A stretch of DNA of 64,000 bases from assembly GCA_947371015.1 (NCBI GenBank), contig CANBNK010000013.1:1-64000 (forward strand), written 5' to 3'. The DNA comes from Acetobacteraceae bacterium (lineage in GTDB: Bacteria > Pseudomonadota > Alphaproteobacteria > Acetobacterales > Acetobacteraceae). Of the stretch, positions 1 through 64,000 are shown piece by piece. Numbering within the stretch: the stretch's first letter is position 1; each line of letters begins with the position of its first letter. The translations under genes and the position numbers were made by a program. A model generated the notes under the pieces. That model was not told where the DNA came from and made no database searches. It worked only from the letters and a program-made list of their open reading frames with translations.

Positions 1-96
1 CCGCGCAGGCGGCTCCCGCATGTCAGCGCCAGCGGCATGGCATCCGGGCGCCAGCATGCCTTCCCAAGCCGCAACTCCTGGGGCATTGACCGCGGC

Positions 97-1167
97 ATGA
101 CGACCCCTCTCCGCTTGGGCCTCGCCTCCGCCCTGATGCCCTTCATGCGCCGCCTCGACCCCGAGAGCGCGCATACCCTGGCGCTGCGCGCCCTGGCCGC
201 CGGCCTCGGGGGCCGTGGCCGTGGTGCCGATGACCCGGTGCTGGCCACAACCGCCTTTGGCCTGACCTTCGCCAACCCGGTCGGCCTGGCCGCGGGCTTC
301 GACAAGAACGCCGTGGCGGTGCGCCCGCTGATGCAACTGGGCTTCGGCTTCGTCGAGGCCGGCACCGTCACGCCGCGCCCGCAGGTGGGCAACCCGCGCC
401 CGCGCATCTTCCGGCTCACCGAGGACCGCGCCGTCATCAACCGGCTCGGCTTCAACAATGCCGGGCTGGCCGCCTACCTGGCGCAGCTGGCGGCGCTGCG
501 CCGGCCGCTGCCGGCCCCGATCGGCGCCAATATCGGCGTGAACAAGGAAGGCGCGGACCCCGAGCGCGACTACCCCGCGCTTTACACGGCGCTCGCCCCG
601 CTGGTGGACTACGTGGTGGTCAACGTCTCCTCGCCCAACACCCCGGGGCTGCGGGACCTGCAGGCGGAAGGCCGCCTCGCCTCAATTTTGCAGGCGATGC
701 AGCCGGCCCGCGCGGCGCAGTCCCCGGCGCCGCAGATACTCGTAAAAATTGCGCCCGATTTGGCGAACGAAGCCCTGCCGGCGCTGGTGGAGACCTGCAT
801 CGCCCATGGCGTCGCTGGCCTCATCGTCTCCAACACCACGCTGGCCCGTCCGGGCACCCTGCGCAGCACCCAGCGCAGCGAATCCGGCGGCCTTTCTGGC
901 GCGCCCCTGTTCCAGCGCTCCACGGAAATGCTGCGCCGCGTGTATCGGCTGGCTGGGGGCCGGCTGACGCTGATCGGCGTGGGCGGCATCTCCTCCGGTG
1001 CCGAGGCACTGACGAAGATCAAGGCCGGCGCCAGCCTGGTGCAGCTCTACAGCGCCTTCGCCTATGAAGGCCCAGCGCTGATCCCGCGCATCAAGCGCGA
1101 CCTGACGGGCTTGCTGAAGCGCGGCGGATACAAATCTGTGGCTGATGCCGTTGGCGTTGACGCCTGA
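97..1167 (+). CDS. pyrD: Dihydroorotate dehydrogenase (quinone), class 2
   Basis: Protein MTTPLRLGLASALMPFMRRLDPESAHTLALRAL... with FANPVGLAAGFDKNA, NVSSPNTPGLR and VGGISSGAEALTKIKAGASLVQLYS motifs; internal ATG at 97 preferred over the 37 start. Confidence 0.95.
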   Translation: MTTPLRLGLASALMPFMRRLDPESAHTLALRALAAGLGGRGRGADDPVLATTAFGLTFANPVGLAAGFDKNAVAVRPLMQLGFGFVEAGTVTPRPQVGNPRPRIFRLTEDRAVINRLGFNNAGLAAYLAQLAALRRPLPAPIGANIGVNKEGADPERDYPALYTALAPLVDYVVVNVSSPNTPGLRDLQAEGRLASILQAMQPARAAQSPAPQILVKIAPDLANEALPALVETCIAHGVAGLIVSNTTLARPGTLRSTQRSESGGLSGAPLFQRSTEMLRRVYRLAGGRLTLIGVGGISSGAEALTKIKAGASLVQLYSAFAYEGPALIPRIKRDLTGLLKRGGYKSVADAVGVDA

Positions 1168-1178
1168 AGGACCGAAGC

Positions 1179-2039
1179 ATGGACATTCTCGACGGCATTG
1201 CCGGCCTGGCCGACCGCTACGACGGCTATGTGCTGGACCTCTGGGGCGTGGTGCATGATGGCAAGCGGCCCTATGCGCCGGTGCCCGACGCGCTGGCCCA
1301 GCTGAAGGCGCGCGGCAAGCGCATCGTCTTCCTGACCAATGCGCCGCGGCGGTCCTGGTTCATCCAGGGCATGCTGGACCGCATGGGCCTGGACCCCGCC
1401 CTGTATGACGGCATCATGTCCTCCGGCGAAGCTACCTGGATGATGCTGCACGACCGTAAGCACCCCTGGTTCGCCAAGCTCGGTCGCCGCGCCTTCCACA
1501 TCGGGCCGGAGCGCGACCTTTCCGTAGCTGAGGATGGCGTCGCCGAGCTGGTGGCGACCCCGGCCGAGGCCGATTTTCTGCTGAATACCGGCCCGGACCC
1601 CGACCGCGGTTCCCATAGTGCCGACCGCTATCTGCCGGCGCTGGAGGAATGCGCCCGCTACAAGCTGCCGATGGTCTGCGTGAACCCGGACCGCGCCGTC
1701 ATGGTCGGCGGCGAGAAGCTGATCTGCGCCGGTGCCCTGGCCGACCTGTACAAGCCACTGCACGACGACATCTTCGAGGTCGGCAAGCCCGACCCGACCA
1801 TCTACGAACCGGTCATGGACCTGCTGGGCCTGACTGACCGCCGCCGCGTGCTGGCGATCGGCGACACGCCGCACACGGATTTGGCCGGCGCCGACGCCGC
1901 GGGTATCGATTCGCTCTGGGCCATGACCGGCCTGGCGGAAGCCGCGCACGGCCCGAACCCGGACCCGGCGAAGCTGGCGGCCGAGGCGGCGCATGAGGGC
2001 GTCCGCCCCCTGGCCGCGGTGCGGGGGCTGCGCTGGTAG
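1179..2039 (+). CDS. HAD-superfamily hydrolase (TIGR01459-like, class IIA)
   Basis: YDGYVLDLWGVVHDGKRPY and VGKPDPTIYEPVMDLLG...LAIGDTPHTDLAGADAAGID HAD motifs. Confidence 0.9.
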   Translation: MDILDGIAGLADRYDGYVLDLWGVVHDGKRPYAPVPDALAQLKARGKRIVFLTNAPRRSWFIQGMLDRMGLDPALYDGIMSSGEATWMMLHDRKHPWFAKLGRRAFHIGPERDLSVAEDGVAELVATPAEADFLLNTGPDPDRGSHSADRYLPALEECARYKLPMVCVNPDRAVMVGGEKLICAGALADLYKPLHDDIFEVGKPDPTIYEPVMDLLGLTDRRRVLAIGDTPHTDLAGADAAGIDSLWAMTGLAEAAHGPNPDPAKLAAEAAHEGVRPLAAVRGLRW

Positions 2040-2046
2040 CCGGCCC

Positions 2047-3222
2047 ATGCCGGTGACCAAACCCCCCATCTGGCTGCTGGTGGCGATGACGGGCCTCGGC
2101 CCGTTCACCATGCAGATATTGATGCCCTGCCTGCCGGCCTTGGCGACGGCGCTGGCCGTCTCCTACGCCACGGCGCAGCTGACGCTGTCCATCTATCTGA
2201 TCGGCGTCGCCTTCGGGCAATTGCTCTACGGTCCCCTCTCGGACCGTTTCGGCCGCAAGCCGCTGCTGTCGCTGGGCCTGGTCTTCTACCTGTTCGGCAG
2301 CGCGCTGGCGGTGGTCTCCCCTTGGGCCTGGCTGCTGGTGGTGGCGCGGGTCATGCAGGCGCTGGGCGGCTGCGCCGGCCTGGTGCTGGGCCGCGCCATG
2401 ATCCGCGATGCCTGGTCGCGTGAGCAATCCGCCAGCGTCATGGGCATCGTCTCCACCGCCATGTCGGTGGCGCCGATGGTGGCGCCCCTGCTGGGCAGCC
2501 TGCTGGAGGAGTGGTTCGGCTGGCGCGCCACCATGGCGGCCTGTTTCGCCTTCGGCCTGCCGCTGCTGCTGGCGGTGCGCTGGCGCCTGCCGGAAACCCT
2601 GGCCCAGCGCGTCGATATGCCGGGGCTGGAGGGCTTCGTCCGGGCCCATGTGGCGCTGCTGCGGGTGCCGGCGTTTCGCGGCTATTGCGCCATCACTGCC
2701 TGTACCACCTCGATCTTCTTCGCCTTCGCCGCCGGGGCGCCGCTGGTGGTGGTGGAAGGGCTGGGCCATGCGGCCACGACCTTCGCCCTGGCGCTGATGT
2801 TCATCTCCGTCGCCTGGAGCGCCGGCGCCTTCACCACCGCCCGGCTGGCAGCGCGGCGGGGCACCATGCGGCTGCTGCACTGGGGGGTCGGCATCGGCAC
2901 CGCTGGCGCCGTGCTGGCGGTGGCCTTCATGCTGTTCCTGCCGGCGCATATCGCGCTGTTCTTCCTGCCGATGGTCATCGTCGCCTATGGCAACGGCATC
3001 ACCCAGCCGAACGCCATCGCTGCCTCGGTCAGCGTGCGGCCGACGCTGGCCGGCACCGCTTCCGGCCTGATCGGTTCCACGCAAATGGCGGCGGGCGCTG
3101 TCATGACTGTGGTCGCCGGCAGCCTGGAGGATGGCAGCGGCGTGGCCACCGCCTTCTGCATGTTGGTGCCGGCCTTGGGCACGCAACTGGCGCTGGCCTA
3201 TGCGCGGCGGGCGGCGATCTGA
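2047..3222 (+). CDS. MFS drug/metabolite efflux transporter (Bcr/CflA-like)
   Basis: 12-TM-like hydrophobic protein with QLLYGPLSDRFGRKPLL motif; start at MPVTKPPIW. Confidence 0.88.
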   Translation: MPVTKPPIWLLVAMTGLGPFTMQILMPCLPALATALAVSYATAQLTLSIYLIGVAFGQLLYGPLSDRFGRKPLLSLGLVFYLFGSALAVVSPWAWLLVVARVMQALGGCAGLVLGRAMIRDAWSREQSASVMGIVSTAMSVAPMVAPLLGSLLEEWFGWRATMAACFAFGLPLLLAVRWRLPETLAQRVDMPGLEGFVRAHVALLRVPAFRGYCAITACTTSIFFAFAAGAPLVVVEGLGHAATTFALALMFISVAWSAGAFTTARLAARRGTMRLLHWGVGIGTAGAVLAVAFMLFLPAHIALFFLPMVIVAYGNGITQPNAIAASVSVRPTLAGTASGLIGSTQMAAGAVMTVVAGSLEDGSGVATAFCMLVPALGTQLALAYARRAAI

Positions 3223-3343
3223 GTTGCCGCTGGCCGGCTGGCGCGAGCCGCCCGCCCAAACCAACAGGCACGGGCTCGCCCTGAGCCAAGGCGGAGAGCA
3301 GCGGCTGTGGTTAGCCTGAGACCGACACGCCGACAGGCGTGAG

Positions 3344-4165
3344 TCAGACCGTCAACGCCTCCGCCGCGCCGTTCAGCGGTTCGGCAAAGGCCGGCAACTG
3401 CTGGGCAATGGTGGCAAAGGCCAGGCGGGCAATGGTGCGGTAGCCGATATCGGAGAAATGCACGCCGTCATCGGCACGGAAGCGCCGCTCGGTCTGGCCG
3501 GGGCCGGGCAGGCTTGGGCGGAAATGCCCGGTCGGGTCGCTGGTGGCGTCCCAACTCGGCACCCACAGCGCCCCGGCGTCACGCGCCGCGGCTTCCTGAA
3601 TCTCGTTCAGCTTGCGCGCCGCCCCGGCGAAGGCGGTGTCGCGCATGTTGGGCAGGCCGATCCAGGCCACCGTCACGCCCTTTGCGCGCGCATCGCGCGT
3701 CATCAGGGAGACCTTGGCGCCATAAGCCTCGGCGAAGGCCGGCGTGCCGAACTGGTAGCGGGCGCGGGCGCCACGATCGACCAGCGGGCGGAAGTCGTTG
3801 GCGCCGATCCAGGCCAGCATCAGGTTGGGCTGGTTGCGCGCCACGTTGTCCCGCGCCACCTGCACCCAGTCCCATTCGTCCGAACGGGTCAGGCCAGTGG
3901 AATGCCGCGTGCCGTTCACCACGCGTAGCGCCGGGCGGCGGCGCAGCGGCGGCTGGGTCGAGAGGTACAGGCCCTGCGCCAGCGAATCGCCGCAGTACAG
4001 CAGGGTCACCGCCTCGGGCACGGTGGCGCTGGACTCGCCGGGCTGCGCGGCAGCCTCGCGAATCAGAAACGGTGCGGCCAGGAGAGTTCCCAGCGCAATG
4101 CGGCGAGCTAAGGTGTTTGTCATGGGCGAATCGGAGCGGTCTCTCGCTATACGACAACGCTTCAT
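3344..4165 (-). CDS. Secreted SGNH/GDSL-family hydrolase (DUF459-like)
   Basis: GDSLAQG block I, WIGANDFRP block III, DDGVHFSDIGY block V, N-terminal signal peptide; true start probably at MTNTLARRIALG (about 4123). Confidence 0.82.
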   Translation of the reverse strand: MKRCRIARDRSDSPMTNTLARRIALGTLLAAPFLIREAAAQPGESSATVPEAVTLLYCGDSLAQGLYLSTQPPLRRRPALRVVNGTRHSTGLTRSDEWDWVQVARDNVARNQPNLMLAWIGANDFRPLVDRGARARYQFGTPAFAEAYGAKVSLMTRDARAKGVTVAWIGLPNMRDTAFAGAARKLNEIQEAAARDAGALWVPSWDATSDPTGHFRPSLPGPGQTERRFRADDGVHFSDIGYRTIARLAFATIAQQLPAFAEPLNGAAEALTV

Positions 4166-4198
4166 CCTAAGGGTAGAGGCTCAGGCATTGGAGGCAAC

Positions 4199-5539
4199 AT
4201 GAAATCCATCGCCACGGTACGACGCCGGCGCGATGTGCTTTCCCAGTTGGGCCTTGGCCTGGCGTTGAGCGCCTGTGACACCAGCACCACGCGCCAGGCC
4301 GCGCCGGTCGCCGGCACCTTTCGCTCACTGACCGAACTTGGCGCCTGGCGCCCCGACTGGAGCGTGATGCCGGCGGTGGAAGCCGTGCCCTGGACCGCCT
4401 CGCCCAGCCAGCCGCTGGCGCCGCTGGCCCAGGCGCTGGCGCAGTTGGCCCAAGGGCGCACCCAGCAGCCGGTGCTGGTGCTGCAATTCGGAGACAGCCA
4501 CACCGCCGCCAACTTCTTCAGCAGCCGGCTGCGCGCACTGTTCCAGGCGCGCTACGGCGCGGTTGGTCCGGGCCGGATGTCGCCCGGCGGCGCCGCGCCC
4601 AGCTACACCCGGCCGCCGCAGGTGCAGGTGGAACAGCAGGGCCAGTGGCAGGCCGCTTCAGCCCTGCGCGCCAGCACGCCCGGCCCCTTCGGCGTGGCCG
4701 GCTGGCGGCTGCGCGGCCAGGGCGCCGGCAGCCGGCTGGTGCTGCGCTCCACCGAACCCGAGGGTTTCGACCGCTTCACGCTGGACGTGCTGGTGCAGCC
4801 CGAGGGCGGTAGCTTCCGCCTGGCGCTGGATGGCGAAACCGGCCCGCAGCTCCGCGCCGCCGGGGCGCTGCGCCGCCGCGCGCCGATCCCGATGGAGTTG
4901 CCGCATCGCTACCGCGAGGTGGTGATGGAACTGGTCGGCGACGGCCCGGTGGACCTGCTGGGCTGGGGCGTTGAACGTCGCGGCGCCGGGGTGCTGGTGG
5001 AGGGCCATGGCATCAACGGCGCCACCATCGACATGCTCGGCAACATGGACCAGGACATCCTGGGCGGGGACCTGGCGGCCCGGCCGCCGGCGCTGATCCT
5101 GCTGGCTTATGGCACCAACGAGGCGGTGGACCCGGCCTTGAGCGAGGAAGCCTATGCCAGCGTGCTGACCGAACGCGTCCGCGCGCTGAAGCGCATGGCG
5201 CCACGCAGCGGCATCATGCTGCTGGGCACGCCGGATTCCGCCCGCCGTGCCAGGGGCGGCGCCGGGGCTGCGGCGTGCCGCGGCTGGCAGGCGCTGCCGG
5301 GCCTGGCCGCGGTGAAGGCGGCGCAGCGCCGCGTCGCCCGCGCCGAGAGCCTGGGCTATTGGGATTGGGCCGAAGTGACCGGCGGCAATACCTGCGCGCT
5401 GGACGCGCTGACCCGCAGCGCGCCCCGGCTGGTGCAGGATGACCACATGCACCTGACCGCGGATGGCTACCGCGCCAGCGCCGAGAGGTTGTTCCAGCAC
5501 CTGATGCGCCCTGCTACGCTGGCGAACACGCAGACCTAG
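4199..5539 (+). CDS. SGNH/GDSL hydrolase with inserted beta-rich domain (Ape1/PatB-like architecture), lipoprotein-like N-terminus
   Basis: LQFGDSHTAANFF block I, GINGAT block II, LAYGTNEAVD block III, DDHMHLTADGY block V; about 130 aa inserted between blocks I and II; good GGAGG RBS. Confidence 0.82.
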   Translation: MKSIATVRRRRDVLSQLGLGLALSACDTSTTRQAAPVAGTFRSLTELGAWRPDWSVMPAVEAVPWTASPSQPLAPLAQALAQLAQGRTQQPVLVLQFGDSHTAANFFSSRLRALFQARYGAVGPGRMSPGGAAPSYTRPPQVQVEQQGQWQAASALRASTPGPFGVAGWRLRGQGAGSRLVLRSTEPEGFDRFTLDVLVQPEGGSFRLALDGETGPQLRAAGALRRRAPIPMELPHRYREVVMELVGDGPVDLLGWGVERRGAGVLVEGHGINGATIDMLGNMDQDILGGDLAARPPALILLAYGTNEAVDPALSEEAYASVLTERVRALKRMAPRSGIMLLGTPDSARRARGGAGAAACRGWQALPGLAAVKAAQRRVARAESLGYWDWAEVTGGNTCALDALTRSAPRLVQDDHMHLTADGYRASAERLFQHLMRPATLANTQT

Positions 5540-5567
5540 ATCACCTTCCAAGCCGGGCCGACGCCGC

Positions 5568-6977
5568 ATGCTGTTCCCCACCGGCGCCTTCGCGCTGTTC
5601 TTCCTGGTGGTCTTCGCGGCGCATTGGCTGCTGGTGCGCCATGCCTTCCGTCGCGCGCCGATGGCCGACCGCGCCATGCTGCTGGGCGCCAGCATGGTGT
5701 TCTACGCCGCCTGGGACATCCACTTCTGCCTGCTGCTGATCGCACTAGGCCTGTGGGCCTGGTGGATGGGGCTGGTGCTGGGCGCGCTGCCGCAGGCCGA
5801 GCATCGCCGCCTGCTGCCGGGCGCCGTGGCTGGGCCGCTCTGCGTCCTGGCCTACTTCAAATACGCCGACTTCTTCATCGCCGAGGCTGGCGGCGCCTTC
5901 ACCTGGCTGGGACTGGAGCCGCCCGCTTTGCTCGGCGTGGTGCTGCCGGTCGGCGTCTCCTTTTTCGTGTTCCAGGCGCTGAGCTACATCCTGGACGTTC
6001 ATCGCGGCGACGCCGAGGCCGAGCGCAGCCCGCTGAACGTGCTGGTCTATATCTGCTTCTTCCCGCACCTCGCCGCTGGTCCCATTGTCCGCGCGGCGCA
6101 TTTCCTGCCGCAGGTGGCGCAACGGCCGGACGCCTCACGCATCCCCTTCGTCATGGCCGGGCTGCTGATCGCCGGCGGGCTGGCGAAGAAGCTGTTGCTG
6201 GCCAATACGCTGGCGGTGGAGCTGGTGGACCCGGTCTATCGCGACCCCGCGGCGGCCGGCGCGCTGGATGCCTGGCTGGCGTTCTACGGGTACGCCGCGC
6301 AGATCTACTGCGACTTCTCGGCGTATTCGGACATGGCAATCGGCGTGGCCGCGCTGCTGGGCTACCACTTCCCACGCAACTTCGACCAACCCTACCGCGC
6401 CGCCAGCCTGTCCGAGTTCTGGCGCCGCTGGCACATTTCCCTCAGCTCCTGGCTGCGGGACTACCTGTTCATCCCGCTGGGTGGCTCCCGCGGTGGCGAA
6501 TGGCTGACCCGGCGCAACCTGATGCTGACCATGGTGCTCGGCGGGCTGTGGCATGGCGCGGCCTGGCGCTTCATCGCCTGGGGCGCGCTGCATGGCGGCG
6601 GGCTGGTGCTGGAACGGGCGCTCGGCTGGCGCGGGTCTAAGGTCGGCTGGCGCCGCTGGCTGGGCGTGGCAATCACCTTCCACGTCGTCTGCCTGGGCTG
6701 GGTCCTGTTCCGCGCGCCGGACCTGGCCAGCGCCGGCGGGCTGCTGGCAGCGATGGTCAGCGCCGAGGCCGCCACCACCGCGACGCTGAAGCTCGCCGCG
6801 CTGACCGCCCTGGCGCTGGCGCTGCACCTGCTACCCGGCGACTGGACCGAACGGCTTGAGCAGGCACTCGGCCGCGTGCCGGCGCCGGCCTATGGCCTGG
6901 CCTTCGGCCTGGCGCTGCTGATTTTGCTGACGCTGGGTCCGGTCGGCGTCGCGCCCTTCATCTACTTTCAGTTCTGA
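5568..6977 (+). CDS. MBOAT family O-acyltransferase (AlgI/PatA-like)
   Basis: Polytopic protein with FDQPYRAASLSEFWRRWHISLSSWLRDYLFIPLGG and NLMLTMVLGGLWHGAAWRFIAWGALHG motifs. Confidence 0.95.
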   Translation: MLFPTGAFALFFLVVFAAHWLLVRHAFRRAPMADRAMLLGASMVFYAAWDIHFCLLLIALGLWAWWMGLVLGALPQAEHRRLLPGAVAGPLCVLAYFKYADFFIAEAGGAFTWLGLEPPALLGVVLPVGVSFFVFQALSYILDVHRGDAEAERSPLNVLVYICFFPHLAAGPIVRAAHFLPQVAQRPDASRIPFVMAGLLIAGGLAKKLLLANTLAVELVDPVYRDPAAAGALDAWLAFYGYAAQIYCDFSAYSDMAIGVAALLGYHFPRNFDQPYRAASLSEFWRRWHISLSSWLRDYLFIPLGGSRGGEWLTRRNLMLTMVLGGLWHGAAWRFIAWGALHGGGLVLERALGWRGSKVGWRRWLGVAITFHVVCLGWVLFRAPDLASAGGLLAAMVSAEAATTATLKLAALTALALALHLLPGDWTERLEQALGRVPAPAYGLAFGLALLILLTLGPVGVAPFIYFQF

Positions 6978-6979
6978 CC

Positions 6980-7381
6980 ATGTCGCATGACCTGCTGATT
7001 CCGCCGCTTCCTGCTACCGGCCGTGCGTCGCCGCGTTGGCGTGGCATGGATGACAGCTACGACCCCGGCAGCCATGATCCTCAGCGGCGCCACCAGCCCT
7101 GGCTGCCCGGCGCCGCGCCCCTGCCGGTACCGGATGATTTCTCGCGCTTCAGTGTCACCCACCGGCTGCGCGGCGTGGCGCTGGGCCTGGTGCTGGGCGT
7201 GCTGGTGCTGGCCATGGGCCGCTCGGCGCAGATCGTCGATGCCGCTTATGGGCTGGATACGCTGCCGGGTACGGAAACCATCATCGCCGCGGCCGAGGGT
7301 TGGCACGCAGCAATGACTTGGCTGGGCTTGCCCGAGGGCCTGGCGGCGCTGCGCGAGGCCGTGGGCGTCAGCGCCGAGTGA
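6980..7381 (+). CDS. Small single-TM protein downstream of MBOAT gene, function unknown
   Basis: Starts 3 nt after the MBOAT stop codon; one predicted TM (LRGVALGLVLGVLVLAMG). Confidence 0.65.
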   Translation: MSHDLLIPPLPATGRASPRWRGMDDSYDPGSHDPQRRHQPWLPGAAPLPVPDDFSRFSVTHRLRGVALGLVLGVLVLAMGRSAQIVDAAYGLDTLPGTETIIAAAEGWHAAMTWLGLPEGLAALREAVGVSAE

Positions 7382-7449
7382 GCGCGGGGTGCCACGGGCC
7401 AGGCGGCCCTTGGTGCGGCAGGCTGAGTGGGGCGAGCCTCCCCCCGTCA

Positions 7450-8436
7450 TCAGTCGGCGTATTGGCCGGCCGCCTGGATAATCGGCCGCCACTTGGCGAT
7501 GTCCGCCATCCAGAACGCACGGTGCGCCGCCGGGGTCGCGCGGTCCTGCGCCACCGGGTCGGTGCCCAGCTCACGGAAGCGCGCAACCAGCCGCGGATCG
7601 CGCAGCGCAACCTGCAGCGCGCCGGAAAGCCGGGTTACGATCTCGGCCGAGGTGCCCTTCGGCGCGTAGAGGCCGTGCCAGACCGAGACCTCGAAGGCCG
7701 GCAGCCCGCCCTCGGCGCTGGTCGGCACGTTCGGCAGGGCGCTGATGCGGTTCTGCGTGGTCACCGCGAAGACCCGCAACTGGTGGCCCAGGATCTGTTC
7801 GGTGGTGTTGGTGGTCTGGTCGCACATCAGGTCGATGCGCCCGGCCAGCAGTTCCTGCATCGCCGGGCCGGTGCCGCGGAACGGCACGGTGGTCATCGGC
7901 GCGTCCACCGCCTTCATCAGCAGCAGCCCGCACAGGTGGCTGGCGGCGCCGATGCCGGCATTGGCGTAGTTCAGCTTGTCCTGGTCGCGGCGGATGATCG
8001 CCACCGCTTCGGCCAGCGTGGTCGCCGGGAAGTTGTTGCGGGCCACCAGCGTCATCGGCACTTCGGTCACCAGGCCGATCGGCTCAAACCCGCCGACGGG
8101 GTCATAGGCCAGGCGGCGATACAGGCTGGGCGTGGTGGCCATGCCGATATGGTGCAGCAGCACCGTATGGCCGTCCGGCCGGGCGTTTGCCACGCGCTGG
8201 GCGCCCAGCGTGCCGCCGGCGCCGCCGACATTCTCCACCACCATGGTCTGGCCCAGGTCGCGGCCCATGGCTTCTGCCACCAGGCGGCTCACCGTGTCGG
8301 TCGGCCCGCCGGCGGCGAAGGGTACGATCACGGTCAGCGTGCGGTTGGGGAAGGCCTGCTGCGCCTCGGCCGGAACGGCACTGAGGGCAGTGCCGGCGGC
8401 GAGCGCCAGCAACAGGCGGCGGGCAAGGCGGAGCAT
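7450..8436 (-). CDS. Tripartite tricarboxylate transporter (Bug family) substrate-binding protein
   Basis: Signal peptide, FPNRTLTVIVPFAAGGPTDTVSRLVAE, VVENVGGAGGTLGAQRVANARPDGHT; start at MLRLARRLLLALAAG. Confidence 0.93.
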   Translation of the reverse strand: MLRLARRLLLALAAGTALSAVPAEAQQAFPNRTLTVIVPFAAGGPTDTVSRLVAEAMGRDLGQTMVVENVGGAGGTLGAQRVANARPDGHTVLLHHIGMATTPSLYRRLAYDPVGGFEPIGLVTEVPMTLVARNNFPATTLAEAVAIIRRDQDKLNYANAGIGAASHLCGLLLMKAVDAPMTTVPFRGTGPAMQELLAGRIDLMCDQTTNTTEQILGHQLRVFAVTTQNRISALPNVPTSAEGGLPAFEVSVWHGLYAPKGTSAEIVTRLSGALQVALRDPRLVARFRELGTDPVAQDRATPAAHRAFWMADIAKWRPIIQAAGQYAD

Positions 8437-8511
8437 GGGGTATCCTCCCGGGCGACGGGGCCGGTTTCCGGTCCCGTTAACTGTTCTCAAGTGTTACCGC
8501 TTTGCGACGGA

Positions 8512-10317
8512 TCAAGCGTCCATCTTCAGCGCGGCGATGAAGGCCGACTGCGGGATCTCCACCTTGCCGAACTGGCGCATGCGCTTCTTGCCTTCCTTCT
8601 GCTTGTCCAACAGCTTGCGCTTGCGGCTGATGTCGCCGCCATAGCACTTGGCGGTAACGTCCTTGGACATGGCGGAGATCGTCTCGCGCGCGATCACACG
8701 GCCGCCAATGGCCGCCTGGATCGGGATCTTGAACAGCTGGCGCGGGATCAGCTCCTTCAGCTTCTCGCAGATGCTGCGCCCACGCCGGTCCGCCTGGCTG
8801 CGATGCGCCATGAAGCTCAGCGCATCCACCGGCTCCGCATTCACCAGGATGCCGATTTTTACGAGATCGCCGGGCTCATAGCCGTCGATCGCGTAGTCGA
8901 AGCTGGCATAGCCGCGGCTGACCGACTTCAGCCGGTCGTAGAAGTCGAACACAACTTCGTTCAGCGGCAGCCGATACACCGCCATCGCGCGGCTGCCGAC
9001 ATAGGTCAACTCCACCTGCTGCCCGCGGCGTTCGCTGCACAGCGTCAGGATGCTGCCCAGGTATTCGTCCGGCACCATGATGGTCGCCTTGATCCAGGGC
9101 TCCTCGATCTCGGCGATCAGGCTGGGGTCGGGCATGTCGGCCGGGTTGTGCAACTCCTCCAGCGTGCCGTTGGTGCGGCGGATCTTATAGACCACCGAAG
9201 GCGCGGTCGCGATCAGGTCCAGGTCGAACTCGCGGCTCAGGCGCTCCTGCACGATCTCCAGGTGCAACAGGCCGAGGAAGCCGCAGCGATAGCCCATGCC
9301 CAGCGCCGCGCTGTGCTCGGCCTCGAAGTGGAAGCTGCTGTCGTTCAGCCGCAGCTTGCCTAGTGATTCGCGCAGCTTCTCGAAGTCGTCGGCGTCAACG
9401 GGGTACAGGCCGCACCAGACCACGGGGATGCTGGGCTTGAAGCCGGGCAGCGCCACGGTGGCGGGGTTGCGGTCGTCGGTGACGGTGTCGCCCACGTTGG
9501 TGTCGGCGACCGTCTTGATGGCGGCGGTGATGTAGCCCATCTCGCCCGGCCCGAGGGCCTCCACTTGCACCATCTTCGGCCGGAACACGCCCACCTGTTC
9601 CACGGTGTGGGTCGCACCGTTGGACATCATGCGGACCTTCATGCCCTTCTTCAGGTGGCCGTCGCGCACCCGCACCAGCACGACAACGCCCAGATAGGCG
9701 TCGTACCAGCTATCCACCAGCAGCGCGGTCAGCGTCTTCGAGGCATCGCCGGTCGGCGGCGGCAGGCGGGTGACGATGGCTTCCAGCACGCCCTCGATGT
9801 TCAGCCCGGTTTTCGCCGAGATCATCACCGCGTCGGAGGCGTCGAGGCCGATCACATCCTCGATCTGCTGCTTCACCCGGTCCGGCTCGGCCGCCGGCAG
9901 GTCGATCTTGTTGAGGACGGGCACGATCTCGTGGTTCGCGTCCATCGCCTGGTACACGTTGGCGAGCGTCTGCGCCTCGACGCCCTGGGAGGCATCCACC
10001 ACCAGCAGGCTGCCTTCGCAGGCGGCCAGGCTGCGGCTCACCTCATAGGCGAAATCGACGTGGCCGGGCGTGTCCATCAGGTTGAGGACGTAGGTGTTGC
10101 CGTCCTTGGCCGGGTAGTCGATGCGCACGGTCTGCGCCTTGATGGTGATGCCACGCTCGCGCTCGATGTCCATGTTGTCGAGCAGCTGTTCCTTCATGTC
10201 GCGCGCCGCCACCGTGCCGGTGGTCTGGATCAACCGGTCGGCCAGCGTCGATTTGCCGTGGTCGATATGCGCGATGATGGAGAAGTTGCGGATCAGGTGC
10301 AGCGGCGTGTCGGTCAT
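8512..10317 (-). CDS. lepA: Elongation factor 4 (back-translocating GTPase)
   Basis: [65 protein letters not shown]-terminus [28 protein letters not shown]. Confidence 0.98.
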
Positions 10318-10375
10318 GGGAATCCGATGGCCGGCCGAAGGGGACCGGACCTTTGGGGCCTCAGATAAGGCAGGC

Positions 10376-10406
10376 GGGCGCCAAGTCCAAGCTTGGCGTG
10401 GCGCCC
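10376..10406 (-). terminator. Intergenic hairpin between pheT and lepA
   Basis: Perfect 8-bp stem GGGCGCCA...TGGCGCCC; no clear U-tract so termination is only possible. Confidence 0.35.
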
Positions 10407-10426
10407 AAGGGGATTAAGCCTCGGGA

Positions 10427-12892
10427 TTAACCACGCAGGCTTGCCCCCGTGGCCTTCACCACGGCGGCCACCACCTTCTCCGCGACTGCCTCGATCGCGG
10501 CATCGGTCAGGGTGGCGTCGCGCGGTTGCAGCGTGACCTGCACGGCCAGCGAGACCTTGCCCTCCGGCAGCTTCTCACCGGCATAGCGGTCGAAGATCGC
10601 GGCCTCCACGATCAACGCCTTGTCGGCGCCCAACGCCGCCCGGCGCAACGCTTCGGCGCTGACGCCGGCGTCCACCAGAAACGCAAAATCGCGCCGCACC
10701 GGCTGGAAGGCCGGCAGGTCCGGCGCGCCCCGCTTGCGGCGCTTGGGGTCCGGAATGGCGTCGAGGAACACCTCGAACGCCACGGCGGGGCCGGTGATGT
10801 CGAGCGCGGCACGGACCTTGGGGTGGATTTCGCCAAACGTCGCCAGCACGGTCTTCGGCCCCTGCCGCACCACGCCGGACCGGCCGGGGTGGTAGAAGCC
10901 CGGCGCATCCGTGGTGACCTGCACGCCGGCCATCGGCACGCCAAGCGCTGCCAGCACCGCCAGCACATCGCCCTTGGCGTCCATGGCATCCACCGCGCGG
11001 CTGGCCTCCGCCCAATGGCGCGGGGTGTGGCCGACGCGCACGCCGGCGGCCACCTGCAACTGCGTGCCGGGCCGATAGGCGGCGCCGAGTTCGCTCAGCG
11101 CCACATCCGGGTAGCCGCGCGCGGCGTTGCGGCTGGCCGCCAGCAGCAGGCTGGCGACGGGGGTCGGCCGCATCTGGTCCAGGTCCGCGGCGATGGGGTT
11201 CTCGACGCGCAGGCTATCGGGAGTGTCCCCGAACAGCGCGGCGGTCCGGCCTTCCATGAAGCCATAGGTCACGCAGTCCAGCATGCCGCGCGCCGCCAGG
11301 GTCCGCCGGGCCAGCACCGCCCGCGCCTGGCGCGGCGACAGCGCCGCCGGCGGCACCGCCGAGGCAACCGGCAGCGAAACCGGCGGGATGGTGTTCAGCC
11401 CGCGGATGCGCAGCACTTCCTCGATCAGGTCGCATTCCGGCTCGATCGCGGCGCAGCCCTCGGCGGCCTTGGCGGCGCGCTCCGGCGGCAGTTCCGGCGC
11501 CTGGGTCAGCTCGCCCGCGGCGATGATGTCATTGCGCCAGCTGGGCACCGCCACCGTCACCTGTGCCGCGTCCTGCGCCACCACGCTGAAGCCGAGCCGT
11601 TCCAGGATGCCCACCGCTTCCGCTGGCAGTACCGTGGTGTCGCCGCCATAGCTGGCCAGGCGCTCGAACCGCAGGGTGGCGTTGCGCTGCCAGGCCGGCG
11701 GGGTGCCGGCGGCAGCGACTTCGCTGGCCTCGCCGCCGCAGAGTTGCAGGATGGTCTGCGTCGCCAGCTCCAGCGCCAGGGCGGGCAGTGCCTGGTCCAC
11801 GCCACGCTCGAAGCGGGCGCGGGCGTCGGTCCGCACGTCATGCCGCCGGCCCGAGAGCGCGATGCGGACGGGGTCGAAGATGGCGCATTCGATGAAGCAC
11901 TCGGTGGTGCCCGCGTCGCAGCCGGTCGGCTCGCCGCCGATGATGCCGCCCAGCGCCTCCGGGCCGCTCTCATCGGCAATGATGCCGTCTTCCGGCGTCA
12001 GCGCGTAGGTCTTGCCGTTCAGCGCCAGCAGGCTCTCGCCGTCCTGCGCCATGCGCATCGTCAGGGTACTGCCCTTTACCTTCGCCACGTCGAACACGTG
12101 CAGCGGCCGGCCGAGGCCGTAGGTGAACAGGTTGGTCACGTCCACCAGCGCGCTGATCGAGCGCTGGCCGATGGCGGAGAGCCAGTCCTGCAGCCACTTC
12201 GGCGAGGGGCCGTTCTTCACCCCCCGCACGGCACGGCCCAGCACATAGGCGCAGGCGCGCGGGTCCTCGATGCGCCAGGAGAGCGGGCTGGCATAGGCTG
12301 GGGTGATCGTGGGCGGCACCAGCGGCTTCAACCGGCCAAGCCCGGCCGCGGCCAGGTCCCGCGCCACGCCATGTACGCTCAGCGCGTCGCCGCGGTTGGG
12401 CGTGACGCTGATCTCGATGACCGGGTCGTCCATGCCGGCCCAGGCGGCGTAGCTGGCGCCGATCGGCGCATCCGCCGGCAGGTCGATGATGCCGCTGTGG
12501 TCCTCGCCCAGGCCGAGTTCGCGGGCCGAGCACATCATGCCCTCGGACTTCACGCCGCGGATTTCACCCACCTTCAGCACCGTGCCGGTGGCGGGGATGG
12601 TGTCGCCGGGCATGGCCAGCACACCCACCAGCCCGGTCCGCGCATTCGGCGCGCCGCAGACAACCGACAAAAGCTTGCCGTCGCCGGCATCCACGGTCAG
12701 TGCGCGCAGCCGGTCGGCATTCGGGTGCTGCGTCGCCTCCACCACGCGGGCAATGCGGAAGCTGGCCAGCGCGCGGGCCTTGTCCTCGACGCCCTCGACC
12801 TCCAGCCCGATGCTGTTCAGGCAGGCCAGGATTTCGTCCAGCGACGCTTCGGTTTCGAGATGCGTCTTCAGCCAGGAAAGCGGGAACTTCAT
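10427..12892 (-). CDS. pheT: Phenylalanyl-tRNA synthetase beta subunit
   Basis: MKFPLSWLKTHLETEASLDEILACLNSIGLEVEGVED; tRNA-binding, B3/B4, B5 and ferredoxin-like anticodon domains recognisable; start MKFPL. Confidence 0.97.
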   Translation of the reverse strand: MKFPLSWLKTHLETEASLDEILACLNSIGLEVEGVEDKARALASFRIARVVEATQHPNADRLRALTVDAGDGKLLSVVCGAPNARTGLVGVLAMPGDTIPATGTVLKVGEIRGVKSEGMMCSARELGLGEDHSGIIDLPADAPIGASYAAWAGMDDPVIEISVTPNRGDALSVHGVARDLAAAGLGRLKPLVPPTITPAYASPLSWRIEDPRACAYVLGRAVRGVKNGPSPKWLQDWLSAIGQRSISALVDVTNLFTYGLGRPLHVFDVAKVKGSTLTMRMAQDGESLLALNGKTYALTPEDGIIADESGPEALGGIIGGEPTGCDAGTTECFIECAIFDPVRIALSGRRHDVRTDARARFERGVDQALPALALELATQTILQLCGGEASEVAAAGTPPAWQRNATLRFERLASYGGDTTVLPAEAVGILERLGFSVVAQDAAQVTVAVPSWRNDIIAAGELTQAPELPPERAAKAAEGCAAIEPECDLIEEVLRIRGLNTIPPVSLPVASAVPPAALSPRQARAVLARRTLAARGMLDCVTYGFMEGRTAALFGDTPDSLRVENPIAADLDQMRPTPVASLLLAASRNAARGYPDVALSELGAAYRPGTQLQVAAGVRVGHTPRHWAEASRAVDAMDAKGDVLAVLAALGVPMAGVQVTTDAPGFYHPGRSGVVRQGPKTVLATFGEIHPKVRAALDITGPAVAFEVFLDAIPDPKRRKRGAPDLPAFQPVRRDFAFLVDAGVSAEALRRAALGADKALIVEAAIFDRYAGEKLPEGKVSLAVQVTLQPRDATLTDAAIEAVAEKVVAAVVKATGASLRG

Positions 12893-12893
12893 C

Positions 12894-13982
12894 TCACACA
12901 CCCTCCGCCAGGGAAGGCGGGCTCAAGGGGTCGCTGGCCCAATGCTTCAGCCAGCGCAGGTCGCTCTCATAGAAGGGCCGCAGGTCCGGCATGCCATGCT
13001 TCAGCATGGTGATCCGCTCGATCCCCATGCCGAAGGCAAAACCCTGCCATTCCCGCGGGTCGATGCCGCAATTGGCCAGTACCTTCGCATGCACCATGCC
13101 GGAGCCCAGAATCTCCAGCCAGTCGCTGCCCTTGCCGAGTTCGCCGGTCTTCCGGTTCCAGCCGATATCCACTTCCATCGACGGTTCGGTGAACGGGAAG
13201 TAGCTGGCGCGGAACCGCACCGGCAGGTCGCGAATGTCGAAGAAGGTGCGCAGGAAATCGATCAGGCAGCCCTTCAGGTGGCCGAGCGTGATCCCGCGGT
13301 CGATCACCAGGCCTTCGACCTGGTGGAACATCGGGCTGTGTGTCGCGTCGTGGTCCGCCCGCCAGGTGCGGCCCGGCGCGATGATGCGGATCGGCGGTTC
13401 CTGCCCCAGCATGGTGCGCGCCTGCACCGGGGAGGTATGCGTCCGCAGCACGGGGCGCCGGCCATCCGGCCCCGCCGGCAGGTAGAAGGTGTCGTGGTCC
13501 TGCCGTGCCGGGTGGTGGTCGGGGATGTTCAGCGCGCCGAAGTTCAGCCAGTCGCTCTCGATGTCCGGGCCTTCCGCCACCGCGAAGCCCATGGCGCCGA
13601 AGATCGCGGTGACCTCCTCCATGGTGCGGCTGATCGGGTGGATGCCGCCGGCTTCCGGCCCGGCGGGCGGGAAGGGGCGGGGCGGCAAGGTGACGTCCAG
13701 CCGCTCGGCCAGCAGGCGGGCGTCCAGCGCGGCGTCTTCCAGCGCGCCGCGGCGGCCCTCCACCAGGGCCTCCAACTCGCCTTTCAGCCGGTTGAGGCTG
13801 GCACCGCGCTCCTTGCGCGCCTCGGGCGCGATGCCGCCCAGGCCCTTCAGCAGCCCGGTCAGGCTGCCCGACTTGCCGAGCACGGCCACGCGCACCGCGT
13901 CCCAGGCGCGCAGGTCGGTGGCGGCGGCCAGTTGTGCGGCGGTGCCCTCGCGCAGGGCGGCCAGGTCGTCGGTTTCGCTCAT
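12894..13982 (-). CDS. pheS: Phenylalanyl-tRNA synthetase alpha subunit
   Basis: [86 protein letters not shown]. Confidence 0.98.
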
Positions 13983-14003
13983 GCTACTGCGTCCTGCACA
14001 CGT

Positions 14004-14031
14004 AAAAGGCCGCCTCCTCGCGGAAGCGGCC
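14004..14031 (-). terminator. Intrinsic terminator or attenuator immediately upstream of pheS
   Basis: Minus strand GGCCGCTTCC-GCGA-GGAGGCGGCC-TTTT: 10-bp stem (one G-U), GNRA tetraloop, U-tract; 21 nt before the pheS ATG. Confidence 0.8.
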
Positions 14032-14049
14032 CTCTCGTAACTGCGTTAC

Positions 14050-14162
14050 CCCTCACGGGGAAGACCCGGCAGGCGGTTTACCGCCAGCCGAGCCGCCGAA
14101 CGGCGGCCGCCGGTAGTCCGGCGTAGCCAAGGGCGCGGATGCGCCCGCCCGGCGACTGAGGG
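14050..14162 (-). promoter_or_regulatory. Candidate structured RNA leader of pheST (rplT-pheS intergenic)
   Basis: Closing helix CCCTCA/TGAGGG (14157-14162 with 14050-14055) around four perfect tetraloop hairpins at 14131-14146, 14108-14123, 14092-14107 and 14072-14085. Confidence 0.6.
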
Positions 14163-14173
14163 CCTATGGTTTG

Positions 14174-14545
14174 TCAGGCGGCCGGGGCCGCCTCACGCGC
14201 AGCGCGGGCCTTGTCAACCAGCGCGGCGAAGGTGGTGGGGTCGTCGAAGGCGATGGTCGCCATCACCTTGCGGTCCATCTCCACGCCCGCGGCCTTGATG
14301 CCGGCGATGAACTGGGAATAGGTCATCCCGTGTTCACGCACCGCGGCGTTGATGCGCTGGATCCACAGGCCGCGGAACTCGCGCTTCTTGTTGCGACGGT
14401 CGCGATAGGCGTATTGCAGCGCCTTCTCGACCCGCTGCAGCGCGGGGCGGAATGTCTTGGACGAGCGGCCTACATAGCCCTTGGCGAGCTTGAGGACCTT
14501 CTTGTGACGGGCATGGGCGGTTACGCCGCGCTTAACACGTGCCAT
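14174..14545 (-). CDS. rplT: 50S ribosomal protein L20
   Basis: [73 protein letters not shown]. Confidence 0.99.
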
Positions 14546-14558
14546 TTCTCAGCGCTCC

Positions 14559-14765
14559 TTACCGGCTCAGCCCATAGGGCAGCCACTGCATCACCGTGAT
14601 CGCGTCCTGGTGGCGCAGCACCTGATTACCGGTGTTCTGCCGCTTCACCTTGGACGAACGGGCGGACAGGTTGTGCCGCTTCTTGCCAGGGCCGGCGAGA
14701 ACCTTGCCGGTAGCGGTGATCTTGAAGCGCTTCTTTGCAGAAGACTTCGTCTTCATCTTGGGCAT
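14559..14765 (-). CDS. rpmI: 50S ribosomal protein L35
   Basis: [47 protein letters not shown]; internal ATG with AGGAGG RBS. Confidence 0.98.
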
Positions 14766-14889
14766 TTCGGACCTCCTATGCGGTCGTGGGTGCCTTCCCC
14801 GAAGGGAGGGCGGAACCGCGGCCTGGCATGCCCTACAAGCCAGTCGCGCGGGTGCCCGCAGGGTTGCCCCCACAGACGCGAAGGCGGGG

Positions 14890-14918
14890 GCTATAGCGGC
14901 GGCTGCCGCGGGATGCAA
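14890..14918 (-). promoter_or_regulatory. Sigma70-type promoter for rpmI-rplT
   Basis: Minus strand TTGCAT-N17-TATAGC, about 125 nt upstream of the rpmI start. Confidence 0.6.
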
Positions 14919-14935
14919 GCGGCGATGCAAGAGCC

Positions 14936-15030
14936 TGATCGGCTTAGGCGGAATCGCCGTAAGCCGTGAATCAGTCTCTCCAGCTACAAGCTTGGAGCGT
15001 GAGCGCGTCAGGCAGAAGCGATCACGCTCT
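14936..15030 (+). repeat. Dispersed palindromic intergenic repeat, copy 1
   Basis: GATCGGC..GGCGGAATCGCC..GTGAATCA...GAGCGTGAGCGCG...CGATCACGCTCT; two nested hairpins; same layout as 54973-55066. Confidence 0.6.
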
Positions 15031-15032
15031 AA

Positions 15033-15180
15033 CAGGCTGCCGAAATTCTACCACGGAAGGACAACAAAGGTTGCAATGGAATCCGTCCGGGCCTTTGCCT
15101 GAAACTTCCTGTCGCTCCGCGTCGGCGCCGCGAATCAATGTTGCGGCGTCCGGTGCCGAAAATCGAATTTCCGCAGCCTG
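15033..15180 (+). mobile_element. MITE-like element copy A (148 bp), flanked by CTAA direct repeats at 15029-15032 and 15181-15184
   Basis: TIR CAGGCTGCCGAAATT...AATTTCCGCAGCCTG (one mismatch); near identical to the reverse complement of 27037-27156 apart from a 28-bp insertion and 4 substitutions. Confidence 0.88.
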
Positions 15181-15204
15181 CTAAGCCCAACCGTGCTGCG
15201 GGCG

Positions 15205-16566
15205 CTATTCCAGCCCGACCAGGCCACGGGCGTAATCCCGCGCCTCGAACGGCCGCAGGTCCGCCGCCTTCTCGCCGACGCCGACGAAGTGGACCGGCAG
15301 CCCGAACTCCTGCGCCAGCGCCACCACCACGCCGCCCTTGGCCGAACCGTCCAGCTTGGTCACCGCCAGGCCGGAGACATCCACCATCTCCTTGAACACT
15401 TTTACTTGTTGCAGCGCGTTTTGGCCGGTGGTGGCGTCCAGCGTCAGCAGCACGGAATGCGGCGCGGTCGGGTCCACCCGGCGGATAACCCGTATAATTT
15501 TGCGCAGTTCTTCCATCAGGGCGGATTTGTTGTGCAGGCGGCCGGCGGTATCCACCAGCAGCACCTGGGTGCCGTCCGTGCGGGCCGCGGTCAGCGCATC
15601 GAAGGCCAGGCCGGCGGCGTCGGCGCCATGCTTGGCAGGGGCGTGGACGCGGGCGCCGGTGCGCTCGCCCCAGATCTGCAACTGCTCCACCGCGGCGGCG
15701 CGGAAGGTGTCACCGGCTACGAAGGCACAGCGCAGCCCCTCGGCGCGATACTGCTGCCCCAGCTTGGCGATGGTGGTGGTCTTGCCGGTACCGTTCACGC
15801 CGACCACCAGCACCACATGCGGCGCATGGCTGGGGTTGATCGGCATGGGCAGCGCGACAGGCGCCAGAATCTCGGCCAGTGCCTCGGCCAGCGCGGCCTT
15901 GACCTCCTCGTCCGTCACTTCCTTGCCGAAGCGGGTCTTGCGGAAACCCTCCACGATCCGGCGGCTGGCGGCCACGCCCAGGTCGGCCGAGATCAGCGTC
16001 TCCTCCAACTCCTCCAGCGCCGCCTCATCCAGCCGACGCTTCTTGAAGACGGCGGTGATGCTCTCGGTCAGCTTGGCCGTGGTGCGGGACAGCCCGGCCT
16101 TGAGGCGGGAGAACCAGCCGCCCTTCTGCTCGGGCTCGGGGTGGGGCTCAGGCTCACTGGTCGCCAGCGCCTCGGCGCCCTGCGGTGGCTCTGGCGTGGG
16201 CGGCGGCATGGCCGGGACCTGGTCGGCAGCGACCAGCTCGTACAGGCCGGGTGATGAAAAGGGCGGCGTCGCGGCCGGTACCGGGGCCAGGGCGGGTTCG
16301 CCGATGCCGATTGCCGGCGGCATGGGCGCGGAGGGCATCCCGGCTGGTGGCAACAGGCCCGGCGGCGGCGAGACGGTGGGTGCCGTGCCTTCCAGCGGTC
16401 CCTGCGTCGGCGCACCCTCGGGCAAAACTGGCGTTGTCGCGCCCGCTGACGGGACTGCTGTGGGCGCGCCAGCCGGCGATCCTTGTGTCGGCGCGCCTGC
16501 AGGCGCGACCGGCTCGGCCGCTTCCTCCTTGCCGCGAAGTCGGGTGATCCAGTCGCGCAGCGCCAT
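15205..16566 (-). CDS. ftsY: Signal recognition particle receptor FtsY with long Pro/Ala/Thr-rich N-terminal extension
   Basis: VVLVVGVNGTGKTTTIAKLGQQYRAEGLRCAFVAGDTFRAAAVEQL, VLLVDTAGRLHNKSALMEELRKI, TKLDGSAKGGVVVALAQEFGLPVHFVGVGE. Confidence 0.97.
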   Translation of the reverse strand: MALRDWITRLRGKEEAAEPVAPAGAPTQGSPAGAPTAVPSAGATTPVLPEGAPTQGPLEGTAPTVSPPPGLLPPAGMPSAPMPPAIGIGEPALAPVPAATPPFSSPGLYELVAADQVPAMPPPTPEPPQGAEALATSEPEPHPEPEQKGGWFSRLKAGLSRTTAKLTESITAVFKKRRLDEAALEELEETLISADLGVAASRRIVEGFRKTRFGKEVTDEEVKAALAEALAEILAPVALPMPINPSHAPHVVLVVGVNGTGKTTTIAKLGQQYRAEGLRCAFVAGDTFRAAAVEQLQIWGERTGARVHAPAKHGADAAGLAFDALTAARTDGTQVLLVDTAGRLHNKSALMEELRKIIRVIRRVDPTAPHSVLLTLDATTGQNALQQVKVFKEMVDVSGLAVTKLDGSAKGGVVVALAQEFGLPVHFVGVGEKAADLRPFEARDYARGLVGLE

Positions 16567-17846
16567 CAGGCGGTCTCCGCCAGCAGGCCGTGGGCATCGG
16601 CGCCGGTCACCCGCAGCCGCCGCAACTCGCCGGGGCTGGCACTGCCGGAAAGCAGCCGCAGCGGGGCGAACTGCGCGGTGTGGCCGCGGTCGGGGTGTTC
16701 AAACAACACGGTTTCCTCGGCGCCCAGGCGCGCGGTGTAGAGCCGAGACGCCTGCGCGGCGCCGGCGGCGCGCAGCCTGGCCGCGCGTTCCTTGCGCAGT
16801 GCCACCGGCACCTGCGGCATCCGTGCCGCCGGGGTGGAGGGTCGCGGCGAATACGGGAAGACGTGCAGGAAGCTGAGGTCCATCTCCGCCACCAGGTCCA
16901 GCGTCTGCTGGAACTCGGCCTCGCCCTCGGTCGGGAAGCCGGCGATCAGGTCGGCGCCGAAGACGATGCCCGGCCGCAGCGCCCGCGCCCGTTCGGCGAA
17001 GGCCAGCGCGTCGGTGCGCAGGTGGCGGCGCTTCATCCGCTTTAAAATCAGGTCGGCGCCATGCTGCACGGAGAGATGCAAATGCGGCATCAGCCGCGGC
17101 TCCTCGGCGATCAGCCGCCACAGGTCGGCATCCACCTCCACCGGGTCCAGCGAGGACAGGCGCAGCCGCGGCAGGTCCGGCACCAGCGCCAGCAGTCGGC
17201 GCACCATCTGGCCCAGGCTGGGCGCGCCCGGCAGGTCCGGCCCGTAGCTGGTGATGTCTACGCCGGTCAGCACCACCTCGTTGTAGCCATGCGCCACCAG
17301 GGCGCGCACCTGCTCGACGATGACGCCGATGGGCACGGAGCGCGACGGCCCGCGGCCAAAGGGGATGACGCAAAACGTACAGCGATGGTCGCAGCCCTGC
17401 TGCACCTGCACGAAGGCGCGCGCCCGATTGGCGAACTCGGTCACCAGGTGCGCTGCCGTCTCGGTGGCCGCCATGATGTCCGAGACCGGCGGCGCCGCGC
17501 CCAGCACCCAGGCTTCCGGCTTCAGCTTTTCCGCGTTGCCCAGCACGCGGGTCACGCCCGGGATTTCCGCCCACTTCTCCGGCGCGATCTGGGCGGCGCA
17601 GCCGGTGACGAGGATGGTCGCTTCCGGGTTTTCCCGCGCGGCCCGGCGGATCGCCTGGCGCGCCTGGCGCTCCGCCTCGGCGGTCACCGCGCAGGTATTC
17701 ACCACGATGGTGCGGACATGCCCGGCCTCGGTCGCCAGCGCGCGCATCGCCTCGCTCTCATAGGTGTTGAGCCGGCAGCCGAAGGTCAGCACCTGCACGC
17801 CCGCGGCGCCGCCGCTGGCCGCGCCTGCCAGGTCATGCTCGCTCAC
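16566..17846 (-). CDS. mtaB: tRNA t6A37 methylthiotransferase MtaB (radical SAM)
   Basis: [34 protein letters not shown] radical-SAM CxxxCxxC motif, C-terminal TRAM-like region. Confidence 0.94.
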
Positions 17847-18664
17847 AGCGTGATCTCGCCGAGGAAGCTGGTGGCGACGGGGCCGGTCATCAGCACGTGG
17901 TCATCGGCGCGCCATTCCATTTCCAGCACGCCGCCGGGCAATTCGACGCTGGCGCGGCGGCCGGTGAGCCCCCGGCGCGCGGCATTGACGATGGTGGCGC
18001 AGGCGCCGCTGCCGCAGGCCAGCGTCAGCCCGGCGCCGCGTTCCCAGATGATGAGTTTGATGCGGTCGGGCGCCAGCACCTGGGCGAAACCGATGTTGGC
18101 CCTGTCGGGGAAGACCGGGTGGCGTTCCAACTGCGGGCCCAGCGCCGCCACGTCCAGCGCGGCCAGGTCCTCCACGAAGAAGGTCGCGTGCGGGTTGCCC
18201 ATGCTGCATGCCGCCGGGTCTGCCACCGGGCCGAGCGCCAGCGGCACATGCAGCGTATCGGCCGGCGCGGCCAGCGGCACGTCCCGCCAGTCCAGCCGCG
18301 GCGCGCCCATATCGGCGCACCACAGCCCACCGGCCAGCCGCCGCACCGGCAGGTCGCCGGCGATGGTGCGTACCGTGACGCGGTCCCGCCCCAGCTCATC
18401 CGCCACCAGGCTGGCGATGCAGCGCGTGGCATTGCCGCAGGCCCCGGCCTCGGAGCCATCGGGGTTGCGGATGCGCATGAACACGTCGGCTTCCCCTGGC
18501 GCGCCCTCGGTCGTCTCCAGGATGATGACCTGGTCGCAGCCCACGCCGCGCTGCCGGTCGGCCACGCGGGCGGCCCGTTCGGGGGTCATGCCAAGGTCCG
18601 CCCGCCGCGCGTCGAACACGCAGAAGTCGTTGCCCAGGCCATGCATCTTGCGGAAGGGGGTCAT
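17843..18664 (-). CDS. dapF: Diaminopimelate epimerase
   Basis: [52 protein letters not shown] at 18664. Confidence 0.97.
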
Positions 18665-18839
18665 GCTGCGTTCCATATGCCCTGCCGGCCCCGCGGAAAA
18701 AAGCCCCGCTGCCGCAGCCCAGCCCTGCAACCGCGCCGGGCGAAGACACCGGCGGCGCGACCGGCGCCGTTTGGGGTACCACGGGGCGGCGCACGGCACC
18801 CTTCCGCTTCCGCGACGTCAGCCGGGCGGTGGCGCAGCC

Positions 18840-20492
18840 CTACCGCCGGAGGATGCCGCCCAGCACGTTGCGCAGCACCGCATTGGTGATCTGCCGCCCC
18901 ACCGTGCTGCCGACGCTGCGCGCCACGGATTTGGCGATCGCCTCGCCAACGCCCTGCCGCTTGCCGCCGCCCGAGAACACGTCCGTCCAACTGCCCGACG
19001 GCGCCGGGGCCTCCGGCGCCTGTTGGCGCGGTGCGGGCATGCGTGGCTGTGGCGGCATCGGCAAGGGGGCCGGCGCGGGGCGCGCGCCGCCGCCGGTGCT
19101 GGGCACGCTGCCGCCACCACCAGCGCCGGGTGCCGGCTGGGCCATGTTGCCCCAGGGGTTGTCGCGGCGCGTCGGCGCCGGCGTGGTCTGCTGCGGCCAT
19201 GGCTCGGCCGGGACCGTGGTCGCGCGGCCGGCCAGGCGCTCATAGGCGCTGTCGCGGTCCACCGCCGCCTCATACCGCCCGGCCAGCGGGCTGCGGGCGA
19301 TGATGGCGGCGCGTTCCTCGGCGGTAATGGCACCGATCCGGCTGCGCGGCGGGCAGATCAGCGCGCGTTCCACCGGGCTGGGCGTGCCATCCGCGGCCAG
19401 GGTGGAGACCAGCGCCTCGCCCACCGCCAACTCGCCGATCGCCTGTTCCACGTTGACGCGCGGGTTCGGCCGGAAGGTGCTGGCCGCCGCCTTCACCGCC
19501 TTCTGGTCCTGCGGCGTGAAGGCGCGCAGCGCGTGCTGCACCCGGTTGCCCAACTGTCCCAGCACGGTATGCGGCACGTCCAGCGGGTTCTGCGTGACGA
19601 AATAGACGCCGACCCCCTTGGAGCGGATCAGCCGCACCACCTGCTCCACCTTTTCCACCAGCGCCTTCGGCGCGTCGTTGAACAGCAGGTGGGCCTCGTC
19701 GAAGAAGAAAACCAGTTTTGGGCGTTCCAGGTCGCCAGCCTCGGGCAATTCCTCGAATAATTCTGACAGTAGCCACAGCAGGAAACACGCATAAAGCCGC
19801 GGCGACTGCACCAGCTTGTCGGCGGCCAGCACGTTGACGGCGCCGCGCCCGTCCGGCGTCAGCAGCATCATGTCGGCCAGGGCCAGGGCGGGTTCGCCGA
19901 AGAAGTGCTCGGCGCCCTGCTGTTCCAGTTGCAGCAGCTTCCGCTGGATGGTGCCGATGGTGGCCGTGCTGACCTGGCCATAATGCGCGCGCAGCGCATC
20001 GGCCTGGTCTGCCACATGGGTCAGCATGGCCCGCAGGTCCTTGAAGTCCAGCAGCAGCAGGCCTTCGTCATCGGCCAGCTTGAAGGCGATGCTCAGCACC
20101 CCCTCCTGCACCTCGTTCAGTTCCAGCATGCGGGCCAGCAGCAGCGGCCCCATCTCCGCCACCGTGGCGCGCAGCGGGTGACCCTGCTGGCCGAACACGT
20201 CCCAGAACACCACCGGCGCCGGCTCATAGCCGAAATCCGCCTCGCCCAGGTCGCGGGCGCGGGCTTCCAGCTTGGGGTTGGGCTTGCCTGGCTGGCTGAT
20301 ACCGGCCAGGTCGCCTTTCACATCGGCGCAGAACACCGGCACCCCGGCGCGGGAAAAGCCTTCGGCCAGCACCTGCAACGTGACGGTCTTGCCGGTGCCA
20401 GTGGCGCCGGCCACCAGGCCGTGGCGGTTGGCACGGGAAAGGGTCAGCAGGCACGGCGCCTCGCCCTTGCCGATGAGGATGCTGTCCGCCAT
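18840..20492 (-). CDS. HerA-like P-loop ATPase (DUF853 family)
   Basis: [96 protein letters not shown]; start MADSILIG. Confidence 0.93.
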
Positions 20493-20659
20493 GTCTCCGC
20501 TCCCGACCAAATCTTTCCCATAATGGCGGCGTCGCAGCCGGGGGGCAAAGGGCGGGCGCGGCGGCGACGTGCGAGGGTCAGAACGGCGGGCACATGTTCG
20601 CCGCCCCGCAACTTGTGAATAATTCAGAATTAATCGGAGTTCGGACTCAACCATCCGCG

Positions 20660-21079
20660 ATGAGGAACGCCTTCATGCGACCGCCCGGCCTTGCCACCCT
20701 GGGCTTGCTACCGCTCGCCGCCTGCTCCACCGAAGGCATGGTCACCGGTGCAACCAGCGCTGCGCCCCTGCCGCGCGCTGCCGCCTGGTTGGTCACCGCC
20801 CATGGCTGCGAGGATGCCAGCCTGTGCGAAACCATGCGTCTTGCGGTTGCGCAGCAGGTTCTTGGCGCCGGTCTCGCTGAGCGCATGGCTGTCGCTGGCC
20901 AACCGGCCGACCGGGCGTTGGATATTCAGGTCACCCAGGTGCGGGCAGTCTCCGGCACCGCGCGGGTGATGCTGGGCGCCATGGCAGGGCGCAATGTGGT
21001 TGCCGCGACCAATACGGTGCGCGCGCCCGACGGGACGACGCTGCGCAGCTTCAAGGTGGAAAGCGCCTCGGCCCGCTGA
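20660..21079 (+). CDS. Predicted lipoprotein, function unknown
   Basis: [13 protein letters not shown] lipobox-like N-terminus; 139 aa. Confidence 0.6.
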
Positions 21080-21458
21080 GCGGTGAGACCAGCATGACCG
21101 ATGCGGTGCGGCACTTCGCCGCCGACACCACCTCGGGCCTGTGCTGAGACGCAATCCCGGGCGGCAAGGCCGCCTGCCCGTCCGTTACTCGTCCAGGCTG
21201 CCCCGGCGGAGGGGGCAACGCGTTCAGGCCCGTACGGCATGCCTGGCCGCAGTTGCGCCACCAGCTTCGTAACCTGCAGCCTGCTGACAATGGGCTTCCA
21301 ACGCCTGCTGCTACTGAACCGCCCGTGGCGGCCCTATCGACCCGATGGCGGTGGCGGCACGCAAGCTGGCGCGTGAGTTCGGCATCCCCATCGTCCCGGT
21401 ACCCTGCCCGCTGCGATGGGGAGGGATATGCGGTGCCAGGGGCGGCGACACCCGAGGG

Positions 21459-21893
21459 TCAACGCGCCAGCGCGGCGGCAACGCTGGCGTTGCCCTGGCA
21501 GGCGCCATCCTCATGCATCTGGCCGCCGCGGCAGGTCCAGCGCAGGGACTCGGTGCCGGCGTCGCGCCGCCAGGCCAGGCTGGTGCTCGCACCGCTGCCA
21601 TTTTCCAGTGTCAGGGACACAGTCATCCGGCCGGCCTGCGGACCAGGCCGGGTCACCTGTGCGGCGTGCACCGCCAGCCCGGGCAGGTCCCGCCATGCGG
21701 GCCCGCGCAGTCGTGCCCGCCAGCGGCCCCCTGCGCCACCAGGCTGCCCGGAGAGCAGTGCTGCCCGCAACTGCGCCAGGGCCTGGCGCCCTGCAGCCGC
21801 AAGCGCCGCCGGCTCGGCGCCGGGCAGCAAGCCGCGCAGCGCCAGGCGGCCGGGGTGGGAAAAGGCGCGCAGCGTGGGCAGGGCGTCGGACAT
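21459..21893 (-). CDS. Hypothetical protein
   Basis: 144-aa ORF, codon usage plausible, not recognised. Confidence 0.5.
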   Translation of the reverse strand: MSDALPTLRAFSHPGRLALRGLLPGAEPAALAAAGRQALAQLRAALLSGQPGGAGGRWRARLRGPAWRDLPGLAVHAAQVTRPGPQAGRMTVSLTLENGSGASTSLAWRRDAGTESLRWTCRGGQMHEDGACQGNASVAAALAR

Positions 21894-21944
21894 GGCCCAA
21901 ATCTGCCCGGCCAGGCCTCAACAAATCACGACCGCTGCCGTGGG

Positions 21945-22922
21945 TTATTCGTCCGCCACCGCGAACAGCAGCAGCAGCGTCCGTTGCAGCATGTTCTGAT
22001 TGTCGTCGGAAACTACCGCCAACAGGCTGCGGCCGCCATGCCTGGCCACCGCGACGCCTTCGTAATTGTCGGTCGGCAACGGGGGTTCCAGGCGCAGCAA
22101 CTCCTCGCCCTCCAGCACCGCGCCCTCGGCCGCTTCGGTCAGCTGCCGGGCGCTCAGCCGCACCAGCCGGCCGCGGAAGCCGCCGAAGACGGAAAAGCTG
22201 CGTTCCAGCACCAGCGCCCCGCCATCCGGCAGGCCATGGGCGTCGCAGGGGTCCATCGGCTCCTCGCAGCGATAGCTCAGCCGGGTCCAGCCCCGCTGCG
22301 GCCCGCCCAGCCAAACCCGGCGGACGCGCGTAGCCTGGCCGGCCATGTTCCAGCCCTCGGCGATCATCAGCCAGCGGCCATCGGCCAGCACCGCCAGGCT
22401 TTCCAGCCCTCCATTGCCGGGCGCTTCCGCCAGCTCCGGCGGCGCTTCCACGTAGCGTGCTGGGGCGTCCAGCCGGGCATAGCTGCGCAGCCGGTGCCAG
22501 CGCTCGAAGCTGACCAGCCAGTCGCCATTGGGCAGCCGGGCCAGACCCTCGGCATCGCCGGTGAAGCCGCGCGGCAGCGAGGCGCCGGCGCCATCCCGCA
22601 ACGGGCCGCTGCGCAGGTCGGTCAGGCCCAGCGGCTTCAGCTTGGCGTCCAGCACCAGCCGCGCGGTCAGCCAGCGCCCGATATCGGCAATGGCGGTCAG
22701 CTGCAGGTCATCGGTCAGGTGCAGGCCGGATAGCCCCCCGAAGCCGAGTACCGTGTTGTCGATGATCAGCCCGCCCAAGGGTTCCAGCTTGCAGCCGGGC
22801 AGCGCCGGCAGCGCCAGGGGCCTGGCCGCGAGCAGGGTGACGCGCGGCGAGGCGACCTGCGCCTGCGCCCGGCCGGCCGAGAGCAGCGCCGGCGCCGCCA
22901 GCAACAGGCCGCGCCGATTCAT
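21945..22922 (-). CDS. Phytase-like esterase family secreted protein
   Basis: Signal peptide; LGGLIIDNTVLGFGGLSGLHLTDDLQLTAIADIGRW...GFTGDAEGLARLPNGDWLVSFERWHR...LESLAVLADGRWLMIAEG. Confidence 0.82.
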   Translation of the reverse strand: MNRRGLLLAAPALLSAGRAQAQVASPRVTLLAARPLALPALPGCKLEPLGGLIIDNTVLGFGGLSGLHLTDDLQLTAIADIGRWLTARLVLDAKLKPLGLTDLRSGPLRDGAGASLPRGFTGDAEGLARLPNGDWLVSFERWHRLRSYARLDAPARYVEAPPELAEAPGNGGLESLAVLADGRWLMIAEGWNMAGQATRVRRVWLGGPQRGWTRLSYRCEEPMDPCDAHGLPDGGALVLERSFSVFGGFRGRLVRLSARQLTEAAEGAVLEGEELLRLEPPLPTDNYEGVAVARHGGRSLLAVVSDDNQNMLQRTLLLLFAVADE

Positions 22923-22933
22923 GCGGGGAAAGC

Positions 22934-24802
22934 CTAGCCGACGGCGGCGGAGGACAGCGTCGCGGCGCGCTGCCAGGCTTCGGCGGCGTCCTCGTCGAAC
23001 AACTCTGCGAGTTTCTTCATCATGGTGCCGCCCAGCTCCTCGGCATCCACGATGGTCACGGCGCGGCGGTAGTAGCGCGTCACGTCATGGCCGATCCCGA
23101 TGGCGATCAGCTCGACATCGTTGCGGCCCTCGATATCGCCGATGACTTTTCGGAGATGCCGTTCCAGGTAGTTGCCAGGGTTCACGCTCAGCGTGCTGTC
23201 ATCCACCGGCGCGCCGTCCGAGATCACCATCAGGATGCGGCGATGTTCCGGGCGGTTCCGGATGCGCTTGTAGGCCCATTCCAGCGCCTCGCCGTCGATG
23301 TTCTCCTTCAGCAGCCCCTCGCGCAGCATCAGCCCGAGGTTCTTGCGGGCGCGGCGCCAGGGCGCGTCGGCGGCCTTGTAGACCACGTGGCGCAGGTCGT
23401 TCAGGCGGCCGGGGTTGCGCGGCTTGCCGTCCTGCACCCACTTCTCGCGGCTCTGGCCGCCCTTCCAGGCGCGGGTGGTGAAGCCGAGGATTTCCGTCTT
23501 GACAGCGCAACGCTCCAGCGTGCGGGCCAGGATATCGGAGCACATGGCGGCCACCGTGATCGGCCGGCCGCGCATGGAGCCGGAGTTGTCGATCAGCAGC
23601 GTCACCACGGTGTCGCGGAAATCGGCCTCGCGCTCCCGCTTGTAGGTCAGCGACAGCATCGGGTTGGTGATGATGCGGGACAGCCGGGCGGCGTCCAGCA
23701 TGCCTTCCTCAAGGTCGAATTCCCAGGCGCGCTGCTGCTGCGCCAACAGCCGGCGCTGCAGGCGGTTGGCCAGCTTGGAGACCACGCCCTGCAAATGCGA
23801 AAGCTGCTGGTCCAGCTGCTGGCGCAACCTAGCCAGCTCCTCGGGGTCGCAGAGGTCATCGGCCTCGACGATTTCGTCGAAGTTGGTGACGAAGGGGTGG
23901 TAGCGGCTGGTGTCATCCGTATGGACAACCTCCTTGCGCTGCTGCGGCCCGCCCGGCTTGTCGTCGCCCTCGGCGGCGGCGCCTTCCTCATCCGATTCCT
24001 GAGCTTCCTCCTCGGAGGCTTCGCCCTGCATCGTCTCCGGCTGGGCGCCGAGCATGGCCTCCTGCTCGGATGCCTGGGCCTCGCCCTCGCCGGACTGGTC
24101 CTGCTGGCTGGTGGACTGGTCGCCCTCCTCGCCCTCTTCCTCCTGCTCGGACTCGGTCTCCACCTCGGCTTCCGCCAGGTCGAGCGCGGCCAGGAACTTG
24201 CGAGCGGCCTTGGCGAAATGGTCCTGGTCGTCGGTGGTGGTGGCCATCTCGGCCAGGGCGTCCTGCGCCTTTTCGTCCAGCGAATCGCGCCACAGGTCCA
24301 GCACGCGCTTGGCCGCATCCGGCACCGGGCGGCCGGTGATGCGTTCCCGCGCCAACAGGGAGAGCGCGGCGGGCAGCGGCAGCTGGTCCTTCCGCGTCAT
24401 CCGGTCATAGCCTTCCTGCTCGCAGGAATCGGCCAGCCGTGCCGCCAGGTTGTGCGCCACGCCGGCCATGAACTTGCTGCCCACGGCCTCGACGCGCACA
24501 TCCTCCAGCGCGTCGAATACCTCCTTGGCCTCGCGGCGCTGGGGCATGCGGCTGGCGTGCACGCTTTCATTGTGATGGCGGATCTTCAGCGCCGCGGCAT
24601 CGGCGGCGCCGCGCAGCTTGGCCATTTCGGCCGGCGGCAGGGTGCGGGTGGGCAGCGGCAGGCGCACGCGCTTGCCGGAAACCCCGCCTGGGCCGGGCTG
24701 GAAGGCCACCTGCACTTCGTTGTTCGCGTGCGCCACGGCGCGCAGGGCGCCGGCGGTGGCGCGCTTGAACTCTTCCTGGCGGGTAAGGTCTTGCTTGGTC
24801 AT
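22934..24802 (-). CDS. cobT: Aerobic cobaltochelatase subunit CobT
   Basis: Acidic central region, VWA domain [58 protein letters not shown]. Confidence 0.96.
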
Positions 24803-24967
24803 CTAAGTCTGGCCCTTGCGTGGCTCGGGCTGCCGGCCCGCCTGCTGAACTCGGGCCACTGGCCCGGCTTGTGCAGCACGGCCGCCGGCCCGGTCTATCG
24901 AATGTCGGCCACCGGCCTGGCTGAGACGGCGCCCCACCGGCGCGCCGTCATCGGGTGAGGCCAGGCC

Positions 24968-25981
24968 TCAGCCCGCCTTCTTCAGCAGGCTGCCGCTCGG
25001 CAGATCCTCGTTGAAGCAGCGCTGGTAGTATTCCGCCACCGTGGCGCGCTCGGCCTCGTCGCACTTGTTCAGGAAGGTCAGGCGGAAGGCAAAGCCGACA
25101 TCGCCGAAGATCTTGCTGTTCTCGGCCCAGGTGATGACGGTACGCGGGCTCATCACTGTGCTGATGTCACCGGCGATGAAGCCGGCGCGGGTCAGGTCGG
25201 CAAGCGCCACCATGCTCTCGACCATCTTCCTGGCCTTGGCATCGCCTTCCTGGCCCATCTTGGCCAGCACGATGCTGGTTTCCTGCGCATGCGGCAGGTA
25301 GTTCAGCGTCGCCACGATGTTCCAGCGGTCCATCTGGCCCTGGTTGATCTGCTGCGTGCCATGATAGAGGCCGGTCGTGTCGCCCAGGCCCACCGTGTTG
25401 GCGGTGGCGAACAGGCGGAACATCGGGTGCGGCCGAATGACGCGGTTCTGGTCCAGCAGCGTCAGCTTGCCTTCCACTTCCAGCACGCGCTGGATCACGA
25501 ACATCACGTCCGGGCGGCCGGCGTCGTATTCGTCGAACACCAGCGCGCAGGGGTGCTGCAAGGCCCAGGGCAGGATGCCTTCACGGAACTCCGTGATCTG
25601 CTTGCCATCCTTCAGGACGATCGCGTCCTTGCCGATCAGGTCGATACGGCTGATGTGGCTGTCCAGGTTGACGCGGATGCACGGCCAGTTCAGCCGTGCC
25701 GCCACCTGTTCGATATGGGTGGACTTGCCGGTGCCGTGATAGCCCTGGATCATCACTCGGCGGTTGTTGCCGAAGCCGGCGAGGATCGCCAGCGTGGTCT
25801 CCCGATCGAAACGATAGGTCGGGTCCAGTTCCGGCACGTGTTCCGTGCGGAGGGAGAAGGCCGGGACGATCATGTCCAGGTCCAGGCCGAACACATCCCG
25901 CACATTCACGGTGGTGTCGGGCGTGTTGATCGCCGAGGTGGGCTGGGGATCGGCGAGGGCAGCAACCTTGTTCATCGGCAT
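24968..25981 (-). CDS. cobS: Aerobic cobaltochelatase subunit CobS (AAA+)
   Basis: [94 protein letters not shown]. Confidence 0.97.
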
Positions 25982-26075
25982 CCGCTCAGGTTCATTCTTG
26001 GAAAGTCTAGGCCAGGGTGGCGCGGCAGGCTACCCGCGCTGGCGGAAAAGGCCAGCCCTTGCTTGCGGAGGCACT

Positions 26076-26687
26076 TCAGCCCGCCGATGCCGTGGCCGCC
26101 GGGCGGTCCGCGGCGGTGGCCGCCAGCCGATGGCGGACCAGGCTGTAGGCCCGGTTCACGTCCTTCAGCTTTTCCTCGGCCTCGCGGTCCCCGCCATTGG
26201 CGTCCGGGTGGAATTTCTTGGCCAGCTCGCGATAGCGGTCGCGCAATGCCAGCGAGTCCACCGGCCATTCGAGCCCCAGAACGTCCAGCGCCGCGCGCAG
26301 TTCGGGCGGCGGGCCGACCTTTTGTTCGCGTGGCTTGACCCGGGACTGATGCAGCGGCGTGTCGCGCAGCATGCCCAGCGGGTCGCGCGTCCATTCCTCG
26401 CTGAACGGGTTGAGCCCGCCCAGCCGGCCCAGCGGCCAGGTCGGGCGGTGCCCGACGGCATCGCTGCGCAGGTTGGCCTCGATCTCGGCCTCGTTCATGC
26501 CCTTGTAGAAGTCCCAGGTGCTGTTGAACTCACGCACATGGGGCAGGCAGAACCATTGGTACTGGTTCAGTGACATGCGGGATTTCGGCGCCCGGTATTC
26601 GCCCGCGACGGCGCAGCCCGGCGCCTCGCAGGGGCGGGGCGGGAAACTGCTCTCTCCGGCGTCTCTGCGAACGGCGCGTCTGGCCAT
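26076..26687 (-). CDS. J-domain (DnaJ-like) protein
   Basis: C-terminal J domain DSLALRDRYRELAKKFHPDANGGDREAEEKLKDVNRAYSLVRH; start MARRAVRRDAGE. Confidence 0.9.
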   Translation of the reverse strand: MARRAVRRDAGESSFPPRPCEAPGCAVAGEYRAPKSRMSLNQYQWFCLPHVREFNSTWDFYKGMNEAEIEANLRSDAVGHRPTWPLGRLGGLNPFSEEWTRDPLGMLRDTPLHQSRVKPREQKVGPPPELRAALDVLGLEWPVDSLALRDRYRELAKKFHPDANGGDREAEEKLKDVNRAYSLVRHRLAATAADRPAATASAG

Positions 26688-26724
26688 GGTGCGGTTATGG
26701 GGAAGCGGGGGAGAGGGCGCAAGC

Positions 26725-27036
26725 ATGCTTGGCAGCCGCGCCGCGGAAGCCGAGACTGCGTGGATGCCCAACCGCGCCCAACGCATCCACGCCACACTGA
26801 CCCAGGCCTTCGCCCCCGCCGTGCTTGAGGTGCAGGACGACAGCCACCTGCATGCCGGCCATGCCGGCGCCGCGCCTGGGGGGGAGACGCACTACAGCGT
26901 GCGCCTGGTCAGCCCTGCCTTTGCCGGCCTGGGCCGGCTTGCCCGCAGCCGGGCGGTGCACGCCACGTTGGCCGACGAGTTCGCCGGCGGGCTGCACGCG
27001 CTGGCGCTGAAGTTGCAGGCCCCTGGCGAGGGTTAG
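26725..27036 (+). CDS. bolA: BolA family protein
   Basis: RIHATLTQAFAPAVLEVQDDSHLHAGHAG...ETHYSVRLVSPAFAGLGRLARSRAVHATLADEFAGGLHALALKLQAPGE. Confidence 0.92.
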   Translation: MLGSRAAEAETAWMPNRAQRIHATLTQAFAPAVLEVQDDSHLHAGHAGAAPGGETHYSVRLVSPAFAGLGRLARSRAVHATLADEFAGGLHALALKLQAPGEG

Positions 27037-27156
27037 CAGGCTGCGGAAATTTGATTCGCGGCGCCGACGCGGAGCGACAGGAAGTTTCAGGCAAAGGCCC
27101 GGACGGATTCCATTGCGACCTTTGTTGCCCTTCCATGGTAGAATTTCCGCAGCCTG
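27037..27156 (-). mobile_element. MITE-like element copy B (120 bp), flanked by TTAG direct repeats at 27033-27036 and 27157-27160
   Basis: Perfect 15-bp TIR CAGGCTGCGGAAATT/AATTTCCGCAGCCTG; inverted copy of 15033-15180. Confidence 0.9.
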
Positions 27157-27561
27157 TTAGGCGCTGGGTCGCACCCGATAGACTTCGATGCCCGCGCCGG
27201 CGGCCTCGTTGAAGATATCCGGCTTCACCACGGAAACCCGGCAGGCCTCCACCACGGGGTTGCCGAAGCACAGCCCGACCAACTCCTCGACCAGGTCTTC
27301 CAGCAGCGGCGTATGCGGCCGGCTGGGCCAGCCCCGCAGCGCGGCGCGGATCGGGTCGTAGTCGATGAAGCCATTCGGGTCGCCGCCGACGCCCTTGGCT
27401 TCGCTGTGGGCGTACATTTCAACGTTCACCAGCAGGCGGGTCGGGCGCTCGGGGTGCTGTTCCCAGGGATGCAGGCCGACCTGCGCCTCCACCATCACGT
27501 CGCGCAGCATGACCTTCACATGGCTGCGGGCGCTGTCCCACAACGGTGAGAAGCCGGTCAC
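27157..27561 (-). CDS. folB: Dihydroneopterin aldolase family protein
   Basis: VKVMLRDVMVEAQVGLHPWEQHPERPTRLLVNVEMY...FIDYDPIRAALR...LLEDLVEELVGLCF...VSVVKPDIF; GTG start overlapping the upstream stop (GTGA). Confidence 0.88.
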   Translation of the reverse strand: MTGFSPLWDSARSHVKVMLRDVMVEAQVGLHPWEQHPERPTRLLVNVEMYAHSEAKGVGGDPNGFIDYDPIRAALRGWPSRPHTPLLEDLVEELVGLCFGNPVVEACRVSVVKPDIFNEAAGAGIEVYRVRPSA

Positions 27562-28208
27562 TCCGCCGCGCCCGCTTGGGCGTCGGCCGCCGCGCCCGCT
27601 TGGGCGTCGGCCGCGGTGCCCGCGCTTTCCGCCGCATTGGCCAAATGCGGCCAACGCGCCAGGCTGACCGGGCTGTCCGGCGCATAGGCGATGCAGGTGC
27701 CGAGCAGGCCGGGCATCGCCGCGGGGGCTGCCACTTCGCCGCTCGCCACCTTGGCCAGCATCGCCTTCTCCCGCGCCCGGCGCACGGGGTAGAGGGTCTG
27801 GAACGCCACTGTCGCCATCTGGCCCAGCAATTCCCGCAAGTGGGTGCAGCCATGCACACCGCCGACGCGCTCGGCCACCTGGCGGTTGAAGCCGGGGCCG
27901 ATCTTCAGCCCGGCCAGCTTGCTGAAGTTGGGCGCGGCGCCGGGGCAGATATCGTAGGGGGTGAAGTCGCTGCTGGCCTCGCAGGCCTGCACCAGCATGT
28001 CCACGTCCACCACCAAGCGCAGCCACATGCCATGGATCGGCCGCCCGGCCGGCACGGTGGCATCGGGGTCCTCGTCGTTGTGGACCGTGGTCTTGCGGTC
28101 GGTCAGGTGGGCTTCGATGTCGAACAGGCCGTCGGCGCGCTCATAGCCGCGCAACTCGATGTCGCGCAGGTGCAGCAGCTTCCGCTCGACCGGGGCGGAA
28201 AGGGGCAT
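27558..28208 (-). CDS. DUF2889 family protein
   Basis: LLHLRDIELRGYERADGLFDIEAHLTDRKTTVHNDED...IHGMWLRLVVDVDMLV...GCTHLRELLGQMATVAFQTLYP. Confidence 0.88.
   Translation of the reverse strand: MPLSAPVERKLLHLRDIELRGYERADGLFDIEAHLTDRKTTVHNDEDPDATVPAGRPIHGMWLRLVVDVDMLVQACEASSDFTPYDICPGAAPNFSKLAGLKIGPGFNRQVAERVGGVHGCTHLRELLGQMATVAFQTLYPVRRAREKAMLAKVASGEVAAPAAMPGLLGTCIAYAPDSPVSLARWPHLANAAESAGTAADAQAGAAADAQAGAAE
27563..27610. repeat. 24-bp perfect tandem duplication at the DUF2889/folB junction
   Basis: CCGCCGCGCCCGCTTGGGCGTCGG x2, encoding ADAQAGAA repeats. Confidence 0.85.
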
Positions 28209-28304
28209 GGCAGGCTCCCGCAGGAATGACGCAGTGCAATAGGGAATGCAGCCATGCCACGCGGGAAGGGGCAGGTCCAGCCGGCCCCCCATGCCAGGCC
28301 GATG

Positions 28305-29717
28305 CTACGGCAGCACTTTCCCCGGGTTCATCATGCCACGGGGGTCCACCGCCGCCTTGATCGCCTGCATCAGCGCCAGTTCGGCCCCGCCGCGCCAATC
28401 CTCCATCATGTCGGTCTTCAGCCGGCCGATGCCGTGTTCGGCGCTGAAGCTGCCGCCGAGGTCGCGGACCACCTCGTTCACCGTGTCCATGATGTCGTGG
28501 CTGCGGGCCAGGAAGGCGGCGGGGTCCATGCCCACCGGCTGTTCCAGGTTCATGTGGATGTTGCCATCGCCGAGATGCCCGAACGGCACCGGCCGCACCC
28601 CGGGGATCAGCCGGCGGCAGGCCTCCGACGAACGACGGATCAACTCCGGCACCTTGGAGACCGGCACCGAGACATCGTTCTTCACACTGGCGCCCTCGCG
28701 CTTCTGCGCCTCGGGGTGTTCCTCGCGGATGCGCCAGATTTTTGCCTGCTGTGCCGCGCTTTCGGCGATGGCGGCGTCCAGCACTTCGCCGGCTTCCATG
28801 GCGGTTTCCAGCACCGCTTCCAGCAGCCCGCGCAACCCGGCCTCGGGGCGGGAGGAAGCCAGGTCCACCAGCACGTAATGGTCGTGCCGGCCTTCCAGTG
28901 GGTTGGTGCAGCCCTCGATATGCTTCAGCGCGAAGCCGACGCCCTCGCCCGACAGGTATTCGAAGGCGCGTACCGCGGTCTCATCGCGGTCGCGGAAGCG
29001 GCGGAACAGGCTCAGCGCCGCGTCCTCGTCGCGCACCGCGCAGAAGGCCACGGCGCTTTCCCGGGCGCGCGGGAACAGCCGCAGCACGGCGGCGGTGATG
29101 AAGCCCAGCGTGCCCTCGGCCCCCACGAACAGGTGGCGCAGCGCGTAGCCGGTATTGTCCTTGCGCAGCCGGCGCAGGCCATTCCAGACTTGCCCATCCG
29201 GCAGCACCACTTCCAGCCCCAGCATCAGTTCGCGCGCATTGCCGTAGCGCACCGTGGTGTTGCCGCCGGCATTGGTGGACAGCACGCCGCCGATGGTGGC
29301 GCTGCCCTCGGCGCCGAGCGATAGCGGGAACAGGCAGTTCGCTGCGGCGGCGGCGTCCTGCGCGGCCTTCAGGATCACGCCCGCTTCGCAGGTCATGGTC
29401 ATGTCCATGGGGTCGATGTCGCGCACCCGGTTCAGCCGGGCCAGGGAGACGACGATCTGCCGGCCGGTCTCATCCGGCGTGGCGCCGCCGACCATGCTGG
29501 TATTGCCGCCCTGCGGCACCAGGGCCACGCCGGCGGCGGCGCACAGCTTCACGGCCGCGGCCAGTTCGGCGGTACTGCCGGGGCGCACCACGCAGGGGGT
29601 GGCGCCGCGGTACAGCGCGCGCCAGTCGGCCAAATGCGGCTCCAGGCTGGCGGCGTCGGTCAGCAGGCCACGCGGGCCGAGCAGGGCGGAAAGCTGGGTC
29701 AGCAGGGTGTCGGTCAT
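28305..29717 (-). CDS. FAD-binding oxidoreductase (D-2-hydroxyglutarate/lactate dehydrogenase-like)
   Basis: PQGGNTSMVGGATPDETGRQIVVSLARLNRVRDIDP, LSLGAEGSATIGGVLSTNAGGNTTVRYGNARELMLGLEVVLPDG, SAEHGIGRLK. Confidence 0.94.
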   Translation of the reverse strand: MTDTLLTQLSALLGPRGLLTDAASLEPHLADWRALYRGATPCVVRPGSTAELAAAVKLCAAAGVALVPQGGNTSMVGGATPDETGRQIVVSLARLNRVRDIDPMDMTMTCEAGVILKAAQDAAAAANCLFPLSLGAEGSATIGGVLSTNAGGNTTVRYGNARELMLGLEVVLPDGQVWNGLRRLRKDNTGYALRHLFVGAEGTLGFITAAVLRLFPRARESAVAFCAVRDEDAALSLFRRFRDRDETAVRAFEYLSGEGVGFALKHIEGCTNPLEGRHDHYVLVDLASSRPEAGLRGLLEAVLETAMEAGEVLDAAIAESAAQQAKIWRIREEHPEAQKREGASVKNDVSVPVSKVPELIRRSSEACRRLIPGVRPVPFGHLGDGNIHMNLEQPVGMDPAAFLARSHDIMDTVNEVVRDLGGSFSAEHGIGRLKTDMMEDWRGGAELALMQAIKAAVDPRGMMNPGKVLP

Positions 29718-29827
29718 GCCGGGAAACTCGGGCCGATGGGGGCGCCGGGTCAATCCCATGGCGCGCGCCCCGGCAAAACGAGATGCCGCGCGCCCCATCG
29801 CCCCAGCCGCGCCCTCGCGCGGGGCGG

Positions 29828-30388
29828 CTATTCCCGGCGGATGCTGCCGAACATCACCCGGTCCTCCACCAGGTGCAGCCGCAGTCGCACGCTGCCTGGC
29901 CCCCCATCCAGCCCCGCGGTCAGCCGCGCGGCGGCGCTGACCAGGCGCCGATCCGGCGGCGCGTCGCACAGCACCGTCAGGCGGCCCTCAGCCAGCCGAA
30001 ACCGCCAGGCCAGGGCGGGGGAGCCGTTGCGCGCCAGCAGCAGCGCCTCGGCGAACAGGCGTGGCGGCGGCCCGGCCTCGCGCGCCAGCCAGCGGTCGGC
30101 GGCCTGGCGCAGCGCCACGGGGTCCGGCTGGTCGCTGGCCTGGACCAGGCGGGAGCAAGCATGGCCCCGGCTGGCCTTCAGTACGAAGCCGGCGGGCAGG
30201 CGGGTGAAGTCGATCTCCTCGGCCTGCTGCCACTGGCCGTGCAGCCGTGGCAGGCAATCCGGCCCCAGCCTTCCGGCGGCGAAGGTGCGCGCCGCCAGCC
30301 GGTCCGCGGTGCGGGCCAGCAGCCGGGCAAGCCCGTGCAACTCGCCCAAGGGGGGGGTGTTGGCGGAGGGGTGCGGGGGCAGCAGCAT
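29828..30388 (-). CDS. Short TupA-like ATP-grasp family protein
   Basis: RLPAGFVLKASRGHACSRLV...RLFAEALLLARNGSPALAWRFRLAEGRLTVL; recognised by motif memory only. Confidence 0.6.
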   Translation of the reverse strand: MLLPPHPSANTPPLGELHGLARLLARTADRLAARTFAAGRLGPDCLPRLHGQWQQAEEIDFTRLPAGFVLKASRGHACSRLVQASDQPDPVALRQAADRWLAREAGPPPRLFAEALLLARNGSPALAWRFRLAEGRLTVLCDAPPDRRLVSAAARLTAGLDGGPGSVRLRLHLVEDRVMFGSIRRE

Positions 30389-30609
30389 GCGGCTTCAAAC
30401 CGGCGGCCCGCTTTGCGTTGCAGCGGTTTGCGCCGTTGAGGGGACACGCTCGGCGGCGTAATACGCATGGCACGCGTTCTTGACCCCTGCGAGGCCGCCC
30501 GTGCGGCGCGCCGCCGGACACCGAAGGCCTGCCTGCCGCCCGGCGTTTCAGGGCGAATAAAAGGCTGATACCAGCGCTCCACCGTTCCGGCCGCTGGCAT
30601 CAGCAGCCC

Positions 30610-31140
30610 GTGACCACAAGGAAGACCGCCATGCCGCGCCCGACCCGCCGTGCCTTTGCCATCATCGCCGGGCTAGGCCTGCTGGCGCCTGCCAGCCTGC
30701 GCGCCCAGGGCACGGCCACAGAGACCCGCGCCGGCGCCATCCTCGTCACCCAGCCCTGGAGCCGCGCCGCCATGCGCGGCGGCTCCGGCGCCGCCTTCCT
30801 GACGCTGCGCAACACCGGCACCACGGCGGACCGGCTGCTGGGCGCCAGCACCCCGGCGGCGGGCAAGGTGGAATTGCACAGCATGGTCCGCGACGGCGAC
30901 GTGATGCGCATGCGCGAGCAACCCGCGATCGACTTGCCGCCGGGGCAGCAGGTGGTGCTGCGCCCAGGCGGGCTGCACATCATGCTGCTCGGGCTGGCGC
31001 AGCCGCTGGACCGCGGGGCGACGCTGCCGCTGACGCTGCGCTTCGAACGCGCGGGCGAGGTGACGGTGCAACTGGCGGTGCAGGCGGCTGGGGCCGCCGG
31101 CCTGCCGGCCATGGGCGCGGGGCACAGCCACACCCACTGA
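30610..31140 (+). CDS. Periplasmic copper chaperone PCu(A)C family protein
   Basis: Signal sequence; VTQPWSRAAMRGGSGAAFLTLRNTGTTADRLLGASTPAAGKVELHSMVRDGDVMRMREQPAIDLPPGQQVVLRPGGLHIMLLGL. Confidence 0.93.
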   Translation: MTTRKTAMPRPTRRAFAIIAGLGLLAPASLRAQGTATETRAGAILVTQPWSRAAMRGGSGAAFLTLRNTGTTADRLLGASTPAAGKVELHSMVRDGDVMRMREQPAIDLPPGQQVVLRPGGLHIMLLGLAQPLDRGATLPLTLRFERAGEVTVQLAVQAAGAAGLPAMGAGHSHTH

Positions 31141-31208
31141 CTCCCAGCCGAGCTTGGCAGTCCGGCCCGGCCGGGCGTAGCAATGCCGCAGCAGAAGGAC
31201 CCCGACCC

Positions 31209-32300
31209 ATGCAGACCCGTATCCCCTGCGTCATGATGCGCGGCGGCACCAGCCGCGGTCCCTACTTCCTGCTGGATGACCTGCCAGCCGACACGGCGAC
31301 GCGCGACGCGGTGCTGATCGCCGCCATGGGCAGCCCGCACCAGTTGCAGGTGGACGGCATCGGTGGCGGCAACACGCTGACCTCCAAGGTCGCCATCATT
31401 TCTCCTAGTCCGGAACCCGACGTGGACGTGGTGTACCTGTTCGCCCAGGTGGCGCCGGACCGCCTGCAGGTGGATACCCGGCCCAACTGCGGCAACATGC
31501 TGGCTGGCGTCGGCCCCTTCGCCATCGAGGCCGGGCTGGTGCCGGTGCAGGGCGAGACGACGCTGGTGCGCATCCGCAACCAGAATACCGGCGCGCTGGT
31601 GGAAGCCCTGGTGCAGACCCCCGGCGGCGCGGTGGAGTATGACGGCACGGCCAGCATCCCCGGCGTGCCCGGCACCGCGGCCCCGATAGAAATGCGCTTC
31701 CGCCATGTCGCCGGCGCGAAAACCGGAAAACTGTTTCCCACCGGCAATCGGCGGGACGTGATCCAGGGCGTCGAGGTCAGCCTGGTGGATTGCGCCATGC
31801 CGACCATGATGCTGAAGGCCGCCGATGTCGGCGTGGACGCGACCTGCGCGCCGGCCGTCATCGATGGCGACAAGGCGCTGATGGCGCGGCTGGAGAGCAT
31901 CCGCGTGGAAGCCGGCGCGCGCATGGGCTTCGGCGACGTCTCTGATAGTGTGATCCCGAAGATCGCGCTGCTTGGCCCGGCCACGAACGCGCACATCACC
32001 GCGCGCTACCTGACGCCGCTGGCGGTGCACAAGGCCATGGCGGTCACCGGTGGCATCTGCATCGCCACCGCCGCGCGCATCCCCGGCACGGTGGCGCATG
32101 ATGTCGCCACGCCGGGTGGCTCGCCGGTGCAGATCGCGCATCCCTCCGGCGTGCTGGACGTGGCGTTGGAACTGAACGGGGAGAATGATGTCGCCTGGGC
32201 TGGCGTGCTGCGCACCGCGCGCCGGCTGTTCGAGGGCAACCTGCTGGTGCCCGCGCGCGTTTGGGCTGGCAACCGGGCATTCGCAAAGGCCGCCGAGTAA
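31209..32300 (+). CDS. PrpF-family isomerase (4-oxalomesaconate tautomerase/methylaconitate isomerase-like)
   Basis: RIPCVMMRGGTSRGPYFLLDDLP...MGSPHQLQVDGIGGGNTLTSKVAIISPS...PNCGNMLAGVGPFAIE. Confidence 0.92.
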   Translation: MQTRIPCVMMRGGTSRGPYFLLDDLPADTATRDAVLIAAMGSPHQLQVDGIGGGNTLTSKVAIISPSPEPDVDVVYLFAQVAPDRLQVDTRPNCGNMLAGVGPFAIEAGLVPVQGETTLVRIRNQNTGALVEALVQTPGGAVEYDGTASIPGVPGTAAPIEMRFRHVAGAKTGKLFPTGNRRDVIQGVEVSLVDCAMPTMMLKAADVGVDATCAPAVIDGDKALMARLESIRVEAGARMGFGDVSDSVIPKIALLGPATNAHITARYLTPLAVHKAMAVTGGICIATAARIPGTVAHDVATPGGSPVQIAHPSGVLDVALELNGENDVAWAGVLRTARRLFEGNLLVPARVWAGNRAFAKAAE

Positions 32301-33259
32301 TGCATCGCCGTTCGCTGTTGGCGCTAGCCGCACTGGCCCCCTTCGGTGCCCGGGCGCAGGACGCCTTCCCCAACCATCCGCTGCGGCTGCTGGTGCCCTA
32401 TGCCGCCGGCGGTGGCACCGATGCGGTGGCGCGCACCTTCGCGGCGCGGCTGGGCAACACGCTCGGCCAGACCGTGGTGGTGGACAACAAGCCCGGCGCC
32501 GGCGGCAACATCGCCACCGAAGCCTGCGCCACCGCCAAGCCGGATGGCTACACCATGCTGGTCGGCAACCAGGGCCCGATGGCCGCCAACCCCAGCCTGT
32601 TCCGCCGCCTGCCCGCCGACCCCGCGACCGCGCTGACGCCGGTGGGGCTGATCGCCGATGCGCCGCTGGTGGTGGTGGTCGGCCCGAAGACCCGGGCCGC
32701 GACGCTGGCGGCGCTGATCGCCGAGGCCAAGGCGGCGAAGGGCGAACTGACCTATGCCAGCGCCAGCAATGGCAGCGCCAGCCACCTCGCCGCGGCGCTG
32801 ATGGGCCAGCTCGGCGGCTTCGAGGCGACGCACATCCCGTTCCGCGGCGCCGCCCCCGGGCTGACGGAAGTGGTGGCCGGCAACATCGCCTTCATGGTCA
32901 CCACGCTGCCTTCGGTGACCGGGCTGATCCAGGGCGGCCAGGTGCGCGCGCTGGCCGTGACCGGCATCGCCCGCGCCGCCGTGCTGCCGGCGGTGCCGAC
33001 GGTGGCGGAGACGCTGCCGGGCTATCGCGCCACCGCCTGGTACGGCGTGATGGTGCCGAAGGGCGTGCCCCAGCCGGTGATGGACAAGCTGTGGGACGCC
33101 ATGCGCACCACGCTGCGCAACCCCGAGGTCGGCGAGCGCCTGCGCGGCGAGGGCGCCGAGCCCGGCACCATGGATGGCGCCGCCTTCGGCCGCTTCATCG
33201 CCGAGGAACGCACCCGCTGGGCCGGGGTGATCCGCGCCGCCAACATCACGCTGGATTGA
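32300..33259 (+). CDS. Tripartite tricarboxylate transporter (Bug family) substrate-binding protein
   Basis: FPNHPLRLLVPYAAGGGTDAVARTFAARLGNTLGQTVVVDNKPGAGGNIATEACATAKPDGYT; TAATG overlap with prpF-like gene. Confidence 0.94.
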   Translation: MHRRSLLALAALAPFGARAQDAFPNHPLRLLVPYAAGGGTDAVARTFAARLGNTLGQTVVVDNKPGAGGNIATEACATAKPDGYTMLVGNQGPMAANPSLFRRLPADPATALTPVGLIADAPLVVVVGPKTRAATLAALIAEAKAAKGELTYASASNGSASHLAAALMGQLGGFEATHIPFRGAAPGLTEVVAGNIAFMVTTLPSVTGLIQGGQVRALAVTGIARAAVLPAVPTVAETLPGYRATAWYGVMVPKGVPQPVMDKLWDAMRTTLRNPEVGERLRGEGAEPGTMDGAAFGRFIAEERTRWAGVIRAANITLD

Positions 33260-33264
33260 AGCGC

Positions 33265-34203
33265 ATGACCGTGACGCTGGAGCGCTGGGGCAGCTTCCAC
33301 CTGGGCGGCCAGCGCGTGGTGGTGCAGGGCCAGCCGCTGCGCCAGGTGCAGTTCGCCCCCGGCAACCCGCCGACGCCGCTGGACCCCAACGGCACCTACC
33401 TGGTGGGCGGCCTCTACGTGCAGTTCATGGTGCCGGCGCCCCGGCGCGGCGCCTACCCGCTGCTGTTCTGGCATGGTGGTGGGCTGACCGGTGTCACCTG
33501 GGACTCCACGCCGGATGGCCGCGACGGCTGGCAGCACTTCTTCCTGCGCCAGGGCTGGGCGACCTATGTCTCCGACGCTGTCGAGCGCGGCCGGTCCGGC
33601 TGGACCATGGTGCCGGAGGTGTTCGGTGGCGCGGCGACCTATCTGCCGCTGGAAAACCCATGGCCGCGCTTCCGCTTCGGCCCGGCGATGGGCGAGGCCT
33701 TCCCCGGCCAGCAATTCCCGGTGGAAGCCTACGACAACTTCATCCGCCAATGCGTGCCGCGCTTCACCAGCACGGACCAGCCGACGCTGGACGCCTACCT
33801 GGCCGAACTCGACCATGTCGGGCCGAGCGTGGTGATCGGGCACAGCCAGGCCGGGCAGTTCGGCTTCCGCGCGGCGCAGGCGCGGCCGGACCTGGTCAAG
33901 GCGCTGGTGCTGGTGGAACCGGCCGCCATGGGTGACGCGGCCCTGGTGCGGGCGTTGGCTGGGGTGCCGGTGCTGCTGCTGTACGGCGACTACATCGAAG
34001 GCGATGCGCGCTGGCCGGCCATGCGGGAACGCGGCCTGCGCTTTGCCGAAGCGATCCGCGCCGCCGGCGGCAGCGCGGAGGTGGTGGATTTGCCGGCGGC
34101 GGGCCTGCACGGCAACAGCCACATGGTGATGATGGACCGCAACGGCGACCAGGTGGCGCAGTTGGTGCAGGACTGGCTGGCGGCGCGCGGGCTGTGGGCC
34201 TGA
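33265..34203 (+). CDS. Alpha/beta hydrolase (esterase-like)
   Basis: YPLLFWHGGGLTGVTWDSTPDGRDGWQHFFLRQGWATYVSDAVERGRSG...VVIGHSQAGQFGFRAA...GLHGNSHMVMMDRN. Confidence 0.9.
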   Translation: MTVTLERWGSFHLGGQRVVVQGQPLRQVQFAPGNPPTPLDPNGTYLVGGLYVQFMVPAPRRGAYPLLFWHGGGLTGVTWDSTPDGRDGWQHFFLRQGWATYVSDAVERGRSGWTMVPEVFGGAATYLPLENPWPRFRFGPAMGEAFPGQQFPVEAYDNFIRQCVPRFTSTDQPTLDAYLAELDHVGPSVVIGHSQAGQFGFRAAQARPDLVKALVLVEPAAMGDAALVRALAGVPVLLLYGDYIEGDARWPAMRERGLRFAEAIRAAGGSAEVVDLPAAGLHGNSHMVMMDRNGDQVAQLVQDWLAARGLWA

Positions 34204-34221
34204 CCCTACAGCCCCGGCCGT

Positions 34222-35472
34222 TCAGTCCACGATGGCGCCGTACACCAGCGCATTGATCACCCGGCGATAATACTGCCGCAGCAGGCCGGGCGTGCTGGCC
34301 ATGAACACCACCGCCAGCTGCTCCTTCGGGTCCACCCACATCGCGGTGCCATAGGCGCCGTTCCAGCTGAACATGCCGGGGGAACCCAGCAGGCCGGAGC
34401 CGCCCTCACGCCGCACCGCCACCGTCAGGCCGAAGCCCCAGTTGACCATGTTGCCCTCGGTATTCGTCAGGTTGTTGGCGATGCCCGGGTGCATGTGGTC
34501 GCGCGTCATCTCCTCGACCGTCTTGCGGGAGAGCACGCGACGGCCGTCCAACTGGCCGCCATTCAGCAGCATCTGGGCGAAGCGGATGTAGTCGGCAGCG
34601 GTGGAAACCGCGCAGCCGCCGCCGCAGTCATAGCCGGGCTGGGTCAGGCCGACCTCGACGCTCTGCGGCTGGCGCGTCGTCGGGTCCTGCGGCAACGGGC
34701 TGGCATAGCGGCCGCGCTGCGCCTGCGGCACCAGGAAGCCGGTGTCGCGCATGCCCAAGGGGCGGAAGATGCGTTGGTCCATCGCCGCGCCCAGGCGCTG
34801 CTCGGTCAGCTTCTCCACCACCAGGCCCAGCACGTCGATGCCCAGGCTGTATTCCCAGTTGGTGCCGGGCTGGCTCAGCAGCGGCAGCGTGCTGATCTTC
34901 TCGATGAAGCTGGTGGCGGTATATTCCCTCGCGCTGGTGCCCGAGGAGCCCGGCCACAGCCGATGCGCCGCCGTGGTGCCGCGCGCGCCATAGGGAATGC
35001 CCGAGGTATGCCGCGCCAGGTCGGTCAGCGTGATCGGCCGCAGCGCGGCCACGGTGTTTTCCGGGTTGCCGTCCACCGCCACGCGGCGGTTGGCCATGCC
35101 GGGGAAGAAGCGCTCCACCGGGTCGGTCAGGGAAAGCCTGCCTTCCTCCAGCAGGGTCAGCAGCGCCACGCCGGTCAGCGGCTTGGTCATGCTGGCGATG
35201 GGGAAGATCGCGTCGCGCGGCATCGGCCGGCTGCGGGCGCCGTCCAGGTGGCCGAAGCTTTCATAATAGGCCAGCTTGCCGCGCCGGGCGATGGCGATGA
35301 CCGCGCCAGGCAACTGCCCGCGGGCGATGTCGGCGTTCATGGTGCTGGCGATACGCGCCAGCCGTTCCGGCGAAAAGCCGAGGCTGGCCGGCGTGGCGCG
35401 CGGAAGCGGGTCAGCCGCGAAGGCGGGGCCGGCGCAAAGCATCAGTGCCAGGGCGAGCAGCAGCTTTCTCAT
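34222..35472 (-). CDS. Beta-lactamase-family serine hydrolase, paralogue 1
   Basis: Signal peptide MRKLLLALALMLCAGPAFA; IASMTKPLTG SxxK; HTSGIPYG; GFGLTVAVRREGG. Confidence 0.92.
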   Translation of the reverse strand: MRKLLLALALMLCAGPAFAADPLPRATPASLGFSPERLARIASTMNADIARGQLPGAVIAIARRGKLAYYESFGHLDGARSRPMPRDAIFPIASMTKPLTGVALLTLLEEGRLSLTDPVERFFPGMANRRVAVDGNPENTVAALRPITLTDLARHTSGIPYGARGTTAAHRLWPGSSGTSAREYTATSFIEKISTLPLLSQPGTNWEYSLGIDVLGLVVEKLTEQRLGAAMDQRIFRPLGMRDTGFLVPQAQRGRYASPLPQDPTTRQPQSVEVGLTQPGYDCGGGCAVSTAADYIRFAQMLLNGGQLDGRRVLSRKTVEEMTRDHMHPGIANNLTNTEGNMVNWGFGLTVAVRREGGSGLLGSPGMFSWNGAYGTAMWVDPKEQLAVVFMASTPGLLRQYYRRVINALVYGAIVD

Positions 35473-35534
35473 GGTTGGGTTCCCTCCGTTGCCACCCACG
35501 CTACGCCGATGCGCTGTGCGGTCCAGCCCCGCGC

Positions 35535-36797
35535 TCAGTCCACCAGGGCCTGGTGCACCAGAGTGTTGATGGTCTGGCGATAGTGGACGCGCGCGGCACC
35601 GGGAATGGCAGCCATGAACACCACCACCAGCTGGTCCTTCGGGTCCACCCACATCGCGGTGCCATAGGCGCCGTCCCAGCCCCAGGCGCCGGCATTGCCC
35701 AGCATGCCCGCGCCACCCTCGCGCCGCACGATCACGGTCAGGCCGAAGCCCCAGGCGCCGGTGTAGGGCGCCCGGTTGGTGAGCGGAAAGCTGATCTCGG
35801 GGCCCATGTGGTCGCGCACCATCTCCGCCACTGTGGCGCGGCCGAGGATGCGCTGGCCGTCCAGCGTGCCGCCGTTCAGCAGCATCTGGGCGAAGCGGAT
35901 GTAGTCGCCGGCGGTGGAGACGGCGCAGGCGCCGCCGCAGTCGAAGCCGGGCGGGTTGAGGCCCATCTCGGTCTTCTGCGGCCGGCTATTCTCGGGGTCT
36001 TGTGGCAGCGGCGTGGCGTAGCGGGCGCGGCTGCCGGCGGGCACCTGGAAGCCGGTATCGCGCATGCCTAGCGGCCGGAACACGCGCTGCTGCAGCAGGT
36101 TGCCGAGCCGCTGGCCGCTGGCCTGCTCCGCCACCAGGCCCAGCACGTCGGTCGAGATGCCATAGGCCCAGACGGTGCCGGGCTGGTACATCAGCGGCAG
36201 CTCCGCCAGGCGCTGGACGAAGCTCTCGGCGTTGAAGCCCGTGGCCGCGGCGCCGGAACCTGCGGGCAGCAGGCGGTGCAGCGGGGTGGTACCGTAGATG
36301 CCGCTCATGATGCCCGAGGTATGGCGCATCAGGTCCAGCACGCGCATCGAGCGGGCCGCCGGCACGGTGTTCTCCGGGTTGCCGTCCACCGCCACGCGGC
36401 GGTTCGCCAGCGCGGGCAGGAAGCGCTCAACCGGGTCGTTCAGCCGCAGCTTGCCCTCTTCCATCAGGCTCAGCGCGGCGACGCCGGCCATGGGCTTGGT
36501 CATGCTGGCCAGCGGGAAGATCGCGTCGCGCGGCATCGGCCGGGTGCGCTCGCCGTCCAGGTGGCCGAACGCCTCATAGTAGGCCAGCTTGCCACGGCGG
36601 GCGATGGCGACCACGGCGCCGGGGATGCGGCCGGCGGCGATATCGGCGTTCAGCGCGGTGCCGATCCGCGCCAGCCGGTCCGGCGCCAGGCCCAGGCTGG
36701 CTGGGGTCGCGCGGGGCAGTGGGTCCCGTGGTGACGGGTCCGCCGCCAGGGCGGGCAGCGCGAACAACGCGAGCGTGGCGACAAGCAATCGCTTCAT
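35535..36797 (-). CDS. Beta-lactamase-family serine hydrolase, paralogue 2
   Basis: Signal peptide MKRLLVATLALFALPALA; LASMTKPMAG SxxK; colinear with 34222-35472. Confidence 0.92.
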   Translation of the reverse strand: MKRLLVATLALFALPALAADPSPRDPLPRATPASLGLAPDRLARIGTALNADIAAGRIPGAVVAIARRGKLAYYEAFGHLDGERTRPMPRDAIFPLASMTKPMAGVAALSLMEEGKLRLNDPVERFLPALANRRVAVDGNPENTVPAARSMRVLDLMRHTSGIMSGIYGTTPLHRLLPAGSGAAATGFNAESFVQRLAELPLMYQPGTVWAYGISTDVLGLVAEQASGQRLGNLLQQRVFRPLGMRDTGFQVPAGSRARYATPLPQDPENSRPQKTEMGLNPPGFDCGGACAVSTAGDYIRFAQMLLNGGTLDGQRILGRATVAEMVRDHMGPEISFPLTNRAPYTGAWGFGLTVIVRREGGAGMLGNAGAWGWDGAYGTAMWVDPKDQLVVVFMAAIPGAARVHYRQTINTLVHQALVD

Positions 36798-36919
36798 GGC
36801 GGCTTCCTCCGTTTCGGGGAGGCTAGCGTCTGATGCGCAAGGGCGAAACAGCCGAAGCGGTGCAACAATTTCGCCACCAATGGCAGCACCGGCCCGCGGC
36901 CGCGCCCACCGCAACCGCG

Positions 36920-37369
36920 CTACGCCTTCTTCTCCCAGCCCCGCTGGCCCTGCTGCCAATAGCTCAGCAGATGCCCGGCTTCCTTGGCCGATTTCCAACG
37001 GGTGCGGGCGGCGGCCAGCGCCACCTCGTCATTGCCGTCGAACAGGTCGAAGACGCGGTCGAACTCGGCCAACCGGGCGCTGTCCGCGCCATCCACCAGG
37101 AACAGGAAGCGTGCGCCGTTGGCGGCGGGTGCGTCCTCGGCGGTCAGCCAGATCGGCTGCATCTCGGCATGGCCTTGCGCCGCGCTGCCATGCGGCAGCC
37201 AGTCGGGGTCGACACATTTCCACAGGGCTTCGTCCAGCGCGGCCAGGCGTTCCGCATTGCCCAGCAGCACCTGCGCCCGTCCAGACTGCGCCAGCACCCG
37301 GCCGAGCAGTTTTGGGAGTGCCTGATCCAGCGCCGTGCGGGTCAGGTGATAGAAGCCGATCTCGGTCAT
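36920..37369 (-). CDS. holC: DNA polymerase III chi subunit
   Basis: MTEIGFYHLTRTALDQALPKLLGRVLAQSGRAQVLLGNAERLAALDEALW...RFLFLVDGADSARLAEFDRVFDLFDGND; located after pepA. Confidence 0.93.
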   Translation of the reverse strand: MTEIGFYHLTRTALDQALPKLLGRVLAQSGRAQVLLGNAERLAALDEALWKCVDPDWLPHGSAAQGHAEMQPIWLTAEDAPAANGARFLFLVDGADSARLAEFDRVFDLFDGNDEVALAAARTRWKSAKEAGHLLSYWQQGQRGWEKKA

Positions 37370-37382
37370 GGTTGACGTGGCA

Positions 37383-38788
37383 TCAGTGCCGGTCCGGATG
37401 TTCGAAGTACAACTCAACCAGCCGGTCCAGCAACCGGGCGCCGAAGCCGGTGGGCAGGCCTTTCTCATCCAACCGCACGCCGGCGATGTCCAGATGCGCC
37501 CAAGGGGTATCGCCGGCGAATTCACGCAGGAAGGCGGCGGCGTGCGACGCATCCGGCAACAATGGCCCGGCGCAGCATTGCTTCAGGTCGGCGATCTCGC
37601 TGCGCAGGTCCTCGCGGTGGCGGGCGCCGATCGGCATCGGCCACAGTGCCTCCCCCACCTGGTCGCCGGCCGCCGCCGCCTGGGCCTGCAAGGCGGCGTC
37701 GTTGGTGAAGATGCCGGCACGGTGGCTGCCCAGCGCGGTCACCATGGCGCCGGTCAGCGTCGCCAGATCCAGCATCGCCTGCGGCTGGTGCTGGCTGACG
37801 GCGTAGTGCAGCGCGTCGGCCAGCACCAGGCGGCCCTCGGCGTCAGTGTCCACCACCTCCACCGTGCGGCCGGACATGGTGCGGAGCACGTCGCCCGGGC
37901 GGTAGCTGTCGCCGCCGGTGGTGTTCTCGGCAATGGCCAGCACGGCGACGGCCGGCGCCGGGGAGCGCCGCAGCGCCATGGCCAGCATGGCCCCGGCACA
38001 GGCGGCGGCGCCGGCCATGTCGCTGGTCATGCGCTCCATGCCCTCGGTCGGCTTTATGCTGATGCCGCCGGTGTCGAAGGTGATGCCCTTGCCGATGAAG
38101 GCCACCGGCGGCACCGCGAACTGCCCACGCCAACGCAGCACCGCCAGCCGCGGCCCATGCGCGGCACCGGCGCCCACCGCCAGCAGCGCCCCGGCCCCCA
38201 GCCGCCGCAGCCGCTTTTCCCCCAGCACATCCACCCGGATGCCGTGCTCGGCCAGCGTCTCCAGCCGGGCGGCGAAGGCGGCGGGGTGCAGCACGTTGCC
38301 GGGCAGGGCGGTCAGCTCCCGCGTGAACAGCGCGCCCTGCACGGCGGCAGCGGCCCGCGCCCACAGCGGCTGCACCAGCAGGGGCTGGTCCACCACCAGG
38401 TCCAGCCGGCGCAGCGGCGCGTCATGCGGATGCCAGGCTGCCAGCGCGGCGCCAGTCGCCAGCGCCACGGCGGCTTCCGGCGGCAGCCCACGCGCCAGCA
38501 GCGCCAGGCGCTTCACCGGCCCGGCGGCCCGCACCGCGGCGGCGCCCAGTGCTTCCCAGTCCGTGCCGCGCTGCGGCTGCCCGGCGCCGAGCAGCAGCAC
38601 CCGGCCTTCGGGCGTGGCGCAATCCCGCACCTCGCCCACCGTGCCGGCAAAACCCGCGGCCAGCCCGGTCCAGGCGCCGGCCGTGCCGCCCGCCAGCACC
38701 TGTCCCGCCAACACCGGCCCAGCGAGAACGGGCACGGCCAAGGGCACGCCCGGCTTGGGGGCGACCCTAAGCCTGACCTCGGCGCCGA

Positions 38789-38792
<4 letters not shown>
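37383..38792 (-). CDS. Leucyl aminopeptidase family (M17) protein, paralogue 2
   Basis: FIGKGITFDTGGISIKP, VVDTDAEGRLVLADAL; ATGA overlap with pepA. Confidence 0.92.
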
Positions 38793-40288
<1,496 letters not shown>

Positions 40289-40567
40289 GGGCCAGGCATC
40301 CGGGACAAAATGAGACGGCCAGGATACCACCCTTCGGCGCCGGGGCCAGCGTCCCGCCTGCGGCGGTCGAGGCCAGGGTCATGCTTTCCGTGTTGGGGGC
40401 CAGCGCCGCGCCGCTGGCGTGGATGGGCAGCCCCACGGCGCCGCGCCGAGATGCGGCCTAACCCCGGCACTGGCGTCGGCCGTGCTTGGGTTCTGCCAAC
40501 CGGCGTGGCCATCGCGCCTTCGTGCGCGGAGCTTGGCGGCCGGGCCTGGCTGCGGCACAAGGGTGGC

Positions 40568-41353
40568 ATGAACGACACCGAGCTTCTGGACCTGGCCGCC
40601 GGCCTGGCTCGCCGCGCCGCCGCCGCCATCATGGCCGTCCGCAAGGCCGGCTTCGCCGTGGACCACAAGGCGGACTACTCCCCGGTCACGGAAGCCGACC
40701 GTGTGGCGGAAGCCATTATCGTCGAGGGCCTGCGCGCCGCCACGCCGGAGATTCCCGTGGTGGCCGAGGAGGAGGTGGCCGGCGGCCTGGTCACCGCCGT
40801 GGCGCCCAGCTTCTGGCTGGTGGACCCGCTGGACGGCACCAAGGAGTTCGCCAAGGGGCTGGACGAGTTCGCCGTCTGCATCGGCCTGGTGCGCAACGCC
40901 GCCCCGGCGCTGGGCGTGCTGATGCTGCCGGCGACCGGTGAGCTGTTCGGCGGCATCGTCGGCGCCGAGGGGGCAGGCGTCGCCTGGAAGGAAGCCGCCG
41001 AGGGCGCCCCGCGCCAGCCGATAAAAACCCGCGCGGTGCCGGCCGACGGCTGGCTGGTGCTGGACAGCCGCAGCCATTCCAAGCCCGAAGCCCTGGCGCC
41101 GCTGCTGGCCGGGCGCAAGGTGGCCGCCATCCAGCCGATGGGCTCGGCGGCGAAGTTCGCCCGCGTGGCGGAAGGCGCGGCGGATTGCTCGCCCCGCCCC
41201 GGCCCGACGACGATGGAATGGGACACCGCCGCCGGCCAGGCGATCATCGAAGCCGCCGGCGGGGCGATCCTCACCGAAAGGGGCGAGCCGCTGCGCTATG
41301 GCAAGGCGGGCTGGCGGAATGTGGGGTTCATCGCGCTGGGGCGCGTCGGCTAG
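40568..41353 (+). CDS. cysQ: 3'(2'),5'-bisphosphate nucleotidase / inositol monophosphatase family
   Basis: YSPVTEADRVAEAIIVEGLR, VVAEEEV, FWLVDPLDGTKEFAKGLDEFAVCIGL. Confidence 0.9.
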   Translation: MNDTELLDLAAGLARRAAAAIMAVRKAGFAVDHKADYSPVTEADRVAEAIIVEGLRAATPEIPVVAEEEVAGGLVTAVAPSFWLVDPLDGTKEFAKGLDEFAVCIGLVRNAAPALGVLMLPATGELFGGIVGAEGAGVAWKEAAEGAPRQPIKTRAVPADGWLVLDSRSHSKPEALAPLLAGRKVAAIQPMGSAAKFARVAEGAADCSPRPGPTTMEWDTAAGQAIIEAAGGAILTERGEPLRYGKAGWRNVGFIALGRVG

Positions 41354-41385
41354 GTGCGCTGGCGCGCGTGGGTTGAGCATGCCCG

Positions 41386-42387
41386 GTGGCGCCTTATGAC
41401 GCCACCGCTGCCCGCATGACCGTGCCGTTGCATGATGTGGCCGAGGCCGCCCGGCTGCTGTTGGCCGGCGAGCTCGTCGCCTTCCCGACCGAGACGGTCT
41501 ATGGCCTGGGCGCCGACGCGCGGAACGCCCGCGCCGTCGCCGGCATCTTCGCGGCCAAGGGCCGGCCGCACTTCAACCCGCTGATCGCGCATTATGCCAG
41601 CGCCGCGGCCGCCTTCGCCGATGTTGTCGCCGATGCGCGGGCCGCAGCCCTGGCGGCGCGGTTCTGGCCCGGCCCGCTGACCCTGGTGCTGCCGCGCCGC
41701 GCCACCTGCACGGTGGACCTGCTGGCCGGCGCCGGGCTGGATACGCTGGCGGTGCGGGTGCCGTCGCATCCGCTGGCCCTCGCGCTGCTGGCCGCCGTGG
41801 CGGTGCCGGTGGCGGCGCCCTCGGCCAATCGCTCCGGCCAGGTTTCCCCCACCACGGCGCAGCATGTGCTGGAAGGCCTGGGCGGGCGAATCGCCGCGGT
41901 GCTGGAAGGCGGCGCCTGCGACGTGGGCGTGGAAAGCACCGTGCTGGACCTGACCGACCCGAAGGGCGCCGCGCTGCTGCGCCCGGGCGGGGTGACGCGT
42001 GAAGCGATCGAGGCGGTGATCGGCCCGGTCGGCCAGGCGTTGCCGCCGGCCCTGGCGGCGGCCAGCGCTACGTTGCGCTCGCCCGGCATGATGCTGTCCC
42101 ACTACGCCCCCGCGCTGCCGGTGCGGCTGCATGCCCATGACGTGGCGCCGGGCGAGGCGCTGCTCGCCTTCGGCCCGCCCTTGCCTGGTGCGGCGCTGGT
42201 GTGGAACTTGTCGGCCGCCGCCGATGCGACCGAAGCCGCGGCGCGGCTGTTCGCCGGGCTGCGCTGGCTGGACGCCGAGGGCGGCCGGCTGGGCCTGGCC
42301 CGCATCGCCGTGATGCCGGTGCCCGAGGCCGGGTTGGGCGCTGCGATCAACGACCGCCTGGCCCGCGCGGCGGCGCCCCGCCCATGA
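41386..42387 (+). CDS. tsaC: L-threonylcarbamoyladenylate synthase (Sua5/YwlC)
   Basis: LLLAGELVAFPTETVYGLGADARNARAVAGIFAAKGRPHFNPLIAH, FWPGPLTLVLPR, APSANRSGQVSPTTAQHVLE, SPGMMLSHYAP. Confidence 0.93.
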   Translation: MAPYDATAARMTVPLHDVAEAARLLLAGELVAFPTETVYGLGADARNARAVAGIFAAKGRPHFNPLIAHYASAAAAFADVVADARAAALAARFWPGPLTLVLPRRATCTVDLLAGAGLDTLAVRVPSHPLALALLAAVAVPVAAPSANRSGQVSPTTAQHVLEGLGGRIAAVLEGGACDVGVESTVLDLTDPKGAALLRPGGVTREAIEAVIGPVGQALPPALAAASATLRSPGMMLSHYAPALPVRLHAHDVAPGEALLAFGPPLPGAALVWNLSAAADATEAAARLFAGLRWLDAEGGRLGLARIAVMPVPEAGLGAAINDRLARAAAPRP

Positions 42388-42929
42388 CCTCAAAGCCAAC
42401 GCTCCCAGACCTGTTCTTTGGCTTCATGAAGGTTGGCTGCATGGCCTTCGGCGGCGCCCAGGCGGTGGCGCGCCGCGTGATGGTCGAGGAACGCCGCTGG
42501 CTGACCGAGCGCGACTACGCCGAGCTGCTGGCGCTGGCGCATGTGCTGCCGGGGCCGAATATAGGCAACTTCGCGGTGATGTTCGGCCGCCGGGAATACG
42601 GGCTGCGCGGCGCTGCGACCTGCGTGGCCGGGTTCTTCGGCCTGCCGCTGTGCCTGCTGGTCGGGTTGGTGTCGCTGTACGGCTATTTCGGCCAGATCCC
42701 CCAGGTGAATGCCGCCATGCATGGCGTGGCCGCCGCTGCCGCCGGCATGGTGCTGGGCACGGCGCTGCGCATGGCGACGCGGCTGAAACCGCCGCCCGAG
42801 GCGATTGCGCTGGCGCTGGTGGTGCTGCTCGCCGCCGCGGTGTTCAAGCTGCCGCTGCTGGTCATCGTGGCGGTCGGCGCGCCGCTGGGCGTCTTCGCGG
42901 CGCTGCGCCGGGCCGGGAGGGCCAGGTAA
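42384..42929 (+). CDS. Chromate transporter, short-chain subunit 1
   Basis: FFGFMKVGCMAFGGAQAVARRVMVEERRWLTERDYAELLALAHVLPGPNIGNFAVMFGRR. Confidence 0.9.
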   Translation: MTSKPTLPDLFFGFMKVGCMAFGGAQAVARRVMVEERRWLTERDYAELLALAHVLPGPNIGNFAVMFGRREYGLRGAATCVAGFFGLPLCLLVGLVSLYGYFGQIPQVNAAMHGVAAAAAGMVLGTALRMATRLKPPPEAIALALVVLLAAAVFKLPLLVIVAVGAPLGVFAALRRAGRAR

Positions 42930-43447
42930 TGCCGTTCTGGCTCGACATGTTCCTGCTGTTCGCGTCGCTGTCGCTGGTGGCGGTGGGCGGCGCCAATGTG
43001 CTGGCGCCGGAAATGCACCGGCAGCTCGTCGACATCCGCCACCTGATGGACGAGGCGACCTTCTCCCAGTTGCTGGCGCTGGCGCAGGCCGCGCCGGGGC
43101 CGAATATCCTGTCCGGCAGCATCATGGGCTACTGGATCGGCGGCGTGCCCGGCCTGCTGGGCGCCACGCTGGGGCTGCTGGGGCCGACCGCGATCCTCGC
43201 CTGGCTGATTGCCGGGCTGACGAAGCGCCTGGCCCATGCGCCCTGGCTGAAGCCGGCCCAGGCCGGGCTGGTGCCGCTGGCGCTGGGCCTGGTCGGTGCC
43301 AGCGGGCTGGTGATGGCGCAGGCGGCGGCCAGCTTTCCGCTGGCCCCGGTCATCACCGTGCTGGCGACGCTGTATGTGTGGCTGGCGCCGCTGAACCCGC
43401 TCTGGGCGCTGCTGGCCGGCGCCATGCTGGGGCTGGTACTGCTGTAA
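42929..43447 (+). CDS. Chromate transporter, short-chain subunit 2
   Basis: FLLFASLSLVAVGGANVLAPEMHRQLVDIRHLMDEATFSQLLALAQAAPGPNILSGSIMGYWIGG; TAATG overlap. Confidence 0.9.
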   Translation: MPFWLDMFLLFASLSLVAVGGANVLAPEMHRQLVDIRHLMDEATFSQLLALAQAAPGPNILSGSIMGYWIGGVPGLLGATLGLLGPTAILAWLIAGLTKRLAHAPWLKPAQAGLVPLALGLVGASGLVMAQAAASFPLAPVITVLATLYVWLAPLNPLWALLAGAMLGLVLL

Positions 43448-43522
43448 GCTGGTCGGCTCTCGGCCGGCGGGCAACCGGCGGGTCGCGCCAGACGGCCCCT
43501 CGCTGCCAGCAGCCGATAGCGG

Positions 43523-44305
43523 CTAGCCCTTGGCGCCCACCACGGCAAAGAAGGCGCCCTGTGGGTCGATGCCCTGAATGATCCACATGCCGCCGGGCAC
43601 CTCGGACGGGCCGTGGATGACCTGGCCGCCCCCGGCCTGCACCGCCGCCATCGCGGTGTCGATCCCGGGCACGTTGACGTAGTAGGCCCAGGCCGGCACC
43701 GGCATGGCCGCGGGCTTGTTCATCATGCCGCCGATCGGCCGGCCGTTGCTGCTGAAGATCTGGTAGGTGCCCATCGGGCCCATATCCATGGCGTGGTCCT
43801 TCTGCCAGCCGAACATGGCCGTGTAGAAGCCGAAACCCGCCTGCCAGTCCGTGGTGTACAGCTCATGCCAGCCGATGCGGCCGGGGCCGGCGTAGTCCGG
43901 CTTCGCATCCGGCGGCGGGCTGTGCGGCGTGATCATGCCGATGGCGGCACCCTGCGGGTCCCAGATGCAGCAGAAGCGCACGACGTTGGGGATATCGGTG
44001 GGCGGCACCGCCACGCGGGCGCCCAGCGCCACCGCCTTGGCCACCGCCGCATCCACGTCGGGCACATCGACATAGCCGATGAAGTGCGGCGGCACGCCCA
44101 TGGCGCGGGCGGCGTCCGGCAGGTCCATCAGCCCCGCGGCCGGCATCTGGCCGGGCAGGCCGAGCAGGCGATAATCCATGCCCGGGGGCGCCATCGGCGA
44201 AGGCTGGGCCTCCCAGCCCGTGACCTTGCCATAGAAGGCTGCTGCAGCCGGCTGGTCGGTTGTCATCAACTCGTACCAGGCGAAATCGCGTTCCTGCTCG
44301 GCCAT
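43523..44305 (-). CDS. VOC (glyoxalase-like) family protein with two domains
   Basis: RDFAWYELMTTDQPAAAAFYGKVTGWE and GRIGWHELYTTDWQAGFGFYTAMFGWQ tandem VOC modules. Confidence 0.92.
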   Translation of the reverse strand: MAEQERDFAWYELMTTDQPAAAAFYGKVTGWEAQPSPMAPPGMDYRLLGLPGQMPAAGLMDLPDAARAMGVPPHFIGYVDVPDVDAAVAKAVALGARVAVPPTDIPNVVRFCCIWDPQGAAIGMITPHSPPPDAKPDYAGPGRIGWHELYTTDWQAGFGFYTAMFGWQKDHAMDMGPMGTYQIFSSNGRPIGGMMNKPAAMPVPAWAYYVNVPGIDTAMAAVQAGGGQVIHGPSEVPGGMWIIQGIDPQGAFFAVVGAKG

Positions 44306-44335
44306 GTTCTGCTGGTCCCGCTTGACAGATGAAGA

Positions 44336-44347
44336 GTTGATATCAAC
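44336..44347. promoter_or_regulatory. Candidate MarR operator
   Basis: 12-bp perfect palindrome GTTGATATCAAC in the divergent VOC/marR intergenic region. Confidence 0.5.
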
Positions 44348-44358
44348 ATATAGCCCTG

Positions 44359-44820
44359 ATGTCAAAGCTGGACAGCCCGAGTTTCGCCGCCACGCTGCAT
44401 GTGCGCGACCACTGCCTGTGCCTGCATGCCCAGCGTGCGGCGCGCGCCCTGGCCCGGCGGTTCGACGCGGCGCTGCGCCCGCATGGCCTGACCAGCGGGC
44501 AGTTCTCCCTGCTCAATGCGCTGAACCGGCCGGAGCCGCCCGGCATGGCGCCGGTGGCGGCGCTGCTGGCGATGGACCGCACCACGCTGACCGCGGCACT
44601 GAAGCCGCTGGTGCGCCAGGGCCATGTGCAGGTGCTGGCCGACCCGGCGGATGGCCGCGCCCGCAAGCTATTGCTGACCGAGGCCGGGCGCGCCGCGCTC
44701 GGCCGCGCGCTGCCGGTATGGCAGGCGACGCATGCCGCGGTGGAGGCGCCGCTGGCCGACGCCGGCGCGTTGCGGGCGGGGCTGCGGGTGCTGGGCGCGA
44801 CCGTGATCGCGCCAGGCTGA
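44359..44820 (+). CDS. MarR family transcriptional regulator
   Basis: LRPHGLTSGQFSLLNALNRPEPPGMAPVAALLAMDRTTLTAALKPLVRQGHVQVLADPADGRARKLLLTEAGRAAL. Confidence 0.95.
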   Translation: MSKLDSPSFAATLHVRDHCLCLHAQRAARALARRFDAALRPHGLTSGQFSLLNALNRPEPPGMAPVAALLAMDRTTLTAALKPLVRQGHVQVLADPADGRARKLLLTEAGRAALGRALPVWQATHAAVEAPLADAGALRAGLRVLGATVIAPG

Positions 44821-44865
44821 CGCGGCGGCCGAGCTGGCACATGCCTCGCCAGCGACGGCGGGGCG

Positions 44866-45843
44866 CTAACCCTCGATGCGGATCCCCGTCAGCTCCACCA
44901 GTTCACGCCAGCGCGCCACCTCGGCCCGCTGGAAGGTGCCGAAGGCCGGGGCCGCCATCGGTGCGGCGTTGAAGCCGATGCGCCGCAACTGCGCCACCAG
45001 CGCCGGTTCCGCCAGCACCTGCTGCAACGCCTGGGACAGCCGTGCCACAATCGGGGCCGGGGTGCCGGCGGGCGCCCACAGGCCGAACCAGGCATCCACC
45101 GCCAGCCAGGGTGCGCCGGCCTCGGCCGCGGTCGGCACCGCCGGCACTTCCGCCAGGCGGGCCGGTGCGCCGACCTCAAGGCAGCGCAGCCGGCCGTCCT
45201 TCACCAGTTCCACCACCTGCGGCCAGGTGGAAACAAAGTAGTCAACCACGCCGGAGACCGTGTCCGTCGTCGCCTGGGCGCCGCCGCGATAGGGCACATG
45301 GGTCGCCTCGATGCCCGCCCGCTTGGCGAAGGTCTCGCCGATGACATGGCTGGCGCTGCCGACGCCCGACGACGCATAGGTCAGCCGCTGGCCACGCCCG
45401 CGCGCCGCCAGTTCCGCCAAGGTCTTCGCCGGCGAGGCTGCCGGCACCACCAGCGCGTGGTGCACCTCCGCAATGCGGCCAATGGGGGAAAAATCCTCCA
45501 CTGGGCGGTAGGGCAGGTCCTTCAGCATGGCGGCGTTGGCGGCGTGGGTCTGGTTGGTGGCCAGGGACAGCGTGTAGCCATCAGCCGGCGCCTGGGCGAC
45601 CGCGACCGTGCCCACCACCGCCGCGCCGCCGCCGCGGTTCTCCACCACGAAGCCGGGGCCGCCGATCAGCGCGCCCAGCCGCTCCGCCACCGCGCGCGCC
45701 AGTACATCGGTCGAACCGCCGGGCGGATAGGGCACCACCACGCGTACCGGCTTGGCCGGCCAGGCTTCCTGCGCCCCAGCTTCGTGCACCTGGGCGGCAA
45801 GCGGCAGCAGCGGGGCGGCGAGCAGCGAACGGCGCGAGACCAT
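44866..45843 (-). CDS. Tripartite tricarboxylate transporter (Bug family) substrate-binding protein
   Basis: WPAKPVRVVVPYPPGGSTDVLARAVAERLGALIGGPGFVVENRGGGAAVVGTVAVAQAPADGYT; start MVSRRSLLAAP. Confidence 0.93.
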   Translation of the reverse strand: MVSRRSLLAAPLLPLAAQVHEAGAQEAWPAKPVRVVVPYPPGGSTDVLARAVAERLGALIGGPGFVVENRGGGAAVVGTVAVAQAPADGYTLSLATNQTHAANAAMLKDLPYRPVEDFSPIGRIAEVHHALVVPAASPAKTLAELAARGRGQRLTYASSGVGSASHVIGETFAKRAGIEATHVPYRGGAQATTDTVSGVVDYFVSTWPQVVELVKDGRLRCLEVGAPARLAEVPAVPTAAEAGAPWLAVDAWFGLWAPAGTPAPIVARLSQALQQVLAEPALVAQLRRIGFNAAPMAAPAFGTFQRAEVARWRELVELTGIRIEG

Positions 45844-46044
45844 GGCGTTTTTCTTCCTCCGGCGAGCAGCGATGTGTGCCGCAACATCGCGCGCTGTTGA
45901 AGCGTTAACCACGCGCGGGCGAGGTTACGAGATGGCAATCGTCACGCGCGGACGCTTAGCTTTCGTCTCAATCCTGCCGCGGAGCCGACACAGATGGTGG
46001 CCAGGCTACCTTTCACCGGACCCAACACCGGGAGCGAGAGCAGG

Positions 46045-46242
46045 ATGTCGCACGCAGACCCCGCCACCAGCACCCCAGCCACGCCGGCCGAGGCCGCACC
46101 GTCGGCGCCTGCCGCCGTGCCGAGCCAAGGCAACCTTTGGAACGACTTCCTGCGCCGCAACCTGCTGCTGGCCGGGCTGGCCAGCGCCGGCGCACTGCGC
46201 CAGGCGGAGCCGCGAGCCGGCGGCGCTACCGACGCGCGCTGA
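46045..46242 (+). CDS. Small hypothetical protein
   Basis: 65-aa ORF MSHADPATSTPATPAEAAPSAPAAVPSQGNLWNDFLRRNLLLAGLASAGALRQ...; weak RBS. Confidence 0.35.
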   Translation: MSHADPATSTPATPAEAAPSAPAAVPSQGNLWNDFLRRNLLLAGLASAGALRQAEPRAGGATDAR

Positions 46243-46705
46243 AAAAGCCGCGCAGCAGCGCTGCCGCCTCGGTTTCGCGCACACCGCCGACCACTTCGGG
46301 CGCGTGATGGCAACTCGGCGCCGCGTACACCCGGGCGCCGTGCTCCACCCCGCCGCCCTTCGGGTCATAGGCGCCGAACACCACGCGCTTCACCCGGAAG
46401 AAGCTGGCCGCCTGGGCACACATCGGGCAGGGCTCCAGCGTTACCCACAGGGTGCAGCCGGGCAGGCGCGGGCTGCCCAGCGCGGCGCCGGCCCGGCGCA
46501 GCGCCAGCATTTCCGCGTGGGCGCCGGCGTCGTGGGTCGCTTCCACCTGGTTGCCGGCCTGGGCCAGCACGGCGCCATCCGGGCCGGTGACCACGGCGCC
46601 GACCGGCACCTCGCCGCGTTCTGCGGCTGCACGGGCTTCGGCCAGGGCTATTTCCATCGGGACCATGCTGGCTTCTTGCCCCGGCCCGGCGCGGCGGGCA
46701 CGCAT
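46226..46705 (-). CDS. tadA: tRNA-specific adenosine deaminase
   Basis: AHAEMLALR, TLWVTLEPCPMCAQA zinc motifs, VVFGAYDPKGGGVEHG; start probably MEIALAEAR. Confidence 0.93.
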   Translation of the reverse strand: MRARRAGPGQEASMVPMEIALAEARAAAERGEVPVGAVVTGPDGAVLAQAGNQVEATHDAGAHAEMLALRRAGAALGSPRLPGCTLWVTLEPCPMCAQAASFFRVKRVVFGAYDPKGGGVEHGARVYAAPSCHHAPEVVGGVRETEAAALLRGFFSARR

Positions 46706-46756
46706 TTTCGCAGGCTCCGGTTACGCCGGGCGGCAAAATGCTCTAGCTACGGCGGC

Positions 46757-47488
46757 ATGACCAAGCGTCCCATCATCGGCGTCACCCTGGATGCGGAGGA
46801 GCCCGGCGGCTACTCCAAGCTGCCCTGGTATGCGCTGCGCAAGAACTACTTCTCCGCCCTGGCCGAGGCCGGTGGCCTGCCGGTGGCCCTGCCGCACGAC
46901 CCGGCCCTGGCCGAACAGTACCTCGACATGATCGATGGGCTGCTGATCACCGGTGGCGCTTTCGACGTGGACCCCTCGCTGTATGGCGGCGGCCCGACCC
47001 ACCCGACGGTGACGCTGAAGGCCGGCCGTACCGATTTCGAGCTGGCGGTCACGCGCGGTGCGCTGGCCCGCGACATGCCGGTGCTGGGCATCTGCGGCGG
47101 CCAGCAGCTGCTGGCGGTTGCCTTCGGCGGCACGCTCATACAACACATCCCGGACAGCGTGGCGAATGCGCTGGAGCACGAGCAGCCAACCCCGCGCAAC
47201 CTGCCGGGGCATGAGGTGACGGTCGCGGCGGATACGCTGCTGGCGCGCATCGTGGCCAAGCCGGTGCTGGCGGTTAACAGCGCGCATCACCAGGCGGTGG
47301 CCACGGCCGGTCCGGGCGCAGTGGTCAACGCGGTGGCGCCGGATGGCGTGGTGGAGGGCGTGGAGCACCCCGGCTTCCGCTTCGCGCTCGGCGTGCAGTG
47401 GCACCCGGAATATGCGGTGGATTCAGCCGACCCGCTGATCCTGCAGGCGTTCGTGCATGCAGCGCGGGATTACGGATCGGATGCCTGA
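46757..47488 (+). CDS. Gamma-glutamyl-gamma-aminobutyrate hydrolase family protein (class I amidotransferase C26)
   Basis: RPIIGVTLDAEEPGGYSKLPWYALRKNYFSALAEAGG, GLLITGGAFDVDPSLYG, VLGICGGQQLLAVAFGGTLIQHIPD, GVQWHPEY. Confidence 0.93.
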   Translation: MTKRPIIGVTLDAEEPGGYSKLPWYALRKNYFSALAEAGGLPVALPHDPALAEQYLDMIDGLLITGGAFDVDPSLYGGGPTHPTVTLKAGRTDFELAVTRGALARDMPVLGICGGQQLLAVAFGGTLIQHIPDSVANALEHEQPTPRNLPGHEVTVAADTLLARIVAKPVLAVNSAHHQAVATAGPGAVVNAVAPDGVVEGVEHPGFRFALGVQWHPEYAVDSADPLILQAFVHAARDYGSDA

Positions 47489-48314
47489 CGTGGACGAACC
47501 CCGAGACGACTCCGCTGGCGACGCGGCCGAGAACGAGCGCGGCGAGCGCATCGCCAAGGTGCTGGCCCGCGCCGGCATCTCCAGTCGGCGAGACGCCGAG
47601 AAGCTGATCGCCGAAAACCGGGTGAAGCTGAACAACAAGCTGGTGACTACGCCCGCCACCTTCATCCAGCCTGGCGACATGCTGACGGTGGACGGCAAGC
47701 TGGTGGCGGAGGCGCAGAAGACCCGGCTGTTCCGCTACCACAAGCCTGCCGGCCTGGTGACCACGCACAAGGACGAAAAAGGCCGGCCCACGGTCTTCGA
47801 GAAGCTGCCGAAGGAGATGGGCCGCGTCATCAGCGTGGGACGGCTGGATTTGAACAGCGAAGGCCTGCTGCTGCTGACCAATGACGGCGAACTTGCCCGC
47901 AAGCTGGAACTGCCGAGCAATGGCTGGATCCGGCGCTACCGCGTGCGCGTCCACGGCACCCCGACCGACCGCGACCTGGCAGCGTTGGCCCAGGGCGTGA
48001 CGGTGGACGGGGTGCGCTACGGCGCCATCGAGGCCGGGCTGGACAGCCGCCAGGGCGCCAATTCCTGGCTGACCGTGGCGTTGCAGGAAGGCAAGAACCG
48101 CGAGATCAGGCGGGTGATGGATCACCTGGGCCTGGATGTGTCGCGGCTGCTGCGCACCGCCTACGGCCCGTTCCAGCTGGGCACGCTGCCCAAGGGCGCG
48201 ATCGAGGAAGTGAACCCCAAGGTGATGCGCGAGCAGCTTGGCCTGAAGAGCGAAGCCGCCGAGCAACGCGCCGCCGACCGCAAGGCCCGCCGCAAGCCGG
48301 CGGCCGAGGCGTGA
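47481..48314 (+). CDS. rluB: rRNA pseudouridine synthase with S4 domain (RluB-like)
   Basis: RIAKVLARAGISSRRDAEKLIAENRVKLNNKLV, RLFRYHKPAGLVTTHKDEKGRPTVFE, VGRLDLNSEGLLLLTNDGELARKL. Confidence 0.92.
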   Translation: MPDVDEPRDDSAGDAAENERGERIAKVLARAGISSRRDAEKLIAENRVKLNNKLVTTPATFIQPGDMLTVDGKLVAEAQKTRLFRYHKPAGLVTTHKDEKGRPTVFEKLPKEMGRVISVGRLDLNSEGLLLLTNDGELARKLELPSNGWIRRYRVRVHGTPTDRDLAALAQGVTVDGVRYGAIEAGLDSRQGANSWLTVALQEGKNREIRRVMDHLGLDVSRLLRTAYGPFQLGTLPKGAIEEVNPKVMREQLGLKSEAAEQRAADRKARRKPAAEA

Positions 48315-48573
48315 GCGTGATGTCGGGCGGGGAGGGCCGTGACAGGCCCGGCCATGACGGGCAGCAGGGGCTGCCCCCCCCAACAGGCGCACGGCAGTGC
48401 GCTCGCCGCGCTTGCAGTGAACGCGAAGGCCACGGAAAGCTGACCCAGGCGGGCCGCCCAGGCCCGAGAGGCCGAATGGGCGTCACGCCGGAGGCGTGCC
48501 TTCGGCACGACGTGCGCTTATGGGCACGCAAGCCAAGCCGGCGGATGCCGGCGCCGGCGCTTGAGGCCGCGCA

Positions 48574-49140
48574 ATGCGCATAGCCGCAGGCCGCCACAAG
48601 GGCCGCACCATCATCGCGCCGGATGGCATGACCACGCGCCCGACCGCGGACCGCGTCCGCGTCTCGATGTTCGACATGCTGTGGCACGCGCCTTGGGCGG
48701 GACGGGACATCGTCAACGGCGCCCGCGTGCTGGATGTATTCGCCGGCACCGGCGCGCTGGGGCTGGAAGCGCTCTCACGCGGGGCGGCGCATGCCACCTT
48801 CATCGAGAACGATGCCGCCGCCCTGGCCTCGCTGCGCATCAACATCACCCGCTGCGCCGAACTGACCCGCACCCGCGTGCTGCCGGCCGATGCGCTGAAG
48901 CCGCCGCGGGCGCAGCAGCCCTGCACGCTGATCTTCCTCGACCCGCCCTACGGCCAGGGCTTTGTCGGCCAGGCGCTGGTGGCGCTGGCCAAGGCCGGCT
49001 GGATCGCCCCGGGCGCGCTGGTTTCCTGCGAGTTCGGCCGCGAATTCGCCGAGACGCCGGAGGGCTACACCCTGCTGGCGGAACGCCAGCACGGCCTGGC
49101 CAGCCTGCTGTTCCTGCGGGCTCCCACGGGCGCTCCGTGA
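48574..49140 (+). CDS. rsmD: 16S rRNA (guanine(966)-N(2))-methyltransferase RsmD
   Basis: MRIAAGRHKGRTIIAPDGMTTRPTADRVRVSMFDML, VLDVFAGTGALGLEALSRGA, LIFLDPPYGQG. Confidence 0.95.
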   Translation: MRIAAGRHKGRTIIAPDGMTTRPTADRVRVSMFDMLWHAPWAGRDIVNGARVLDVFAGTGALGLEALSRGAAHATFIENDAAALASLRINITRCAELTRTRVLPADALKPPRAQQPCTLIFLDPPYGQGFVGQALVALAKAGWIAPGALVSCEFGREFAETPEGYTLLAERQHGLASLLFLRAPTGAP

Positions 49141-50264
49141 CGCAACTGCGGTCGCTGCTCGTGCTGCTGCCGGGCCACGGCATCGGTGGGGCGGAACTGC
49201 ACACGCTGGAGATTGTCCGTGCCGCGGCCGCGCTGGGCGTGCGGGTGGCGCTGGCGGCGGAACCCGCCTTCATCGCGCCGCTGGCCGCCCGCCTTAGCCG
49301 GCTGCCTGGCCTGACGCTGCATCCGGCCCCTGGCCTCGGCTGGTCGCCCGAGCGCTTCCATGAAAGTCCGGTGGACCAGGCCCGCGCCACCGCCAGCCTG
49401 ATCGAGGCAACCCGCCCCGACGCCGCGCTGCTGCCGCTGCCCTGGCCCACCGCCGGCATCGGCCCGCGCCGCGCCCTGGCGGCGGTCGAGGTGCCCAGCC
49501 TGCTGGTCGGCCACCTGGTGCCATTGGATGGCGACGCCAATGCGGTGCGCGCGCTGGGTGGGTTTGCCGCCGGGCCGGGCCGGGTGGTGGCGGTCTCGGC
49601 GCCCACGGCACGGCGGCTGGCGCTGGGCTATGGCCTGGCGCAGGGCCAGGTCGGCGTGCTGCCCAACGGCGTGATGGTGCCGCCGGAGGACCCGGTGGCG
49701 CGCGCCGAGGCGCGGCTGGCCAAGCGCCGCTGGCTGAACCTGCCGCCGGACGCGCCCATGCTGGTCTTCGCTGGGCGCCTGGACAAGCAGAAGGGCGCCG
49801 ACCTGCTGCCCGCGCTGGCCTTGGCGCTATGGCAGCAGCGGGGCGCCACGCTGGTCGCGCTTGGCCAGGGCGAGATGCTGGAGCAACTCTCGGGCCTGGG
49901 TGAGCCGCTGCGCTTGCCGGGCCAGGTGGCGGATGTGCCGGCCTGGCTGCTGGCGGCGGATGCGCTGCTGATGCCGTCTCGGCTTGAGGGCTGCCCCCTG
50001 ACCTTCCTGGAAGCCGCCGCCCGGCGCTGCCCGGTGCTGGCCAGCCGGGCCGCGCTGGAATGCCTGGAGGATCGCGCCGGCGAGATGGCCACGCTGATCG
50101 ATATCGACAGCCCCTATGGCCTGACCGCGGATGTCTGCGAGGGCTTCCCGCCGGGGCCGCGCAGCGCGCTGCAGGTAACGGCGGCCTGGCGCCATGCCAC
50201 GCAGCAGGATCAGGTCATGATGCTGCGGCGCTACCTCGGCCTGCTGCGTGGGCTGGTGGCGTAG
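49137..50264 (+). CDS. Glycosyltransferase family 4-like protein
   Basis: GTG start overlapping rsmD stop; GHGIGGAELHTLEIVRAAAALG, FAGRLDKQKGADLLPALALAL, ADALLMPSRLEGCPLTFLEAAARRCPVLAS. Confidence 0.85.
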   Translation: MTQLRSLLVLLPGHGIGGAELHTLEIVRAAAALGVRVALAAEPAFIAPLAARLSRLPGLTLHPAPGLGWSPERFHESPVDQARATASLIEATRPDAALLPLPWPTAGIGPRRALAAVEVPSLLVGHLVPLDGDANAVRALGGFAAGPGRVVAVSAPTARRLALGYGLAQGQVGVLPNGVMVPPEDPVARAEARLAKRRWLNLPPDAPMLVFAGRLDKQKGADLLPALALALWQQRGATLVALGQGEMLEQLSGLGEPLRLPGQVADVPAWLLAADALLMPSRLEGCPLTFLEAAARRCPVLASRAALECLEDRAGEMATLIDIDSPYGLTADVCEGFPPGPRSALQVTAAWRHATQQDQVMMLRRYLGLLRGLVA

Positions 50265-50370
50265 CGACGCCGCGGCGGCAGTGCCCCGCTGCCTTGGTGG
50301 CCGGGCCGGCCGCACGTTTTCCGCCGTCACGGCAATGTCGCCGCCTGGGCGTTTGCGCTAGGAACCAGGG

Positions 50371-53046
50371 ATGCTGCCGCAACCCTTCCTGCCCTGGTGG
50401 CCGGCCCTGCCGAAGCCGGCGCCTTCGGTGCCCTCCACCGCGCCGCTAGCGGCGACCCCGACCGCGCCGCTAGCGGCGACCGAGGTGCTGCTAGCCGTGG
50501 TGATCCCGGCTTACGGCCAGCCCGGCCTGCTGCCGGAAGCCATCGAGAGCGTGCTGGCGCAGCAGGGCGCCCCGCCCACCGCCGTCGTGGTGGTGGATGA
50601 CGGCTGCCCCGACCCCGAGACCAGCCGCACCGCCAGCGCCTACGCCGCCGCCTACCCCGGCCGCGTGCTGGCGGTGCGGCAGCGCAATGCGGGCCTTTCA
50701 GCCGCGCGCAACACCGGCATCGAGGTGGCGCTGGCCAGCTTCCCGGCCTGCCGCGCGGTGTATTTCCTGGATGCCGACAACCGCATGGCGCCGCACCTGC
50801 TGGCCCGAGCCGATGCGGCCTTGCAGGCGGCGCCGCCCGGCATCGGCTGGGTCTATCCGGATTTCGACATGTTCGGCCTGCCGATGAACGGCAGTGGCGC
50901 CGGCGCCTATTCCCTGCTGGCGCAGCTGGTGGACAACCTGTGCGAGGCCGGCAGCCTGGTGCGGCGCAGTCTGTTGCAGGCGGGCTTGCGCTTCGACGAA
51001 GGCTTCCGCGCCGGCTTCGAGGATTGGGATTTCTGGTTGCAGGCAGCGTCGCGTGGCTTCCGCGGCCAGCATTTGCCGAACTCCGGCTTCCAGTATCGCC
51101 GCCGGCCCGAAAGCATGCTGGCCGAGGCCGAGCGCCAGCGCCCGATCCTGGCGCATGCGCTGCGCCGCAAGCACGCGGGCCTGTACCACCCGCGCCAGCT
51201 GCTGCGGCTGGAAGCGGCTGACATGCCGCGCTTCGCCTGGTTCCGCAGCGGCGAAGCCAGCGCCCACCTGCTGCTGGACCCGACCCTGCCGCCGACCGAG
51301 ACGCTGCCCCTGGCGGCGGCGCGGGACCGGCTGCTGGCCACGGCGGAGACGCCCTCGGCCGCCTTCTTCCCGCCGGTGTGCCTGTTCGCCGAGCCGGCGG
51401 TGCTGGCGTTCCTCGCCCGCTTCCGCCTGCTGCACGGGCTGTTCTGGCAGGCCGACCTGACGCTGCGCGACGCGCAGTTCATGGGCGTGGAATTGCTGCC
51501 GGGTGGCGAGGCCGAGTTCCGCCAGGAATTGCTCGGCGGCAGTGGTGGGCTGGCGGCCTGCCAGCTGGTCTTCGCCCGCACCCGCACGGTGCTGGAAAGC
51601 ATCCGCGACCCCTCGGGCGATTGGCTGGACAGCCTGCGCCGCGAAGCGCCGCGCCCGGCCACGCGCCGGCTGCGCCTGGTGCTGCCGGATGGCGAACGCC
51701 CGCCGCCGCCCACCACCCTGCCGCCGGTGCATCTGCTGGCGGAGGAGGTGAGCGAGCTGGCGCGCACCGAACGCCGCGCCACCGCGCTGCCGCGGCAATG
51801 GCGCAGCGACTTCCGCCGGCCCCGGCACGAGGTGGTGGAGCATTGCCGGCACGAGAACGGCCTCGGCGTCGCGCTGCCGCTGCTGCCGGCGGCGGGGCGG
51901 CGGGACATTGCGCTGCTGGTGCCGGTGTTCAGCTTCGGCGGCGTCGAGAAGGTGGTGCTGGCCTATGCCCAGCAGTTCCGCGCCGCCGGCTGGCGGCCTC
52001 ATCTGTTCGTCATCGGCAGCCGGCAGATGGCGCTGACGCCGGAAGCCCGCGCCGCCTTCGAGAGCATCACCCTGATGCATGGCCTGGGCGAGGATGGCGA
52101 GGACTGGACCGCCGGCTATTTTGGGGGAGGCACCCCCAGCCTGGGCAACCGCAAGGAGGCCGCGGATGTGCTGGGCCTGCTGGCCGGCATGCATGCGGTG
52201 CTGAACACCCATTCCTTCGCCGGCCATGCGCTGATGGCGCGGCTGCGACGGCTGGGCGTCCGCACCCTGGTCGGGCTGCATCTGGTGGAGCGCAGCGCCT
52301 GGGGCCAGCCGAGCGGCAACCCGCACCACGCCCTGGCCTATGAACATGCCTATGACGGCTTCGTCGTCATCAGCCAGGCGCTGCGGGACTGGTGCCTGGG
52401 CCAGGGCATCCCTGGCTACAAGCTGCATCTGGTGCGCAACGCGCCGGGCTACGCCACCACTCCCGAGCGCGTGGCCGAGGTGCTGGCCGGCCGGCGCGCG
52501 CGGACGGCCGGCCCGCTGCGGGTGCTCTATCTCGGCCGGCTGGATCGCCAGAAGGGCATGGACCGGCTGGCGACGCTGGTCGCGGCGCATCCGGCGCTGG
52601 ACTGGCGCGTCGTCGGTGGCGCGGTCATGGCCGACAGCGGCATGGCGCCGGATGTCGGCGTGGCGGTGGAACCACCGGTCAACCGGCCGGCGCAGCTGGA
52701 TGCGCTGTACGCCTGGGCCGACGTGGTGCTGCTGCCGTCGCGCTTCGAGGGCGTGCCGCTGACGGTGCTGGAAGCCCAGCGCCTCGGCTGTGCCGTCATC
52801 GCCACCGATGTGGGCGCGGTGCTCGAGATCATCACCCATGGCGTTGACGGGCTGCTGGTGCCGCACGACCAGTCGGAAGCCGGCATCGTCGCGGCCTTCA
52901 GCGCGGCGCTGGCGGCGGACCCGGCGGTGCTGGCCCGGCTCGGCCAGGCCGCCGCCGCCCGCGTGGCCGGGGCTGACTGGGCCGCGACGACGCAGGATTT
53001 CCTCACCTGGCTTGCGGCAAGCTGCCCGCTGGATGCCGAAACATGA
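50371..53046 (+). CDS. Bifunctional glycosyltransferase: N-terminal GT2 plus C-terminal GT4
   Basis: GT2: LLAVVIPAYGQPGLLPEAIESVLAQQGAPPTAVVVVDDGCPD...FLDADNRMAP; GT4: PVFSFGGVEKVVLAYAQQFRAAGW...YLGRLDRQKGMDRL...LLPSRFEGVPLTVLEAQRLGCAVIATDVGAV. Confidence 0.9.
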   Translation: MLPQPFLPWWPALPKPAPSVPSTAPLAATPTAPLAATEVLLAVVIPAYGQPGLLPEAIESVLAQQGAPPTAVVVVDDGCPDPETSRTASAYAAAYPGRVLAVRQRNAGLSAARNTGIEVALASFPACRAVYFLDADNRMAPHLLARADAALQAAPPGIGWVYPDFDMFGLPMNGSGAGAYSLLAQLVDNLCEAGSLVRRSLLQAGLRFDEGFRAGFEDWDFWLQAASRGFRGQHLPNSGFQYRRRPESMLAEAERQRPILAHALRRKHAGLYHPRQLLRLEAADMPRFAWFRSGEASAHLLLDPTLPPTETLPLAAARDRLLATAETPSAAFFPPVCLFAEPAVLAFLARFRLLHGLFWQADLTLRDAQFMGVELLPGGEAEFRQELLGGSGGLAACQLVFARTRTVLESIRDPSGDWLDSLRREAPRPATRRLRLVLPDGERPPPPTTLPPVHLLAEEVSELARTERRATALPRQWRSDFRRPRHEVVEHCRHENGLGVALPLLPAAGRRDIALLVPVFSFGGVEKVVLAYAQQFRAAGWRPHLFVIGSRQMALTPEARAAFESITLMHGLGEDGEDWTAGYFGGGTPSLGNRKEAADVLGLLAGMHAVLNTHSFAGHALMARLRRLGVRTLVGLHLVERSAWGQPSGNPHHALAYEHAYDGFVVISQALRDWCLGQGIPGYKLHLVRNAPGYATTPERVAEVLAGRRARTAGPLRVLYLGRLDRQKGMDRLATLVAAHPALDWRVVGGAVMADSGMAPDVGVAVEPPVNRPAQLDALYAWADVVLLPSRFEGVPLTVLEAQRLGCAVIATDVGAVLEIITHGVDGLLVPHDQSEAGIVAAFSAALAADPAVLARLGQAAAARVAGADWAATTQDFLTWLAASCPLDAET

Positions 53047-54971
53047 CCATGACCCCGCTTCTCGCGCCCCCCGCCGTCCTGGCTGCGCTGCTGTCCGGCC
53101 AGCCGAGCCTGCTGGTGCTGGACGGCATCGCCGGCGCCGAGACCCTGGCCGCCGCGCTGCCGACGCTGCCGTGCTGGCGGGTGCAGGGGCTGCGGCTTTC
53201 GGGTTTCGGCGCGGCCGAGACCGGCGAAGTGCCCCTGCCGGCCTTGCCCGCCGGCGTGCTGGCCATTCTGGCGCCGAGCGAGGCTGCCGCCGCTGACCTG
53301 CTGGCCTGCTGGCAGGGCCTGGCGCCGCCGCCGCTGCTGGTGGTGGCGGATGCCGCCACCGCATGGCCAGCGCTGGCGCAACTGGCGCTGGCCGAGGCCA
53401 CCGCCGCCGCGCAGCGCGCCGCCGGGCTGCATCGCGCCCTGGTGACGACGCGCCAGGATTATGAGGAAACCCGCTCCGCCATGGCGGTGCTGATGCAGTC
53501 CAGCGGCTTCCGCGCCCCGCTGGCGCTGGAAACCGCGCTGGCCTGCGAACCCGGCCCGGCGGTGCGGACCGAAGCCGGCCATCTGGCGCTGGGGCAGTTG
53601 CTGACGGTTGCGGTGGAATCGCTGGCCGCCGTGGCGCTGCACATCGAAGCTGCCGAGGTCTCGCCGGAAGCGCGGCTGCGGTTGCGGCTGTACGGCGCCG
53701 AAAGCGGCCGGGTGCTGGCGGCCTGGCTGGTGCCGGCCGAGGCGCTGAAGCCCGGCTGGCTGGCGCTGGACCTGCCGGCACCGGTCGGCCCGGTGCGGGA
53801 GACCGCCTGCCTGGACCTGGTGGTGGAAGGCGGCGTGGCGGACCGGCTGGCGATCTCGCTGGAGGATGCCAGCGCCGATCCGGCCCGCAGCGCACACCAG
53901 GACACCGGGGAGATGATGCCGGTTTCGCTCGGCCGCGCCCTGGCGCTGCGGTTGTGGCAGGCGCCGTTCGGCCGCCGCTTCACCATGCCGCTATACTGGC
54001 ATTGGGAGCAGGGCGACCTGCCGCTGCCCCCCGCCGCCGTGCCGGTGGCGATGGCGCAGCAGGTCTGGCCGCTGGCGCAGCTGCCGCTGGGGGGCAGCAA
54101 TGTCTCCCTGGGGGCCGAGGCGCCGCGCCCGCTGCTGGTGCTGGCGCCGGGTGCCGAGGCGATGGCGGTGCTGCCCTGGGTGCCGGTGGCGGGGCTGGAC
54201 CTGATTGAAGCGACGCTGGCGCTGCCCGAGGGCGCGGCGCCGGGGCTGGAGGTGGCGCTGTGGCTGCAGCCCGCCGGCTGCGCGGCGGAATCGCCGGATG
54301 AGCTGAATCTGGCCGCGCCCGGCGCCCGCTGCTCCGGCTGGCGCGCGGTGCCGGCCGATGGCGGCGGCCTGGCAATTGCGCTGCGGCTGCCGCTGGACGC
54401 CGCGCCGACGCTGGCCGTGGTGCTGCTGGCGCGACTGTCGGCCGCTTCCCCCGTCGCCAGCCGGCTGGAGTGGGCGGAACTGTTCGGCCGCAGCCTGGGG
54501 CGGATGGCGTTGCCGGAGCCGCCGGCCGCGCCGCTGGTCAGCAAGCCACGCCCGGCGGAATGCGGCGCGGTGCGGATGCATGAGCACTACCACACCCAGG
54601 ATGGCGGCTATCGGCACTTGGACATGACGCTCGAGCAGGTGCGCCTGGGTGGCACTGCCTGGCCGAGCATGCGCTTCAAGCTGGCGCTGAATGGCGCCGT
54701 GCCCAACCTTGAATTCCGCCTTCGGCCGGACTGGCCGGTGCTGTTCCAGCATTGGCCGGGCGACGTGGTGGACCAGCACGGCCCGGTCTTCGTGATACCT
54801 GAGGACCGGCTGGTGGCGATGCTGGACGGCATGCGCTCCGCCCGTGACGCCCAGGCGGTGCGCGCTTTGGTGCACTTGCTGCCCAGCGTGGTGCGCGGCC
54901 TGCCGCGCGAGGCTGGCGACCCCGCGCCCTGGCTGGAAGCGGCCCGGCGGTTGAACGGGTTGTTGGGATAG
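53043..54971 (+). CDS. Large uncharacterised protein coupled to glycosyltransferase gene (possibly DUF6212-like)
   Basis: 642-aa ORF, ATGA overlap with upstream gene; conserved-looking C-terminus MHEHYHTQDGGYRHLDMTLEQVRLGGTAWPSMRFKLALNGAVPNLEFRLRPDWPVLFQHWPGD. Confidence 0.75.
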   Translation: MTMTPLLAPPAVLAALLSGQPSLLVLDGIAGAETLAAALPTLPCWRVQGLRLSGFGAAETGEVPLPALPAGVLAILAPSEAAAADLLACWQGLAPPPLLVVADAATAWPALAQLALAEATAAAQRAAGLHRALVTTRQDYEETRSAMAVLMQSSGFRAPLALETALACEPGPAVRTEAGHLALGQLLTVAVESLAAVALHIEAAEVSPEARLRLRLYGAESGRVLAAWLVPAEALKPGWLALDLPAPVGPVRETACLDLVVEGGVADRLAISLEDASADPARSAHQDTGEMMPVSLGRALALRLWQAPFGRRFTMPLYWHWEQGDLPLPPAAVPVAMAQQVWPLAQLPLGGSNVSLGAEAPRPLLVLAPGAEAMAVLPWVPVAGLDLIEATLALPEGAAPGLEVALWLQPAGCAAESPDELNLAAPGARCSGWRAVPADGGGLAIALRLPLDAAPTLAVVLLARLSAASPVASRLEWAELFGRSLGRMALPEPPAAPLVSKPRPAECGAVRMHEHYHTQDGGYRHLDMTLEQVRLGGTAWPSMRFKLALNGAVPNLEFRLRPDWPVLFQHWPGDVVDQHGPVFVIPEDRLVAMLDGMRSARDAQAVRALVHLLPSVVRGLPREAGDPAPWLEAARRLNGLLG

Positions 54972-54972
54972 A

Positions 54973-55066
54973 GTCTGGTCGGCGAAGGCGGAATCGCCGG
55001 AGCGGTGGATCAGCCGCTCAAACAAAGCCTACAGCGTGATCCACCAAAGAGATCACGCTGTAGCTA
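54973..55066 (+). repeat. Dispersed palindromic intergenic repeat, copy 2
   Basis: GGTCGGCGAAGGCGGAATCGCCGGAGCGGTGGATCAGCC... followed by perfect 13-bp stem CTACAGCGTGATC/GATCACGCTGTAG (55029-55063). Confidence 0.65.
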
Positions 55067-56884
55067 CCGCCGGCCGAACAGCTTCTCCAACTCGGCCGGT
55101 CCCAGCTTCAGGAAGGTGGGGCGGCCGTGGCTGCACGTCGCGGCGCGCGGCGTGGCCTCCATCTGGCGCAGCAGCGCGTCCATCTCGGCCGGGGCCAGGC
55201 GGCGGCCGGCGCGGACGCTGCCATGGCAGGCCAGGCGGGCGATGGCGGCGTCCAGCCTCGCGTCCAGCGCGGTGCTTTCGCTGGTCTCGGCCAGTTCCTC
55301 CGCCAGGTCGCGCAGTAGCGGCGCCGGGTCCGGGTTGCCCAGCAGCGCCGGCATCGCCCGCACCAGCACCGCCCCGGCGCCGAAGCCATCCAGGTCCAGC
55401 CCCAGCCGGGCGAGTTCCGGCGCCGCGTCCAGCAGCCGGGCGGCGGCGCTGGCCGGCAGGTCCACCACCGCCGGCAGCAGCAGCGGCTGGGCGCGGACGC
55501 CGCCGTCCAGGTACTGCGCGCGCAGGGCTTCGTGGGTCAGGCGTTCATGCGCGGCGTGCTGGTCCACCAGCACCAGGGCGCCGTCGCTGGCCTCGGCCAG
55601 GATGTAGGTATCCAGCACCTGGCCCAGCGCGCGGCCCAGCGGATGTTCCGGTGGCGCGGGCGGCGCTTCCGGCAACGGCGCCGGGCGGGGCGGCGCGAAG
55701 CCGAGCCCCAGCCCCGGTGAGGCCAGCGGCATGCTGGGCGGCGGCACCAGCGCCAGCCCGGCTTCCTCAAAGCCCTTGCCGGCGAAGGCGTGCGGCAGCG
55801 GCGCTGGTGGCGGCGCTGGCTTCCAGCCGGAAGCGGGGCGCGCAAGGGGGCGAAATGCCGGGCGGGCCGGCGTACTGAAGGCGATGCCCGCCCCGACCCC
55901 CAGCGCCTTCTTCAGCGCCGAGATCATGAAGCTCCGCACCGCGGCCTCCTCGCGGAAGCGCAGCTCGGTCTTCATCGGGTGGACGTTCACATCCACCGCC
56001 TCGGGGTCGATCTCCAGGTACAGCGCCGCCACCGGGTAGCGCCCGGCTGTGACCAACTCCCGCGTTGCCACCCGCAACGCGGTGCGCAGCACCGGGTCCT
56101 TCACCGGGCGGCGGTTGACCACCAGGTGCTGCTCGGCGCTGGTGGCGCGGGTATAGGCCGGCTGGGCGATCAGGCCGGTCAGTTGGAAGGTCTCGCCGAC
56201 CGATTCGACCGGCAGCGCTGCGGCGGCGAAGTCCGGGCCGAGCACCTGCTTGATCCGCGCATCGCGTTCGGCCGGGGCCAGGTTCAGCACCTCGCGGCCG
56301 TCATTCTCCAGCCGGAAGGCCACCTGCGGCCAGGCCAGCGCCAGCCGGCGCACGGCTTCAATTGCGTGGTCGGCCTCGCTGCGCGGCGTCTTCAGGAACT
56401 TCCGCCGGGCCGGTACGGCGAAGAACAGGTCGCGTACCTCCATGCGGGTGCCCGGAGCGCCGGAGGCCGGGGTGACCGCCGATTTCCGCCCGCCTTCCAC
56501 GCTGATGACATGGGCATCGAAGCCCGGCTGCCGGCTGGTGATGGTCAGCCGCGCCACCGCGCCGATGCTGGGCAACGCTTCGCCACGAAACCCCAGCGTG
56601 GCGATGCGGAACAGCAGCCCTTCCTCCTCCAGCTTGGAGGTGGCGTGGCGTTCCACCGCCAGGTCGAGGTCGGCGGCGGACATGCCATGGCCGTCATCCT
56701 CGATGACCACGCGCTCGATCCCGCCGCCTTCCAGCGTGATGCCGATGCGGGTCGCGCCGGCATCCAGCGCGTTCTCGACCAGCTCCTTCACCACGGCGGC
56801 CGGGCGCTCCACCACCTCGCCGGCGGCGATGCGGTTGGCGGTGGTCTCGGGCAGGATGCGGATGGCGGGCAGGAGCAGGGTCAT
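55064..56884 (-). CDS. mutL: DNA mismatch repair protein MutL
   Basis: IRILPETTANRIAAGEVVERPAAVVKELVENALDAGATRI, LGFRGEALPSIGAVA, C-terminal LDTYILAEASDGALVLVDQHAAHERL. Confidence 0.98.
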   Translation of the reverse strand: MTLLLPAIRILPETTANRIAAGEVVERPAAVVKELVENALDAGATRIGITLEGGGIERVVIEDDGHGMSAADLDLAVERHATSKLEEEGLLFRIATLGFRGEALPSIGAVARLTITSRQPGFDAHVISVEGGRKSAVTPASGAPGTRMEVRDLFFAVPARRKFLKTPRSEADHAIEAVRRLALAWPQVAFRLENDGREVLNLAPAERDARIKQVLGPDFAAAALPVESVGETFQLTGLIAQPAYTRATSAEQHLVVNRRPVKDPVLRTALRVATRELVTAGRYPVAALYLEIDPEAVDVNVHPMKTELRFREEAAVRSFMISALKKALGVGAGIAFSTPARPAFRPLARPASGWKPAPPPAPLPHAFAGKGFEEAGLALVPPPSMPLASPGLGLGFAPPRPAPLPEAPPAPPEHPLGRALGQVLDTYILAEASDGALVLVDQHAAHERLTHEALRAQYLDGGVRAQPLLLPAVVDLPASAAARLLDAAPELARLGLDLDGFGAGAVLVRAMPALLGNPDPAPLLRDLAEELAETSESTALDARLDAAIARLACHGSVRAGRRLAPAEMDALLRQMEATPRAATCSHGRPTFLKLGPAELEKLFGRR

Positions 56885-56943
56885 GCGATTCGGGCCGCAG
56901 CATAGCGCGGAAGTGCTGCCGACGCAGTCACTTCACCCGCGGG

Positions 56944-58476
56944 TCAGCCCGCCAGCAGTGCCCGCATCAGCCCCTCGGTGCTGCTGTCATGCGCGCCCGG
57001 CTGCGGCGCCCCGGCGGCCAGTTCCGGCAGGATGGCGCTGGCCAGTTGCTTGCCCAGTTCCACGCCCCATTGGTCGAAGGCATTGACGCCCCAGAGCGCG
57101 CCCAGCGTCGCCACCTTGTGCTCATACAGCGCCACCACCTGGCCCAGGGTGAAGGCGTCCAGCCGCGGCAACACCAGCGAAACACTGGGCCGGTCGCCCG
57201 GGAAGACCCGGTGCGGGCCAAGCGCCGGCGTCTCCGCCGTGGCCTCGGCCAGGGTCTTGCCGCGCAGCAGCGCGGCCGCCTGGGCCAGGCCCTGGGCCAG
57301 CAGCTTGTGGTGGCTGTCGAGGTAAGGGTGGTCGGGCTGGGCCACGAAGATGAAGTCCACCGGCACCGGGCGCGGGCTTTGATGCACCAGTTGCATGAAG
57401 CTGTGCTGCGCATTGGTGCCGGGCTCGCCGAACACCACCGGCCCGGTGTCGCCGCGCACGGGTTCGCCGGCCAGGGTCACGCGCTTGCCCAGGCTTTCCA
57501 TCTCAAGCTGTTGCAGATGCGCCGGCAGCCGGGCCAAGCGTTCGTCATAGGGCAGCACGGCGCGGGCGTTCAGGCCCAACCCGTTGACGTGCCAGCACTC
57601 CACCAGCGCCAGCAGCACCGGCAGGTTGTCTTCCAGCGGCGCGTGCAGGAAGTGTTCGTCCATGGCGTGGGCGCCGGCCAACAGCTGGGCAAACCGGTCC
57701 CAGCCCAACGCCAGCGCCAGCGAAAGCCCGATGGCGCTCCACAGGCTGTAGCGCCCGCCGACCCAGTCCTTGAACGGAAACACCCGCTCCGCCGGAATGC
57801 CGAAGGCGGCGGTCGCGGCCAGGTTGGTGGAAAGCGCCACCATGCCTTCCCCGGCATGCGCGCCCAGCCAGGCCTTGACCAGATGCGCGTTGGTCATGGT
57901 TTCCTGGGTGGTGAAGGTCTTGCTGGCCACCAGGACCAGGGTGCGTGCGGGGTCCAGCCGCGGCGCCAACTCGGCCCAGGCATGGCCGTCCACGTTGCTG
58001 AGGAAGTGCGCCCGCATCGGGCAGCCCAGGCGCCACAGCGCCCGCGCCACCATCGCCGGGCCCAGGTCGCTGCCGCCGATGCCGATGTTCAGCACATCGG
58101 TGAAGCGGCCCTCGGCATGGGTCGCCGTGGTGAAGGCCTGCATCCGCGCCAGCACGGCGGCGACATCGGCTGCGGCCTCGGCATTGCCCTGGCCCCCACG
58201 CAGCGCCAGGTGCAGCACGGCGCGGCCTTCGGTGGCGTTGACCATGTCGCCGCGCGCCAAGGCGTCGCGCTTGCCCGCGACATCGGCGGCGCGGGCCAGG
58301 CCGAGGAGCGCCGCCAGTACCTCATCCGAGATGGCGGTCTTGGAGAAATCCAGCAGCAGCCCGTCGGCGCGGCGGCTGAAGCGGGCGAAACGACCAGGAT
58401 CGGCGGCGAACAGCGCACGGGCGGAGGGCGGGGCGGCACCCAGCCGAGCCAGTTCCGCCCATTGCGACTCGACCAT
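56944..58476 (-). CDS. pgi: Glucose-6-phosphate isomerase
   Basis: NIGIGGSDLGPAMVARAL, LVLVASKTFTTQETMTNA, DWVGGRYSLWSAIGLSLAL, GEPGTNAQHSFMQLVHQ. Confidence 0.97.
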   Translation of the reverse strand: MVESQWAELARLGAAPPSARALFAADPGRFARFSRRADGLLLDFSKTAISDEVLAALLGLARAADVAGKRDALARGDMVNATEGRAVLHLALRGGQGNAEAAADVAAVLARMQAFTTATHAEGRFTDVLNIGIGGSDLGPAMVARALWRLGCPMRAHFLSNVDGHAWAELAPRLDPARTLVLVASKTFTTQETMTNAHLVKAWLGAHAGEGMVALSTNLAATAAFGIPAERVFPFKDWVGGRYSLWSAIGLSLALALGWDRFAQLLAGAHAMDEHFLHAPLEDNLPVLLALVECWHVNGLGLNARAVLPYDERLARLPAHLQQLEMESLGKRVTLAGEPVRGDTGPVVFGEPGTNAQHSFMQLVHQSPRPVPVDFIFVAQPDHPYLDSHHKLLAQGLAQAAALLRGKTLAEATAETPALGPHRVFPGDRPSVSLVLPRLDAFTLGQVVALYEHKVATLGALWGVNAFDQWGVELGKQLASAILPELAAGAPQPGAHDSSTEGLMRALLAG

Positions 58477-58503
58477 GGTCCGTCTCCTGCCTTTGGGACC
58501 GGA

Positions 58504-59781
58504 TTATAACCCAGCAGGCTGCCCGGCAATCACCACGGAGAGGTCATCGGCCCGCAGCAGCCGCCCGGCCACCGCCGCCAGTTGGTCACGCTTCAGCGCG
58601 GCCAGTCGCGCCGGCCGCCCGGCCAGCCATTCCGGCGCGCGGTCGTTCTGGCGCAGCGTCAGCAGCCCGTCCGCAATCCGCCGGCTATCGACGAATTGCA
58701 GCGGCAACGCCCCGGTGAGGTAGGCCACCGCGTCGGCCAGTTCTTCCTCGGTCGGGCCGGCCTCGGCCATGCGGCGCCATTCGGCGCGGGTCACCGCCAG
58801 CGTCTCGGCCATGCGGGCGTTCTCGCTGGAGACGGCACCGATCAGCGTGCCGCGATGGAACATCAGGTCCAGTCCGGCGGAGATGCCATAGGCCAGCCCG
58901 CGTTCCTCGCGCACCGCCTGCATCAGGCGGGAGGAGAAGCCGCCGCCGCCGAGCACGCGCAGCATCACCTGCGCCGCTTCCCAGTCGGGGTCGGTGGTGG
59001 CCAGGCCTTCTTGGCCGAACATGGCGGTGGATTGCGGCGCCGTCACCGGCACCACCTGCTGGCCAAAGCGGGTGAAGCCTGGCAGCGCCGGGGCCGCGGG
59101 CGGCCTGCCGGCCGGCAGGCCGCTGAACAGCTCGGCCAACAGCGCGGTCAGCGCCTCCGGCCTGATGGCGCCGGAGACGGCGACCAGCAGCCCATCGCGG
59201 CGCATCTGCCGCGCCAGCGCCGCCTGCATCTGCGGCACCGTCAGGCTGGCCAGACTGGCGGCGGTCCCCGATGTTGGCCGCCCGGCGGGATGGCCGGGGA
59301 AGGCCGCGGCCCAGAAGCTGCGATTGGCCTGGCCGCGCGGGGTTTCCAGCGCCCGACGCTCAGCCGCCAGGGCGCGGGCACGCACCCGCTCCACCGCGCT
59401 GGCCTCGAAGCGCGGCCGGGTCATGGCCAGCGATGCCAGCCGCACCGCGTCGGGTAGCGCATCGGTCAGGGCGCGCAGGCTGCCCTCGAACTGGTCGCGC
59501 CCGGCGCCGAAGCCGAGGTTGATGGCCTGGTCGCGCACGGCATCGGCAAAGGCGTTGGAATCAAGTCCTCCGGCGCCTTCGGTCAGCAGGCTGGCGGCCT
59601 GGGCGATGGCGCCTTCCTCCCCGGCCGGGTCAAGGCTGGCACCGCCCGCCCAGGACCAGGAGATGCTGACGATGGGCAGGCTGTGGTCTTCCACCAGCCA
59701 GGCGCTGCCGCCGGCAAAGGGGATGACCTGGATGGGGACGGAAAAACCGGAGGGGCCAGGACCGCTCATAGCGCCGCTCAT
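58504..59781 (-). CDS. M16 family peptidase-like protein lacking HxxEH (non-catalytic partner)
   Basis: WLVEDHSLPIVSISWSWAGGASLDPAGEEGAIAQAASLLTEGAGG; zinc motif position occupied by AQAASLL. Confidence 0.9.
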   Translation of the reverse strand: MSGAMSGPGPSGFSVPIQVIPFAGGSAWLVEDHSLPIVSISWSWAGGASLDPAGEEGAIAQAASLLTEGAGGLDSNAFADAVRDQAINLGFGAGRDQFEGSLRALTDALPDAVRLASLAMTRPRFEASAVERVRARALAAERRALETPRGQANRSFWAAAFPGHPAGRPTSGTAASLASLTVPQMQAALARQMRRDGLLVAVSGAIRPEALTALLAELFSGLPAGRPPAAPALPGFTRFGQQVVPVTAPQSTAMFGQEGLATTDPDWEAAQVMLRVLGGGGFSSRLMQAVREERGLAYGISAGLDLMFHRGTLIGAVSSENARMAETLAVTRAEWRRMAEAGPTEEELADAVAYLTGALPLQFVDSRRIADGLLTLRQNDRAPEWLAGRPARLAALKRDQLAAVAGRLLRADDLSVVIAGQPAGL

Positions 59782-61169
59782 GCCGGCAGGTGCCAGGCAT
59801 TGATGCCCTGGGGCGCGCCCAGCACGGCGCGGGCGGCGGCCATCACCTGCGGCGCTGTCACCGCGCGGATATGCCGTGGCCAGAACTCCACCGTGTCCAT
59901 GGTCAGGCCATTGGCCAGCGCATCCCCCAGCAGCCGCGGCGCGGCGCCGATGCCGTCCAGCGCCAGCACCGCCCCGGCGGTGAGCTGCCGCACCGAGCGG
60001 CGGACCTCGTCCTCGGTGACCCCGGCGTCCAGCAGGCGGGCGATCTCGGCATCCAGCGCGGCTTCCAGCCGGGCCGGCTCCACCCCCTGGCGGGCGGTGG
60101 TGGCGAAGGAGAAGGTTGTGAAGCTGGGCACATCGCCGGAATAGGAAACCCCGGCCGAGGTCGCCAACCCCGCTTGCACCAGTGCCCGGTTCAGCCGGCT
60201 GCCGGGGCCGCTGCCCAGCAGGTGGGCCAGGACTTCCAGCGGGTAGGAATGCTGCGTCGCCCCGAACAGCAGGCCCGGCGCCAGCACCTGGCGCATCAGG
60301 CTCGCCTCGCGCACCGCGGCGTCCTTCAGCTCGAAGCGCTGCACACCCTGCATCGGCGGTGGTGGCGCGCGGTCTCGCCCCTGCACCGGGCGGGTGGGCA
60401 CGCTGCCATACAGGTCCTCGGCCAGCCGGCGCACATCGGCTTCCCGCGCGTCGCCGGCCACCACCAGCACGGCATTGGCCGGGGCGTAGCGGCGGGCGTA
60501 GAAGCCGGCCAGGTCATCGCGGGTGATGGCGCGGATCTCGTCCTCCCAGCCGATGATCGGCCGGCCGTGCCAATGCTGCCGGCCCCACAGCGCGGCTTCC
60601 TGGGCTTCCCAGAACTTGGCGCGCGGGTTGGCGTCCGTGCGCTGGCGGCGTTCTTCCAGAATGACCAGGCGCTCGGCTTCCAGCGTATCCGCCGGCAGGG
60701 TCGGGCCGGCGAAGCGGTCCGCCTCCATCCGCATCACCAGCTCCAGGCGCGAGGCTTCGATATGCTGGTGGTAGGCGGTGACATCGCGGGAGGTGAAGGC
60801 GTTGTCCTGGCCGCCCTGCTTGGCGACGATCAGCGAGATGGCGCCGGGCGCGACATGGGCGCTGCCCTTGAACATCATGTGTTCCAGGAAATGCGCGGTG
60901 CCGGACTTGCCGGACGGGTCTTCGCCACCGCCGGCGCCATAGAACAGGTAGTGCGCCACCACGGGGGCGCGGCGGCTTTCGGCCAGGACCACGCGCAGGC
61001 CGTTCGGCAGGGTCCATGTGCTGGCGCCGAACAGGGCGCGATCCGCCACCGCGGGTTCGGTCTGCACCAGGGCCGGGCTGGCCGGGGCCTGTGCGGCGCC
61101 CACCACGGGTAGCGCGGCGGCGCCAAGGGCAGCGGTGGTCAGGCAGGTACGACGGGTCAGCTTGGGCAT
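59778..61169 (-). CDS. M16 family zinc metallopeptidase (catalytic)
   Basis: GTAHFLEHMMFKGS HxxEH motif; TAT-like signal RRTCLTTAALGAAALPVVGAAQA. Confidence 0.93.
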   Translation of the reverse strand: MPKLTRRTCLTTAALGAAALPVVGAAQAPASPALVQTEPAVADRALFGASTWTLPNGLRVVLAESRRAPVVAHYLFYGAGGGEDPSGKSGTAHFLEHMMFKGSAHVAPGAISLIVAKQGGQDNAFTSRDVTAYHQHIEASRLELVMRMEADRFAGPTLPADTLEAERLVILEERRQRTDANPRAKFWEAQEAALWGRQHWHGRPIIGWEDEIRAITRDDLAGFYARRYAPANAVLVVAGDAREADVRRLAEDLYGSVPTRPVQGRDRAPPPPMQGVQRFELKDAAVREASLMRQVLAPGLLFGATQHSYPLEVLAHLLGSGPGSRLNRALVQAGLATSAGVSYSGDVPSFTTFSFATTARQGVEPARLEAALDAEIARLLDAGVTEDEVRRSVRQLTAGAVLALDGIGAAPRLLGDALANGLTMDTVEFWPRHIRAVTAPQVMAAARAVLGAPQGINAWHLPA

Positions 61170-61263
61170 GTCCGGCAAGATGGGGCGGGAAGGCCCGGCC
61201 GCCAAGCCAGCCGAATGTAACGGCGATTGAAATGCCGGCCCGGGTGCATACCGGGCCGCCGTG

Positions 61264-61857
61264 TCAGAAGATGCTTTCCAGCACCCGGACCACAGGGTTG
61301 CCGCTGCGGGCGGGCTGGATGATCGGCGTCTCGCCTTCGCCGGTGTCGCGGCCGAGCGCTGCGTTCTCCCGCAGGCGCTGGCTTTCGCGGCGTGGGTCCA
61401 CCGGCACGCCGGGCTGGTCGCTGGCGCGCCAGAACATCAGGGTATCGACGAAGCTGCGGTCCGGGCGGTCCAGCCGCTGGCTTTCCTCATCCACCCGGCG
61501 GCGGATATCGGCGGTGCCGGGCTGGCCACCGGCGGCGGTGAGCAGGGCATTCTCGCCCGAGCTGACCCGCGCGCTGTTGCCGCGGCCCAGCGCGGCACCC
61601 GGCACCAGGGCGGCTTCGGCCTGCTGGCGTTGGTTGAGTTCCTGCGGGCGAACGGCGCCGGGGCGGGGCGTGGGCAGCGCACCCAGCGACGGCGGCATGG
61701 AAAGCGGGGCGCGGGTGGTCACCGCGAATTCGTCCGGCGCGTCTCGCGTCAGGCCGAAACTGCGCATGGTGTCGCCGCCGCTACCACAGGCGGCGAGGGG
61801 GGCCAGGGCGGCCAAGGCAAGTAGGGCGCGGTAGGCGGAGGGGCGGCGGGTGTTCAT
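61264..61857 (-). CDS. DUF3035-family predicted lipoprotein
   Basis: LLALAALAPLAACGSGGDTMRSFGLTRDAPDEFAVTTRAPLSMPPSLGALPTPRPGAVRPQE. Confidence 0.85.
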   Translation of the reverse strand: MNTRRPSAYRALLALAALAPLAACGSGGDTMRSFGLTRDAPDEFAVTTRAPLSMPPSLGALPTPRPGAVRPQELNQRQQAEAALVPGAALGRGNSARVSSGENALLTAAGGQPGTADIRRRVDEESQRLDRPDRSFVDTLMFWRASDQPGVPVDPRRESQRLRENAALGRDTGEGETPIIQPARSGNPVVRVLESIF

Positions 61858-61864
61858 GGGAAAC

Positions 61865-62389
61865 CTACTTAGGGCCAGCGTCGCGGCGGAACAAGGCATC
61901 TGCCACCAGCACGCCCACGCCCCACACGATACCGGCATCGGCCAGGTTGAAGACGTACCAATGCCAGCCGGCCAGGTGGACATCGACGAAATCCACCACC
62001 GCGCCGAAGCGCAGCCGGTCGATGACGTTGCCGATGGCGCCGCCAATGACCGCGCCAAGCGCGGCGGCGACCCAGGCGGTCTCCGCCCGCGCCAGCCAGC
62101 GCAGCAGGAACAGGGCAATGCCGGCAGCGGCGCAGGCCAGCACCAGTTGCACCCCGAAGCTGTCGCCCCAGAGCAGCCCGAAGGTGACGCCGCGATTCCA
62201 CACCATGGTCAGGTCCAGCCCGAGCGGGCCGGCGCTGAACAGCGGGATATTGCGGACCTGCGGCAGGTTGAGACCGACCAGCATCCACCATTTGCTGGCC
62301 TGGTCCGCCAGCAGGATGCCCAGCGCGATGGGCAGGCCGAGCTTCAGCCGGCCCATCGCCAGGGTTGCGGCGACCGGGGCCATGGCCAT
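61865..62389 (-). CDS. lspA: Lipoprotein signal peptidase
   Basis: LADQASKWWML, TMVWNRGVTFGLLWG, GAIGNVIDRLRFGAVVDFVDVHLAGWHWYVFNLADAGI. Confidence 0.95.
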   Translation of the reverse strand: MAMAPVAATLAMGRLKLGLPIALGILLADQASKWWMLVGLNLPQVRNIPLFSAGPLGLDLTMVWNRGVTFGLLWGDSFGVQLVLACAAAGIALFLLRWLARAETAWVAAALGAVIGGAIGNVIDRLRFGAVVDFVDVHLAGWHWYVFNLADAGIVWGVGVLVADALFRRDAGPK

Positions 62390-64000
62390 CAGGCGGCCAC
62401 CACGGCTTCGCAGCGGCGGCACAGCGTGGGGTGGGCGGCGGAGGCGCCGACTTCGGGCAGCACGCGCCAGCAGCGGTCGCATTTTTTTGCGTCCTCGGCG
62501 CCGATGTATCGCCACGCTGTATTTGGCGGATTTACGAAGCCCGCTTCCTTCGCGGAGGCGACTTGGAACTCGGAGACAATGCAGACTTCCGCCCAAATCT
62601 CGTCGGAAAGAAGATTCAGATCGGCATCAGCAAGGTAAGCGGTAAGCCGAGCTTGGAGCGATGACTTGATCGTCCCCTCCTGGCGCGCTTCTTCAATGTT
62701 CCTGGTAACGGTCCGTCGAATCTCCCGCACCCGCTCCCACTTCTCCGCCAGCGCCGCGTCCCGCCACTCGCCCGGCACCACCGGCCAGTCCTGCAGATGC
62801 ACGCTGTCCGCTTCATCCGGGAAGCGGGCCTGCCAGGCTTCCTCGGCGGTGAAGACCAGCACCGGTGCCAGCCACGTCGTCAGGCAGCGATGCAGCGCGT
62901 CCAGCACCGTGCGCGTGCTGCGCCGGCGCAGGCTGTCCGGCGCGTCGCAGTACAGCGCGTCCTTGCGGATATCGAAGTAGAACGCCGAGAGGTCTGCGGC
63001 GCAGAAGTTGTGCAGCTCCGGATAGACGCCGCTCCAGTCGTAGTCCACGGCGGCCTGGCGCAGCTTCACGTCCAGCTCGCTGAGCCGATGCAGCACCCAG
63101 CGCTCCAGCTCCGGCAGTTCCGCATGGTCAACGCGCTCGGACTCCGAAAAACCTTCAAGCCCGCCCAGCAGCCAGCGCAGCGTGTTGCGCAGCCGGCGAT
63201 ACAGTTCTGCCTGTTGCTTGAGGATTTCCTTGCCGATCCGCAGGTCGTCCGAGGTGTCGGCGTTCATCACCCAGAGCCGGAGAATATCGGCGCCGGAGTC
63301 CTTCATCACCTCCTGCGGGGCGGTGACGTTGCCGAGCGACTTCGACATCTTGCGGCCCTTCTCATCCAGCACGAAGCCGTGCGTCAGGATGGCCTTGAAG
63401 GGCGGCACGCCGCGGGTGCCGATGCTCTCCAGCAGCGAGGAATGGAACCAGCCGCGATGCTGGTCCGAGCCTTCCAGATAGAGGTCCGCCGGGAAGGGCA
63501 GGCCGCGTTCCTTGGTGAGGGTGAAGGCGTGGGTCGAGCCGCTCTCGAACCAGACATCCACGATGTCCATCACCTGCTCGTAATGCGCAGGGTCGCGCAG
63601 CTCCGCCCCGGAGACGGGGTTGAGGAAGCGCGCGGCGGCGCCGGGCAGGTACCAGGCATCGGCGCCCTCCACGCGGAAGGCATCGATGATGCCCTGCATG
63701 ACCGCGGGGTCGCGCAGCACTTCGCCGCTGCGCTTGTCCACGAAGACCGCGATCGGCACGCCCCAGGCGCGCTGGCGGCTGATGCACCAGTCCGGCCGCG
63801 CCGCCACCATGCTGCCGATGCGGTTGCGCCCCTGGTCCGGCACGAAATGCGTGGCGGCGATGGCGGCCAGCGCCTTCTCGCGGATGCGGTTGTCGTCATC
63901 CATGGCGATGAACCACTGCGGCGTGGCGCGGAAGATCACCGGCTTCTTGCTGCGCCAGCTATGCGGGTAGCTGTGGGTCAGCTTGGATTTGGCGACCAGC
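62389..64000 (-). CDS. ileS: Isoleucyl-tRNA synthetase, C-terminal part (5' end beyond window)
   Basis: ATPQWFIAMDD, CISRQRAWGVPIAVFVD, DVWFESGSTHAFTL, KMSKSLGNVTAPQEV KMSKS motif, C-terminal zinc CDRCWRVLPEVG..CRRC; frame open to position 64000. Confidence 0.97.
   Translation of the reverse strand, partial: LVAKSKLTHSYPHSWRSKKPVIFRATPQWFIAMDDDNRIREKALAAIAATHFVPDQGRNRIGSMVAARPDWCISRQRAWGVPIAVFVDKRSGEVLRDPAVMQGIIDAFRVEGADAWYLPGAAARFLNPVSGAELRDPAHYEQVMDIVDVWFESGSTHAFTLTKERGLPFPADLYLEGSDQHRGWFHSSLLESIGTRGVPPFKAILTHGFVLDEKGRKMSKSLGNVTAPQEVMKDSGADILRLWVMNADTSDDLRIGKEILKQQAELYRRLRNTLRWLLGGLEGFSESERVDHAELPELERWVLHRLSELDVKLRQAAVDYDWSGVYPELHNFCAADLSAFYFDIRKDALYCDAPDSLRRRSTRTVLDALHRCLTTWLAPVLVFTAEEAWQARFPDEADSVHLQDWPVVPGEWRDAALAEKWERVREIRRTVTRNIEEARQEGTIKSSLQARLTAYLADADLNLLSDEIWAEVCIVSEFQVASAKEAGFVNPPNTAWRYIGAEDAKKCDRCWRVLPEVGASAAHPTLCRRCEAVVAA

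Follow-up and report, generated by a model that had tools for sequence, protein, structure and literature searches.

A 148-bp non-autonomous transposon family very probably mobilised in trans by an IS5-family transposase in an Acetobacteraceae genome

Introduction

The window analysed here, a stretch of 64,000 nucleotides from a draft Acetobacteraceae genome (5.37 Mb, 248 contigs, 71% GC), carries two inverted copies of a short sequence, and these raise the question of whether that sequence is mobile and, if so, what moves it. An initial annotation took the pair for a non-autonomous transposon (MITE) with YTAR-type target duplications, mobilised in trans by an IS5-like transposase, and named as checks a search for further copies and their flanks, a search for a longer insertion sequence (IS) with the same ends and a comparison with empty sites in sister strains. 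We favour, at a probability of about 90%, a 148-bp non-autonomous MITE moved in trans by an IS5-family transposase of the same genome, as inferred from their common 17-bp ends CAGGCTGCGGAAATTCG, their use of the same YTAR sites, the duplication of the target and the empty sites in sister species.

Two inverted copies in the window

The two copies (Table 1) were claimed to be nearly identical apart from a few substitutions and a 28-bp indel, which holds down to the single base: substitutions stand at element positions 9, 22, 29 and 40, copy B has the 28-bp deletion, and the two form the window's strongest inverted repeat (117 nt, 94%, in a repeat search). The terminal inverted repeats (TIRs), perfect in copy B and with one mismatch in copy A, and the flanks, CTAA and TTAG, likewise read as the initial annotation had given them. 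It had also seen no transposase ORF in or near either copy, and we find none: the neighbouring genes are ftsY, bolA and folB, and a search for the IS5 family gave no match on the window's contig. Three features had escaped that annotation: the REP-like repeat beside copy A, the position of copy B on stop codons and the near-identity of copies from different species. Elsewhere in the window there are two tandem gene-sized duplication pairs (34286-36609 and 37476-39518; spaced by 1313 and 1409 bp, with 71-82% identity), and a tRNA search of the window found none.

Table 1. Coordinates, within the window, of the two MITE copies and the features that adjoin them
Feature	Position	Strand	Basis or remark
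R2, REP/BIME-like double-hairpin repeat	14930..15031	+	multi-copy, in all six genomes; its right edge (GCTC|TAA) is the exact insertion point of copy A
Target duplication CTAA, left flank of copy A	15029..15032		direct reading
MITE copy A	15033..15180	+	full length, 148 bp; 20-copy family, 19 at exactly 148 bp
Copy A left TIR, one mismatch (CAGGCTGCCGAAATT)	15033..15047	+	TIR comparison
28-bp stretch in A and other full copies, deleted in copy B	15138..15165 (+/-1 base)	+	alignment
Copy A right TIR, perfect	15166..15180	-	TIR plus adjoining bases equal the IS left end over 20 bp
Target duplication CTAA, right flank of copy A	15181..15184		direct reading
Target duplication TTAG, holds the TAG stop of a bolA-like gene (26518-27036, +)	27033..27036		direct reading
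MITE copy B, 120 bp, internally deleted	27037..27156	-	family consensus minus 28 bp, plus one substitution
Target duplication TTAG, holds the TAA stop (- strand) of a folB-like gene (27157-28026, -)	27157..27160		direct reading

A constant-length family in one genome

Chance resemblance between copies A and B is excluded by the presence of 20 copies genome-wide, all but copy B (120 bp) exactly 148 bp long. The 19 full copies depart from one consensus by 1-6 changes each, with a mean pairwise difference of 6/148, and radiate from one master sequence. Both ends of the element carry CAGGCTGCGGAAATT, with no more than two mismatches in any of the 20 copies, and a genome-wide count gives 44 exact matches to the 15-bp TIR, against 0 for a reversed control pattern. 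Flanks of four identical YTAR bases enclose 16 of the 20 copies (CTAG 10, CTAA 3, TTAG 3), and in the other four the left and right flanks differ by one or two bases; the search for further copies thus bears out, well beyond the original pair, the duplications proposed for A and B. No transposase lies within the element, which is non-coding. This is a genuine MITE family: short, non-coding and constant in length, with TIRs, target duplications and a partner IS that has the same ends.

As a kind of element it is ordinary. It shares with the bacterial MITEs of a recent review (PMC10969869) the small size, the lack of a transposase, the inverted ends, the target duplications and the multiple copies, as well as the mostly intergenic location and the occasional nesting with other repeats; it differs from them in that the family itself is new, not met in the papers searched, and in that its IS partner is identified in the same genome.

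Insertion, target duplication and empty sites

The MITE duplicates its 4-bp target on insertion, and this is shown directly, because one copy (L013) splits the single CTAG of another repeat and because sister species have the sites without the MITE. The repeat concerned is R2, the hairpin repeat that adjoins copy A: its internal CTAG is single in intact R2 copies and stands on both sides of L013, one of the two now reading TTAG. Searches of sister species with joined-flank queries yielded what the proposed empty-site comparison called for, namely orthologous MITE-free sites for copy B in one relative, for L012 and L003 in three relatives each and for L005 in one; for L016, the match runs uninterrupted across the junction in one relative. 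At the site of copy A, two relatives have neither R2 nor the MITE beside ftsY. The MITE-free bolA-folB junction reads GGCTTAGCC in one relative, and in others it consists of different short sequences, one of which resembles an R2 unit.

These sites also weigh on a quite different account, in which the repeat is a conserved functional hairpin, either a regulatory RNA or a two-way terminator, that is kept at gene ends and does not move. Such a role would suit the predicted folding of the TIRs into a stem that bears two hairpins (z -4.65 and -4.12 for the two strands) and the position of 9 of the 20 sites on a gene stop codon, as counted with gene calls from a simple custom codon model, copy B lying on those of bolA and folB together. 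The fold is weak, however, once the TIRs are removed (z -1.83 and -1.23), substitutions break 37 pairs as against 33 kept one-sidedly and 2 two-sidedly, an Rfam search gave no match, and the sites, which carry 4-bp duplications, differ between species. The empty orthologous sites largely refute the hairpin account, which we hold to be extremely improbable, and the folding of the element can be explained without a regulatory role. Conservation of structure in the MITE interior, taken by itself, is not supported, pairs being broken about as often as they are kept.

The partner IS and mobilisation in trans

The longer element with the same ends that had been suggested as a target for searching does exist in this genome, with the same YTAR target and, in composite form, a transposase of the expected family. 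Isolated TIR copies lead into it, the left end being followed by the start of a transposase and the right end by a different interior, and several copies of this roughly 1.3-kb IS share the 17-bp end with the MITE. Contigs break inside the IS, as expected of a multi-copy element, and no intact copy lies within one contig; its sequence is therefore a composite of two copies, the left part from contig C106 and the right part from C88, joined by a 17-bp overlap, and it measures about 1.3 kb with one ORF of 360 aa. The C88 copy has two changed positions in its right TIR. The composite product scores 257.7 bits against NF033581 (cut-off 140) and also matches PF05598 and PF01609, while the IS1182 model stays below its own cut-off; judged by its sequence, the partner protein is a predicted transposase of the IS5 family. 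The single ends of the IS lie nearly all in YTAR and once in TCAA, the two ends of one copy never sharing a contig. YTAR is the reported target duplication motif of IS5 (PMC10359306), which upholds the initial reading of the duplications as an IS5-type target.

Over 20 bp, flank included, the right end of the MITE matches the left IS end, and beyond the ends the two have no similarity. A simple internal deletion of the IS as the origin of the MITE is accordingly not supported, only the ends being alike. The genome also holds internally deleted IS copies that keep their ends (L022 and L036 on contig C205, L028 on C239), a second and larger non-autonomous derivative, and at L006 (contig C239, 133-304) a MITE abuts an IS end, with one CTAG common to both.

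Mobilisation by some other transposase with similar ends, the IS5-type element being related to the MITE by coincidence only, would fit the unrelated interiors and a second species that has young identical copies and no intact cognate IS in its assembly. We consider this very unlikely, given that MITE and IS, within one genome, share 17 terminal bases and the YTAR target, and that their agreement over 20 bp extends into the flank. Under mobilisation in trans by the IS5-family enzyme, the transposase would bind the ends common to MITE and IS, cut the MITE out and insert it at YTAR, where repair would fill in a cut staggered by 4 bp to give the 4-bp duplication. Copy B went in where the stop codons of the convergent bolA and folB overlap by 4 bp, and its duplication left each gene a stop of its own, such that neither was broken.

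The nearest named relative found of the partner IS is ISAzs10 of Azospirillum sp. B510, whose transposase is about 71% identical over the whole length and whose ends, of type CAGGnnGCGGAAA, resemble those of the partner; TTAG flanks both sides of the ISAzs10 copy that was read. In contrast to ISAzs10, the MITE encodes nothing, and only its terminal 17 bp are common to it and the IS in the same genome. MITE and partner make a pair that can be checked, from a group so far little studied.

Distribution and spread between species

Counting this one, three of the six genomes of the genus contain the MITE, and none of 54 other genomes searched does. An exact scan with a 26-base pattern over one genome per GTDB species, which may leave out records of the window's own genome, matched only in an uncultured Rhodospirillales bin of the genus. 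That bin (G003), a second species, holds five young copies that match the consensus of this genome without a difference over 118-141 bp, and only a remnant of a related transposase. Since these young copies equal the consensus here while orthologous flanks of the two genomes are mostly 81-88% identical, the simplest reading of the sequences suggests recent transfer of the MITE between species. The two genomes provide a case in which the MITEs are identical and the orthologous flanks of the host species diverge by more than 10%.

G003 is a metagenome bin and its young copies sit at contig ends, and the identity might instead reflect contigs that were mis-binned or cross-contaminated. We judge this unlikely: one of the contigs with these copies (C31) has, within about 2.2 kb of the MITE, a segment whose identity to this genome is only 87%, and three of the young copies adjoin a hairpin repeat, R4, that matches 9 times in 400 kb of G003 against 3 times in 864 kb here.

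Target-site choice at hairpin repeats

R2, which lies in the window also at 54969-55061, is built of two hairpin units, each some 50 bp long, often with CTAG at both sides and between the units; 864 kb of this genome contain about 45 R2 sites, and 6/6 genomes of the genus carry the repeat. A search for Y1 (RAYT) transposases had no match in this genome, which gives no support to such an enzyme as the mover of R2.

Background YTAR sites were taken from 864 kb of sequence here and from 400 kb in G003. The MITE exactly abuts or splits R2 at 7 of its 20 sites, whereas 41 of 411 background sites lie in R2 or at most 5 bp from it (p 0.0035; p 0.014 without sites inside genes; the pattern was noticed before testing, and the p-values are descriptive). 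The motif GCTC|TAR or its mirror marks 8/20 MITE sites, mostly R2 edges, against 12/411 in the background, or 8/18 against 11/280 without sites inside genes, both comparisons being post hoc. Four of 11 MITE sites in G003 lie at a different hairpin repeat, R4, whose edge has the same motif, against 6/174 background sites, again post hoc. These post hoc counts would fit a preference of the MITE for REP edges. The IS does not clearly share this preference, since among the IS ends read only that on C106 has the GCTC|TAR motif and that on C29 adjoins R2.

Several ISs are known to insert into REP sequences (ISPsy8, ISPa11, ISPpu9/10, ISRm22, ISRm19), and a preference has been described for the IS5-family ISNm1106 (PMC1525189). 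The present case is like these in that insertion occurs in or at REP-like palindromes, a habit of several families including IS5, and unlike them in that a MITE is involved, that the target is YTAR at the edge of a hairpin repeat or its internal CTAG and that only 7/20 copies are concerned. A literature search for IS5 MITEs with CTAG targets in REPs found no paper.

The copies occupy intergenic DNA, TAG/TAA stop codons and the margins of REP-like hairpin repeats, places where insertion does little harm, and to these stop codons and repeats a YTAR target would steer insertions in a genome of 71% GC. Stop-codon sites arise mostly because YTAR, at that composition, seldom occurs outside gene ends and intergenic DNA; targeting of stop codons as a separate preference (9/18 against 72/280, p 0.05) is not convincing. 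We advance as tentative, and on balance doubtful, the broader proposal that the edges (GCTC|TAR) of unrelated REP-like hairpins, a different repeat in each host species, draw in the MITE more than its parent IS, while the MITE spreads between species almost unchanged; REP-edge targeting and this spread are the parts worth following. R4 is a perfect hairpin repeat (AGAGCAATATCCGTTCTGATG...), and its edge is used in G003 by L038, L044, L047 and L048.
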